From contig UYJD01000017.1 of the NCBI GenBank assembly GCA_900618795.1, positions 64,314-128,313 of the forward strand: DNA of 64,000 nt, read 5' to 3'. The stretch comes from Cyanodermella asteris. Lineage: Eukaryota > Ascomycota > Lecanoromycetes > Ostropales > Stictidaceae. Both the position numbers and the translations under genes were made by a program. The notes beneath the pieces are model-generated. The model had not been told where the DNA came from. It saw only the letters and a program-made list of their open reading frames with translations, and ran no database searches. Below, in pieces: positions 1-64,000 of the stretch (positions are counted from its first letter, which is position 1; each line of letters begins with the position of its first letter).

Positions 1-469
1 ATCTCTGTCTCGTGCTTGTTGACGCTTCTCGCGAGAGTCGACCCAGCTTCACGCGCTTCTGGGGCGAGTGAAGGAGCCTGACAGTCTGTGCAACCGACAC
101 AACTTATACTCCGAGTAGCCTCGTTTCACCTCATCTCGGAGGCACGAGACTGACCCGGCTCTCTACGCTTTCTGAGCGAAGCGACCTTTGCTCGAGTGCT
201 GCGTGCTGGAACGCCTGCAGTAGCTCAGTGTTATTTCTCTCCGACGTGACCGGCGCATCTCTGTCAAGGTGAGTCTGAACCAGAAATTCGTGCGGCGACC
301 TGAGCTTGGGCCGAGCTTGATGATGATCAAATATAACTTTAGTTGGTTGACTGCCTAGCATACTGTTGCGGATAGTTTGTTGCCTGAACAGTTCGGCCCA
401 GCTCAATCGAGCATGCGCTTATCGGAAGCCATTCTGACCATCATCCTAGAAAGCACGACCTCCGGCACA
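1..469. other. Upstream region of the ADE4-type gene
   Basis: This stretch of about 470 bp holds no convincing reading frame. A short frame on the minus strand at 131-406 has no recognisable family. It is probably the promoter and 5' leader of the purine gene that starts at 470. I found no clear Bas1-type TGACTC box. Confidence 0.5.
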
Positions 470-2224
470 ATGTGTGGTGTGCTAGCGCTCATTCTTGCCA
501 ACCGGCCCAACCCCTTCGACAACACCTGTGCATCCGAGTTACACGAGGCCCTATACCTGCTTCAACATCGTGGACAAGATGCTTGCGGTCTGGCAACATG
601 CGCTACCGGCGGAAAGATCTATCAGTGCAAGGGAAACGGCATGGCTTCGGGAGTTTTCAAGAACGGCTCGCGAACTTCTGACCTCCCTGGCTACATGGGC
701 ATCGGCCATCTTAGATATCCCACAGCCGGGACAAGCGCAAACGCCGAAGCTCAGCCCATTTACGTCAACAGTCCTTACGGGATCGTCATGGTACACAATG
801 GCAACCTCATCAACGCACCAGAGTTGAAGACATATCTAGATCAAGAAGCCCACCGACACATCAACACAGATTCCGACTCGGAACTTATGCTCAACATCTT
901 TGCTGATGAGTTGGGAGAGTTCAGAAAGGCTCGTGTGAACAATGATGATATCGTCGCGGCCTTGAAAAAGATGTATGCGAGGTGCAAAGGTGCTTGGGCA
1001 TGCGCGACTATGTTGGCCGGTTATGGGATTATCGGGTTTCGAGACAGTTATGGCATTCGTCCGCTTGTGCTTGGCGAAAGGCGGAGGAGCGACGAGTCTG
1101 ACGGCAGCGGCGCAGAGGCGGACTACATGCTGTCTTCCGAGGACGTTGCCCTCAAACAGAGAGGATTCAAGGTTGTCCGTGATGTACGACCTGGCGAGTG
1201 CGTCATACTGGAGAAAGGCAAGCCGCCCGTGTTCTATCAGATCGAGGCGCCCTTGGCCTATTCGCCGGACATTTTCGAGTACGTCTACTTTGCCCGACCA
1301 GACAGCACGATCGACGGCATCGATGTGTACAATGCACGGAACCAAATGGGATACGCACTGGCAAAGACAATTAAAAACCAGTTGACAGCAGAGGAGTTGG
1401 CGAGCATCGACGTTGTCATGCCTATTCCGGAAACATCGAACACCTCCGCTAAGTGCGTTGCCGAAGCTTTGAACAAGCCTTTCGATATGGGTTTTGTCAA
1501 GAACCGTTATGTCTTTAGAACATTCATCATGCCTGGACAGAAGATGCGAGAAAGCTCCGTACGACGAAAGCTGAACCCCATGGAGGCTCAATTCAATAAC
1601 CGAAATGTGCTGCTGGTTGACGACAGTATTGTCCGTGGTACAACCTCTCGCGAGATCGTGCTGATGGCCAAAGGCGCAGGCGCTAAGAAGGTCTACTTTG
1701 CCAGTTGTGCTCCCCGAATTACCCATGCTCACATCTACGGTATCGATCTGGCAAGCCCGAGTGAGCTTATTGCGCACGATCGAGATAATGAGAGCATTGC
1801 CACTCATCTCGGTGCCGAGAAGATCATTTTCCAGTCGCTTCAGGATTTGAAGGACGCCTGCATGAGCGCTCTCCCCGAAAGTCGAAGGGCAAGCGGGCCG
1901 AAAGATTTCGAGGTCGGAGTGTTCTGCGGGAAGTACTGCACACCAGTCGATGACGGCTATTTCGAGCATCTAGAGCAGCTACGGGGCGAGTCGAAGAAGA
2001 TGAAAGTACTTGATATTGCGCGACAAGCTGTTGCCAATGGTAATGCTACCGATCAACAGACCGCAATGGTCATGAATGGTGCCAAGGTTGACGGTGATAA
2101 TGTTGGGCCACAATCACCACCAGTGTCGAGGCGGCCGCCGGGACTTGAACATCACGGCAGCCACCCCGAGAATCACATGGACATCAACCTGCATAACTTT
2201 GGCGATTATTCGGAAGCGAGGTGA
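470..2224 (+). CDS. ADE4: Amidophosphoribosyltransferase (glutamine PRPP amidotransferase)
   Basis: This enzyme makes 5-phosphoribosylamine from PRPP and glutamine, the first committed step of de novo purine synthesis, in the cytosol. The protein is 584 residues from one exon. The ATG at 470 is chosen because it places Cys2 (MCGVLALI) at the mature N-terminus, where it is the nucleophile of the Ntn-type glutaminase. The upstream in-frame extension to 377 begins with TTG and would mask that cysteine. The glutaminase half shows [10 protein letters not shown] near residue 38 and [11 protein letters not shown] near 80. The phosphoribosyltransferase half shows VVMPIPETS near residue 315 and the PRPP loop [17 protein letters not shown] near 380. 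The last 50 or so residues are a low-conservation, histidine-rich tail. The length fits fungal ADE4 with a modest C-terminal extension. It is convergent with the MAPR gene downstream. Confidence 0.97.
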
Positions 2225-2664
2225 AGCAGTTTTCAAGGATGGTTGCAGAGGAGGTTGCTGAGCCTGGACGAGTCATGATACCCTGATCAAAATGATGTGC
2301 GTATACAACAGCCATGTACACAGGCTCTGTTATGGCATGAAAATGCTGGTGACTTTCTGGCTTTGTGGAGGATATGCGTATGTAGAAGACGAACAAGAAA
2401 TGTCCCATTTGAACATGACGATCTATTTCGGGTTGTTTATGTTTTACAACGTGCTGTTAGATGCCATTGACAAGTCAGCACCCAGTTCCAGAAAGTTCCC
2501 CATGAGTTTCTGCTTGCCAGATCAATTTGAGATCAGCAAATCACTTTTGCGCTCTTTATATGAGGAAGACGAATGCCAGCAGGCAGAGCAAAACTGCTTC
2601 AAAATTCATGAATCAAACATCTTGTGCATGCATCATTGTCGATTCCAGCGGTTATTTCGTCAAC
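2225..2664. other. Convergent intergenic region between ADE4 and the MAPR gene
   Basis: Two genes end towards each other across about 440 bp. The stretch must hold both 3' untranslated regions and poly-A sites. I see no conserved frame or RNA gene in it. Confidence 0.5.
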
Positions 2665-3618
2665 TCAATGACCCTTTGGCTTCCCCTTCCCAGCCTGCGC
2701 CCTCGGATCCACAATCTTGATATCCTCCTCGTCCTCCTCCAACAACCCCTCACTGCTCTCCGGCCTCTGATCCAACGCCCTCTGACACAGGGTCCGAATC
2801 GGCCCAAACTTCTTCTCCCACCCCTCCTCCCTCTTCACCTTCCCCACCTCAAAATACTTGCCCCCCATTCCACTCTCAAACATGCTCTTCCAATGCTGCA
2901 CCGTCTGCTTCACCTTCTTCTTCCCGATCCGGCCCGCCTTCTGCCTCTTCTCGCGATACAGCTTCTTGGCCTCCTTCTTCTGCGCGTCCGTGGCGTCGTC
3001 GGGCAAGATGGGTGGGTGGTCGAGGTCCTTGGGCATGAACATCTCTTCGACGCCGCGCATGTCCGCCGTGGCGTCGGCTTCGAAGCATCCGGTCACGAAG
3101 GCGCGTGTCGAGTCTCGGCCGGCGAAGATGTGATAGCCGCCGCCGGGGCCGTAGAATTGTGGAGAGGCGGAGACGTCGAAGATTGTGTTGTCGATTGCGA
3201 TGTAGATGGGTAGGTCGGCGTCTTCGCCATTGTATTTTTCGAGTTCTTCGAGGGTCAGGTCGGTGCCACCTTTCTTGATCGATTCCTGGACGGCAGTTTG
3301 TTAGCTTCACTGCCTCTGGGCGCAGAGCTCAGGTTGCGCTTTCGGATTTAAAGGGCATTCACTTACGACTTTGGATCGGAAGGCTTTGGTGTCGGTTAGG
3401 TAGCGTGGTAGCGTGAGCCCCCAGGTGTAGCTGTCGCCCGTGATGAACTTGCTCAGCGCCACTGACAATAGGACCAGCCCGCCAAGGACACGGAGGATGT
3501 CGATGACCCCAATGCTTGCGGGACTGGATGCCGGGGCCGCGCTGGCCTTGCCGGAGGAGCGGGAGGCATCGGCGTTGCTGGACGTGGTCTTGCGTTGGCG
3601 GAGCTCCGAATCAGCCAT
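2665..3618 (-). CDS. Membrane-associated cytochrome b5-like heme/steroid-binding protein (MAPR/Dap1-like)
   Basis: The gene has two exons, 3618-3367 and 3285-2665, with an 81-bp intron (donor GTAAGT, branch GCTAAC, acceptor CCAG), giving 290 residues. The ATG at 3618 has a perfect CACCATGG context; the frame continues upstream only to a GTG. Residues about 30-52 form one membrane segment (IDILRVLGGLVLLSVAL). After the intron comes a cytochrome b5-like fold of the MAPR type: LTLEELEKYNG, PIYIAIDNTIFDVS, FYGPGGGYHIFAGRD and STRAFVTGC. The tyrosines in FYGPGGGYHIF match those that bind heme in Dap1/PGRMC1. Family members bind heme and support cytochrome P450 enzymes of sterol synthesis. The C-terminal 100 residues are lysine- and glutamate-rich and longer than in yeast Dap1, so this may be a second MAPR subfamily. 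An ER location is inferred. Confidence 0.88.
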
Positions 3619-6600
3619 GGTGAGGGATACGTGAGCCACAGGAGATAATAGCGATGGCAGCGGACTTTCAGTCTCGTCGAGGACACGTTGCTAAAACATG
3701 TCACTTGTTCAATTTGAGGGCACGATGGCGTAGTTTGGTGGGGATGTCACCGGCGGTGAACTCTGATCTCGGCAGCCAACCGAGGTGGTGATGATTATTG
3801 CAGATCTGAGGAATCGCGGCCAAGCTTGTCTCTGATTGATCAGCTACGTCCGCGGAGCACGTTGACCCTCAACCCTGTCCCTCATACAAATCAGCATACT
3901 TCAATCGGCATTCGCTTTGAATGATTCGATCATGCTCTCGCACACATTCCGACTTGTTGCCATGATAGCTTGGGCATTTAGTCCAGTTCTGCCGTACTAA
4001 TAAACAAGTATAATCCTTACCATTTGTGCTCGAGATAATATTTTAGGATGAGGATCAAGTCTATGGAAATGACCATGTACGCCACACATGTGGAAGTTTC
4101 CAATCCATCACGTAAGAGAGAAAGAATACTTCACAATAGATACTTGCACTTTTGAAGATGCGCGCAGTTCTTGTAACCAGCTTTGAAGCGATCTTTGGAT
4201 GTTTAATACTTGAGTGTCTGGTTAGGAAGTGACCTCGCGGAAAACCCGGATTTGCGATTCAGAGATGTACGAGCAGAACAAGCCGCACATCTTCGTTGCC
4301 GATTCTTGCATAGTCGAATTCCGAACCGAGGCGATATGGCTATCGCAAGAGGATGCTCGGCAGCCACGGCCTCAACCTATTCACGACATCTGACGTACAG
4401 AGATGCTCCACCGCATGTCAGGTTGCTCTGGTGAAGACTGCCATGGGCCGTAGCGCCTTGTAGAGACGGATAGAGCAGCCAGAGGTCATTGTTGTTTTTA
4501 CTGCAGCGGGGGAAAATTACTTCTCGGCTGGAAGAACAATGCGATTGTGGAGACTGCGTTCAGTACAGCAAAGCATGTTCCCAAGAAGCACCATTGGCGC
4601 GGATCATGGGTCGGTGTTCAGGCTGCGCAAACTCGAACAGCAGGCACTGCGAAGAAAAGGTTCCAGCCCGTAGGGTTCATGGTGAGCGAGCGCACGTACG
4701 GCAAATTTCGACTCGTGACGACTTTCTTGCGACACCAACGGCGAGGATCGTGGATATTCTCAAAATTAGACGGACCCGATATGCCATATGTCCGGACCGT
4801 GCGATGCTGATGATCGGGCTTGCCAATTATTCCCGGACCCGAAATACAGAGTCAGACCAGCGAACTCGCCATAAATGACATGTGTGATGAATTAAAAGCT
4901 CAATATCGCAATGCCCCGGCCTGTGTAACTCGCGCTTCGGGTGCTTGCATTTTGCCGGTTATTTGAAGCCGCACCACGCGTGTGAAGCGACGAGGAAAAG
5001 GGTGGTCAAAGCCAAGGTATGCTAGTGCAAGTGGTAGATCATTCGAACAAAGCAACAGCAGTTGATAGGGAGCCAGCATTGCACAGTCTGAACAGCGCCC
5101 CGCACAAGACTCAGAACCATGTGCAGGATGGGCATGAGCCGCCAAGACTGGACAACGGTTGAGCAACAACTTGGTTTTGCATTTGGCTTCCGGGGGTACA
5201 AATATCAGTTGACGCTCCGACGGGCGATGATTGCAGTAGATACGATGCAGAAAATTAACAGTCAAATGCGAACTCTGGTTCAAGCGAAAGTTCCCTTTCG
5301 TCAGCAGCCAGGTTCACAAGGGAGGAACCGATACTGCACACCGTTGCTGGCAGCAATGTTGCTCGACGGTGCCACGAATCGCATGTATTGGTATAACGTG
5401 AGCCTCGCCTGCAGCATTGGCAGTCATGCACGTTATGCATCTCACGCTGGAGGCGAGGCGGATGAGACGGCGTCCCGGCGTGAGGTCCTAACGCTGGGGA
5501 TGAGTTCGTCGCGCATCCAAGTGAGCCTGGTGAGGTTCAAAAGCAGGGCATGAAGCGCAGACTTGCCCCTTTCGAGTAAGCGATTTACACGGATGTGGCT
5601 GGTTTGTGAGACGACGTACATGGCCAATGGCGATGGTCCCTGCGAGCACCTTGTGCCTGGATGGTGGCACCAGTGAGACATCCTGATGATCCATCACACC
5701 GTGCAGCACACCGGTTCGATACTTGCTTGACCTGTTGCAGCGCTTTCGAAAACCTCTGATGCCGTACTCAAGAATCTTGTGATAATGCGAGCCCAGCGAT
5801 GCACGCTCTTCTCGTCCACAGAACCATGGCTCTGGGCCTGGTGATGGAGGGGGGTGGCTGTCACTACCAGCTGCACTGACGGGCGTAAGCGTGGTTTGAA
5901 CGCATGAAGTCCATGTCGTGCAGGCAGCTTGTGTGGTGCTTGACGTTGGGCGCCAGATGGCCAATCAGAATTGGTGGTGAGATGGGAGTGGGTCGATGGA
6001 CCTCTAGCCAATTTCCTGCAGCAGGCTATCAGTCCTACTCCCACGCTTCTGTCTCCATCGCAATTGCACACCTCGATGTGGATGCGCCGGCGGTGCACGA
6101 TAATCGCCATGGCGCAATCAGAGGACGCGGGCAGCGCTCTCCCGGTCAGGTCTTGCATCGACAAGCCTGCGCAGCTCAGACTTTGATGCCGTGTTGCAGC
6201 GCGCGGTTGGACCTCAGCAAGCCGCCCTCAGCGCCCTGTCGACGGAGAGGATACTCTGCCACAATTATCTGGCGTTCCAGGCTGTGTACCCTGATAGATT
6301 GGCTTTCGGTAAGCGCAAGCCCTAGCGGGTCGACGTTCCGACCTTAATCTAGGGCCCTAAATTCAGCAAAGCAATGATGAAGGTGAGCCAGGTCAAGTGA
6401 GGTTCGGAATTGCGGTACACACCTCGATGATACTCGAGTCGCTCCTGCCTCACGACGTTGTCCGGCCAGGGAAGGAGCGCCCTCCGCTCCTGACTGTTCA
6501 GCTTTGACTCCCATTTCACTTCCTGCCCTGGTCACTCCTCTTCTTCTGCGCTTGCTCTTGATCTCTGTCTCCTCTCAGAACGCTGCATGCACTCGATAAT

Positions 6601-6947
6601 GCCAGAGGTGGATTGAACGCCATTGCGGCTACCTGCATCGTCTGAACTCAGTTTGCCCACCTCTTAAGCTATCTTCGCCCCCAGCTTGCAAAGTACTCAT
6701 ATTTGCGCCTCACATCTCTCCGTCTGCTTCCTGCTATGGCTGCAAGACAACTGCAGCCTCACCCTTAGCCTCACCCTTAGCCTCACTCCCCAAGATAGCC
6801 ATCACGTCACAATCACAACCTTACTTATTCAAGCATTGTCTCTCACCAGGTCAAAGGCATGGCAGTTGTTCCATGATCAATTGCCCTTCTTTGTTGCAAC
6901 TCACGAATCCACGTTCAGCTTGAGAGGCGAAGCTATTGTCGAGTCCG
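3619..6947. other. 3.3-kb intergenic region without a recognisable gene
   Basis: Many short overlapping frames occur on both strands (up to about 158 codons), but none shows a family motif, a consistent splice pattern or a credible start. A 12-bp unit, CCTCACCCTTAG, is present about twice in tandem near 6760-6790. The right-hand end is pyrimidine-rich and is probably the promoter and 5' leader of the gene at 6948. Both flanking genes point away from the region, so it holds two promoters. A non-coding RNA or a species-specific gene cannot be excluded by eye. Confidence 0.4.
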
Positions 6948-8519
6948 ATGTCGACCACGCTTGTTACGTTCCATGTCTCAATCCCGCAGACCTCCGCCGC
7001 ATTTGTTCAGCTCCTAGGATCCTGGGATAATTTTACGAAGCCCTACACCCTCGAGCGGGACCGCAAAGTCGGCAAAACTGTCTGGCGCGCCTGCCCGTCT
7101 TTTACTAACGTCATCTGTGATGGTGAACGGATCGATGCTGAACCTCGCAATGGCGGCCTGCGCATGGGTAGCACCTATTGGTACTTCTTTATGGTTGATA
7201 ACGATACAGAATTCACCGATCAGACCAAGCCAACCAGCCGCGACTGCCCCTTCTTGCCGGGACAAGAAGTCAACGTGCTGGAAGTTCCAACCATGTCCCC
7301 CGAGAGACGCACCTCAACTGCCTCGACCAGTTCATCGACTGAGTACACGCTGAATCCCGACGACAAATACGCTCCGGTCTTGACGAGGGAAATGGCCTCC
7401 GGGCTACCACATAGGCTAAGTGCTCCGCCACCTTCACCGCAAACTTCAAGGTGTGCCAGTGTGGTCAAAGCCATCAATGACATGTGTCCTAGACGCCCTG
7501 AGACTGCAACAAGCTCGTCGACGATCGCGGCTGGACATCATATAGATGCACTCCCCTGTGCTGGCATAGAGGGAAGCATAGGCGAAGAACGCTGTCGGCC
7601 TTCCACGTCGCATTTTACGTCCGACCACTTGCCAGAGAATGATCGCCCACAATCCTCGCGGAGACCGGCTTCACAACCTACATTCAACGAGCGGCTATCA
7701 TGGCTGTCATGGGTCCCCGCGAGGAATCTGTGGTCGGCCGGGGATGTCCAAGACGTACAGAACTGGTCTTGCGAACCTTTGCCGCCTGCGCACGCCAAGT
7801 CCGAGTCGATGCGCACAATTGCGTTGTCACAAACCCGTCCATCAACGGAGATGGCCGAGGCAACTCGGAAGACTGATCAGGAAGTAGAGCATCCTGGGAT
7901 CGATTCTTTGCAGCAAGCACAAGACCTTCCCGTTACGAAACATTTCAAGAAGCTGTCGCTGGGATTGCAACCTGAACTCAGTTTGGGCTCTGTCTTCGAT
8001 CTGGAGTCAAGAGCGGGTGAAGATGACCTCATGTCGGCCTTTATGCAGTCGACGAACTGCTTCGGTCAAGCTGAAAACCCCTGCTCTCCGACGAGGGAAG
8101 CTTTCGAAGGGATATTTGACTTCACTGCAGAAATCACGCAATCGCAGCTCAGGAAGACAGATTCAACACGAAGTAGCACGTTCTTCTCATCTAGCAAGTC
8201 AACGTCTGCTCTGTTTTCTCAGCCCATGACACCATTGCAGACAGAATTCAGCATCGATTTTTCTCAATGCGGCCCCAACATGGAATCGGAGCCGGCTTCT
8301 ACCCAGATTTACTCGTTAGAGCCGTCGGAACACGCGTCAGTCTTGATTGTGCACACTCTGCGAGCACTGCCCGATGATTCGGCAACGACGCCAACTGTAA
8401 AGAGCTTTAGAGGAACAAAATCCGCCAATCGACGAGTGGAGGAATGGGTGGATCGGTCGAAAACGACGCTAGAGGAGCTGCGCGAAGACATGGGATACCT
8501 GTGTTCGCTGATTGAGTGA
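6948..8519 (+). CDS. Hypothetical protein with N-terminal glycogen/starch-binding-like (CBM48/CBM20-type) domain
   Basis: The protein is 523 residues from one exon, starting at the ATG at 6948 (the frame upstream begins only with TTG). Residues about 1-105 resemble the AMPK-beta/CBM20 immunoglobulin-like carbohydrate-binding fold: TLVTFHVSIPQTSAAFVQLL, GSWDNFTKPYTLERD, and STYWYFFMVDNDTEF before a proline-rich strand. The GSWDNF motif is the typical 'GxWdnW' strand of these modules, with Phe in place of the second Trp. The remainder, about 400 residues, is Ser/Thr-rich, low in hydrophobic residues and probably disordered. The C-terminus ends in a short predicted helix (RVEEWVDRSKTTLEELREDM). 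No catalytic domain is visible. A role in glycogen binding or as a scaffold of a kinase or phosphatase is only an inference from the fold. Confidence 0.75.
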   Translation: MSTTLVTFHVSIPQTSAAFVQLLGSWDNFTKPYTLERDRKVGKTVWRACPSFTNVICDGERIDAEPRNGGLRMGSTYWYFFMVDNDTEFTDQTKPTSRDCPFLPGQEVNVLEVPTMSPERRTSTASTSSSTEYTLNPDDKYAPVLTREMASGLPHRLSAPPPSPQTSRCASVVKAINDMCPRRPETATSSSTIAAGHHIDALPCAGIEGSIGEERCRPSTSHFTSDHLPENDRPQSSRRPASQPTFNERLSWLSWVPARNLWSAGDVQDVQNWSCEPLPPAHAKSESMRTIALSQTRPSTEMAEATRKTDQEVEHPGIDSLQQAQDLPVTKHFKKLSLGLQPELSLGSVFDLESRAGEDDLMSAFMQSTNCFGQAENPCSPTREAFEGIFDFTAEITQSQLRKTDSTRSSTFFSSSKSTSALFSQPMTPLQTEFSIDFSQCGPNMESEPASTQIYSLEPSEHASVLIVHTLRALPDDSATTPTVKSFRGTKSANRRVEEWVDRSKTTLEELREDMGYLCSLIE

Positions 8520-11138
8520 GCACTGTACACGAACCTCGCAACGGCATGATAAGGCGTTTGGGCATGGAGTTTAAGCGTTTCGTCTTCCTATTGATGGATT
8601 TGACAGGCTATACATGATACCCTTCGGCAATAATGAATTGATGAATCAAGTGTCAACCCCTGAACTGAAACCCCGGGAACAAGCGCGCCCCCTGTATCGG
8701 ATCGCGTAATGCCTCAAATTCAAGTCCAACCTGTTCGAGTACAGGTTTGTGGCGAGGAGAAAGTGCTACAGACTAACGTAGCAAGAAAACTTGTAGCCAG
8801 GCGTGCACGGGCTCGGATTGTCGCTCAGACTGTACAGTATCAGCTTGAGTCTGGCCTGCGAGCCACCAGCGCGTTGCTGATACCGGGCAACCACGAGCAC
8901 TGCACTGCCTCGAGTGCGGCCGAAGCATTAGTTAAGCACGGACAGGCTCAGGCGATGAAGCGGAGTCTTTGTGAGGGAAAAGATTGTCATCAGCCGGTTT
9001 TCTCGCCAAGTGGTGTGCACTGCCCAGCTGCAGGTCTGTCTCCCAATGGATCAGGAACGCGACAAAGATCCTTTCAGCGCGAAGCCAAGGCTGATCATCG
9101 ACACTTGGAAGGTTGGCAGTAGAAAGGTCAGTTGGACCTTTCTGAGTTTGACGGTCAACGGCCATCGGTCTCATATTGGCTGCTCGCCGAGACTGCCAAC
9201 TCGCATATAGACAGGCGCAAGGCGAGCTGACAGAAGTCGTTGCGCGCATACTTACCTACCTCCTTCGTATGCTACTTCTGTGAGTCTCTCAACAAGTACC
9301 GTGAGTAACTGGTCGTAGATCTAGGCCTTCAGTTACTCAAGTCGCCAGCCTACTAGGCACGTTGCATAGTACCGAGGGGCCCAGGTAGTGAAGTAGACGA
9401 TCGACTGTCCGTCAACACTTCTGTCAGCCCGCTTTGGGCGCGAGATATCTCAACATCATCGAGTTTACTAATTACAGAGCTGGAGCCGGTCTGTCATCCC
9501 GCATTTCGATCTGCTGTAGGCAACGCACCCTCGAGGCAGTACAAGGCACATTCACATTCACAGAGCATTATTTGTGAACTCATGTTATGATCTTGGCAAG
9601 CGGATTCAGCTTGCCGGTGTTTGCACAGGCCCAGGCAGCACAATTCTTCGAGCACACACTGGCCTGACGCGAAAAGATGAACCTGCTACACAGCCCCCCC
9701 CAGCCCCCCCGTGCGCCATCGCCGGAAGATACTTGCAGCACAAACGCCAGGATGCGCATCTTATCTACATACGAAATTCTTGGAAGATGGCGCCACAGCA
9801 AAGAACAGGGCGACTAGCAACGGGATGACCCATGTTGGCATGGAGTGCAAAGTGCCGCGATTTTATCCGACCCACACTCTGAGAGCGTAGGTGGCTTGGA
9901 GGAGCCAATGACAGCTGCTCGAGAACACATGGGTCCCCGACGGGAATTGCCTGCGTGAAGTTGCGAAACCTGCGATGAGGCGTGGCCCAGAAGTCCAAAA
10001 GTCTATTTTTTGTTGTCTCTTCAGCGTGCGCCTCGTTTTGTTGCGAAACCAGAGCGACTATTGAGCGAGAGTCCGGACTTGAGATGAATCTATCTCAAAC
10101 TGCGAAGAAGCTCAATTGTGCTGTGTCATGGGCAATGACGAGATGTTCGGTGTTGGCTTGATGCTGAGGTGCTGTCTGACACCAACTCGATACTACAACG
10201 ATAGGCTTACAGGAAGCGTATATAATGAGCGGCAAGAGTTGGGTGTCACAACTGCGCCTCTGAGCTCAGCGCTCATCCTACAAGCACAGGCTGAAAGAAA
10301 ATGAAGCGCAGCTGGAAAGTCCTTGAATTCGAGGGCGTGTTGAGCACTACTCGACTGTCCTTTCCTATTCGCATCTCGCCGCAAGTGACGGAGATCTGGG
10401 AAGCAGGTTTCGCGAACAGGCCTCCCAAGCTAGGCTGACAGAAGTCACGGCGACAACAGCGTTCGTCGACTTGTGCAAAAGAATTGTCAAAGAATTGCTC
10501 GTTGTGCCTCTGACACTACTTGGTTGAATCCATAGCTATACCTGTGTTCGCCGGATGGTTGTTGCACCACCTCCGACAAAGGGCGGCAGAGATGGTGGTC
10601 AAGGTAGTCTGGAAAGTGAAAGTACTAAGATCCGCAACGACTTCGATCCGCCCAGCCTTGGTGGTGCCGATGGTAAGGAACTGGGGATCGTTTGGGAACG
10701 AGGCCGACGTCCCGCATTTGCCGCAAGAGTCCTCGAAAGACCGGATGATTCAGCAGCATAGAGTCCCTCATTGGACGCGACCGGCTTCGCTAGCCGCTAC
10801 GCTGCTGCGCTTGATTGTTCGGCAAAAGACTTCAGAGCTCTAATGCCGCGAGCAGTAACGGGAGGTCACCTAATACACCCCTAAAATTATCGACTAAGGA
10901 GTCAACTATCGAGTGGATCAATTCAAGTAAAACCAAGTGGCTCTACCGACCTCCTAACTAAGGCGCTCCGCGCCAAAGATACTCCAGCCGACCCGAACCC
11001 GACCCCCCAATACCAGCCACCTAACCCCCTAACGCTCGCTGCGCTCGGCAGGCCGTCCGTTGCGGGTGTTGCGGGTGGTCCGAAGTCTTTCCTGCAGGTT
11101 TGCAGGGGCTTGGGGTCTTTTGCCGCTTTATTGTTATG
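8520..11138. other. Intergenic region between the CBM-like gene and the bZIP leader
   Basis: No frame here has recognisable similarity. It contains a poly-C tract interrupted once at 9691-9710. Near 10960-10985 there is a small perfect hairpin (GGCGC-TCC-GCGCC), followed at about 11030-11050 by a CGCTCG-CTG-CGCTCG direct repeat. A T-arm-like hairpin near 8726 is not part of a tRNA. The rest looks like unstructured non-coding sequence. Confidence 0.4.
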
Positions 11139-11657
11139 CTTTTCTGCAGCACAGCTCCAGGAGGGAAAGTCGTCGTCAGCGCGCGGAGGGCCTGCACTAC
11201 TGTACATACTGCGCACCGCTCTTGCGAAGTTGCACTGCCCCCGTCCGGACCATCGCTGGCCCGCGACCGCTCGCAACCCTTTTGACATCCTGGCATCCAA
11301 ACATCTCCCTGTCCTTCACTCCTCAACCTGCCCGCCATTTCTCATCGTCAACTCGCCTATTCCATCACGACGTTCACTATCTCGTCTTCTCGTCACTTCG
11401 GCAATTGACTGTTTCTTTTTGACGGCTTTGCCACACCCCCACGCGCGACCGTTCTTTGTCGTTGCAATTGGACACGACACCCATTTACGACTCTCAACGA
11501 CTTGTTCTTACACCCACATCTCGTTACAGCCGTTGAAGGGTAGCGCAGTTGCTGCAAGCTCTCGTTGCTTTGATACAAATCTCACTCACTCTCGTATCAA
11601 AGAAATTTTGGAGCAAAGGTCGGATCACAGGCCAAGTCTCTCAGGCCACGCCCTCCG
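11139..11657 (+). promoter_or_regulatory. Long ATG-free pyrimidine-rich leader of the bZIP gene
   Basis: From about 11139 to the start codon at 11658 I find no ATG in any frame, although the stretch exceeds 500 bp. It becomes rich in CT tracts in its second half, as is common for transcription start regions and 5' untranslated regions of strongly expressed fungal genes. The exact transcription start is unknown. The absence of upstream ORFs contrasts with cpc-1/GCN4-type bZIP genes, which are controlled by such ORFs. Confidence 0.45.
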
Positions 11658-13350
11658 ATGTCCTATAACCCCGACGAAAGCATGGCCGATTTCGGTCAAT
11701 TCTTCAACTTAGAACAAGCTGCCTCACAGTCACAAACACAGGCACAGAACGGCAAGACTGTCGTCTCCCCGCAATTTACCGCTCCTGGCCCCGAGAACGC
11801 CTATATTCAACCTCAAGCACAACCTACATTTCAGGGTCCGTCACATCAATACGACCTCTTCCCGCAGCATACACCTTTCGCTCCGGGTGCATATGCCATC
11901 CAACAGGCAAGGCAACTTCCGTCGCAAAAGTATGGTGCAAACGTACCCAGCTTAGAATACACCGAGGCCGACGGTAGCTCCCTTGGGGGCATGGACATGG
12001 ACTTCCCTGACATGTTTGAAGCGAGCGGTCTTGTGGACCCTAGTTCCTTAGGCGCGGGCTCTGAGGAGGGCGACGTCTCTCCTGTTGCTCAGCCAGTTCA
12101 ACGTCTGTGGCCAGGTATGCACCAGCAGCATGCTGCGGCCAAGGAACAGCAGAAGAAGATGCAGGAACAGCAAAGGCTGGCTCACCAACAGCGAACTGCT
12201 GTTGCTCAGGAGCAGCTCGGCACACAGATGCCTGCCGGTCACCAGCGAAGACCGTCCCAAGGTCGCAACAAGCCTACGGACCCGCTTGTGGAAGAGCGCA
12301 TCAGCCAGATCCTCCGGTCGATGAGACAGAACAACTCTCGTCATAATGCGTCTGGCACTCCTCAACCAAGCAACTCCCAGCCTTCCAAGCAGAAGAAGGA
12401 TGAGGAAGACATGGACGAGGACGAACGTCTCTTGGCCAGTGAAGAAGGCAAGAAGCTGAGCAGCAAGGAACGCAGACAACTCAGGAACAAGGTTTCTGCT
12501 CGCGCATTCCGCTCCCGCCGCAAGGGTAAGTTGACTAGAATCCGATCCTGCCAATCAAGCTAATCTTATTATAGAGTATATTTCCCAGCTTGAGGGCGAG
12601 CTTCAGGCCAAGACACAGGAGGCCGACGAGCTCCAATATGACAACGATGCTCTGCGCACCGAAAACGCTCAGCTGACTGATCTGGCTCGCATGCTTCTCA
12701 GCCAGCCGGCCTTCAGCAGCGTCCTCGAAGATTTCGCCGCCCGCGGTTCGCAGATGCCGCTCGTCCCTTCGCAGAACGTCCAGCACCGTGCTTCAATCCA
12801 ACAGAACACCCAGGCCCCGATGAGCGCACCGGCCCCTCAGCAGCAGACCGTTACCACGCCCATGGACTTCAGCACCCCGATTGACGGGTGGAACAGTGGT
12901 ATTACTGCCCCCGACTTCAACTTCAACCCCAGCGTGTTCGCTGTCATTGAGGTCCCTGAACCCGTCATCGAGACCGACAGCCTCAGTGGAAAACTGTCTC
13001 GCCCATCGTTTCTTCCCGAGCTCCCGGTCGAATCGGTTAAGCAGGATCGTCCCGTCATCGAACGTCCCAGCAAAGCCGATTATCCGTCAGTAGAGTTTGC
13101 TACGGAGTCTGACTCTGACGACCTGTTTGCCCTTCCCACCTGCCTGTCACCTGAGAACTCGTCCACTGCTCCGGAAGCTCGTGGCGAGTCTATTGCCACC
13201 GTACTTTCAGATAAGTCTGCCGTTCCTCAATTCGAGCTGGTCTCGGTCGAGCAATCAGAGCAGGAGCAACAAATACTCGAGTCACGGTTCGCAACACTAT
13301 GCCAGCGATTAGACAACATGTGTCTTCGCATCGAGAGCATGATATCTTGA
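11658..13350 (+). CDS. bZIP transcription factor
   Basis: The gene has two exons, 11658-12525 and 12575-13350, with a 49-bp intron (GTAAGT, branch GCTAAT, acceptor ATAG) that splits the basic region; the product has 547 residues. The basic region is KERRQLRNKVSARAFRSRRK near residue 275, with the NxxSAxxFR signature. It runs into EYISQLEGELQAKTQEADEL and further heptads, the leucine zipper, to about residue 335. The N-terminal 250 residues are Gln- and Pro-rich, with an acidic patch (GGMDMDFPDMFEASG) that could activate transcription. The C-terminal part ends in a helical segment with heptad-like spacing. The intron cutting the basic domain is a family feature in related fungal bZIPs, as far as I know. 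The nuclear regulator's targets cannot be told from the sequence. Confidence 0.93.
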
Positions 13351-13737
13351 AGATGATTGTCTGACTCTATTCATCATTTTGGTTCTACGTTCAAGCGCGG
13401 CATATTGGGCATAGCAAGGAATTAAGTGGCATTGTATCAGGTCTCAGTCCTTGGGAATATGTACATAGAGAGAAGGGACATTTGGTTGGATCTTGATCGC
13501 CTTACAAGGCTATAACAGGTGGAAGCAAAGAAGGTGAGTTATAAGAGCCTCGACCTGGCTGCATTATGGATGCACTGGTTGGTATACAATGTGACTTGAT
13601 CATCGCAAAACTCTTCCGGTGCAAAAATGTTTCCCATTCCCAACCTATAGTACAGAGCCTCTAGTAAGCAAGGCTGGCGAAAAGTGTCATACCTCACGCC
13701 GCCTCACACCAGACCGAGGCAAGAACATCAACATCAT
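13351..13737. other. Convergent intergenic region
   Basis: The bZIP gene and the small gene on the minus strand end towards each other here. About 390 bp of 3' flanking sequence; no RNA gene or frame is recognised. Confidence 0.5.
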
Positions 13738-14137
13738 CTAATGTTCCTGATTCTTATCCGCCAACTTCTGCGCCGTCCCGCCCAAGCCTCCTGCCGCCGT
13801 AAATGCCGACCCAATGCTGCCTTTGTCGGCGTCAAACGGTCCTCCAAGCTTCTGCGCCGTACCTCCAATCGCTCCTTCAGCTGTAACACCCACTCAGCGA
13901 CATGTCCTCTTCCTCAAAGTAGCCGGCCAGTTGGTCTGACTAAAGAGCGAACTTACGCGTGAAATGCTTCCCAATGGCACCCGACTGGTCGAACACGGAC
14001 TTGCCGTGGCCGGTAGCCTTCTCACCGGCAGCCTGCGCTTGGTGCGCGCTCTCGTGCACGCTGTCGGTGAAGTCTTGGTTCGCGATGGCGCTGTTGGCGC
14101 CGGCGTCCATGGTCTTTGCGCTGTGGTCTCCGTCCAT
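13738..14137 (-). CDS. Small hydrophilic stress/LEA-like conserved fungal protein
   Basis: I assemble two exons, 14137-13957 and 13880-13738, joined over a 76-bp intron (GTAAGT donor, TTACAG acceptor), for 107 residues. The start has a CACAATGG context; an upstream TTG could extend it by five residues. The N-terminal 60 residues are charged and Gln/Ala-rich (ANQDFTDSVHESAHQAQAAG). The second exon carries two copies of a Gly-rich motif: EGAIGGTAQKLGGPF and GGLGGTAQKLADK, around FDADKGSIGSAF. There are no cysteines, no signal peptide and no membrane segment. Its composition resembles late-embryogenesis-abundant and other heat-stable stress proteins, but I cannot assign a named family. The intact splice pattern and the motif duplication across the exon support a real gene. 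Confidence 0.72.
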
Positions 14138-14937
14138 TGTGGAAGACGTCAAGAAGGGACGGGTCCCCGTGGTGAAATCCTGTAGTGGCGAAATGTGATG
14201 TAGACAATATTGGGGTGGTATTGCCGCGAAGACGAGGGTGTGAAATTTTGGTTGTAATGTTGTGAGAAACTTGGCTGGGCAAAGGCGGCAAATTCGAATA
14301 TATACACCGGTGATTTCTGGTCATGAATTCATGAACGTTCTTGTCCGAGAGTCAGAGCGGGACTGCCCACTTCGTGGACTTTGGTGAGGTCAAGTGGGCA
14401 TCATCGATCTTTGACGTAAGAAGCACGTTCCACATGGATTTAGGTAGCACGTGAATGAATTGGACATGGTGGTCCTGCGTGTATGGCTCCGTGTATTCTA
14501 TCAGGTATGAGACGACGTGGGAGAGCAGAGACATTATTGGCGCCGACTTCGTCGTCGGAGGCTGGGTGGTCACCTCGTACTTCACAAGTCTTACCACAGG
14601 TGGTGTCGTTTGTCTGTTGATCCATATTCAGAAGACAGCTTTTATGAGGCGTCGCGAGCGGTTCGTTCCCTCGAAGACGATCACAGAGATGTTTTCAATC
14701 CTGCCATTGCACCCATAAATGGCAAATTTGTAGTGAGAAATAATTGGGCAAGATTTTGATGGCACATCTGTGACAGAAGTTATGTTGAGGGATTTCTCCG
14801 AGAGGCCTGATGTCACTGAGCTTGCAAGCCCCCCCTAGGTACTCAGCAATTTCTTTTAGTTCGCCTATCTTTGTGTATCTTGTCTCTGTTATACATACCT
14901 GGCTCAGTGTCAAGAGCATACGTGAATCGCTATCATC
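14138..14937. other. Divergent promoter region
   Basis: This lies between the starts of the small LEA-like gene (minus strand) and the esterase gene (plus strand). About 800 bp with short unconvincing frames. No binding motif stands out by eye. Confidence 0.45.
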
Positions 14938-16106
14938 ATGGCTGGCCGAACTCGTGAGGAGCTCTTGTCCTACAGCATCATGGCGCCAGAAATGGAAGCA
15001 GTGAGTTCTCACAACAAATGTTATATCTTCAATCCTCCCGTGTCTCATGACGGCCTCGTCAGGAGCTGAGAGCCCATCCGATCCGTGACCCCCAACCTTC
15101 CGACCCCTACTACGGACGCAATGACTTCTTCTCACTCCGTGAGCGCCGGGCGACCCGTCTACGAGAGCTCCACCATCTCCGCTACATCCCCACCGTCATA
15201 CCGGACCAAGTCCGTGAAGAAGACCGACAGATCCCGATTCGCGATGGCAACGAAATACGGGTCAGAATCTTCACGCCGGTGCGGAAGCCCACGAAAGGCT
15301 CCCCGCTGATCGTGATGTATCACGAAGGCGGCTGGTCGATGGGTGACCTCAGTGACGAAGAGGTCAACTGTCGGATGTTCGCAAGGGACTTGGGCGCGGT
15401 GTGTGTGAATGTTGAGTACAGGCTTGCGCCGGAACATAGATTCCCGACTGGAATTGAGGATTCATGGGATGCGTTGAAATGGGTGAGTGAGCCGTTTCTA
15501 TAAAGACACGTCTTCGCTCTGCAGGATGATTTACTCAAGATTGATCAGGCAGCGCAGCACGCATCGAGTCTCGGTGCAGACCCGTCATTAGGCTTCATCG
15601 TCGGCGGCGGTTCCGCCGGCGGTAACATCTCAGCCGTATTGGCACACATGGCCCGAGACGAGAAGCTCTCACCCCCACTGACCGGTCAATACCTCTGCGT
15701 CCCAGTCATCACCTGCCTCACCGACCCCAGCAAGATCCCCGAAACATACCGCACCGAGTATCTTAGTCATCCGGCTGTGACGTCCAGCAACGATCCCGTC
15801 TTGAGTGTCAAGGCCGAAGACGTGGGAAACATCTCTCAGCTGATCGGAGCGCCCATGGACGACCCTCGTTTCGTGCCATTCTTGTATGGCGAGAGAGAAG
15901 GCGGGCACCGGGATCTGCCGCCAGCATACCTTCAGATTTGTGGGCTGGATCCATTGAGGGATGAAGGGTTGATATATGCGAGAATATTGGGGGAGAGTGG
16001 GGTGAAGAGTAAAGTGGATTTGTACCCTGGGTATGGGCATTACTTTTGGACGAGTTGGCCCAGGATGGAGATGAGTAGGAAGTTTGTTGAGGATACAAGG
16101 GAATGA
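14938..16106 (+). CDS. Alpha/beta hydrolase of the hormone-sensitive lipase type (esterase)
   Basis: Three exons, 14938-15000, 15063-15482 and 15525-16106, give 354 residues; the introns are 62 and 42 bp with GTGAGT donors and CAG acceptors. The oxyanion-hole motif reads HEGGW near residue 108, where family members usually have HGGG. The nucleophile elbow is GGGSAGGN with Ser about 191; the usual residue before Ser is Asp (GDSAGGN), here Gly. Asp about 303 (GLDPLRDEG) and His about 333 (GYGHYFW) complete the catalytic triad. NVEYRLAPEHRFP is the classic strand of this family. Fungal relatives hydrolyse acetyl or lactone esters in secondary metabolism, but the substrate here is unknown. No signal peptide is seen, so it is probably cytosolic. 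It converges on a broken transporter gene. Confidence 0.92.
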
Positions 16107-16179
16107 CTGAAGTGGTTGCTTGAGACAAGAGTTGAAGGGTGATGACCAGATGATCCTAGACACCCGTTCCCAAGTTCTA

Positions 16180-17847
16180 CTAACCCATGCACTGAGTCCA
16201 TCCAAAAGCTAGGGGCCAAGATTTCGTGAAGCCTGTCCAGATCTGTCGATCCGATTCCGAGCCTAGCCTACCCGATTCGTGCAGTCTTACAAAGATGAAT
16301 GGGAGTGGCATAATTGCCAGCGCGAGAAAGCCTAGCAGCGAACTAACCCAGCCATACCCAAAACGTGCATATAGCGGTAAGCCGGCCAGCGGTATCAATG
16401 AGCCCAGCAAGCTCATCAGGATTGATCACGATGTCGAAGCCGAGGCAGTATGATCCCGTAAAGCGTCAGCCAGATATGCCTTGAGGGCAATCCAGGTAAG
16501 TGCCAGGCCAAAGCTGCCGACACCCGGCCTGATAATGGGCGCCGTCCATTGTACGGGGGCTGGTGCAGTCCAGCCATAGAAATAGAAACTCAGACCATCC
16601 AACATACCGCCCAAGATGCCTGGCAAGATGCGATCCTCAGGTCTTATCGGGCCATCACGTATTGCTTTCATCTTCTTTAGTTACTCGTTTGAGCCCGACC
16701 AGCCAGCAAGCCTACCGATGGCTCGACCAATGCCTAGGATGATACACGGTCAACAAGTACGCAACCGATGACGAAAGTACAATCGACTTACCCCAGCCCA
16801 AAAACACAGGCCCAGCGGAGCTGGCGGCGATCGAGTACTGGCCCTCAACTGATTCCTTGAGGGTCGTCAGAACGAGGTACTCGAGGCCATACAGTATTGC
16901 GAAGTAGAATGCCATGGTAAATGCCAGTGGGAACAGGATCCTAAATCCGGAATGTGCAGAGCACAATGATCAGCGAGAACTTCGGCGCTGAACGAAGAGC
17001 CTCTGGATCATTAGTGCCACGCCGTAGGATGACCGCCCGGTGCGTTTCCTTCAGAACGAAGACGGACATCAAATCGAATGACACCACCACAATTGCAATG
17101 ATCCAGAAGATCCATCGCCAGCTCAGTGCCTCACTGACAGTACTACCAATAACCAGGCCAAGCGCAGGACCGACCATCGGCAATAAAGCTTCCAATTCGA
17201 GAGCTGATGTCCTTTCCTCACGAACAAAGATGTCACTCACAATCGCAGGCGCAAGGGTCAGAGCGGCCGAGCCGAAGCTGTTCAGGAAGTGAAGGGCGAC
17301 AAGCATCCTGATATTCTGGCTGAAGCCCGAGCTGAGAGGATAGAAAGCGAAAAGGACATTGTACGCATGCCAGATAGGCACACAGCCGAATTGATTCGGC
17401 GAAAGGGCCGATGATGAAAGGGCCGATGATGAAAGGGCCGAAGCATTCGCCCAATTTCCCAGATACTTACCAAAAGTGTAGTATGAAAGTCCGCATTGCC
17501 AGATTGGAGGTCTGCGATTATCTCAGGAGCGGCGGGGGCGCATGCCATCGTTGCAATTGTGCTATATAATCTGTCAACCGAGGTTCTTTCTCATTCATCA
17601 CGCATAGAATTGCGCCTTACTTGAGAGTGCTCATGATGGAAACTGCTGCTACGACTGTCCATTTTCTGGTCTTTGACCATTTGTAAGGGTTTTCCGGATC
17701 ATCAGGATCTGGAAACCTAGTTCAGACCTGGGGTTCCACTGTCTGCTTCTCAAGTGGATTGTTGGAGTCACCCATGCTTTCTGAGCTCCTTTTCTGCGCT
17801 CGAGAGTCTCCGACAGTCCCGGTGTTCTGGGACTCAAGGACATCCAT
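16180..17847 (-). pseudogene. Decayed MFS multidrug transporter (DHA1 type)
   Basis: The order of conserved segments is that of a 12-TM fungal MFS drug/polyamine transporter. It has the N-terminal DPDDPENPYKWSKTRKW box, a first helix, then LLVSIWEIG, ECFGPFIIGPF, PIWHAYNVLFAFYPL, SALELEALLPMVGPALG, LSWRWIFWI, LYGLEYLVLTTL, PEDRILPGILGG, FYFYGWTAPAPVQW and ARFGYGWVSSLLGFLAL. At least two genuine introns remain (GTAAGG near 17620, GTAAGT near 16795). The frame is broken by an in-frame TGA at 17722-17724, single-base shifts near 17450 and 17394, another shift near 16950, further breaks near 16700, and an in-frame TGA at 16426-16428. A 15-bp unit is duplicated at 17401-17430, adding one extra GPFII. 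With this many breaks it cannot make a full transporter. It is a host gene relic; the lesions are mostly indels, not RIP-type transitions. Confidence 0.85.
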
Positions 17848-18540
17848 CTGCAAAGTATGAAAAAATGGAAGGTCAGTCTTGAGCGGCGATATGACTAGTC
17901 TGAGCAGAATGTCTGAAATTGATATTTGATCGAAAAACCATGCATCCAGTATATTTCATGAAGCGCGAAGCGCGCTGCCTTGGGCTGATAATTATACGCT
18001 CTGAGACAGCGACCTCTTCGAAGACCGGACACGGCAGAGCCTGAAAGTATTGAAAGTTCTGTAGAGAGCTTGTCCGATTATCGCTATGGAGGTTCACGGA
18101 CCTCGATCGCCCTGCACCTCTGCATTGCACACGCAGAATGTTTCCAACTATTTCCCCCACGATCGCTGAATGCAGGCCAGGCCAGGCCAGACGAGAGATT
18201 AGAATAGGAAAGTGAAACAGCATACATGTTTGAACAAAGTAGGAGAAGTGCCAAAAAGCCGCCTCTCACCGACCGTTAAGATCATAGACACAGAGTTATA
18301 TCTTCAGTGCGAAGCAGATTGAGGTCCAGCGGTGTCGAAACATCACTTTGAAGATGCGGCGGTTTCGTGGACTTGAACATCCGTCCAGTGGGTCAGAATT
18401 GTGGTCAAACTTATGGCTGAATCGCTAGTCTCTCTTCTAGCTTTGACTCGTCCTCGCTCTAGCATGGACTGGATTGTTTCAGACATCGCGTTCAAATCTC
18501 ACCGTCCAAAGTAACGCCGGTGAGTTCATGGCCCCATCAA
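17848..18540. other. Upstream flank of the MFS pseudogene
   Basis: About 700 bp of non-coding sequence leading to the assembly gap. Small frames only. A GTTCAAATC string near 18489 resembles a tRNA T-loop, but no acceptor or anticodon stem can be drawn around it. Confidence 0.4.
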
Positions 18541-19082
18541 NNNNNNNNNNNNNNNNNNNNNNNNNNNNNNNNNNNNNNNNNNNNNNNNNNNNNNNNNNNN
18601 NNNNNNNNNNNNNNNNNNNNNNNNNNNNNNNNNNNNNNNNNNNNNNNNNNNNNNNNNNNNNNNNNNNNNNNNNNNNNNNNNNNNNNNNNNNNNNNNNNNN
18701 NNNNNNNNNNNNNNNNNNNNNNNNNNNNNNNNNNNNNNNNNNNNNNNNNNNNNNNNNNNNNNNNNNNNNNNNNNNNNNNNNNNNNNNNNNNNNNNNNNNN
18801 NNNNNNNNNNNNNNNNNNNNNNNNNNNNNNNNNNNNNNNNNNNNNNNNNNNNNNNNNNNNNNNNNNNNNNNNNNNNNNNNNNNNNNNNNNNNNNNNNNNN
18901 NNNNNNNNNNNNNNNNNNNNNNNNNNNNNNNNNNNNNNNNNNNNNNNNNNNNNNNNNNNNNNNNNNNNNNNNNNNNNNNNNNNNNNNNNNNNNNNNNNNN
19001 NNNNNNNNNNNNNNNNNNNNNNNNNNNNNNNNNNNNNNNNNNNNNNNNNNNNNNNNNNNNNNNNNNNNNNNNNNNNNNNNNN
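18541..19082. other. Assembly gap (542 N)
   Basis: An unbroken run of N. Frames that run through it are artefacts. The true length of missing sequence may differ from 542 bp. Confidence 0.99.
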
Positions 19083-20468
19083 ACCCAGACCTACGAGCAA
19101 CACCTTCAGACTTGACGCCGACCTTCACTGGTCGCCTACACAGTCAACCACCCCGTGCCCGCGTTACACAAGTGAGTCCCTGCCTGTTAGAGCTAGCACG
19201 TTTGCGCATGGGCCTTCCTCCATCGCACCGAAATACCTGCCCTTGACAGAGACCCTATGGCTCTTTCTCAGCTGAAGTTCGAGCCTGCAGTCGTCGCCTT
19301 ATTCGCCATCGTGTCCGTCCTAGCCGGGGTTGTCAACGAAGAGGAGGATGAAGCCTGGCCTTATGGCAGGTGGCAGGCACGCTAAGACGGAAGAGGAAAT
19401 GTACCGCAAAGCAGACGTTCTGTTGCGCCGCCTACCTTTGCGTTACACCATGCAAAGCACGCATCGGTCAGATTGAGGCGCGGTCAGGTGGTGCTGTTCA
19501 GGAATATTGCACTGAACAGCTTCAGAGGGCAAGTCTATGGCCAGAGCATAAGGCGAAACTTGACAAGAATCGAGTTCCCTCGGTCACAGTGCAGGGGCAG
19601 GAAAATGGATGCCGTGCGGTTTTGGATGGCTCATTTTGTAGCGCGGGATGAGTCTGCATCATTTCGGCATGAAAAGGATAGAGGGTTCAAGATACTGCCG
19701 CCTGATACCCAATAGCCGCGATAATGTCGTCCGATGCTACTTTCATAATTTAGTTATAAATTGTCCCACGTTGGCGATCTTTTCAACGTCGACTGTCCGT
19801 GATGATTGCTCGCATCTACCCTGTGCCCTGACGTTCTGACAAGGGAAGGAACCTGAAAGGCGGTGATTTGCTTTCCCGCTAGGTGCAAGTACCCTCTAAT
19901 CTCAGAGCAGATATTCGATTTATGCCAGATTTTGCGTGCAATATGACAAACAAGTCTAGAGCCGCAGTAGGTACGTTTTGGCAACATCGCGCCTGGCTGA
20001 TTCAGGTCTGTGAACACGAAACACAGTCGCATTTCCGGGGAGCGAATTGGATGATTGACAAGGAATGGCAAGGTCGAAAATCCAAGGGATCTCACACCGC
20101 TCGGCAAAGGCGACGGGCAACGAAGTCGGGAGTGTCGGTGTCATCGGAGATCCGAGACGAAGAACCGAAACAGCAAGGCTTACGCAACGTTTAAAGGGCA
20201 GCGGAAACAGCTCGCGGCAGAGCGTCTTCGCGTCAACGAACCGAGAACACAAACATATCGTCCCGTAGTCAACTTATCCGTTTTCAAATTTATCCACACG
20301 TCAGCCAGGTTTTCAACTCAACTCACCAATTTCCGGACGTCGCAGGGTGCTTCGGTGGCCGCATTAAAATATTCTTGGCTGCTCTCCCACACTTGTCTTA
20401 TCAGATCCGCGATCGTCAAACGTGCCTCGGCTACAGTTGCTCTGTACATCCCTAATATTGGATTCATC
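19083..20468. other. Non-coding region right of the gap
   Basis: No recognised gene. A 42-codon frame at 19257-19385 starts with a hydrophobic stretch (VVALFAIVSVLAGVV) followed by an acidic run and could be a tiny membrane or secreted peptide. It has no known relatives that I recall and may be chance. The right-hand part is the promoter and leader of the gene at 20469. The frame of that gene stays open upstream to 20055, but the extension has no conserved features and the ATG at 20469 is the natural start. Confidence 0.4.
19257..19385 (+). CDS. Possible 42-residue hydrophobic micropeptide
   Basis: ATG at 19257 to TAA at 19385. Residues 12-27 form a single hydrophobic helix, followed by NEEEDEAWPYGRW. 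It could be a signal anchor or a chance frame. No ortholog is recognised and the adjacent gap prevents testing for an upstream exon. Confidence 0.15.
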   Translation: MALSQLKFEPAVVALFAIVSVLAGVVNEEEDEAWPYGRWQAR

Positions 20469-21826
20469 ATGGCACACAAGCTCACTTCGTGGATGCGAAA
20501 GGGCTCCGCTTTCCTGACACCCTCGGGCTCTACTGCAAACCTCAATGGCGACAGGTCCTTCTCTAAAGCCTCCGAAGGGCAGTTGTTCACCAAAGTCGAC
20601 CCCGCTGTCGATGGCGAAGACTGTGATCATGACTGTGCCTCGTGCACGGTCAGATACCCGGCCAAGTTCTCAATAGACGAGGATGAGAAGCTGTATGGTC
20701 AGGTCAAAGGCTGGTCTACGCACATGCTCGTTGCTACGGGTAAGACGGATTGGGTTCGTGATGTGGCCGATGAGAAGGGCAGCGTCATGGAAGCTGTTGG
20801 TAAGGCTCCAAAGCCATCGAACGGAGTGAGTACCATTGAGGGTCGTTAACAGCCTTCTTGTCTTTCCTAAATTCACGCCGTCAAGGCAGTGTGTGGTCAG
20901 CTTAGAGTCTCGGGATCGCTACATGAATACTTGCAACAAGAGACTTCGGTCTTCCTTCGACAAGCATGGCCCAGAAATGCGGCATTATCGGGATCTTACA
21001 TCTGGTTGCTGACTTGTTGCTCCAGAAACTGATGCTGTCAGCTTCCAACATCCCTGTCCCAGACTATGCCGAAGAAAAGGTGTATGCCAAGGGACATGAA
21101 CCTACCTCAATATTGCTACTTCCTGCTTTTACCATCATCGATCACGTCACACCAGCAACGACCGAAAGCTTGATAAAGCATGTCGTCTCGCATGCGCCGA
21201 CGAATTCAACGCCGCTTGCTCCGTCACCTTTGGCGGATGTGAGCGTCAGACCAGAAACGGCAGCGGCTCGCGTGGACAGCGACGAGGCTGAAGCAGGTCT
21301 GCAGCCAACCACTATCCCGCCTGATCTTCCGTTTCAGACCCGACCCTGCCCGCACGATGCGCTCATCCTCTTGTGCTCCCAGAAGACTCGTGACGCACGT
21401 TGTGGTCAGTCTGCGCCGCTTCTGCGCAAAGAATTCGAGCGCATCTTGCGACCGCTCGGGCTGTACCGCGACATGCATGACGAAAGACCAGGCGGCGTTG
21501 GTATCTATTTCATCAGCCACGTGGGCGGGCACAAATTCAGTGCCAACGTCATGGTGTACAGACGGGCCGGAATGGATAACAAAGCTGTTATTGAAGGCGG
21601 CAGTGCAGTCATGACGGGTGGGAAAAGCGATCGAATCGGGGGGAATAATGTCAATGGCCAGGAGGGAATTCGAGGAGAGGCTGCTCAATGTATATGGCTT
21701 GCTCGGATCAAGCCCGAGCATTGTGAAGGTATTGTAAAGTTCACGGTCCTGCAGGGTAAGGTCGTTCGACCCGAGCACCAGCTTCGTGGTGGTTTCGACC
21801 GAACGAAAGGCCTGGTCAGTTGGTAA
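20469..21826 (+). CDS. Sucrase/ferredoxin-like protein of the Apd1/Aim32 family
   Basis: Two exons, 20469-20825 and 21026-21826, give 385 residues. The 200-bp intron (GTGAGT to CCAG) is long for this window; the joint KPSNG/KLMLSASNIP matches the family strand. The N-terminal DCDHDCASCTVRYP lies near residue 45. The thioredoxin-like ferredoxin domain shows CSQKTRDARC (C-x8-C, about residues 236 and 245) and HVGGHKFSANV (H-x3-H, about 284 and 288). In yeast Apd1 and Aim32 the corresponding two cysteines and two histidines hold a [2Fe-2S] cluster, so cluster binding is very likely here. The C-terminus carries WLARIKPEHCEGIVKFTVL and QLRGGFDR, conserved in the family. An insertion of about 60 residues (SPLADVSVRPETAAARVDSD and beyond) separates the halves. 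Location, cytosol or mitochondrion, is not clear from the N-terminus. Confidence 0.9.
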
Positions 21827-22773
21827 CAGAATATGTATGCCCGACCATGTGGGCTGATGAGATGAGACGTATCGATGACTCGAGTCTGGACAAATAGTCA
21901 GAGTGCATGAAACTGAGCGGGCACGTGTGACTGCCGTCGCGGAAGAGAGATGCCGCATACGACTACCTCCTGGCTTGCTGATGTCTAGTCCTGCTGGGCT
22001 CGTGTTGCACCGCGGCTTTGCAGAAACGATGCTTCCGCAAACCGAGATCAGAATGCAGCTGCGATCGTGAGCGTAGTTAGAGTCGCCCCAGCTGAGGCTG
22101 AAAGACCAGCGACGGCCAGCGGGCGGGTGCAGAATGTGGAAACCGGGGTGGTATGCTGACAGGCGGGCGTTTCATTAGACCGTCCAGCGCATTGAAGAGC
22201 AGCCGGCTAAGCACATCGTGACACGGATCGACTCTCTCCAATGCGGGCTTGTGGCGGTGAGCGTTACGTCGTCAACCTCAGCTGCTGCTTCGAGCCAGCG
22301 TGTGTTGTTGGTTCGCCTGTTGGTGAGCGTGTTGGCGCCAGATTCGATCGCTGAAGCCAAGGAACACTCGATCGCCTGCGAGCGGACACTGGCGATGCCA
22401 AAGCTGACGGCAACGTCAGGGCAGGGAGGTGTGAACGGCGGCGCAGCAACGAGAGAGGACGGCGATGCTGTGCTGTTCCTGGGTCTGATCTGAGTGCATC
22501 CTGCGCAGTATTGGATGAGCCGGTGAAGCGGAGCACAAACGAGCGCTGCTGAGCCCCACGTAGGTAGGTAGGTAGGTAGGTAGGTAGGTAGGAATGAATG
22601 CTTTTAGCAGCAGCAACACTCAGCTCGAGCTCTAGCTCTTGCAAGATCCCGCCGGCGCCAGGCTATTCTCTGCTCGCCCTCGTCTTCTTATACGTGGCTC
22701 TGCGCCCGCCAACTCCCGTCTGTGTTCCTGCGACCCATTAAACCCCCAGTCTTCCTGTCATCGAGCCACCAGG
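21827..22773. other. Intergenic region with a tetranucleotide repeat
   Basis: About 950 bp without a recognised gene. It contains the (GTAG)n microsatellite at 22560-22592 and, beyond it, the C-rich promoter and leader of the aminotransferase gene. Confidence 0.5.
22560..22592 (+). repeat. (GTAG)8 microsatellite
   Basis: A perfect run of eight GTAG units plus one base, about 180-210 bp upstream of the aminotransferase start codon. Likely length-variable between strains. Confidence 0.95.
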
Positions 22774-24374
22774 ATGTCTTTCTCAGGCCGCAAGTTCTCT
22801 GAAGCGAAACGGCAACGCCGCATGTCCAAGGGCAACGAGTCTGCCAAGTAAGAGCCCCTCCATAAACGGCCTTGTTGCTACCCCGCCAGCTGTGAGCTGC
22901 AGCTATCTCTCGCGAATGTCTTTCCAGGCCCGTGGTTGCATGTTTACTTACCACTTGGCTCGATTGTTGTCCGATGTCCTGAAGATCGCAGCTGACCCTT
23001 GGTTGTGAATAGTGAATTGAACAGCAAGGTCCATCGTCAATTTCGTGCTGCCCACGAAGGTCACCGACCGCACGCCGGCCTCGACCCCTCTCGCGCTTCT
23101 ACCGGTGTTGTCTGGACCAGCGAGCGTGCATATGTATGCATGTGAAGATAATTTCAAGAGCCCAGGAAAGAGACTGACAACAGTGCCAGGAGCATGGCTT
23201 CGCCGACGACCCCGATTCTTGGGCCAACCTGGGCCAGGGAGCTCCCGAGGTCGACGACGACATCGAAGGCTGCTTCAAGCGTCCTGCAACAATCGACATC
23301 ACCATGACGGGTCGTGAATATGGTCCAACAGCCGGAATCAAGCCTCTCCGTCAGGCCGTTGCGCATCTGTACAACTCCCACCATCGTCAGGGCAAGAGCT
23401 CACAGTACACTTACGAGAACGTCTGCATTGTTCCCGGTGGCCGTGCTGGCTTGATCCGTATTGCGGCAGTTCTGAACAATGCCTACCTTGGCTTTTTCAT
23501 CCCTGACTACACGGCGTACAACGAGATGTTGACGCTCTTCCGAAACTTTGCTGCCATTCCCTCGCCCCTCAGTGAAGCCGATGGGTACCACATCCATCCC
23601 GACAAGATTAGCGACGAGATCTCGCGCGGTACCAGTGTCATCCTGACCTCTAACCCTCGCAACCCGACTGGTCAGGTCGTCTGCAATCCAGAACTTGCTC
23701 AAATCCAGGACATTTGCCGTGATCGTGCTACCCTGATCATGGACGAGTTCTACTGCGGTTACAACTACACAAGCAACTGCGACGGAACCGTCATTTCGGC
23801 CGCAGAGAACGTTGAGGATGTCGACGAGGACGATGTCCTGATCATTGACGGCATGACCAAGCGCTTCAGATTGCCCGGATGGCGTGTGGCATGGATTGTT
23901 GGTCCCAAGGAGTTCATCAAGGCTATCGGTAGCTGCGGTTCCTACCTCGATGGAGGTACCAACGTTCCCTTCCAGGAGGCTGCCGTCTCCATGCTTGAGC
24001 CTGCCCGTGTCCTGACTGAAATGCGTGCTCTGCAGTCGCATTTCCTGATGAAACGGGACTACGTCGTTGGTCGCTTGAAGGAGATTGGCTTCCGATTCGA
24101 CAAGAGCAACTTGCCCGACAGCACTTTCTATATCTGGCTTGATCTCTCTGGCCTGCCGGAAGGTCTAAACGACGGACTGAACTTCTTCCAGAAGTGCCTG
24201 GAGCAAAAGGTCATCGTCGTGCCGGGTATTTTCTTTGACTTGAACCCGGCCAAGCGCAGAGACCTGTTCGACTCGCCCTGCCACCACTTCGTCCGTCTCA
24301 GCTACGGCCCACGCATGGATGTCCTGAAGAAGGGCCTCGACGCCATCGAGAACATTGTCAAAAGGTCAGTATGA
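22774..24374 (+). CDS. PLP-dependent class I/II aminotransferase
   Basis: I assemble three exons: 22774-22847, 23013-23133 and 23190-24374, for 459 residues. An alternative second acceptor at 23024 is in frame and gives 455. The first intron is long (165-177 bp), the second is 56 bp (GTATGC to CCAG). The N-terminus is basic (FSEAKRQRRMSKGNE). After the joint WTSERAY/EHGFADDPDSW comes NLGQGAPEVDDDIEGCF, then the aminotransferase fold: GREYGPTAGIKPLRQAVA, VCIVPGGRAGL, SNPRNPTGQVV, MDEFYCGYNY and DGMTKRFRLPGWRVAW. In the last motif the Lys at about 289 should form the Schiff base with PLP, and the Arg after PGW lies where PLP phosphate is bound. The substrate is unknown; the family includes aspartate, aromatic and ACC-synthase-like enzymes. 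No targeting signal is evident. Confidence 0.88.
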
Positions 24375-24855
24375 GCCCTCTTGCTTTGCTGCTCGAGTCC
24401 TACGCCAATTGGACTAGTCTGATTCTCAGAGCAGGTCAGTGTGGGAAGCTTGGGGAAAGAACTGGCGTGAGCACGCCGCTGATGAGAAACATTAGTGCCC
24501 ATCAACATACGAGCAAAGAGTCTTGAAGATAGCGACAATTGAGACTTGGGTACCATGTCGAGAGTTTTCGCCAAAGAGATTGTGTGTCGCGGTCAAAGAC
24601 ATAGATGCATTACGGTCATGACAGAGGGCTGCAAGGACGTGTTACGAAGAGCAGAGACGGATGTTCAACATGGACAGACAAGTGGCAGATGTAGCTATGG
24701 CGGATAGAGACGGAATTCAATGACAGTATGCCTATATCAGACAAGACGTTGTTCCTTCCTGACTCGAGCCATATTTCCTGTATATGCAACACAAAGTAAA
24801 TCCGTGCCGGCCGGCGCCCAATATCGTTGTCCCCTATTTCATTTCCGTTTAGATG
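24375..24855. other. Convergent intergenic region
   Basis: About 480 bp between the aminotransferase and the metallothionein gene, which end towards each other. Contains their 3' flanks; nothing else is recognised. Confidence 0.5.
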
Positions 24856-25003
24856 TCATCGTCGACTCGACAACTTAGTGCTGGGCGGCTGTCAATACAA
24901 CATTCAGGTCATGTACGTTTCGCTCAGAACTTACTCCGCAGGAAGAGCATCCGCAGGAGCTGCAGTCGTTGCAGCCGCAAGAGTTGCAGGAGCAGGGACC
25001 CAT
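24856..25003 (-). CDS. Metallothionein (cysteine-rich metal-binding peptide)
   Basis: The ATG at 25003 opens MGPCSCNSCGCNDCSSCG, continuing CSSCG: eight cysteines in 23 residues, in the order CxCxxCxCxxCxxCxCxxC. Such CxC and CxxC arrays with Ser, Gly and Asn between them are diagnostic of fungal metallothioneins, which bind Cu(I), Zn or Cd in the cytosol. At 24934 the frame meets GTAAGT, and TTGACAG ends at 24889, so I predict a 46-bp intron and a short second exon (24888-24856) ending PPSTKLSSRR, for 33 residues in total. Unspliced, the frame would add 19 residues without cysteine and stop after AAQH; both forms keep all the cysteines. A TATA box and two AGGGG elements lie upstream, as expected for a stress-induced gene. 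The frame is too short for ordinary gene finding. Confidence 0.85.
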
Positions 25004-25117
25004 TTTGAAGGATGTGGTTTGGGGGTTCGAAAAAGGGTGGTTTGTTTGGTGTATTGGTTACTGATGTGGTGGTGCCGTAGTAGGAGGTGTGGTGAAGAGA
25101 GAAGAAAAAGGCAGACA

Positions 25118-25171
25118 AGGGGAGACGACGAGGTTTATATAGACATCTGGGGTGGCCAGACAAAGGCCCCT
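25118..25171 (-). promoter_or_regulatory. TATA box and stress-response elements of the metallothionein gene
   Basis: On the minus strand CTATATAAA occupies 25142-25134, about 131 bp upstream of the ATG. AGGGG/CCCCT elements (the STRE core bound by Msn2/4- or Seb1-type factors) lie at 25118-25122 and 25167-25171. The motif core is short, so the link to stress control is an inference. Confidence 0.5.
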
Positions 25172-28100
25172 TGAAGGAAACCACGTCTGGCCTAGGGTCA
25201 GAGGTCAGGTTCCAGGTCAGGGAAGGACGACGGACAGTGCATGGCATGGCGTTTCCCAACAAGGACTCAACCTCTGACAAGACGGGGAGGGCCCTCACGG
25301 TCGACGGAATATCCACAATCACAGGTCACGGGAGGGGCCTACATGGCTACGCTACCCAAGCACCAAGCAGGCCCATGGACGGGAAGATGAGTGGGGATGC
25401 CGCTGCTGCCACGATGGGGAGGAGGAGCGTCATCATCATCCATGATGCATCGTTAGCACGAACGGAACCCTCGAGGAAGGTGAAGTGAGCGTTAGGCCAC
25501 CAGACTTGAGGTTGGCTGGGAGCTTTCCAGCTATCAGGTTCGATGAAGCTCACTGTGTGCAGGTGGTTTCGGAGGAGGTGGCGGGCGTGTGATTGGTGCT
25601 TCGGGCTAGTTCGCTGGTGTTGATGCCAATCATGGGCCAGGCAGCATGGCTAGCCTGAAGCTTTCATGGTGGAGAGCAGGGAAAAGTTTATGCGGGTCGA
25701 CGCTGCTAGAGGACGCTGAGCGGCAAGTCTACGCCGCGAAGCTAGATCGAGAGGAGAGGAGTGGGCCATTATTGGGCTTCGCGTCGCAGGATGAAGCTTC
25801 ACGACCAGCGAACTCACAGACCAGGTGACACCTGACAAGTGGCACCATGTCGGCTTTCGCCCATGGCACCAGACGGTACCGTACGATTCTGCTTCGGCGA
25901 CCTGGTTGAGAAGGCTGCCGTTTTCGCTCGGTCACGCGTAATGTGTGACGAGTCGGCAGCCGGCGGGCGAGCCTAATAGAGGCGCAACAAAGCAGTTCAG
26001 AGAAGCAGAACAGTAGTAAGTAAGCAGAGCAGAGCAGAGCCGCCCCCCGCGGAACGACGAGCCAGCTTGTCTCTGACAGCCTGCATCGTTTTGAGCAAGC
26101 TAGACGATTCGATTGCTGAGCAGCACCGGGGTTGCGATCTGCTACGCTTGCCAGGGCCCGAATGGCTGGCATCCTTCCGACTTCCTGTACGAAGCTGTAT
26201 GTATACCTTACTCTGCCTGCACACCCATTAATATTTCGGACGTGTGCATGACGTGCAGTAGAGCGAACCATACCATGGCTACGAAGAACGCCGGCGCTTT
26301 CGATCGAAATGCCAATCGCCGTTGTGCACGCAAAATTGCAGCCGTCGAATTTTGCATGTCTCGATCCGCCGGCACAAATAACGCGCAACGTGGTCAGTGA
26401 GCTTCCGATGCTTTCCAGCCGGGCGGGGCCACGACTCCGAGAGCTTCGCCCGCCAACGACGACGGCAACAACGCGACTTGAATTGCACACGCAAATAATA
26501 ACCCCTTGCGTGAAACGTCCGGTCTTGCACCGGAAAGGCACTCGCTGCGTTGCAGGCTCCGTTCTAACGTAGGCTGTGGTCGATCATCTGCACGTTGCTC
26601 CCCGAATGAAATCTGAGTTTGCGACTTCGATGCCCACGCTTTAGCCGAGCTCGGTGCCAGGATATGCTGGACGGCGTGCGCACGGCTGGGAAGGATTGCA
26701 CGCCCTGCTTTGCTGGCAGACTTCAGGCTTGTTTCGGATAAGATAAGAAGCTCGTCCAAAGTCAAATTGTATCAATTTGGCTTGGAAAGGCCGTCGCCAG
26801 CTGCTGAGTGGGCCGCTGGCTGCGGGCTTGCTGGGTGCGCCGGCCCGCGAGACTTCGACCCATTGCTGGCCGCCAGCTCACCCATCTTCTGCCCGTGTAT
26901 GTACCCGTTCACACAGCTCAGAGCTGGTTATGTCCTGGCGGCTGCTCCGTTTGATGCATCAGAGATATTGCATCGTAGCTACCATTGTACGGCCCGTTGC
27001 GAGAATGGCACAAATCGAACGCACGACTGCCCACTGCAGGTGCTACCGCCTTCTCTCCCGTCTTCCGTCGCCCGCCTTCTGCTTCTGCCGTGCGATTCAG
27101 ACTAACGAAAAGCCAAACAGGGCCACAGTAAGAGCTAGGTCTTGGCCATGACCACTCCCGACTGTCTACTATGCTATCACTTTAGTCCAGAACTACGGTG
27201 ACTGGCCAGCAGCTTCATCGGTGCACTGCCCGCCCAGTATAGTCTCACCACCCACAAGAGTACTTGTGAGCATTCATTACCATCTTCGCGGTCTTGTTGC
27301 ATCGCTAGCTTCCAATTGCGAAACCTTGTTCCCCTGCAGCATGTCCATGCTCGTTCAGTATGATCTCAGCTTCGAACCTTCCGGTGGCCCATGCCAATAA
27401 CCAACCAGGCAGGAAGCGGGCAGTCCTCCTCATCCTTCGAAGACCCATCTCATGCAGCGCCTTGCATCGGTCCACCGACCACCTTGCCGTGGTCAGCGGA
27501 GACTCTGCATCGTTGCTGGACCAACTTGGGCAGGTGACTTCCTCATGCAAGGATCCGCTGCTGCCCCAATCGTCCTTGGACATCTGGCTTCAAGCCATCC
27601 CAACAGTGTTCTTCGGATCCATGCAAAAGATTGTGATGGTCCGACTGTGCTTGATTTTTTTCTTCTTCGAACGGATGGTATCGCTGGTAGGGGACTGGGC
27701 CATGCGGCAGAGATGTGATACCATGACATCCGCCCATCTTTTTGACTCAAGACAACCAGGCCCGATGCGTGCAGCGTCCACCTTTTGCCCGACGGCTACA
27801 ATATCCGGCAACTGGGACATGCAAAGCTCTCGGATAGCCTTCCACCGTTGTCCATAATGACTTTGCAAGCTTCGTCTGTAAGGTGCCAGCTCTCAAGGTT
27901 GCCTAGCTTCATGCCCGTATGTGTCGAAGTAGTCACCGTAGACGTCGGATACGGACCCAGCGTAAAGGGTTGACCCGAGTGGTCTTGAAGGGTCGAATCA
28001 TGTCTGCGCAGTAGTTCTGGGACGCAGTTGCATGATTCGTCCACAAGACAAGCCTGGGTGCCGTGACACGAAATCAAAACATAGGTAGGTAACTCGATGC

Positions 28101-30579
28101 CTTTTCGCAGACCACCCTTTTTGTGGGCGAGAACGGAAGGACGAGACACGAGAACTTTGTTCCGGGACGATGTCACTTTTTCGGACATCTTATACTGACT
28201 TTGACAACGTTAGAGACCCGAAAAACGCACAGCTGCCCTTAGAATGTCGAAGGCAACGATGCCCCCACTGGAGCCAATTCTCGATTTCTCCGACAAGATG
28301 CAGTACAAGAAGATTCCAGAGACACATAACTCCAGGAGACAGCAGGATAAGACGATAAACAGTGATCTTTCTACAAATATCTCCAATAACTGTTTCCGGG
28401 GATAAAAATTTGCTTGGACTCGCAGCGATCGCGGCAGGTGCGCAGCGGGCTTAGCGGCGACCGCCACCCACAATCAGCCATCGCGACTCTGCGCTGGCCC
28501 GCAACCACCAGGATGAGCTGTTGCAAGCATGAAAATCGAAGAGCAATGGGGTGGCAATCGAGAAGAGGGGGACGCGACGTTCACTTAAGCTCACTGACAC
28601 TTGGACGGGGGGTGGTAAGGGCGTCCGACGGTTGGGGATGTCGTCAGAAACCTGCTCAAAAAACTTGCTCACTCCACGTGTACATCATTGCGGAGCCTTC
28701 CATAGCTTCAATAGCTTATGTCGATGGCTGCTTCGAGCAGAACTCTCCTTCTTACATACCCCTGATTGGCCAATTGGTGGCGTAGATGGTGCATGGTCGA
28801 TGGGCCAGTTGTCGTGCTTGAAGGAACCGGCCCGTGAGGACGACATGCAACAGAGGAGTTACCGGATCCACCTCACGCGACAATGCCCGCTATCGACGGC
28901 CCCTGATACACGGAGGAGGTAGCTCGGCCAGGATTCTGTACCAGCCGAGACAGTACTAAAACGAAGCCTGCAGGTATAGGATATGTTTCAGTGAGCTATC
29001 CTGAGAAAGACTACCCATTCAACCACCGAGATTCTTTGAACATGATCTTTTCTGTCCAAGGCCACAGTGCAGGATTGCTAACATCGGTACTGTGTTGTCG
29101 CATATCAAGGCTTTAGACCGCTCCCAATATGAAATTCCCCCCGACGATTTTGTGTGCTATTTCAGCTCGCTCGCGAATCAAGGATGTGCTTGATTTCTCA
29201 CGCGGTAGCGAGTACGGTTGCTGTTCGAGACTGCTGAAGCTTACAGTATAGTATTGCACAGTCAGTGGACCATTGGTACCCGCTGAAGCAACCACTTCCG
29301 TGTACCCAGCAGCCGGTGACTTCAGGGCGGCACCGCACGCATTATCCAGCTCGCGAGCCTTGGAAGACTTTAGTGCTTTGACGTCAACGCGACGAAGTTT
29401 ACCAAGCCATCTGTTCGAGGGAGGAGTACTAAACCTGATCAATCTTCTCACAAGATTTCTGGGATTGCTCTGCGAAAGCCAGACGGTAGATCAAAGCATC
29501 GCCGCCAACTTGTTTTCAAGGCTCGTCATGCCAATTTGATCGCTCGGAGATTGCATCCCGTGCTTGCCACTCCAGTCACTAATGCCAGAAGATCAGAAGA
29601 TAGTCCTCGGAATTTCTTCTCGAGTTCTGAGCGAGCCTCTCTGGTCCATGAAGACATTGACAAGACTAGAGTCTGCATGTTTGCGGGTTGAGCGCGCAAT
29701 CCAAGCCCACTTTCGGTCGGTCGTGCTTGATTGCTATGATAGGGCCGGTTTCTGGTCGAAAGCAGCCCATGCCACGACTACGTTTCTGCTGAATTCGAAT
29801 ATTCCAAAACACAGCAAGACTTCAGAATGTCGGTTCCACTTTTGCGACGAGAATGGAGCCTGCGGAGCTGTATGCCCTAATGAGTGGAGGCTACGGGATT
29901 GAGGGAACATGTAGCCCATACGCTAATGATACCTGGCGACGACATGTGTTGTTGCTGACCGAGCGCAAGTGCGCAACGCTTGGAGGTGCCTCGTCCAATT
30001 CGTTTACCATAGCGGGCGCACCACCATTTCTCCATCGCTCTAGCCCAGACCATCGTCTTCATTGCTATTAGCTTCGATTTGAGCGATGATTCGCACATGC
30101 GATATCATAAAGTACCTTGCCTGCGAAAACTGTTTGCCTACTCCCGATGGCGGTCGTTGGTCGTGGACTCTATCCCGAATTACCTTTCCGCTCGTGTCCA
30201 CGACGCAAATGGACCTTTGCATGAGCTTCGAGCATTCGTCTGTGCGGTGCGCACGCCTCTGTAATGCTGACTTCAATAGGACTTGCGCCTACAATACCTT
30301 GAGCTGGAACGATCGACGATATTCAAGGTTGTCAAACTGGTCGAAAGAGTTGGGCTGGCATATTGATGCATTCTTTGCTGGAAAGAGGATCTATTGCATC
30401 CGGAATGTGGCGAAACACCTGTGGTGTGGACTATGTGCTCATGTGAACTACCTCCCGATCACGACGCACTCCTTCACTTATCGGCATCTCAAGTCACCGT
30501 CTGTTGAAAGTCTCAGATACGAAGACCACTAGCGAGGTCGTGCCTCCCGTACCTTCCAGCACCCCTTCTGCGATATATC
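25172..30579. other. 5.4-kb gene-poor region of ordinary base composition
   Basis: Many overlapping frames of 60-170 codons occur on both strands, but none has a recognisable domain, a membrane pattern or a supported splice model. No tRNA or rRNA is seen. The composition is similar to neighbouring genic DNA, so this is not part of an AT-rich isochore. It begins as the promoter of the metallothionein gene. Lineage-specific genes or long non-coding RNAs are possible. Confidence 0.4.
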
Positions 30580-31515
30580 TTAAGCGCTGACCATCTCCTT
30601 GATCGTCTCCGATAAAGGTTTCGGGGTCTTGCCCTTGCTCTGCAACAACGTCTCAAGTGGGGAGTCCTGTATGAAGCACTCACCGTCTTTCAAAGCATCA
30701 TAAGTGGTTGACCACCACTTGACACCAGGCGCATCCATTTTCCATTCGTCGATGTAGTGAGCTTCATGTTCCTGGCGCGAGACTTCCTTCACCGACACCG
30801 ATTTTGCTCGAGCGTGGCTGACCAGCTCCGCCACCTCCGACATAGTCTTTGCATGTTCGGCTTTGTTAGACAGGTACAGTGTCTTACCAGCATATTCATC
30901 TCCTGGAGCGGCGATTACCGCAGCGCTTGCGAGGCCGAGATCTTCAACTGCTGTCCATGAGATTTTACCATCGCCCCCGATCGTCACAACTCCTCTATCG
31001 TCTGTATGTGGATCATAATACCCGAGGTACAAAGGCCAAGATTCGTTATACAATCCTTCCCTCAAAACGGTAGTCGTTATGTCATGCAACGACCGCAGAA
31101 ATGCCTCCGTTCGAATATGCGCTCGCATGACACCGGCTTTGCTGGGAGAGCCGAAAGCAAGAGAAGTATAGTACAAATGTCTCACACCAGCACGCCTCGC
31201 GGCGTCGATCGCGGTAATGTGCGATTTTTCTCTCCCAGTTCCTGGCTTTGCATCGTCGTAGTCCAGTTCGATGCGAGGAGTCGAGACGAGAAACAGCTTC
31301 TCGCAACCCTTCATCGCCTTCTCCATGGATGCAGCATCGTCGAACGATGCATGTCGGACCTGAACCTTCTTCGCCTCGAGCTTCTTCCACGTGTCTGAAC
31401 TAGGCGAGGAGGAAGTGAAAGCAACGATATTGTCGGGAGACATTACTTGATAGGAAAGAAGTGCGTCGAGGGTCGCGCCTCCAATTTTACCTGAAGCTCC
31501 AATAATTGCTAACAT
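30580..31515 (-). CDS. NmrA-like NAD(P)-binding protein
   Basis: A single exon of 311 residues with ATG at 31515. The N-terminus AIIGASGKIGGATLDALL is a Rossmann GxxGxxG dinucleotide site (residues 3-20). LFLVSTPRIE and AIDAARRAGVRHLYYTSLAF are the strands typical of the atypical short-chain dehydrogenase/NmrA family. TTVLREGLYNESWPLY marks the substrate-side helix, and ISWTAVEDLGLASAAVI is the conserved 'W-x-x-xx-DLG' region. Some members are redox-sensing regulators (NmrA), others are reductases such as quinone reductase QOR2. The canonical YxxxK pair is replaced by the YYTSLAF segment, so catalysis is uncertain. It lies next to an ABM-like gene on the same strand, but 313 bp separate them. 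Confidence 0.9.
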   Translation of the reverse strand: MLAIIGASGKIGGATLDALLSYQVMSPDNIVAFTSSSPSSDTWKKLEAKKVQVRHASFDDAASMEKAMKGCEKLFLVSTPRIELDYDDAKPGTGREKSHITAIDAARRAGVRHLYYTSLAFGSPSKAGVMRAHIRTEAFLRSLHDITTTVLREGLYNESWPLYLGYYDPHTDDRGVVTIGGDGKISWTAVEDLGLASAAVIAAPGDEYAGKTLYLSNKAEHAKTMSEVAELVSHARAKSVSVKEVSRQEHEAHYIDEWKMDAPGVKWWSTTYDALKDGECFIQDSPLETLLQSKGKTPKPLSETIKEMVSA

Positions 31516-31828
31516 GCTGGAAACTGATTGATGAGAGCTCTATGATCTATGTACAAAAGTAGCGTGCTTATCGTATGTTCTCACGCGGTGAAGGACACAA
31601 TATGCATCGTCCATTTCACTATCATCAGCTCTTTAGCTGAAAATTGATTTGTAAACACGGTGGAGCAGAAGGGCTCAGCTTTACGTCACGTGCCGTGACA
31701 TGTACCAAGAGCAAGATCGCAGCTCAATCTCAAAGAGGCCCTGAGGCGGCTCCGGACGGCATTGGAGCGGCGTCTAAACAGCTCAGATGGTGCATCAGAA
31801 GCGGAAATCCGCAGCGAGCGAGATATTT
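31516..31828. other. Short intergenic region
   Basis: 313 bp between two genes on the same strand. It should hold the 3' end of the ABM-like gene and the promoter of the NmrA-like gene. No specific site is recognised. Confidence 0.45.
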
Positions 31829-32446
31829 TCAAGACAGCTCAACACGTGTGGCGTGTTTGACCTCACTACCATTGATATGATCCACAATCCCACGATATTC
31901 CGCGAACCCCGCGCCCTCAGCAAAAGCCCCGTGCTCAGCAACCTGTTTCCACCCCGAGAAGAGCACAAACTCCTCCCTGGCCAGAGGCTTCGTATCAACG
32001 ACCCACCCACCACTGGGCTGCAACGGCGCCGTAAATGCATCCAAGTGGTGCCTCACTCTTCGAAAAGTGCCCTCGAACCCGGCTCTCTTCTCCTTGTCCG
32101 CTACGAAGTGCCGGCTGATGCCCAGGACCGGCGCCGTAAGCGGTAAAGAGGCCTTGTCGACATCGATGTGTAGAAGCCACTCGACCGAGAGGTCGTCTTT
32201 GAGTAGTTCGAGTAGTCTTCGGTTTTCTGCGGATGGGATCCACTGGCTGAGGTGCTGGTCGAGCGAGTCCCAGGCACCGAGGATGTAGATGAGCGATGGA
32301 TCCTCGACCTGTTGGTAGTAGCCGAAGTTGTGACCGGTGAACGATTCCATGCTGGATTTCGCTGTCTGGAGCTTCGCTTTGAAGGCTGGTTCTTCGAGCG
32401 ATGCCGGCTCTCGAAGCCGCAGTAGTGCCAATTCGGTGACAGCCAT
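31829..32446 (-). CDS. Dimeric alpha/beta-barrel (ABM-like) protein
   Basis: 205 residues from one exon. The start is taken at the ATG at 32446 (MAVTELALLRL); the frame further upstream begins only with TTG. The pattern is two similar halves. The first reads TELALLRLREP, FGYYQQVEDPSLIYILGAWD and HLSQWIPSAENRRLLELL; the second reads FVLFSGWKQVAEH and FAEYRGIVDHI. The 'Y-x-x-x-x-D-P-x-x-x-Y-x-L-G-x-W' strand and the helix that follows are typical of antibiotic-biosynthesis-monooxygenase-like proteins of fungi. Most have no proven activity; some are cofactor-free oxygenases. No signal peptide is visible with this start. Confidence 0.8.
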   Translation of the reverse strand: MAVTELALLRLREPASLEEPAFKAKLQTAKSSMESFTGHNFGYYQQVEDPSLIYILGAWDSLDQHLSQWIPSAENRRLLELLKDDLSVEWLLHIDVDKASLPLTAPVLGISRHFVADKEKRAGFEGTFRRVRHHLDAFTAPLQPSGGWVVDTKPLAREEFVLFSGWKQVAEHGAFAEGAGFAEYRGIVDHINGSEVKHATRVELS

Positions 32447-32825
32447 GACTGCTATTGTTACAGAGACGATTGACAAAGGATATGTTCCCAAGGAGGTAAG
32501 GAGAGCTGATGGGAATCTTTGCGATTTATGAGCTAGTGTGCTCTACTGCTTATGCTTCACACCATGCGTTCTGAATATCAGGCAACGCACGCGTGCGTGT
32601 ACGCGATTTGTTAGTTTCGGGTCCTCCGAGGAAACTCAGCGCCAGCCACAAACCCGCTTATTGACAGGTTTTGGCCCCCAAGCATGTCTCTGTTTCGGGA
32701 ATGCAATGTGTGCCACATAGTATTTGCTTGTTCTATTGACACATCCACAGTCCAGTCCCCGTGCGTAACGTGGTAAAATATACGTTACAGACTTATCTAT
32801 GTACATTGCGGGCGACAGGAGAGCT
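32447..32825. other. Short intergenic region
   Basis: 379 bp: 3' end of the BTB-like gene and promoter of the ABM-like gene, both on the minus strand. Nothing else recognised. Confidence 0.45.
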
Positions 32826-34263
32826 TTATTCGTGGGAAGCCTCGACGAGACCTTCCTCAAAAGTTCCTCTCCCTTTCACGTGTGCAGCAAAGTCAGGGCA
32901 ATCCCCTGCAAGAGAAGCAGAGACCGAATCCGTGGCCCACCGATAAGAGTCTTTGTTTGTCTTCCAGCAAAGACCGCAAATACCGGTGCACTTCTCCCGA
33001 TTTACAACCGCCTCGAATGTCTCGAGCAACGGAAGCAGATCCTTTCTGACGCCGCAGTGCTGATGATTGGCGTCAATCTGCGCATCAGAGATCGCACGCA
33101 GCGACTTGAGGAGTAACACGATCGAGCCACAAAACATGGGTAGTGGCTCTGCGCGCCCCAGTAGAGACGGTACACTACGCAGCTCAGTGATCTCTTTCCG
33201 CCCAAAGAAGCGTAGCATCTGTCCAAGTTGAAAAATATCGCACGCATTCGACGTGCCGTAGCCAAGTCGACACTGCAATGTCGACGACGAGTACTGGGCG
33301 ATGTAGTGGTCTGTCCTGGCAGCAAGCTTCCCGAGAATCGCTCGGCGTCGCTCGAGAATTTCTTCTGATAGAGGTTAGCATCTCTCGCCCGTCAAAGTCT
33401 CCTGACGTCTACAGGCGCCTCGACTGACCTTCGAGTTGCGCCGGGAGGTGCCAGATAATACTTTCGAAGTCACCATCACTCGCCTCACAGCCAAGCCATT
33501 GATTGTGGACGACGGACCCCATGACGATCAGCTTTTGCGTCAGTATCGCAAGATACTTGTACAGGCCAAGTCGAAAGCAGGCAAAGATCAGTTTGCGACA
33601 ATCGGACTCGTGTTGCATGTCCCACGAATGCCAACCGAAATATCCGGGCTGAAAGATTTTTCTTTTCTTCAGCTTTTCGCCAGAAGGGCCGCATAGGGAT
33701 AATGGCTTGTCCACGACAAATCGATCCCAGCAAAGGCTCAGAAAGAAAAGATCGTCCACCTTTTGGGTTTCGACGGTCCCCGAAATCCGGCAGTTCAGAT
33801 GAAGAGCATGCAAGAACTTGGCCAGTCTGACAGCATCACGAATCCAATCTTGTTTTGAGCGCGGAAGTGCCTGATCCGTTGGCATATCAAGCTCGATCAC
33901 AGGCAGAGCGCCATTGCCACGCTTTGTGAGCTGCTGCGCCTCTGCAAATCCACGATCTGGGCTCAGCAAGTTTCTGAAATATACAGACTCGGCGATCAGA
34001 GGCGCTGATTCGACTTGGAAGGCTACAGATAGCAGGCCTCGGTCGCAGAGGAATCGAAGGACAACACTCCCTTTCTGGGATATCTGAATAACACCTGCTT
34101 CGACTTCGTACCCGTTCATACGCGCCAGTGCAGGAAGGTCGAGGAAATGCGTCGAACCCGTCAAAGTGGCACTTGGGGGACTGTCTGTCGTAACAAGTCC
34201 AAGATCGATCACTTCCTGCTTTCGTAATTTGTAGTCGTCCATTTCCGATGATAGGACAGCCAT
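32826..34263 (-). CDS. BTB/POZ-like fungal protein
   Basis: Two exons, 34263-33429 and 33364-32826, with a 64-bp intron (GTCAGT, branch GCTAAC, acceptor ATCAG), give 457 residues. The region of about residues 55-180 follows the BTB layout found in many fungal proteins. It has a core strand (GSVVLRFLCDRGLLSVAFQV), the 'S-x-x-F' strand (APLIAESVYFRNLLSP), an acidic strand (LPVIELDMPTD), and then helices (AVRLAKFLHALHLN, KVDDLFFLSLCWDRFVV). The C-terminal half carries a short cysteine group (KCTGICGLCWK) that could bind metal. BTB proteins mediate dimerisation or recruit Cullin-3, but the partner here is unknown. The divergence from textbook BTB is large, so the fold is a moderate-confidence inference. 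The gene is divergent from ribosomal protein L24. Confidence 0.65.
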
Positions 34264-34592
34264 GAATTAGTCTATCCCAGACCAGCTTATCCTACCTCGA
34301 ATCTCCTCGCAAAGCTCACGGATATGGCCAGAACATGGTGAAAACAGCGAGAAGCTTCAGAGCAATAAGGGCGTGGAGTGTTCGATTGTCATACCAGTTT
34401 GGAATCGGACCAGGATGAAGAGCACCGATTCTGGCGTCGGACGGCTGTGGCGCACGGACTGCACCGCCACAGCTTGGCCATGCTCCGAACCCTAGCGGGC
34501 CACAAGCCGCTGCCGCGAAGACATCACCAACAGCGGACGAATCAGTCAATCAACAACCACCAAATTTAGAAGGACACGCCAAACCCGTCAAG
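34264..34592. promoter_or_regulatory. Bidirectional promoter between the BTB-like gene and RPL24
   Basis: Only 329 bp separate two start codons pointing apart. AACCCTAGC at 34488-34496, about 100 bp before the RPL24 ATG, matches the telomere-repeat-like core (AACCCTA) bound by Tbf1-type factors in ribosomal protein promoters of many fungi. No TATA box is evident, as is common for ribosomal protein genes. Confidence 0.5.
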
Positions 34593-35435
34593 ATGCGTAC
34601 CTTCGAAGACACCTTCAGCGGACAGCGCATTTACCCGGGCAGGGTAAGAATCCCCTTGTCAGCGACGTACAAGCACCCTTCAGAACTTCCCAGTTTTGAA
34701 GAGCAATTTACTCTATCGCTCTGTCGCTTGAGTTGTGAGATGGAGCAAAAGGCTGACATGTCGGTTTTTCAATAGGGCAAGCTCTACGTCCGTGGTGACA
34801 GCAAGGTTTTCCGATTCCAGAATGGCAAGACCGAATCCCTTTTCCTCCAGCGCAAGAACCCCCGTCGCATTGCCTGGACCGTCCTCTTCCGCAGACAGCA
34901 CCGCAAGGGTATCTCTGAGGTTCGTACTACACCCTTTTCGTTACAGTATTGGTTGCACGGGAGGTTGGAAACGGGCGTTCAGCACAAAAGAGCCAGGTTT
35001 TGACGTTTGGGGGATAAAACACATGCACCATACGAGAGGTGGCAGGCTCTAAGGATGAAGAGAATTAATTTACGACACCCTACCCCGGCATCTCTGCTTG
35101 GGCTTCTGAAAGTTGGACGCTAACGAATATTCACAATACAGGAAGTCGCCAAGAAGCGTACCCGCCGTACCGTCAAGCAGCAGCGTGGTATCGTCGGTGC
35201 CTCGCTGGACGTGATCAAGGAGAAGCGTTCGATGCGCCCCGAGGCTCGCTCGGCCGCTCGTGCCGCAGCCATTAAGGAGGGTAAGGAGAAGCGTGCAGCG
35301 ATCGAGAGCAAGAAGAAGGCGGAGAAGGCGAAGAGCGCCGCATCCGGCGCCCAGGGCAAGGCCGCACAGCAGCAGAAATTCTCGAAGCAGCAGGCCAAGG
35401 GTGCTCCAGTCAAGGTCCAGGCAAAGACTCGATAA
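34593..35435 (+). CDS. RPL24: 60S ribosomal protein L24 (eL24)
   Basis: Three exons, 34593-34643, 34776-34919 and 35142-35435, give 162 residues. The joints preserve [17 protein letters not shown] and [15 protein letters not shown]. The N-terminal half is the L24e domain: [40 protein letters not shown] and [14 protein letters not shown]. In archaeal and some eukaryotic L24e proteins this part carries CxxC zinc ligands; these are absent here, as in yeast. The C-terminal half is a long basic, Ala/Lys-rich helix ([20 protein letters not shown]) that reaches from the 60S towards the 40S subunit. Introns of 132 and 222 bp, early in the coding region, are typical of ribosomal protein genes. The second has a good GCTAAC branch site. 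Confidence 0.97.
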
Positions 35436-35732
35436 ATTGATCTACGACGATTTGAAACGATTCTCCAGATTTCTTTACGGGCGCAGTGAAGGGACATTTG
35501 CGGTCTTCTTAGTTTGTGATCAGGAATGAAGCGTGGACGCTGTCATGGCAGACGGCCAGGAAGGCCTCGCAAGATATGACTCTGGGCACAATTCAATGCA
35601 AAACTATCAAAAAGGACGATTGTGTGGTCATGAACATATATCGCTCCATGTATCATGCAAATAAAACGCTCCCATATCGTCAGGACAAAGGTATCGCCAA
35701 TCAAAAGATCCTCAAAACTCCATATCCGCCGT
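35436..35732. other. Convergent intergenic region
   Basis: About 300 bp between RPL24 and the large scaffold gene, which end towards each other. No further feature is seen. Confidence 0.5.
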
Positions 35733-38700
35733 CTAATATCTCAGTCTCCCTAGGATGCCATATGTATATGCAGAATCAGCTTCGTTACCGAACTGCATCA
35801 TGTACACCCTCACTCGTCCAGCATTGACGCCACCTTGCTTTGCAACCATGCCGCCCTCGAAATTCTCCCAAACGCTCACTGCAATACCAATTTTGCCTAC
35901 CGGCTCAAAACAGCTTTCACCGAGAGTGACATCAAGTAACGTCTGGAATGCGTCTGTCTTAGCACCTTTCTTAGGAAACCCCAGCACCACGATTCGCTTG
36001 TCAGTTGCGGTGACCTTATTGCCCAGGCTCGCATAGCCACTCGCAGACCGCATACCAACTCCGTGTCCGGGCTTGTTCTCGGAACTGGCGTGCTCTATTG
36101 GCACGGGCGATCCAGATACCACCGGGGCAGGTGATCCCCGACCAGAACGCAGAGCACTGTCTGGTCGCAGTATTTGAAGCTTAGCTGCGCCAAGGTCAGA
36201 CCATTTGCTGGTACTCTCTCGTAGGTAGAGTCTGATCTTGCAGTTGCTTATGCCCAGCGAGCCATCAGCCCCGTTGAACATCGATGAGGCCGAGGTTCCA
36301 GTGCTGGCGGTGCCTTCGCTCGAAGTGAACATGCTATTGCTGCCGCTACCTTGACGAGAAGTCACTGTCGAGCGGGCAATATTGAACCTTCCCGCTCCGC
36401 GACCGAGGTTGCGAATTGCTGACAGTGCAGAGCCCATGCTACTAATTGAAGATTCCGTATGCTTGCTGACAGACGGTGTCGTGACGCTAGAGGCTCGGTA
36501 GCTGTTCTTCCTTCCCAGACCAAACCACAATGACGCCTTTGCGAGCCTTGAATTGTTCTTCTGATCTGCTCCGTAGAATTGAGGATTGAAAGATGTTGCT
36601 CTTGCGTTCTGCAGAGCGATGTACGTTGGATTATTGATACGCGAATAATTGATTAGAGAGTACAAGATCTCACAATCCTCTGGAGTGGCCGATCGGAAAA
36701 GGAAGTTGTTGTTCGAACTCGATGTAGCTTTCGAATCAGGTGTAGGCGGTGATCTTATGGAAATGTCGAGCGCAGTTCCTCGCCGAATCGGAACCAAAGG
36801 CGTAAGCTCCAAGCCTAATAATAGCTGGCCTGCTGGAAGACCTGGGGATTTCCTATTGTTTGACTGAGGTGAAGGCGATGCCGAAATTGCTCGACCTTGG
36901 GGATTATGTCGTTCGTAAGCTTCGATCAAGCCTGGAGTTACGACAAGGAGACATTCTTCGGGCCAAAGTGGTTGCCAGGAGCCCTCGTCTGACCAAGTGA
37001 ACAACGATGCGACGGCTTTGCGCCCTTGGCCTGGTTGTGCAGGTACTTCTCGGTACGGTGCTTGAGATGCTGATTGAGAGGGAGACAACGTCCCGTCTGC
37101 CAGTGATTCCGGTGGGGTAGTCCGAGGCGCCTTACGATAGCGGCCTATTGCAGACATGGGAACCAGCACAGATTGCGTATCAGAGTCCTCGAGCTCGGAG
37201 TCCGACGAGGACCTGTCAGATAAAGAGCTGAGATCATGCACAACTGTAGAGGCATCGGATTCCTCGCCAGAGACACTAGAAACTGATGGTGCATATTCGT
37301 GCTTGAGTGGACTCGAGGTCCGGCGGTGTCCCCGTGCACCCCTGGATGTAGGTTCGGGGCTAGCTGTTCCAGCCTTCTGACCGGTAGTCGGTGTCAGAAT
37401 GGGATGCCCAGATGATTGTGCACGAGACAAATCCTGCTGCGCTATTTGCTCATGAGGATCAAGCTCTCTGGTGGGCGTTGATGGTGAGCTGTCAGTCGGC
37501 CGTTTCGGCAGCTGCAAATCCGGGGTGAACGAGCGGTTCCTGTGATAGCGTGACGGAGAGCTCCGCTTTTGAGCAGGTGAAGAGGATTCTGTGGATTGTG
37601 CTCTGCCTTCTGGGTCCACAGATCTATGATCCTGGGTCGGCGTAGAGGGCTGAGTTGTTGTGGAGCTTTGTCGGTCATTGACATCAGCTACAAAATGCTC
37701 GGCCGTCGTTGGGCTGGACAGCGAACTCTCATTGAGTTTGGATTGCCTCTGTGCCCGGGCCCGGTTGAGACCAGATCGGGGGCTGCCAGCCAGTTTCATT
37801 GCCTCATTGAGGTTGCGAGGCAAGCGGTCAAGTCGTTCTGCTTCGGGACCTGTGCCTCGACTTTCGCTGGCTTGCTCGAGAGTTGACGAGGTCTCTTCAA
37901 TGATGGTGCTAGGGCTATAATGTGGGTGGCGCTTTCTCACCCGTGAGTCGCTTGTATCTCTCCATTTCTTAACTTTGCCCTGTGCTCGTTCCCCAATAGG
38001 CACCTCGATCTGTGCCGCAGTCGATGGTGCTGAGGCGCCGAGATCGCTTGCTGCAGCATTGTCATCACTGAATCCCGATCCGGGCTTTGAAATTGGTCGC
38101 GTCGAGCTTGTGGCAAAGCTTCCAGGGCGTTTGGTCTCTGGGGGAACGGGTTCCAGTCCAAGCAACTGAACCCATTCAGGAGCTACATTTTCTTCCTCAG
38201 ATGTTAACAGCATCAGCTCATGCCAATTGTAGCCTTCACCATCTTCACCCCTGATCATAATTACAATCTCGCCCTCTGAATTGCCACTACGCGCCGATAG
38301 TTGATCAACGTGTAAAGGTGGGAAGAGCAGCCATCGGCCTGTGCCATCGATCTCAGCAATCAGCAAGTCTCCAGCGTTACCAATATCAGGAGGATCCTCC
38401 CTTAATGCGATCTCGACAGTGCAATCCAATCTTTGTCCACTTGAATGTGGGAGGTTCAGCACAAAGGTATCTCGTGCTTTGACACGTCTCTTGGGATCAA
38501 CGACTACTCCTTCCACCGGAGCCAAGGTTCGCGGGTCTCTCGCTTTGGTGGCGTCCGTGGCAGCAGCAGTTTGATCCTCAAGCCGAGAACGCTCCTCGTT
38601 CGAGCGTTTTCGGGCATGTTCAACCAAGTCTCGATAGGTTTTCGTCAAGCCTTCGGCCTGCGACGAAGGGTGTACATGGTTGATTCCATGCATAGTCTTG

Positions 38701-41438
38701 GCTAAGTATTTGAGACGAACGAGAGGCCGCTTCAGCAGGAAGGCAACATCTACACGCTCGCCGTTGCTGTCAACGATATCACCATTTGTGTCACGAGACA
38801 GACCTTTATTCAGAGTCTCGAGTTCATGGTTGCTGTCCTGTGCCGCCAGGTTGACAACAACGTCCTGGAAGCCTGCCCTCCAGGCTCGAAGGTATTCTGT
38901 ATAGAAACGGGCTCCGGTCTTTGCCCACGTTAAAAGTGTCAAAGGATCTTTGGATGGTGCCTTTCCGTGGTGTGTTTTGAGCTTCTCGAGTGCTATCCCC
39001 ATGTCAAATATGGGTTTCGCCACATTCTCCTGCGACTGTCCCGCTGAGTCTGACTGAAAAAGTTTGGAGGTAACCAGCGAGCTTTTCGAAGACAGAGAAT
39101 TCGAAAGGAGAACTGGAATAACGCCATCAACCAAAGTATACAATTCCCGCATGTACTTTGCCTCATCAGATGAAAATTCGTTCAGGATGTCGTCAATCGT
39201 GGCCGTTTCTAGCCTGCTTCTGTATGTACGAATGCTCCGTGCAGATCGTATACTGGTGCCTGAATGCTTGGGGTTTGAGAGAACAGAGATGAGATCCGAA
39301 TGCTTCGCTAATCGACTGCTGCGACTTGCAGATCGGCCGACCCGGTCATTTGGTTGGTTGCGAGAGCCAGGGTGTTCGCGGTTCCGGGAGAAAGGCTGTG
39401 GCTGTTCCTCGCGATGTTGAATCCAGTTGCGCTCACTTTTGGTCAAAGGTTTCCTGGTCCTGCCTACAAAACTCAGATCCTCAGGAATCTCGTCGTCAGC
39501 ATCAAGCGAGGATTCGAAATCAGTCGGAGCGAGCGAATCAGGTCTCCTGGTCGTATAACGAGGAAGCTTTTCTGTGTGTGAAATAGTATATCCCCGTGCA
39601 CGCGGCGAACCTTGACGTTGTGCTCCTCTCCGCCTCAAGATCGGCGAATCAGGAGAGTCCACAGATTCGTCGACGTCTTCGGTAGTCACCGTACCGTCTC
39701 TATGATATATGACTCTGCGCAGCCGCTTTTTCTTGTTGGCTTCATCCGCATCCGTGTCAGCTGTCTGCTTGCTTGTGCTGGTCTGCGACGCCTCGACTTG
39801 GGACTCGCGCGAATCGTCAGCAGAGCGGACGTCTTCGCTCCGCGATCGCGCGCTCGCTTTTGGTCTCCTGCTGGGCGAATCTTCACGACTCTTAATGTTC
39901 AGTGGAAGAGGGATATCAATGGTCTGCTTCTGACCATCCGCTGAAAAGGGGTCACCAGCATGATCGAGCCAAGATTCAATGGTTGGGACTCGTGCTGTTC
40001 CAGGTGGGATGTTGGGTATAATGTCGATTTTGGGTTCTGGCTTCGAGAAGATCTTGGCAGCGTGAGCGAATATGTTCTTCTTTTGCTTGCTGCCACTAGA
40101 TCGCTTGGGTCGACGTCTTGAGATTGAGGTGAGATTGTCTGAATCGTCTTGGGAAGAGTACGAGAGGTGCGACGCTGGGGGTGTAGCGGCTGAAGCGGCT
40201 GAAGCAACAATGATGCGACCACCTGGGCGCCAGAATTTGCCATCCGAAGGCGCAACAGAAGTTGGTGCTGAATGTGTGCGTGTGTGTTCCGAGCGAGTGG
40301 CTCTTGTCAAGCGCTCCGTTGGCGATCCGCGTGATGATATACTTGGCCCTATATCTGCCGGTTGGGATCTGGTGTCATCGTCTCGCTTGTGAAAGCCAGA
40401 TCCTTGAGCATCGAGGTCCGCGCCTGTGTTTGAGCTTGTGGGCCGTCCATATGCAGCTCTCCTGGCTTCGACACGCTCTCGGCGCTTCCGGCGTCGTTCC
40501 TCGTGGCGACGATCCCTCTCTCGCTGAGCATCCACATCGGACATCGGCGTCACTCGAATACCATCGTCCGGAAAAGATGCTCGTTCTTCGGTGGTGCCCT
40601 GCTCCTCGACAATAATGCGTTCCTCAGTAGGAACGCCGTTCAGCCATCCTTCTACTGTGGGTTTTGGCGGGGGAGTCGGAATCGATGCTTCCTTGGGCGG
40701 CGTTCTCTTACTCCTCCAGTGGCCGTCACTAACGACCCGCTTTTTCGGAGTTGCTGCTTCCTGGGGTTTGTCGATGGGCTCAAGCTTGGATTTCCTTGCC
40801 AAAGCTGCTGCTAGTGCCTGTTTCCTCATCTCAGCCTTGCGCTTAGCTTCCGCCTTCTTCTCAGCCGCTGCTTCAGCTTTGGCCTCTGCATCCTTGACAG
40901 CCTCGGCCTCTCTTCTCGCCTCGCTTAGGCGCCGCAAACGTTCGGATGGTCTAACTGTAGGTCCGATAATCGCTTGCGCAAGTCGTAGTTTGGCCGCAGA
41001 AACATCACGCTGCTTTTTCGCCGCACTGGGCGAGTGAGGTTTTGTTGGTGTTGCTGGGTCTGGCTTCGTGGGCTCGCCGGCCTTCTTTGAATCAAAGCTG
41101 TCTGGCGTACCATCGGCTCCCTTCTTTTCCGTTCCTTGTGCGCGAGCAGTGTTGGTTACATTCGTTGCCTTGCTCTTCTCCGAGGTGGGTTTGCGATTCG
41201 AGGGCGAAGTTGTAGCTGACTTGACGGTTTTCGCACCCTGACTTGTCGCCGGTTCTGAAAAGACTTCCGGCGCAGTTTTGACCCCGCCTCCTTGCTCTTG
41301 CCATTGTCGAACCCTGTCCTTGACCGACGGGCTCTTATCATCGAAGGCTTTTGCGATAGCCGCCTTGTTGGCAGCCTTGGCCGGCGATGCCGCGGGACTG
41401 GTCTGCTTGGTGATACGTCCGGTTTGCGGGGTCGGCAT
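35733..41438 (-). CDS. Large scaffold protein with Dbl-homology-like core
   Basis: One uninterrupted exon of 1901 codons, ATG at 41438. Residues 1-740 are low-complexity and basic, with a Lys/Ala/Glu-rich coiled-coil-like stretch near 175-215 (EAEAVKDAEAKAEAAAEKKA) and a short conserved box, VPTIESWLDHAGDPFS, near 490. Residues about 745-960 look like a RhoGEF/Dbl-homology helical bundle: TIDDILNEFSSDEAKYMREL, LLTWAKTGARFYTEYLRAW and LLKRPLVRLKYLAKTM. A PH-like segment follows (about 1000-1140), with DTFVLNLPHSSGQRLDC and YNWHELMLL. Long Ser/Pro-rich stretches separate this from a second PH-like region near 1490-1620 (WQPLWPEECLLVVTPGLIEAY) and a conserved C-terminal domain. A role in polarity or Rho signalling at the cortex is an inference. 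Whether the Dbl-like core is catalytic cannot be judged by eye. Confidence 0.75.
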   Translation of the reverse strand: MPTPQTGRITKQTSPAASPAKAANKAAIAKAFDDKSPSVKDRVRQWQEQGGGVKTAPEVFSEPATSQGAKTVKSATTSPSNRKPTSEKSKATNVTNTARAQGTEKKGADGTPDSFDSKKAGEPTKPDPATPTKPHSPSAAKKQRDVSAAKLRLAQAIIGPTVRPSERLRRLSEARREAEAVKDAEAKAEAAAEKKAEAKRKAEMRKQALAAALARKSKLEPIDKPQEAATPKKRVVSDGHWRSKRTPPKEASIPTPPPKPTVEGWLNGVPTEERIIVEEQGTTEERASFPDDGIRVTPMSDVDAQRERDRRHEERRRKRRERVEARRAAYGRPTSSNTGADLDAQGSGFHKRDDDTRSQPADIGPSISSRGSPTERLTRATRSEHTRTHSAPTSVAPSDGKFWRPGGRIIVASAASAATPPASHLSYSSQDDSDNLTSISRRRPKRSSGSKQKKNIFAHAAKIFSKPEPKIDIIPNIPPGTARVPTIESWLDHAGDPFSADGQKQTIDIPLPLNIKSREDSPSRRPKASARSRSEDVRSADDSRESQVEASQTSTSKQTADTDADEANKKKRLRRVIYHRDGTVTTEDVDESVDSPDSPILRRRGAQRQGSPRARGYTISHTEKLPRYTTRRPDSLAPTDFESSLDADDEIPEDLSFVGRTRKPLTKSERNWIQHREEQPQPFSRNREHPGSRNQPNDRVGRSASRSSRLAKHSDLISVLSNPKHSGTSIRSARSIRTYRSRLETATIDDILNEFSSDEAKYMRELYTLVDGVIPVLLSNSLSSKSSLVTSKLFQSDSAGQSQENVAKPIFDMGIALEKLKTHHGKAPSKDPLTLLTWAKTGARFYTEYLRAWRAGFQDVVVNLAAQDSNHELETLNKGLSRDTNGDIVDSNGERVDVAFLLKRPLVRLKYLAKTMHGINHVHPSSQAEGLTKTYRDLVEHARKRSNEERSRLEDQTAAATDATKARDPRTLAPVEGVVVDPKRRVKARDTFVLNLPHSSGQRLDCTVEIALREDPPDIGNAGDLLIAEIDGTGRWLLFPPLHVDQLSARSGNSEGEIVIMIRGEDGEGYNWHELMLLTSEEENVAPEWVQLLGLEPVPPETKRPGSFATSSTRPISKPGSGFSDDNAAASDLGASAPSTAAQIEVPIGERAQGKVKKWRDTSDSRVRKRHPHYSPSTIIEETSSTLEQASESRGTGPEAERLDRLPRNLNEAMKLAGSPRSGLNRARAQRQSKLNESSLSSPTTAEHFVADVNDRQSSTTTQPSTPTQDHRSVDPEGRAQSTESSSPAQKRSSPSRYHRNRSFTPDLQLPKRPTDSSPSTPTRELDPHEQIAQQDLSRAQSSGHPILTPTTGQKAGTASPEPTSRGARGHRRTSSPLKHEYAPSVSSVSGEESDASTVVHDLSSLSDRSSSDSELEDSDTQSVLVPMSAIGRYRKAPRTTPPESLADGTLSPSQSASQAPYREVPAQPGQGRKAVASLFTWSDEGSWQPLWPEECLLVVTPGLIEAYERHNPQGRAISASPSPQSNNRKSPGLPAGQLLLGLELTPLVPIRRGTALDISIRSPPTPDSKATSSSNNNFLFRSATPEDCEILYSLINYSRINNPTYIALQNARATSFNPQFYGADQKNNSRLAKASLWFGLGRKNSYRASSVTTPSVSKHTESSISSMGSALSAIRNLGRGAGRFNIARSTVTSRQGSGSNSMFTSSEGTASTGTSASSMFNGADGSLGISNCKIRLYLRESTSKWSDLGAAKLQILRPDSALRSGRGSPAPVVSGSPVPIEHASSENKPGHGVGMRSASGYASLGNKVTATDKRIVVLGFPKKGAKTDAFQTLLDVTLGESCFEPVGKIGIAVSVWENFEGGMVAKQGGVNAGRVRVYMMQFGNEADSAYTYGILGRLRY

Positions 41439-42269
41439 TAGGAATATCGTATGCGCATATCAACATGAGGCAGCGGTGCATGTCAAGCTATCGCTCTCCC
41501 GGAACTGGCAGGGAAGAGATGTCGACGACATTGACGGAAAGAGATCGGCGCGCCTCGGGCTTTGGCGTCTATAGTCAATTGGAGGTAGAGGCAGGAGTAG
41601 CTGGTGAACAGGACGCAGCAGCTCGAAGAGGCAGGAAGCAATCGGTGGTGTCGCAGATTGGCGGTGGTTTGGGAGGCTACGTGCGTGATTGCCGGCTGGC
41701 TGGTCGCTGGGGCACTGCATGTAAACACAAGAAGATCTGCGGGAACGAGCAAACGGAGCGGATGGCAGTGATGACAGCGATTCTTGGCGTGCACACGCCC
41801 GGACGCTGGGCCGCTAGCGTGAGATGAGCCCGGCAACAGGGCGCTCCGAGATCTCACAATCTATGTACGTACAGGAGTGTGTAGGTACTTCCAGGGCCAC
41901 CAAACACAACCCCTGCCGGCCAGCTGCTGGGATCCCAGCCGGGATGAGAGAAGCTGTTCGAGACACCCTCGATGGTCGATCTTCCAAGGCACAAGCAAGA
42001 AAGCAAGACAGGCACATCCTGGAAGCGGTTGGTTAATTTGGTACAGCAACAGACATGCTGAATCGTCGGATGGCTGGCGTATGCCCACCTGGATTGCTAG
42101 CGAGCCTGTTTGAACCCAAGTCGCATCACGTTACTTCTGTATGTACCTTGTTGTCATTTCCCGGGCTGTTCTTCCGGAAAACTGCTCCCATTCCGTGGAC
42201 AATACCCGCATGCGCAGCGGCAGGAGGGCCCGCCCGGTTGTTGCCGCCATCTCACATACTTCGCTCGTT
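41439..42269. other. Intergenic region
   Basis: About 830 bp: promoter of the large scaffold gene and 3' flank of the EBP-family gene, both on the minus strand. Small frames on both strands have no recognisable features. Confidence 0.45.
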
Positions 42270-43081
42270 TCATAGATTCTTCTTCGTCCCCTTCGCGGCT
42301 TGACACAACTTGACTGCCATAGCAGTTGTCGCTGCACTTTGATACAGGAGATCTGCGCCGATATCAGCTTATACTTTAGGTGATATACATCGACAGGGGG
42401 CACTCACATCCCGGGATAACAATCCAGAAAAAGTTCATCAGGAAGTAATAGACCCAGAAGTAGTATGCTTCTGGCCTGAAGTATGTGATGCCCTTGAAAT
42501 AATGGTCGAACATGCTGGTGGCATAGTAAAGGACGTCACCGTAGATTTGTCCAATCGACACCAGGGCTTGTACAGGATGCCGCCATGGTGATTGCGTGGT
42601 TATCAGGTATGCGGTGAGGTAGCTTAATGGGCCCCACAGGACTGCCGTGATGGTTTCCATGCAGAGAACAAACGGATCGGACGTCATATATCTCGAGTCG
42701 CTCAACGAGTATTCCTTCCACAACTGACCGAAGAAGTCGGGCATTGACGGCATCCTGTAGTGGTTGAGGGCGAAGTAGCCCTCGAACCAGAAATGAATAG
42801 AGCCAGCTAAGCTTCCATCAGCACAATTTTCATTTGACATGTGTGAATGACCCACTGAAGACAAACCAGATCACACAGCTCAGATCGCCATTCGACAATT
42901 GAGGGCTTCTTAGCTTAGCAATCATGTATGTCAAGCCAAGAACGCCGGCGTTGACGGCTGCGAATCCAGCCAACAGGCTGGTGACGTCCCAGTCATTCGC
43001 AAGATATCCCAACAATTCTGCTTCGACTGGGTAGAACGGATGCGGTGGGTGTGCCAGCTTAGCATCGTGCAAGGCCGACAT
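42270..43081 (-). CDS. EBP-family (EXPERA) membrane protein, sterol isomerase-like
   Basis: Three exons, 43081-42856, 42806-42408 and 42352-42270, with introns of 49 and 55 bp, give 235 residues. The joints restore VFTGSIHFWFEGYF and IVIPGYLLYQS. The family signature is complete: IHFWFEGYF near residue 79, DSRYMTSDPFVLCMETITA near 110, IGQIYGDVLYYATS near 165 and YYFWVYYFLMNFFWIVIPG near 195. In emopamil-binding proteins the His and two Glu of these motifs catalyse sterol delta8 to delta7 isomerisation in the ER. Four to five membrane helices are expected and seen. Ascomycetes usually carry out this ergosterol step with Erg2, an unrelated fold, so this protein may act on another sterol or terpenoid substrate. 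The very short last exon is found only by frame and family match. Confidence 0.9.
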
Positions 43082-44032
43082 TGCTGCGAGTCAAATCAAT
43101 ACAAAATGCTCGACAGCTGATTGCGCTCTGATCACAGGCGTGTCTTGAGCACTACGAATCTGGTCCTATGCTTTCCGGGAGCAAGGCATTGCGATAGAAG
43201 GCTGGACGCGAGTGGCTGGCAGTTGGACTCTTGTGTGTTCATCAGACCTGCAGTACAGAGGCAGGATCATATATGGGTTGGTACTCGGTAATTTCAGTCC
43301 TCCTTTCGGGGGGCACTAGTACGGATTGGTACCTCGAGCACTCCATCGATGCACTCACAACACAATCTGACCAGCAGCACCATACTTGCGTGGCCGCGAG
43401 ACAATGATGTTTGCAAAATCTTGTCTCCATCGTCACAATCGAGAGTAGCAAAGTCTCGACTAGGAGCTTGCAGCCGTTTAATCAGCATTCAGCAATAGTT
43501 CCTGCTGGAAATCAATCCTGCTGCCGAGTTGGAAGCGTTGCAAACGTCCTGGAGGATGAGGCTCAGAGCACAAGAACAAGGCCAGGCACTTTAACCTCAT
43601 AAATGACCTGGAATCGCCAGGCCAGTCTCGCCAGCCTCTATAACGAGCATGATCAGGGAGGCCCCGGGTGTCAACTCCGCAGTATAGCGGGGCAACGGGT
43701 AGATGCGGCGGCTCCTCGGGGCGAAAAACAAGTGACGGCGAGGGTGGAAGACCAAATGCTCAAGACAATTCTCTGGAACGACCAGTCTGGATGCCGCCGC
43801 ATATGCAGTCTAGCGTCGCCGAGCTGCGGACTGATGCCGTCTGTCGTCAGTGACTGACTTGGTGTGCATACCAACGTGCATCGCAAAGTGTAGCAAGACT
43901 GCATCACTGCTGAGCGAGAAGGCAATGAGTCAATCCTGACCTCCATTTAAGTCAGTGTGCACCAAGTTTTCTGATCCTGGTCCACGTCGGACCTTTCCCT
44001 TACAAAAGTCTCCCACAGACAGACTTTCCACG
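43082..44032. other. Divergent promoter region between the EBP-like gene and LEU4
   Basis: About 950 bp with no recognised gene. It contains a general-control-type TGAGTCA box close to the LEU4 start (listed separately). No clear Leu3 site (CCG-N4-CGG) was found by eye. Confidence 0.5.
43926..43932. promoter_or_regulatory. CPC1/Gcn4-type site TGAGTCA
   Basis: A perfect TGAGTCA palindromic core lies about 100 bp upstream of the 2-isopropylmalate synthase ATG. Gcn4 and its filamentous-fungal counterparts CPC1/CpcA bind this sequence to activate amino acid synthesis genes on starvation. The position and the target gene agree with that role. Confidence 0.6.
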
Positions 44033-46011
44033 ATGCCGATGTCAGTCAATGTTGCTGACCTGCAAGATGAATGCTGACCTACTCATAGGCTTGCGGACCC
44101 CTCTAAGAAGTATAAGCGGTTCAAACCCTTGAACCTGCCCAACCGCCAATGGCCCTCAAAAACCATTGACAAACCACCACGATGGCTCGAGACCGGGCTT
44201 CGGGATGGCAATCAGTCTCTCGTAGATCCCATGGATGGGGAGCAGAAACTCGTTTACTTCAAAAAGCTCGTTGAGCTCGGTTATAAGGAAATCGAGGTCT
44301 CGTTCCCGTCGGCTTCACAAACCGACTTTGACTTCACAAGAAATCTGGTCGAAACCCCTGGCCTAGTCCCCGACGATGTATGGCTTCAAGTCCTTGCACC
44401 TTGTCGAGAAGAGCTCATCCGTCGGACAGTGGACTCTCTCACCGGATCTAAGAAGGCTATTCTCCATCTGTACTTGGCAACTAGCGATTGTTTCCAACGT
44501 ATTGTTTTCGGATTTACCCCGGAGCAATCGCTGGAGCTAGCAGTCAAATGTACGAAGCTTGCGAGGAGCATGACCAAGGACGACCCGGCTCAAGCTGGCA
44601 CAAAATGGCACTACGAATTCTCCCCCGAGACCTTCTCTGACAGCGATCCAGCATATGTGGTCCGGGTTTGCAATGCCGTCCGGGAGGCTTGGGGTCCGAC
44701 CGAGGAAGATCCTATCATCTTCAATCTTCCGGCCACTGTCGAGATGTCAACTCCCAACGTTTATGCGGATCAGATTGAATATTTCTGCACCCACATCGAC
44801 GAGCGTGAGAAGATCTGCGTGTCCCTACATCCACACAATGACCGCGGCTGTGCAGTAGCAGCTGCTGAACTGGCTCAAATGGCTGGTGCGGACCGTGTTG
44901 AGGGTGTCCTGTTTGGCAACGGAGAGAGAACAGGCAATGTTGACCTGGTCACGTTGGCCCTGAATCTGTACACACAAGGCATCCATCCTAAGATTGACTT
45001 TTCTGACATCAACTCTGTGATCGACCTGGTAGAGCGCAGCAACAAGATTCCAGTCCACCAGCGCACTCCTTATGGGGGTGAGCTCGTGGTCTGTGCATTC
45101 TCAGGTTCCCACCAAGACGCGATCAAAAAGGGATTCCAGCTGCGGGAGAAGGTGTCTGGTGGAGAGTCATCACACCCATGGGAGCTTCCATACCTTCCAC
45201 TTGACCCTCAGGACATTGGCCGGACATATGAAGCTGTCATCCGTGTCAACAGCCAGAGTGGCAAAGGAGGCGCTGCTTGGATTATTAAGACAAGCCTTGA
45301 GCTCGACCTACCTCGTGGTCTGCAGATTGCGTTCAGCAAGATCGTCCAGGCGGAAGCGGACAAATCAAGCCGTGAACTTCTTCCACGCGATATTGTGGCG
45401 CTCTTCGAGAAAGCATTCAACCTTACCACAAAGCCTCGTCTTCTACTTCGCGACTACAACATCTTCGCAGATCGCAGCAAGAGCCCCGCGCCACCTCAGC
45501 CCGGCAAGGCCCTGGATACGCGCAACCTGAGGAGAACGTTTCATGGCGTTGTCGAGCTGGATGGACAAGAGCATGAGATCAAGGGTATTGGTAATGGTCC
45601 ATTGTCGAGCCTCAGTGATGCCCTGTCAACTCTCGGGATTGATGTTGATGTTGCCAACTACTATGAGCACAGTATCGGTGGTAGAGATGGCGAGCGGGGC
45701 AGATCCGGCAAGGGGCACGATGTAAAGGCTGCCACATATATCGAAGCAACAAGTTCGCACAGCAAGGACAAAGTCTGGGGCATTGGCGTCCATCAAGACG
45801 CCGCCCAGGCCAGTCTTTTCGCTCTGTTGAGCGCAGCCAGCGCGGTAAGAATCGAGCCAGTCTTGTGTTCGTCATCTACTGACAGACGTTACAGTTCATT
45901 CCGGATAGCTCATCCAAGTCACTTCCGATCAGATCTAAGGTCGCAGAGGACCCAATTCCACCGGTGGTCAATGGCAGTGAGACGACAGCGCCTCCTAGCA
46001 CGACCTCGTAA
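44033..46011 (+). CDS. LEU4: 2-isopropylmalate synthase
   Basis: Three exons, 44033-44040 (only eight coding bases), 44089-45844 and 45895-46011, give 626 residues. The 48- and 50-bp introns restore MPMLADPSKKYKRF and LLSAASAFIPDSSSK. The enzyme condenses acetyl-CoA with 2-oxoisovalerate, the first step of leucine synthesis. The TIM barrel shows ETGLRDGNQSLVDP near residue 50 (metal-binding Asp), VSLHPHNDRGCAVA near 250 (HxH metal ligands) and VLFGNGERTGNVDLV near 275. The C-terminal 150 residues form the LeuA regulatory domain (HEIKGIGNGPLSSLSDAL), where leucine exerts feedback inhibition. The length fits fungal Leu4. There is no strong mitochondrial presequence with this first exon. A TGAGTCA box upstream suggests cross-pathway control. 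Confidence 0.97.
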
Positions 46012-47209
46012 GCGACGATTCCGAATGCGGTCACGCACCTCCAGTTCTGGTCATCAACCCTCTGTCCGCCTTGCTAGATGTGTGGTCGGTCTTAAGGCAT
46101 TCTGGGACCGATAGGGTCTCGGGCAGCCTTTCGGATCTCCGACGAATCGCTGAACATGGTACAAGGAAAAAAGTTTGTGTTTGTCCAATGTTGAAAAGTA
46201 GTGGAAGAGCGCTTACAATGTTATGTATGTGCCTTGGTGCTCCGTTCGAAAGGTAAAACCTGTCCACGCAAGAATGCGAGCTGAGTGAATGGATGAATGG
46301 ATACGCCTGCTGGTAGAGTTGCGATCTCGATGATGATACACTGCCCTAAGGCGCGTGCGTAAGTATCAGGTCGCCATGCAAGATGCAGTGCATCTTCGTA
46401 GATGGGCTCCGCTGTTCTATTCAGAACGCTAGACGTCCGATAACGAACACAATCGTGCGGATGGAGCTGCAGCATGTGGGTTGGTTTAAGAGTGTCTCAG
46501 CAGCAAGCTTAATCTCTAATCTCAAAGGAGCCGCAGGGTTCGCGGACTGGTGGTAGACTGGCAGGCCAGAGATGACTGGGCCGCGAACTCATATCCAAGA
46601 GTTCGTCCAATTGGTTTGCGTTAGGCACATTGTGGCTCGTCAGTAGCCCTTACTACTGCTGCTTGTTCTTAGCGAGATTCAAGGGATGGTGCGGCCCGAC
46701 GTGTTCGCCTGGCTAACGGAGTCGTGGCAGGGATACCCGCCCATGGCTTTGTTCTCGAACACGAGGCCCGTGGACGTTTCTGAGAGCCGTTGCGAGGCAG
46801 GCCAGCAGAGGCGCCGATGGGCCGGCAACCTTTCCTGACTTGGTAGGAGATGAGATTTCTCGAAGACGCGGAAGACGCCGGGCGATCTATGGCCGCTCCT
46901 CTCCAGCTCTCTCCATTCGTTCGCCACGGAGATATGCTGCAACCTCGGGTCAGCCAACTCCTGGCGGCGGCGCTGGGGCTTGCAGACTATTTCGTACGTG
47001 CCGTTCCACGTCTCCAGGCCTGATATCAGCAAATCCCATCAGAGATAGGCCCAACGTGCGCGGCTTGCCGTTGATCCTCCGATGGCACCCTTGCAGCGAG
47101 AACATGCCCATGTTTGTTGATAAAGAGTGACCGAACTCCATGCTTGCTTATTCCTCTTAGCTGATAGCTCTGAACTCTGTTGCTTCTGAGTCCCTCTGTC
47201 GAGTGCATC
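46012..47209. other. 1.2-kb intergenic region
   Basis: It holds the LEU4 3' flank and the promoter of the secreted phosphatase gene. The frames in it are short and overlap on both strands; no feature is recognised. Confidence 0.45.
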
Positions 47210-49401
47210 ATGAAGCTCTATCAGAACCTCGCAGTGCTTGCCTCGCTGGCAGCTGGTGTACTAGCCTGTGGTGACCATGATGATGATTCCTGTTACGGCC
47301 CCACGCGTCCAGACCAGCATGTCAGAAATGTCAGGCGCGCTCAGCCATCTGCTCAGACCTCGCCATCGCAGCCGAAGAGTCCGTTGGCATGGGGCCAATT
47401 GAACTTTCTGCACACCACAGACACTCACGGTCAGTTTCATTGCAGACTTTTGTAACAATCAGTTGACTGGCAACAGGCTGGCTTGAAGGTCATATCAAGG
47501 AGCAGAACTATGGTGCCGACTGGGGTGACTACAAAAGTTTCGTCACTCACATGCGCCAGAAGGCTGATAGCCTCAATGTCGACCTGCTGGTTGTTGACAC
47601 TGGCGACCTTCACGATGGAAATGGTGACAGCGATGCTACCATGCCGGACGGTCTCTTGACCAACCCGATCTTTGCCCAGGCCGATTATGATCTTCTGACG
47701 ATTGGTAATCATGAATTGTATCTCAGCGATATTGCCTATCTAACTGCCAACGACTTCGCAAAGCGATACGGTGACCGTATGTACCGGCTTTCCCCTGACC
47801 CTTATTCAGTGCTGATGGCCCTAGGTTACATTTCGTCAAACGTTCAGGTCTTCAACAACAAGACAGGGCAGTACGAATACTTCGCCAACCAGTACCGCTA
47901 TTTCACTACCAAGCATGGACTCAGGATCATGGCGTTTGGCGTGCTATTCGACTTCATTGGTAATTCCAATGCATCAAAGGTCATCAAAGCAGTGACCATG
48001 ATCCAGCAGCAATGGTTCAAGGATGCGGTGAACTATTCTCAGCCGATCGACTTGTTCTTGTTGGTCGGTCATAATCCCGTGAAGGGTTCCGGCAGCACTC
48101 TGACGACTGTGCGATCGGCCATTCGTCAAGCTCGTCCTGATGTCCCGATCCAAATCTTTGGTGGTCACACTCACATTCGCGATTTCGCTGTCTACGATAC
48201 TGGTTCGACCGGATTGGAGAGCGGCCGTTACTGCGAGACACTCGGCTGGCTCTCAATGTCCGGAATCAAGTCAAGCAACTACACCGGCGCAACGAATCCG
48301 AAGGGCGTACCAAACCCGACGACACCGGCTATCAAGAACACCACTGTGACAGCTACCGCGTCTGCCGCACCAACTTCCAGTGCCAACACAACCGTCTTCA
48401 CGGAGCTGCGTTATTTCAGAAGGTATCTCGACTGGAATCGTGCAACATTCTCTTACCACGGAGTGAACTCCCAGTCCTCGACCTTTGATACCAAGCAGGG
48501 AGTGTCCATCACTAACAGTATCACAAAGCTTCGAGATCAGCTGAATCTCACCCAGCTTTACGGATGCGCGCCTCAGACATGGTGCATGTCATGTCAGCCA
48601 TTTGGTTCTCCTGGAAACATCTTCACTCTGCTCGCCCAGGCACTGTCTGTGACGGTCGTCAACCAGACACGCGCCGACAAGCCACGCTTGATCTTGATCA
48701 ACACCGGTTCAGTGCGTTTTGATCTGGTCGAGGGCCCATTTACCTACGACGACTCGTTTATCGTGTCGCCGTTCCATGACACCTTCCAGTTCATTCCCGA
48801 CGTCCCTTATGACAATGCTAAAAAGGTTCTTGGGATCCTCAACGGCGGCGCTTATCAGAAGCGCGAACAGAGATTTGGCAGGGACATGACCAGCCGTGAC
48901 TTCGGCTTCACGACACCCGGCGGCGGTGACGACTGCGTTGATGCATCACTCAGCGCTCACTCGGCCATGCTTTCCCGACGCGCTGCTCTTGCACCTGCTC
49001 AGCGTCAAAAGACTCGCGGTATTATTCGCCGCCAGTCCGACACTCTGCTTCCTGGCTACACCACCTCTGACGACTTTGGCACGGACGGCGACGATACCCT
49101 CCACAGTGCCATCCCCTATTACTCCCAGCCCAACGATCTACAAGCAAATGCATCATTTCCAACTGATGGTAGCAGCCCGAGCGTGGTCGATTTGGTCTTC
49201 CTCGACTACATTGGTTCCAACTACATTTTGCCAGCGCTGGCTAAGACTGGAGCCAACTACACGGCCGCTGACATTCAGAACTACCTCCCTCCTGCGTTTG
49301 ACACTAACGCCTACCTGCCGGCGTACGCCAAGATTGCATGGCAGGCGAATGTGCCGAACTGCCCCGTTGGACAGGGCGTCGGCTACAACAGCACCAGCTG
49401 A
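47210..49401 (+). CDS. Secreted metallophosphatase/5'-nucleotidase-like protein (YHR202W type)
   Basis: Two exons, 47210-47429 and 47477-49401, with a 47-bp intron, give 714 residues. The N-terminus MKLYQNLAVLASLAAGVLAC is a classical signal peptide. The metallophosphatase core carries all the dinuclear metal motifs: LHTTDTHGW (Asp, His) across the intron, VVDTGDLHDG, TIGNHELYLS, LLVGHNPVKG and FGGHTHIRDF. A 5'-nucleotidase-type C-terminal domain follows (PRLILINTGSVRFDL, DDSFIVSPFHDTFQFIPD). Its NTGSVR segment matches the NxGGxR loop of that family only loosely. Several N-x-S/T sites agree with secretion. Relatives include the yeast vacuolar protein YHR202W; they release phosphate from nucleotides or other esters, but the substrate is not known. 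There is a linker rich in Ser, Thr and Ala near residue 370. Confidence 0.92.
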
Positions 49402-50076
49402 TCTGACACGATTGTGTGAGCTGAATTTGTACATACATGAATGTATTTGTGGAGACGTGGACGGTGGAAGGTGTATAAAAACTTGAAAAGGTCATGAGAG
49501 ATGAGTTATGGGATGATGGTGTATACATAGTGTTGAATGTGATGACTGAAAGGTTCGAAGTTCCGCGTGATCGACGGTCGTAAGACAGGATGGACTCGGT
49601 CCGAAAGTCTACCATTCGTGTAGCACACAAACGTTTTGTGTTACTATGATTGTGCTTGTTCCTTTTCAAAGCATGCCGCTCCTACCTCCGGCCACGCTCG
49701 GACATCAACTTCGGTAAGCACCTGTCCATATTGACCGAGGTCTGACTCAGACGGGACACAGTCGCCATGCCCGGCCGTCAATTGTGGATACCGAATTGAC
49801 CTCAGCATGTCACAGATTATATATCGCCATTCACACTTGCGGCGTCGCGTGTGATGCCTTGGCGCGTCAACCGCTCGCAAAGTTCATCCCCTCGCGCTGG
49901 AACTTTCCATTTGTCATCGCAAATAAGCTCAATGTTAGCGCATGCAAGCTACAGTCCGATATAGTATCGCTACGATTCGTTCCTCTGTGCAGCCAACATT
50001 CAGAATGCCTGTAAGTGATTGCTGATGCCAACGCTGGTATCGTTCCGAACACAATCGCAATAGCCGAACCCGAGCC
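49402..50076. other. Intergenic region
   Basis: About 675 bp: the 3' flank of the phosphatase gene and the promoter of the MFS transporter. No feature is recognised. Confidence 0.45.
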
Positions 50077-51543
50077 ATGGCGGGATCTGAGCGAGCTCGA
50101 ATTGTTGGTGAGCATCCATCGACGGAGATCGATGATGATACTGTTAGCAGCGACCCGGCCTGGCCTGCCACTTCGAAGAATGGACCGACGGCCGAGGAGA
50201 TCGCGATCCGACGAAAGGTGGACATTCGCCTTTGCACAATCGCTGGCCTGCTGTGCTCATTAAATCTCCTCGACAGCGGCATCATATCATCAGCATCAGT
50301 GACGACACTATTTCGAGATCTTGACTTGGGGGTCGGCAACCGCTACTCAGTATCCATCTTCATATTCACCATCGCCAGCATTGTGTTTCAGCTCCCATCC
50401 ACGCTGGCCGTGCGTTATTTCGGACCTCGGCTCTGGTTTGGTCTGACGACCTTCTGCTTCGGCATCATCACACTCTGTACCGCCTTCATTCAAACATGGC
50501 GGCAGATGATTGTCTTGCGTGTGCTTTTGGGCATATCTGCATCGGGCATCTATCCGGGTCTGACCTACCTCATCAGCACCTGGTACCCTCGAAATGAGCA
50601 ACAGCTCCGCTTCGCGTACCTACAAACGGGCGAGGTCTTTGTTCTCGCGACAGGAGGGATAGTGAATTTCGGGCTTCAGCATCTGGATGGCAGGGAAGGA
50701 CTGGCAGGATGGCGATGGATGTTTCTTGTCCAGGGCGCCATCACCGCCTTACTCGGCATCATCACCTTCTTCTGGATGGTCGACTTTCCTGAGAATGCGC
50801 ATCGATCTCTGTGGTTCCTATCGTCACACGAAACAGCTGTCGTGGTCGCACGTATCGACCGAGACAGAGGCGATGTGAAACCGATGCCGTGGTCATGGCG
50901 CGAACTACTTTCCCACGGCCTCGATCCAAAGACATGGGGTTTTGCATGCATGTTCTTCTGCCAAAATGTGGTCAGCACCGCGTTGTCCTATTTCCTGCCA
51001 CTGATCCTCCAAGGAGGTCTGGGCTACAGTACCGACCAGTCGATCCTCCTAGCCGTACCTCCCTATTACTACGCAATTGTGCCCGTCGTCATCTCTTCTT
51101 ACGTCGGCGACCGTCTAAGATTGCGTGGGCCGGTCATCATCTTCAACTGCGCATGTCTTATCTCCGGCATGGGCATGCTGGGTTTTGCCGAGTCGGACGT
51201 CGTACGATACATTGGGACATTCCTTGCCACGGGGGCGTACGTTTCGAACTGGGCGGCAGTCAGCGCATTCTGGGCGAACAATGTCGTTGGCCAATGGAAA
51301 CGGGCGTTCGTTGCTGCGACGGTGACTGCCTTCAACGGCGCCGGAGGAATCGCCGGCAGCTTCATATTCAAACAGAACGAAGCGCCGAGGTACATGACCG
51401 CAATTTGGGTCGCGATTGGATCGCAGATCGTACTGATGGGCTTTGTCGCTGCGTTTTCTATCCTCTTCTTACGGTCGAATAGACTCCAACGACAGGGGAA
51501 GGCTACTATAGAGGGAGTCGCCGACTTTCGATATACGTACTGA
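50077..51543 (+). CDS. MFS transporter of the anion:cation symporter (allantoate permease-like) family
   Basis: A single exon of 488 residues, ATG at 50077 with good context (GAGCCATGG). The cytosolic N-terminus leads into EIAIRRKVDIRLCTIAGLLC and twelve hydrophobic helices. Typical of the Dal5/Vht1/Tna1 group are LLDSGIISSASVTTLFRDL after helix 1, RVLLGISASGIYPGLTYLIS with TWYPRNE in helix 4, GWRWMFLVQGAITALLGI in helix 6, and ANNVVGQWKRAFVAATVTAF near residue 408. Relatives import allantoate, nicotinate, biotin, pantothenate or small organic anions at the plasma membrane. The substrate cannot be read from the sequence. Unlike the MFS relic at 16-18 kb, the frame is intact. It is the last gene before the AT-rich block. 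Confidence 0.93.
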   Translation: MAGSERARIVGEHPSTEIDDDTVSSDPAWPATSKNGPTAEEIAIRRKVDIRLCTIAGLLCSLNLLDSGIISSASVTTLFRDLDLGVGNRYSVSIFIFTIASIVFQLPSTLAVRYFGPRLWFGLTTFCFGIITLCTAFIQTWRQMIVLRVLLGISASGIYPGLTYLISTWYPRNEQQLRFAYLQTGEVFVLATGGIVNFGLQHLDGREGLAGWRWMFLVQGAITALLGIITFFWMVDFPENAHRSLWFLSSHETAVVVARIDRDRGDVKPMPWSWRELLSHGLDPKTWGFACMFFCQNVVSTALSYFLPLILQGGLGYSTDQSILLAVPPYYYAIVPVVISSYVGDRLRLRGPVIIFNCACLISGMGMLGFAESDVVRYIGTFLATGAYVSNWAAVSAFWANNVVGQWKRAFVAATVTAFNGAGGIAGSFIFKQNEAPRYMTAIWVAIGSQIVLMGFVAAFSILFLRSNRLQRQGKATIEGVADFRYTY

Positions 51544-52359
51544 TACAACGATGCTATATGAAACGACTTTTGCAATGTCAACTATTGCGAAATGATTTTG
51601 CACATTTTAAAACCACTCATTTGTAATGAATGCTCCGTCATTTAGCTTTGTACGATTTTTGCTAAATGCTGAGTGACGTGTCTACATATTCAAGCTAAGG
51701 GTACCGAATTTGCAGCTAGTCTTTTCCGCTTTATAATATTTTCATTTTCTTCGATGATAGTAATGTAAACGGGAGCTAGTGTGACATTCTAGCTGAATAG
51801 GCCAAAAGACCTCTAATAGTAGAAAACGGTACTACCTACATCTAAACCTCTATGCAAAGCGCACCGTCTGAAGTAATGCTGATTGAGCTTCAAATTTTAC
51901 TCAATGCTTTACGTAACTAAAAGTCATAGGGAAGTTGGTTGAAATCTTCTGGACAGAAGTGTATTTTATTGCCTAAATAAGGGATGACCTTAAATCACAC
52001 TATGATAGGTTAGTCATTTGACCCTGCTAGGGTTTGTAAGTATGAAATGCTTTACCATTAATGTATAGTTGCAACATCGGCGAAATATAGTCATACTAAA
52101 GTAATATATCATTAAGGTACTTAGCAAAGTAACGGTCTTTTAAGTAAGATTATCTTCCTTATTTTCCGCACTGATAGATTAAAATCTGAATGATACCTAA
52201 ATTATTGTATTACAGTATATATTTTCACATAAAAAAACATAGACCATACAGTACTTAGAGAACGTTATTCTGGTTTTCAATAGATCAAAGCGGCACTACA
52301 GATATTAATTTTCAAAGTCGATTAACTACTTACAGGCACGCGAGGGGTATGGCGCCGCA

Positions 52360-53090
52360 GTAGTGCAATCGTTGCCTCACAATTACATTATTGTGACGAT
52401 GGCATTACAGCGCTACGTAACCTATGCAATACTACAGTAGTACTGTACTAGCATTATAGTAGCATTGCTAGTCGTTGTCATATTGCGGCAATGTTATGGT
52501 GATATTGTCACTTATAGTCATATGACAGGAAAGTCGTAGCAAGGTTACGCAAGATTAAGCATAATGACTGAGAAAGAATCACTAATTTACTAAGAGACGT
52601 TACTGTCAGAGTTTTACAGGAGCATTTAGAGGGCTTATAGGGGATCTAGCAGCTATACTATCTACGAAATTAACTAAGTCACTTACAACTAGCTTGAGCC
52701 TCTGCTAAACGCCTTTAAATGTATCACCTAGGTCAAGTATGTATTAACTCCTGAGCTTTACTTATTTTAATAATAGAGGTAGGACAGTAGAGTAAAATAG
52801 AGCAACTCGTAGATAAGTAATAGTAGCACAAGTAAATAGGTCGGTAGGTACCTACTCACTTTATTTAATTTCATAATAGCTATATTGCATGATATTACTG
52901 CAACATCACCGTCACAAAAGTCATAACATCTTATTGGAATGAGACAGTAACATACAGTGATATTATGCAATCTGTTGCTTTGATAGTACAATTTTGTTGT
53001 AATATCACCATGACTTCGCGTAATGTTACTGCAATATTGCATAATGTTGCAAATCAAATTGTATCATTGTGACGCTATGTCACTCTTAGA
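52360..53090. repeat. Island of degenerate short motifs (GTGATATTRC / GCAATATTGC words)
   Basis: Words such as GATATTACTGCAACATCACC, GTAATATCACCATGAC, ACTGCAATATTGCATAATG, GTGATATTATGC and GGTGATATTGTCAC recur in both orientations at irregular spacing. The shared core is RTGATATTRY and its complement, often next to GCAATATTGC, a perfect palindrome. The period is not fixed, so it is not a clean tandem repeat. A second, smaller patch with the same words lies at 53760-53870. Confidence 0.5.
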
Positions 53091-53759
53091 CAATAGAGCA
53101 TTTTTTAATATCCTTATGAGATATTCTGATTTGTATTTTACTGTCTAGAATAGCGTAGAGAAGCAATTTGAAGCTCGATAGGAAAGAGGATATATGAAGA
53201 ATTTTACATTTTCAACCCGCTTATGTCATAAAGTACTGTAATAATATTTTTAAAGGTAAGGAAGGATATTTCACACATTAGAAACGTCTTAATTACCAAG
53301 GTCTCTCCTGCTTAGAAGGAACTTATGGTCAGATTGTTCAAACTTTTATTTTGGCTTTGAAATGGCTATAATATACAATGATACGCGTAATGTTATATTA
53401 GACTTAATCATATCCCGGTGGCATACATATAAAACAGTAAAACGGTTTTCTGGGAGTGGATATTTGACCAATGCTCTAAAGTAGTATAGATGTAATTGTC
53501 AACATTGTTATAAATTCTTTGCTTTCTCCTACTAAAATATCACGACATATTTATAAATCGGTCTCAAGCCTAGTGACACGACTGTCATGCAATCATGATG
53601 CTATGATCATGTAATCGTGATAATTAATATTGATCACACAGTTAAGATACTGTGAAGATTTAATCCTAGTATTCATGTCGCATGATAGGTTGTCAGCATA
53701 CTATGAAGTTGAATTAATGTCAAACTATTGGCATAAATTGAATGATGCTGGAAAGATGT

Positions 53760-53870
53760 CACAGCTATAGTATAACATGTTACTAAGCAATATCACAGCA
53801 ACGCTGAATTGATTCCATTAGAATATGGCACGTTTTGACGCAATATCACACCGATAACACGCCGTGTTCG
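53760..53870. repeat. Second patch of AATATCAC-type motifs
   Basis: Contains AAGCAATATCACAGCAACG and GACGCAATATCACACC, related to the words at 52360-53090. Just to the left, at 53587-53640, a string of imperfect inverted ATGATCAT/ATCATGAT words occurs. Confidence 0.4.
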
Positions 53871-53950
53871 TCTAAAGGTAATCTAGAAATAAGTGAATAG
53901 TCTTAGATTTTACTGCTAAAATATTCTAATAGAGTTTAGCAAGCTAAATA

Positions 53951-54016
53951 GGGAGCCCAAGTTCTTAAATTACTATTCATAGTAAAAAAAAAAAAAAAAA
54001 AAAAGGAAGCCCAAGT
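53951..54016 (+). mobile_element. Poly-A-tailed micro-insertion with target-site duplication (retroposon 3' end)
   Basis: GGGAGCCCAAGT (53951-53962) recurs with one G-to-A change as GGAAGCCCAAGT (54005-54016). Between them are 21 bp of unknown sequence and 21 A residues (53984-54004). A direct repeat flanking a short body and a poly-A tail is the signature of target-primed reverse transcription by a LINE-type machinery. The body is so short that it would be an extreme 5' truncation, and no family can be named. The nearly pure A run suggests the insertion is younger than the mutated DNA around it. Confidence 0.55.
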
Positions 54017-55064
54017 AGACTGACTTGCTTGGTGTCTTGAAACTGTCTACATAGTCTACAAGCAAGGCGCAATATGTCATCATAGCTAGATGACTACTAA
54101 TGAATTCTACTTCTAAATCCTTCAATTGCCTTTACGGAGATATATAAGTGTGAGGTCTGGTAAGAAAATTTCTGAATTAACAAGATTAAATACTACTAAT
54201 AGCTAGAGTTGTAAAGCACTTCTTCCTAGGATTGTAAAGAGCAACTTGTATAGGACTCTAAGGTAAATACTTATGACAAGTATCTAACCACCAAGGGTAG
54301 TAATAGCGGGTAATAATACAGTGTTTTTACTTCTTCATAGTTGTAATAATATTATACCGTTATTATAAGCTAACGGCGACAGTGCTACCCTTTGCTATCA
54401 TTTGTAACAAGCAGATTATAGATTAAAACAATCCGCTTTTAACAATGCAAGGAACGGAGTGCAGCTGTCAAACATGATTTAAAATTACACACCTGGGACA
54501 ATATAACCTAGACGCCGCTGATGTCACACTAGCGTAATATTAAAAACTCTCTGAACCAATTTTTTGTATCTGTCGCATATTTTCTCTTCCGCAAAGAAAC
54601 TGAGCGAGACATGTTTTATGGGAAAAGTTAACTTACTCAGCATCCATTGATTGCCTGTATAGCTGAGTTATTTAGTCTTAGATTATGTTGTATTACGTCG
54701 CCTTTTTCTAAATCAATTTATCACGGATATTTACTTCAATTTCCACGTAAATGCAACATAGGATTGCTGTATAATTACAGTAGTACTTTCTATTATTACC
54801 GTCAACTATATCCTATAAAAGCTTGAAAAAAGCTTAGTATACTGCAGCAATTTTTTCTGTTATTATAAAAATATGATATCAAGTAACGTTGCAGAATTGT
54901 GATCAGCTTGTGGGACAGAGATACAATGATATAAGGCGATTCTATAAAGATTTTACGTAGCTAACAATTCAAATTCAACGTAATTTCAAGTGTAAGCAAC
55001 AGATTATAAGTGGTATAAAAAACGCTGTATTATTTATACAGTTACTTGCTTTGTTTAGTATAGA

Positions 55065-55077
55065 TATATATATATAT
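55065..55077. repeat. Short (TA)n tract
   Basis: A run of about six TA units inside the AT-rich block. Confidence 0.8.
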
Positions 55078-56849
55078 CAAAAATGAGAATGAATAGCGTA
55101 AAGATATTAGTAGACAACACAATCCTTCCGCTAGAATCATTCATGCTGTAAGCTGCGTGAGAGTGTAACTTATATTAAGGCAATAGCTGCTCTTACCAAG
55201 AGACTGCAAAGTTTACTTGCAACTAGAATAATTGTTCCTAGACGGGACTATATTTAATAAGTTCTATTAAACTAATACCGACCACCCTGTCGACGCTGAA
55301 GTCAATGTTTATGTTAAGGACGATGTTCCAGATCTAAGTACTGTTAGTGACGTCTTATTGCTGTTATGTAATGTTAGAACATCCTAACTTCATATTGCAA
55401 GATGGTCGTAACAGTATAATGTCTTTGTACTCTGTTTGAAAATAGTAAAGCAGAGAGAAATAACATGGCTAAAATGTCAAAGAATAGGTAAGTCAAGGCC
55501 ATTATGATTTTTATATGACTAAGTATTTCACTGCGAACAGGTATTGTCAAAGTCCCTATACTGACGTAATTATAGTATCACAATAAGTTCATAAAAAACT
55601 ACAGTCTTTGCATTATTTCAACATATATGGCCTGTGCTTGTAGGCTTCAATCCACAGTTTAAATGCAACTAGAGCACTGCTACCAATATACAAAGTATAG
55701 CTTAAGTGGATCAGTCCCTTGAAAAGTGATTGGAATTTAATAAAAGTGCAGCCTAGAGTAAAGTAACTAGATGACTGCAGTGCTATTTTGTTATATATAG
55801 TAGCATGAAAAACTCAAACTATGAGCGATGCTACTTGAAGTTAAGCGATAGATTGGCTATAGCTCTACCAATGCGCCAGCCGTATACAAAGACTACAGTA
55901 TAGACAAGTTACAAAGATTAATATATTGCTGACTCAATAATCAAAAGACCAATTTTGAGAAATCAAATGATAGTCAGTTTCTAAATAATTGAAGCTTGAT
56001 TTTTGAGCTTCAGAGCTTCTCTGCAAATCCAACCTGAGAATTTGCATGAAAATAGTATTATATAAAAAATAGCTCGAGGGTAATGGGCTTGTTCCTCTAT
56101 TACACTAAGTAAGTTCTGCCACATGAGAGCAATTATAGAAAAGGTTCAACTAGATATTATCTGCCACTTAAATCTTAAGATTGCATTATTTACTGTAGGT
56201 ATCTATTTGATTTTACAAAAAAGCCTTACATCTTTTTGAGCGAAAATGTAGTAAAAAAAACACGGAATAATGCAATGATGGTATCAAATACAGACCTTTC
56301 AATACATACAAGACTTTAAAGCTGTTTTCTTTGAAGTTCTTCAACTTAGCATCTATAATGTGTCACAAAAAAATCATGGAGAGAGTATCGTACTCTGATT
56401 AGAGCATAAGAACTTTGGATTAGACTAAGAGTGTACTTTTTTACTCCTGATTACAATTGCATGCATTACTAACCACAGTAAAGTGCTACTAGAATAATGT
56501 CACTTGTAAAGAGTATTAAAAGTGTATTCTTGTACGCATGGAAGAGCTTTTAATTACCTATTGCAGTTTAGATATGACAAGCGTTTTCTTGATATGTTAT
56601 AGATCTTTATAAGGTAGTAGTACTCCAACAGATTTCACTAATAGTCTACTATATGCTTACAAATATATTTCAAGTTATAAGCTCTTACATTAGGTACTTA
56701 AGAGATGGTTAACTTGCAACTGCTGTGGCTGCTATACTTATACTTTATTGCTGACCTTGCAATTGGACGATTAGAATATTAAGCAGAGTAAAGTACAATC
56801 AACATTAAAAAAGAGCGAATTTGCAGTATCTGCTTTCTATAAGGCCGCA

Positions 56850-56891
56850 ACGATCTGTTATCGATACAACACGATCCGTTATCGATACAAC
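56850..56891 (+). repeat. 21-bp tandem duplication around TATCGATA
   Basis: ACGATCTGTTATCGATACAAC (56850-56870) is followed at once by a second copy with one T-to-C difference (56871-56891). Each copy contains the palindrome TATCGATA. CG-rich words (GTCGCGCGATATCGAG) follow directly, which is unusual for this AT-rich block. Confidence 0.8.
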
Positions 56892-58210
56892 AGATTGTCG
56901 CGCGATATCGAGATGCTGTAATCTGGACTTCATAATTGTATATGGCAAATATAGCTGAAATCTCTGATAGCCATGCAATTGTTCTTCACAGTATAGTCTA
57001 GTCTTGCAATTGCACTAATAACTTAACTGAACTGTATTACATTTCATATCAACAGTAAAGTATCAGAATTGAGTTGCTGTGATCTTGCAATGACGCTACG
57101 CCCTACTTAGGCTTCAATTCTACAGTTAGCCTGCGCAATTAATCCAATTTATGCTTAGAGCTAGGTATTTTAAAATTGATATTATGAAGCTGGACTATCG
57201 CAGAGTAACAAGTTTACTTAGTATAATGCCTAAATTGTAAGGGTTTGGTTCTTTAATAATTTAGTAAAAGGCAAATCCTCTTTCTATCATTCAGTTATAG
57301 GTTAAGTGAAGAGATTCATCTTTAATCTTCTAGTTTAATATTTGCAAGCTTAGAATTAAATCATTTTGAATTTGTGAAAGCAAAGTATTCAACCCTTTAA
57401 TGATTTGGATTAGCGCTATAGAGATCCTAGGTTATTTTCTCACGAAAAAAAAATTACCGTGGTGTTATATAGGCTTTAGTTACTGCATCCATATAAGTAT
57501 ATTAAGAGTTTGTTTAGATTAGTAATATGCCAAAGTTGTTACTGATTACTATATTCTTCTTGTTATTAACATTGACATACAATATGTTTGCTTTGCTTAG
57601 GCAATACATCATAGAAACCCAATAATGTAATGAGTAATTAAACAATAAAAAAGCAGCAGTATTATGTAGTAACACAGTAGTAACCTCATAGCAAAGTAAT
57701 GAAATGTCACAGACTCTTTGCTGTTATGTAGCTGTAGAATGTAAACTTATTACATTACTATTTATGATCTTTGCAATGGTAAAATTGCTAAGTACCAACA
57801 CATTATGTAGTCTACCTAACACTACGTAGCAAAAAGTAGTCACTCAGTAGGTTAGTTTCTAGTCCTACTACCACCTAGATGACAGGCTATCTATCACACT
57901 AGACTATATATCTTAAATTCTGAGCGATAGTAAGTCACAATTTACATAGAGCTATACTAGAGTAGAACTAGTTTCTACCTGAAATAGGAGGCCTGGCCCA
58001 AGGTTACTAGCTAGTCAAGCGTTTTCAATTTAAAGAAATCAAGCCTAATAGAATCAATGATAAATAAGTTCTACCTTCGCTCAATTACTTCAGTCCTGCC
58101 GGCTAAACACCGCTATCGAAGCATGGATTATTGTTGATCTCGGCCAATTAATTCTTCAGCGTATGGCTGCGCAACATTATTGCTGTACTACTACAATGCT
58201 ACAGCAATAA

Positions 58211-58325
58211 TATTATATTATATTATATTATATTATATTATATTATATTATATTATATTATATTATATTATATTATATTATATTATATTATATTATATTA
58301 TATTATATTATATTATATTATATTA
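58211..58325 (+). repeat. (TATTA)23 microsatellite
   Basis: A perfect pentanucleotide array, 115 bp long, of 23 copies of TATTA, with a few degenerate flanking copies. Its purity suggests recent expansion and probable length variation. Confidence 0.97.
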
Positions 58326-60100
58326 TAATAAGAAGATACATGAATGAGCGGTGGTTTTCCATTACTATTCTATATTTATCTAGCTTGCGTTATAAAAATT
58401 GTTTACTGTCATAGATAGGCTGCCGTTACATAATGACTCCACTTATCTGATGCTATATATTATATCTCTAAAGCTTGTGAGTCGCATATACGGCAGCGAT
58501 TCAATAAGTTACATAGAGCAATATGTTGCAAGGCATTGGGATCACTCGATAATTAGATTACAACCATAGCTTTAGTTCCGATTCTTGTAAGTCCAGGGTA
58601 GCGCAGCATCGAATTATTGTATCCGTTATAGGAATCTTTGCTACAATTCTATTTTACTTATCAAATTGCTTTCATATTACGCAAATAGTTGTAGTATTTC
58701 TGTACATCTAGCTAGTATTACCCTTTGTTATATCGTTGTAATTACTGTCTTATTTCAATAAACCGCAAAATGAACGCTATGAGGTAAAATGCCATACTGT
58801 AGTAGCGTTATCTCAATGTTTCAACACAAATCATCATCTTCATTTTATAGAAACTTAATTTACCTCTCGTTAATCCTAAACACAAATCGCGGGAAACTAT
58901 CACGACACTCTTCTATCGTTTTCAAGGAGAGAAATGCTGTGCCAAGCAAAATCATGCTATCACACTATGAAGACATATATTCCAGAGTTTTATAAAGCTT
59001 TAAACATTACAAAGTAGAGAAAGGTCAGTCTTAAGCAACTAATTATGCATGGAGTATACTAAATATCATAGATATGATACTTCTTTAACGCAGTCAAAAC
59101 ATTGATAAGACTGTCATTTCTTTTAATTATTATATCAAGTAGTTATAAAGGCTTATGCTCTGTAACATCAATTTAGACTTGTTGGAGAACAATATGCGCT
59201 TCACTTCTCCTTTATTACTTAAGATGGCTATCTATTAGGCTATTTACTCATCCATAGTAAGTATTTGTTAATAGCTAACTGCTTGTTCATTTATAATACA
59301 AACAGAATAGTAGAAAAGAATATTTCATTCGTATTTAGGCAACAGTAAGTTATAGTCTCTTCATAGCTAAATAACACTTCAAATTGATTTCATAATGTGA
59401 ATATAGTATTGCAATTCTAAACATCATAACACTATAATAAGACAAACTCATAATATTATAGCTATATTTAATAATACTCGGAAAGGATTCTCAGCTGCTA
59501 TTAGCTATTTTAGCCTATGGAAATCCGACAATAAATGAAGTTTCTTTAGACTCAGCTGATTTCTTTGTCTGCACGATGAAATGCTATTGTAATAACGTTA
59601 CGAATTTATATTAATCAGCAATACTACTATAACATAGCTAGGATATGATGATGGTGACATTATACTCCTATCGAGTCTATCTTATCAGACTATTAGGGCT
59701 AGTCCAGTATCTATTTATCTTCGCGGGCGAGAAAACCCTTAGTAAGGGTAGAAAAACTCTCTCTATATTCTTTGCATGCTTCGAACGCTGTCGCCAGTCC
59801 TTCTCGTACCCATAATAGCTAGGATATTGGATCCAGAAATAATAATACCGAGTCAGTGTTCTACTCTGCTTTATTGATGTGAGATTATCATGAGATCGTT
59901 TTCTGATTATAGATTACTATGCGATAGCAAAACGCTCTTGTTGCAATAACTTTACACGGGTAGTGCTATTATATACCCTTTTCATGCATTTCAAAAAAAA
60001 TAAAAAATACTAAATACTACTAATTTTAACGGTCGTTGTAAGATTTAATAAGTGTACTATTGTTAGCTCCGTCTGGACCCTCGCTGACATAGTGAGAAGT

Positions 60101-60603
60101 TTAGAGACTTCAGTGAATCGAAACCACTACGGTTTCACCTTCCAAGCACGTTCATCACCAGACGCAAAGCTCGGTGAATGATAAACCTCTTTCATTGTGA
60201 ATGCCAACGAACGACGTATTGACATGCGTTCGAGCAGATCCCTATAGATACGACTGGGATTGCATGAGCGTCGGTGCAGACACAAATTATGTCGAGCTGG
60301 TCGATGGGATAGTCGCGGCAAAGGCACAGACAGTTGGTGCCTTCAGATAGAAGAGATCTGATCAGATAAGACACCGCAGTAGGACGCATGCATATGTTCC
60401 ACGACTGTAGATCGATTCGTTCAATTTAGATACCGAACCGCAGATCGTGGGAGCGACTCTCGCAAAGTAATATTTTGAGAATCCAGAGGGCATCATCTTC
60501 GTGAAGTACATCCGTTACACGCAGTCCCTTCACCTGCAGCAAGGCCATCGCAGCTCGTCTCCTCCGGGTGTCCCTATGTTCCAGTCTCTTGTCCAGGCAT
60601 TGC
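60101..60603. other. 3' flank of the NAC-beta gene
   Basis: About 500 bp in which the composition returns from AT-rich to normal. The small frames have no recognisable features. The left part is the boundary of the isochore, the right part the 3' untranslated region of the NAC-beta gene. Confidence 0.5.
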
Positions 60604-61250
60604 CTACTCGACCTGCTTGTCGAACGTCTCGCCGGCAACGAGGTCGGGGATGTCGTCATCGTCGTCATCGTCGTCATCGTCCTTCTTCTCACCGTCACCG
60701 CCCTGCTGCTTCTGCATGGCCTGATAGCTCTCAGCCAGCTTGCGCAGCGACGCCAGACTGTCGGGACCGAGCTGGTTCAGGATACCGGGGACAAGCTCTG
60801 TCAATTCCTTCTCCTCGCCAGCACCGTAAATGGCGAACGTGTTGGACGGGACCGAGGCGTGGACTGGACGATATTAGCTACGACTCTTTCGTAATGTCGC
60901 CGATTCGTTCATACCCTTCGGTGCTGAGAAGTGGATCACATTGCCATCCTCCTTGAACATGTTCACCTCTTCAATGGCCTGGATTGGCTGCACATTGAGC
61001 TTCTTCAAGGACTGCTGGAGCTTGCGGTCGTCTGTTCCAGAGCTCTTGTGGACCTTCTTGACCTTTCGGCGCGGGGTGCCCTTGCCACTGATGTGCGTTA
61101 GTCTTTCTCGCTCCGTGCTGGTTGTGGTCCTGTCGAGGATCGATTGCGACTTACCCTGTGCTGGTCAGTACATGCCTTGTGCTATTCGTGAGTGTACAAC
61201 ATACCTATCCGCACCGAGGCCTGCATCTTAGCGAGCTTTGCTGTATCCAT
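60604..61250 (-). CDS. EGD1: Nascent polypeptide-associated complex subunit beta (Egd1/BTF3)
   Basis: The protein is 159 residues. Exons: 61250-61205, a single G at 61155, 61087-60915, and 60863-60604. The introns are 49 bp (GTATGT, TACTGAC, CACAG), 67 bp (GTAAGT, GACTAAC, ATCAG) and 51 bp (GTATGA, GCTAAT, TCCAG). Only with the one-base exon does the frame read [16 protein letters not shown], then [20 protein letters not shown], the invariant N-terminus of NAC-beta. The rest is canonical: [53 protein letters not shown] and [20 protein letters not shown], the NAC domain that pairs with NAC-alpha. The basic RRKVKK motif contacts the ribosome near the exit tunnel. The C-terminus has ten consecutive Asp, encoded by a GAC/GAT repeat. 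The complex binds nascent chains in the cytosol. The product is certain; the splicing is unusual. Confidence 0.93.
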
Positions 61251-62039
61251 CTTGGCCGTTTGTGTGGGTGATCACGAGGGTTGACGGATGCGCACAAAAG
61301 GCAGGATCACTGGGAACTGCGAGTTAATACCGCTTGCGCACGGTGACAAGAGATCGGCTGTCTGACTTACCAGTCAAGGAGAGTCGTCGGTGTGACTGAA
61401 TTGCGTCTCCGAGCTCTGCGTTGGATTTGGTGAGCTGCAGCTTGTCGGACAGTTTTGTGCAGAACTTTGCTAAGCGAGCGATTCCCGCACTTTCGGAGCC
61501 ACACAGCGTTTCGACACTCGCTCCGCACCGCGCAGCCGTGTCGCCCGCACACATTTACGGTCGCTGTAGCATGACAAAATGGATTGTACATTACAGAAAA
61601 AGCATGCAATTATCGCCAATCTAGTCACATTGTAATTGAACACGATGAAGACAGTCGCGTACGGTTACAGAACTCGATGCATATCACGCATGTGCGGTGA
61701 ACATCTTCATAGCTCTCCAACGAGCAACTGCGCGAATATATCCTCTGTGCGAGGATGCACTTTGCCGTGTGCTGTTGATCACACGAGCCCGCGTCGCTTG
61801 CAATGTGTTTCTGGTAATAGTCGCGAAGTCGCCACCCATCTCTAGGATTTTGTGTGCCCTAGTTCCGCGGTAAATGGTGCTAGCAATATCGAGGCCGGAA
61901 GTCACCGTTTGACCCGTCTATGACATCGCTTGGTTGATCGAGCTTGGTAAGATGAATTCGCCACTGCCGTGTCCCATCGATGTGCGGTGGGAATCCTTGG
62001 TCTGATGCCCATAGTAGTCGTGAGCCTTGCACTGGTAGT
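61251..62039. other. Intergenic region
   Basis: About 790 bp: promoter and 5' leader of NAC-beta plus the 3' flank of IPI1, both on the minus strand. The small frames have no recognisable features. Confidence 0.45.
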
Positions 62040-63023
62040 TCACCCAGCACTGTTAGCCATGGCTCTCGTCACTTGCCCTGCCGCCCTCCCAAGCTCTCCA
62101 CCGTGTCGCTTCGCAACCTGAAGACCCTGATGAATGGTGTATCGAAATTGCGTCTCGAATATGGCATTCCGCGCAGTAACGTCTGCGTACAATTGGTTCT
62201 CAACATTAGTTGGGGCATCGAAAAGACCAAGCCGAGCAAACGGCTTCGCATGTTGCGGAATCAGGTGCGGACAGAAGCCCATGTATGGATCGATCGTCCC
62301 AGTGTCCAGCTTTTCGTCGAGTTTCAGTCCGAGATTGAGGAAGGCTGCGAGCGCGTCGAGAACCTTGACCATCAGTTTCGGCTCCTTGTTTAGCTTCTCG
62401 ATGGCGTTTCCACCACCAGACCACTCCTTCGTCGCCAACCGGTTTTTGTCATCGTGTTTCCAGCCGAGCAGAAGCAGGAAACATTTCAGTATCTTATACC
62501 ATCCCCCCGGACACGACACGAGGCTGACACCGAAAGTCTCGGAGGCCCAGTCCAAGACATCTAAAGCTGTTCGACAGACTCCGCTGGCAATGTGTGTCAT
62601 CCCGGTCTGAAGATACAACACCGTTTTGGCCTCAAAGCCCCGACATTGTTCCGTAGGCAGCGTGCGTAGCAGAGCCAATAGCTGTTCTCTCACGGCAGAA
62701 CTGCCATCTGTGATGAGCGGCAAGGCCTTCTCGAGCACGGATTGCGTGGGAACCTTCGTTCGTGTGGACGCGTTGACCAGAGCTGCCAAAGATTCCTTTC
62801 TCTGTGACTCGGAGCGTGAGCTAAGATGTGCGACATGTGTCGTTACCTGTGTGTTCAGCGACGGCAGGTCCGTGGAGAGAGCTTGATTCTTGAGAATGAT
62901 TCCCTTGGATCTGAAGCTAGTATTGGTCACGTTTGAGGCAGTTGGACGTGTTTTTCCGACCTTGAGCTTCGGCTTCAGGAAATCTGCCTTCTTAGCCTTT
63001 TGCTTGGCTTTGCTGGAACCCAT
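62040..63023 (-). CDS. IPI1: Pre-rRNA-processing protein Ipi1 (TEX10-like)
   Basis: One exon of 327 residues, ATG at 63023, close to the 334 residues of yeast Ipi1. The N-terminus is Lys-rich (MGSSKAKQKAKKADFLKPKL) and shows the family motif KVGKTRPTASNVTNTSFRSK near residue 22, followed by the Ipi1/TEX10 domain: LSSRSESQRKESLAALVNAS and LPLITDGSSAVREQLLALLR, then HEAT-like helices to about residue 250. Ipi1 belongs to the Rix1 complex (Rix1-Ipi1-Ipi3), which acts in the nucleoplasm to remove ITS2 and mature the pre-60S particle. No intron is needed. Its neighbour NAC-beta also serves translation, but nothing indicates joint control. Confidence 0.93.
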   Translation of the reverse strand: MGSSKAKQKAKKADFLKPKLKVGKTRPTASNVTNTSFRSKGIILKNQALSTDLPSLNTQVTTHVAHLSSRSESQRKESLAALVNASTRTKVPTQSVLEKALPLITDGSSAVREQLLALLRTLPTEQCRGFEAKTVLYLQTGMTHIASGVCRTALDVLDWASETFGVSLVSCPGGWYKILKCFLLLLGWKHDDKNRLATKEWSGGGNAIEKLNKEPKLMVKVLDALAAFLNLGLKLDEKLDTGTIDPYMGFCPHLIPQHAKPFARLGLFDAPTNVENQLYADVTARNAIFETQFRYTIHQGLQVAKRHGGELGRAAGQVTRAMANSAG

Positions 63024-63595
63024 GGCTTGAGTCGTCCGCGCGAAAGCTCGCTAGCCGGGCCTAGAAGTACTTTGTCGCGATAGTGAGCTCAAGCTGCCTC
63101 GCATGGTGTGTTTTGTTGAAAAGACGGAATTTTTTGGCTCGAAAAAAGCACGGCCGAGCAACGATTGAGATTCGCGACTTCTGTGGCGTTGGAAACACGT
63201 TCTGTATGCTGGGAAGTGAAGACTCGAAGCTTGCCTCTCACATATGCTGAGCTTCCGGCGACAGTGTATAGATTTTGTTTCGAACCGCGGTAAACCGTAG
63301 TGTAAGAGTCGAAGTGCTCCTGTATCAACTCCCACGTGACCATCAAGCCCGTTGGCATTCACTGAATGTCTCAACTGACCAGCTAATTAGCGAGGCTAAA
63401 CTCCCCGCTAAGACCCCTAAACAGCAAGGTTCCTCGAATACCTGCTCGTGGCCGCGGCAACGAATTCCATTCTCAAGGCGCAAAGCACACGTTGAATCCG
63501 CATCTCCCAGTATTTCTCGCCTGCCCAATCCATCGCACGGCAGCGCCAACAAGCGACTGTCAGAACGCCCAGGCGGCTTTACGATCATCACAAAA
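63024..63595. promoter_or_regulatory. Divergent promoter between IPI1 and the roadblock gene
   Basis: 572 bp separate two start codons pointing apart. No TATA box or named site stands out. Confidence 0.5.
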
Positions 63596-64000
63596 ATGGC
63601 CGTACGTTCAGCACTAGCTACGCGCAAGCTTACATCTTACTGAACAACCCACGCAGACAAACCCCCAGGAAACGATTGATCGATTATCAGCAAAGCCAGG
63701 AGTTCAGGCCACGCTCGTTCTTTCACGCAAAGATGGAGCTGTGATCAAAAGCTCTGGTTTCCCGCCTCCCGACTCCGCCGAAGACACGAGCCCCAAAGAT
63801 TCACAATCAAGCGACCGTGAGCCAAACTGGAAATCTAATTCAAACGGGCCAGATGAATCTTCCAATTCTCGCCCAGCAACTACGAAGCAACGTGCCGGCG
63901 CGGAGGAGACCGCTAGGGAAATCTTCAAATACGTTTCCGACACGGGTCGCTTTGTCGACAAGGTCAGTGCCGCGGACGATGTGCAGCTTCTCAGAATACG
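63596..64000 (+). CDS. Roadblock/LC7-domain protein, cut by window end
   Basis: Exon 1 is only six coding bases (63596-63601, Met-Ala); a 55-bp intron (GTACGT, CTGAAC, CGCAG) leads to exon 2 at 63657, which runs off the window. The protein opens MATNPQETIDRLSAKPGVQA, then TLVLSRKDGAVIKSSG, the first half of a dynein light chain roadblock/LC7 fold. A Ser/Asp-rich insertion of about 45 residues follows, then AREIFKYVSDTGRFVDK and DDVQLLRIR, the helix and strand of the second half. Roadblock proteins form dimers in cytoplasmic dynein or in Ragulator-type GTPase scaffolds. The N-terminal 'NPQETIDRLSxKPGV' form is that of fungal dynein light chains. The length and any later introns are unknown because at least 114 residues are visible but no stop is. 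Confidence 0.85.

Follow-up and report, generated by a model that had tools for sequence, protein, structure and literature searches.

A predicted one-nucleotide exon between two complete introns in the NAC-beta gene of Cyanodermella asteris

Introduction

Can a coding exon be as short as one nucleotide and still be needed for a conserved protein to be read? This question is raised by a minus-strand gene of the ascomycete Cyanodermella asteris, located towards the end of the stretch of contig UYJD01000017.1 analysed here (64,000 nucleotides, hereafter called the window). A first-pass annotation of this DNA, made from its letters alone, had read the gene as NAC-beta, with two complete introns separated by a single G, and had proposed that these introns have to be spliced out in succession. 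NAC-beta is a conserved, ribosome-associated protein, and its gene is normally well expressed.

Gene structure and protein product

The coding part of the gene is organized as follows, in the order of transcription:

61205..61250, minus strand: coding exon 1, 46 nt, 15 residues plus the first G of a Gly codon, from the alignment with human BTF3
61156..61204, minus strand: intron A, 49 nt, GTATGT / TACTGAC / CACAG, phase 1
61155..61155, minus strand: candidate one-nucleotide exon (G), which supplies the second base of the Gly codon GGT
61088..61154, minus strand: intron B, 67 nt, GTAAGT / GACTAAC / ATCAG, phase 2
60915..61087, minus strand: coding exon 3, whose first base is the T that completes the Gly codon, followed by GGC AAG
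60864..60914, minus strand: intron C, an ordinary intron, 51 nt, GTATGA / CTAAT / CAG
60604..60863, minus strand: last coding exon, with the stop codon

Coding exon 1 ends with ATA-G at 61205. Introns A and B are both GT-AG introns, each with its own branch site, and the single G stands between a canonical AG and a canonical GT; the donors of both introns are, in our judgment, consensus-like. The branch A lies 9 nt before the end of intron A, and 10 nt before the end of intron B and also of intron C. Intron A, the single G, intron B and the start of the next exon had been placed by the first-pass annotation at 61204-61156, 61155, 61154-61088 and 61087, respectively, and both these positions and the motifs given with them are correct. 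Upstream of the coding part, a probable 5' UTR intron of about 54 nt was read by eye at 61370-61317 (minus strand; GTAAGT...TATTAAC...GCAG).

When spliced with the one-nucleotide exon, the ORF encodes 159 aa and ends at 60604. Its product matches the Pfam NAC domain PF01849 (E 4.9e-24), about 40 of whose 57 positions fall in coding exon 3; the gene is NAC-beta (BTF3/EGD1 family). Joining G, G and T gives Gly and restores the conserved motif in the 159-aa ORF, as the first-pass annotation had claimed, and the restored protein aligns with human BTF3 without any gap across the exon junction, so that this Gly is what a very distant orthologue would lead one to expect at this place. The 12-residue motif had, moreover, been called invariant, a term that is too strong, as human BTF3 reads differently there. 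Yeast Egd1 is shorter in the junction region but keeps a Gly-Gly.

A six-frame search of the 28.5-Mb genome for PF01849 returned two matches, namely, the NAC-beta gene and a second site on the same contig, whose ORF we take to be NAC-alpha-like. As the only other NAC match reads in this way, no second beta copy was found by this search. The NAC-beta gene (at about 125.2 kb) and the apparent NAC-alpha gene (at about 162.2 kb) are, thus, carried by one contig, only about 37 kb apart.

Comparison of splicing pathways

In order to compare the possible ways of splicing this region, we enumerated every intron of 25 nt or more with GT-AG, GC-AG or AT-AC ends in the interval 61250-61000, taken out in one or two steps, with two-step pathways including both adjacent and nested introns. 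None of the 596 single introns restored the conserved protein start over this interval, and, among the 120,292 two-step pathways, only two restored the conserved protein. These two pathways are the A/B pair in its two removal orders, in agreement with the earlier claim that either order yields the same mRNA; neither is nested, and no nested, GC-AG or AT-AC solution was found among the pathways enumerated for 61250-61000. Apart from the one-nucleotide exon, no splicing solution that brings the conserved protein back was found, and the observation is confirmed as real at the sequence level.

Twenty-eight single-intron GT/GC-AG paths (introns of at least 35 nt) keep more than 150 aa open, with RIGGKGT retained in none of the 28; many two-intron paths, among those listed, likewise leave more than 150 aa open, and a long open frame alone is, thus, not decisive. 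The one-nucleotide exon is set apart by two things combined, the exact conserved sequence that it gives and the fact that both introns are complete. The single-intron path that comes closest uses GTTGTA, a weak donor located 4 nt past GTATGT, joined to ATCAG; removing this 113-nt intron keeps the frame open at the cost of one residue, as it gives 160 aa with an extra Ile (RIG-I-GKGT). Splicing would, however, have to bypass the better donor GTATGT just upstream in favour of one that does not fit GTRNGT, the residue would be added where the human BTF3 alignment has no gap, and the internal twin site (a branch site and an acceptor, then a donor one G further on) would be left unexplained; we regard this path as extremely unlikely.

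One has to keep in mind that pairs of U2 introns excised consecutively are described in filamentous fungi under the name of stwintrons ([D1,2], [D5,6] and others; PMC9024468, PMC5639578, PMC6616335, PMC12403724). In such a stwintron, one intron would be nested in a splice element (donor, branch site or acceptor) or in the body of the other, and all the intervening sequence would be removed. In favour of this reading, two introns of ordinary size lie close together, splicing them takes consecutive reactions, and the organism is probably a filamentous fungus; the sequence contradicts it, as the 120,292 two-step pathways hold no nested solution. The mRNA must also keep one nucleotide, whereas stwintrons, as described in PMC9024468, are removed whole. 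At NAC-beta, by contrast, both introns are complete and one base is kept; since neither solution is nested and one G must remain, the pair is not a stwintron, a reading to which we give almost no weight, and the distinction already drawn by the first-pass annotation holds. A zero-length exon, or recursive splice site, was also considered and rejected: it needs an AG directly before the GT, and the arrangement here is AG-G-GT.

Consequences of mis-splicing

Removing everything between GTATGT and ATCAG as a single 117-nt intron, which is equivalent to skipping the one-nucleotide exon, was rejected, as it shifts the frame and gives a 42-aa product; the frameshift had been correctly anticipated. 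The acceptors CCAG, CACAAG and AATAG had been said to give extra exons of 6, 21 and 27 nt, and paths with these exons are indeed found among those listed. A stop is reached after 22 codons if intron A is retained, after 16 if intron B is retained, after 22 if both are retained, after 42 if the one-nucleotide exon is skipped (117 nt out) and after 44 if CCAG is used for intron A with intron B removed; with CCAG used for intron A and intron B retained, 183 aa stay open and the conserved motif is destroyed. Mis-splicing at the A/B pair is, for the most part, unproductive.

This last path, one of the 28 single-intron paths mentioned above and open in frame, might correspond to alternative splicing, in which cutting intron A at the upstream CCAG and keeping intron B would give a protein of 183 aa, with extra residues inserted close to the region that binds the ribosome. 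It would, however, swap the conserved Gly for 25 other residues, with an acceptor that ends only 4 nt past the branch A and in spite of the complete signals of intron B. Such a product would be at most a minor isoform, and we find its occurrence highly improbable. As an addition to the reading with a one-nucleotide exon, one may also imagine that skipping this exon yields a frameshifted mRNA for decay and, in this way, regulates the output of the gene. The early stops fit this idea (42 codons for skipping, 22 and 16 for retention of intron A or intron B), but early stops are common in mis-spliced mRNAs and there is no sign of regulation here, so that we consider such a role improbable, if less so than the minor isoform.

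Chance occurrence and intron size

We estimated how often the internal twin site would arise by chance by leaving 6 nt at the start and 26 nt at the end in place and dinucleotide-shuffling the interior (n = 40,000). A branch site followed by YAG, G and GTRWGT in a usable position arose in 1 of the 40,000 shuffles (2.5e-5), and the same twin site with any middle base arose in 2 of the 40,000; two looser twin-site motifs arose in 5/40,000 and, for the loosest, 24/40,000. We also scanned 194 kb on both strands, that is, the window plus 13 stretches of 10 kb (including 3,935 bases N), where the strict motif occurs once, at NAC-beta, and the loosest one 3 times. A genome-wide pattern made of a CTAAC branch and AG-N-GTAAGT, which does not cover the NAC-beta site, whose branch is CTGAC, was found 0 times forward and 0 times reverse, against 8 and 9 times for the reversed control pattern; perhaps this genome avoids placing a strong donor immediately after strong signals for branch site and acceptor.

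The shuffles bear on another explanation, in which the assembly has lost one base at an exon edge and an ordinary single 117-nt intron is masked as a result. One extra G, closing exon 1 or opening exon 3, would be sufficient to put a single 117-nt GT-AG intron in frame. This explanation nevertheless leaves a branch site, an acceptor and a donor, spaced by one G, inside the intron without a cause, a coincidence seen in 1 of 40,000 shuffles, and we judge it very unlikely.

In our heuristic set of introns with strict signals (n = 14), the median size is 64.5 nt and 1 of the 14 is at least 110 nt long; in the loose set (n = 83), which very likely contains false introns, the median is 76 nt and 22 of the 83 reach at least 110 nt. 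A single 117-nt intron is unusual here rather than impossible and, as the heuristic set is noisy, intron size alone lends weak support.

Proposed mechanism

We hold it to be very probable that this NAC-beta gene is functional, with the Gly codon GGT spread over three exons, the middle one 1 nt long, and with the two introns spliced out consecutively. Introns A and B, both complete and of the U2 type (49 and 67 nt), would each be recognised by intron definition and taken out in two consecutive reactions, whatever their order, the intron still present acting as a temporary exon flank for the first reaction. The sequence itself shows the gene structure, the reading frame and the uniqueness of the splicing solution; we infer the use of this exon by the cell and also the sequential removal, the latter from a spatial argument: as one nucleotide cannot hold splicing factors for both sides, introns A and B would have to leave in two successive steps. 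The APC11 study discussed below argues along similar lines (PMC4674806). The three bases before the donor of intron B are AGG with or without intron A, since exon 1 and intron A both end with AG; the near context of this donor is, therefore, independent of the order of removal. As the gene is normally well expressed, transcript evidence should come easily, and the order of removal should be measurable.

Known one-nucleotide exons

Published cases indicate that the nuclear machinery does splice one-nucleotide exons, including one in an AG-G-GT arrangement in Fusarium. This Fusarium exon, in CYP621A, is documented by 20 orthologues and by 18 RNA reads, of which one retains intron sequence (Nelson & Syed 2026, PMC12940212). 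CYP621A and NAC-beta have in common nuclear introns, a single G in AG-G-GT and the place of this G, second in a conserved Gly codon; in both, the span is about twice the usual intron, with 139 nt in CYP621A (where the median is 56 nt) and 117 nt in NAC-beta. They differ in that CYP621A is a P450 with orthologue and read support, whereas the NAC-beta case is known from sequence alone.

In plants, the constitutive one-nucleotide coding exon of Arabidopsis APC11 is described as tested with reporter constructs (Guo & Liu 2015, PMC4674806), and its authors suggest intron definition and recursive splicing, one intron after the other. APC11 resembles NAC-beta in being a conserved gene with a one-nucleotide coding exon; unlike NAC-beta, it is a plant gene, its nucleotide is A, and it is reporter-tested. 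The one-nucleotide microexons of APC11 and VPS55 are described as conserved across diverse land plants, as supported by both RNA-seq and RT-PCR, and as absent from annotations (PMC8831610); as with NAC-beta, the genes are conserved, and the VPS55 donor is GTRAGT. Among fungi, a 20-nt microexon is described in Trichoderma (PMC11121469).

Both features of a one-nucleotide exon that can be looked for in a sequence, that is, the need of the frame and of the protein for one base and the completeness of the flanking introns, are found in NAC-beta. No report of a one-nucleotide exon in NAC-beta was found among the matches listed in the open-licence literature. The first-pass annotation is very probably right about this exon, and its interpretation is supported; it had missed the precedents of APC11, VPS55 and CYP621A. 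Since these one-nucleotide exons are published with transcript evidence, the arrangement in NAC-beta is rare without being new in kind, a new example of a known rarity. If confirmed, it would be, to our knowledge, the second nuclear gene of a fungus in which such an exon is known. Annotation and read mapping are reported to miss such exons often (PMC12940212, PMC8831610), and the gene may, for this reason, well be misannotated in this species.

Origin of the intron pair

We searched the 28.5-Mb genome for a second copy of the 131-nt span including both introns (skipping simple repeats and very common words) and found none; as the span matches only itself, an introner-like element was rejected. 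A common descent of introns A and B was not retained either: their best local match is 8 nt, a length reached by 343 of 3,000 shuffles, and their resemblance is, thus, no better than that of shuffles. An RNA fold joining the outer splice sites was also rejected, the span being less stable than its shuffles, 193 of 200 of which fold at least as well. With no second copy, no resemblance between A and B and no special fold, an introner, a recent intron duplication and a symmetrical stwintron are all unsupported.

Two scenarios remain: either a second intron was gained 1 nt from an existing one, or a long intron lost a boundary base and was rescued by a cryptic AG-G-GT exon, the latter being the proposal of Nelson and Syed for CYP621A (PMC12940212). 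The introns occupying phase 1 and phase 2 of one Gly codon, the pair might also be an intermediate of one-nucleotide intron sliding, which we regard as conceivable but rather unlikely. Were it true, the loss of either intron would leave a lineage with an intron position off by one base relative to its relatives. Fekete et al. 2017 reportedly proposed a stwintron-based route for a single-nucleotide intron shift; sliding here would, in contrast, pass through two complete introns and a one-nucleotide exon. With phases 1 and 2 side by side, such a pair also provides a concrete case for testing how introns come to look as if they had slid by one base. A pattern search for orthologue DNA in two collections of prokaryote and viral contigs gave 107 and 37 matches, none of them a relative, as expected from the content of these collections.

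Genomic surroundings

Rfam and tRNA scans of the 64-kb window found nothing. The apparent GC content of 18001-20000 is lowered to 0.38 by 542 bases N. Beside NAC-beta, positions 52001-60000 form an AT-rich block, with 32-34% GC against mostly 50-57%, and a TpA/ApT ratio of 1.02-1.20 against 0.40-0.79 elsewhere; this block may consist of old repeats altered by repeat-induced point mutation. An uninterrupted ORF at 35733-41438 (minus strand) encodes 1901 aa with DH, PH and EVH1-like domains. The ORF adjoining NAC-beta, at 62040-63023 (minus strand), encodes a product of 327 aa bearing an Ipi1_N domain, which is linked to 60S ribosome maturation, and lies beside the gene of a ribosome-associated factor.
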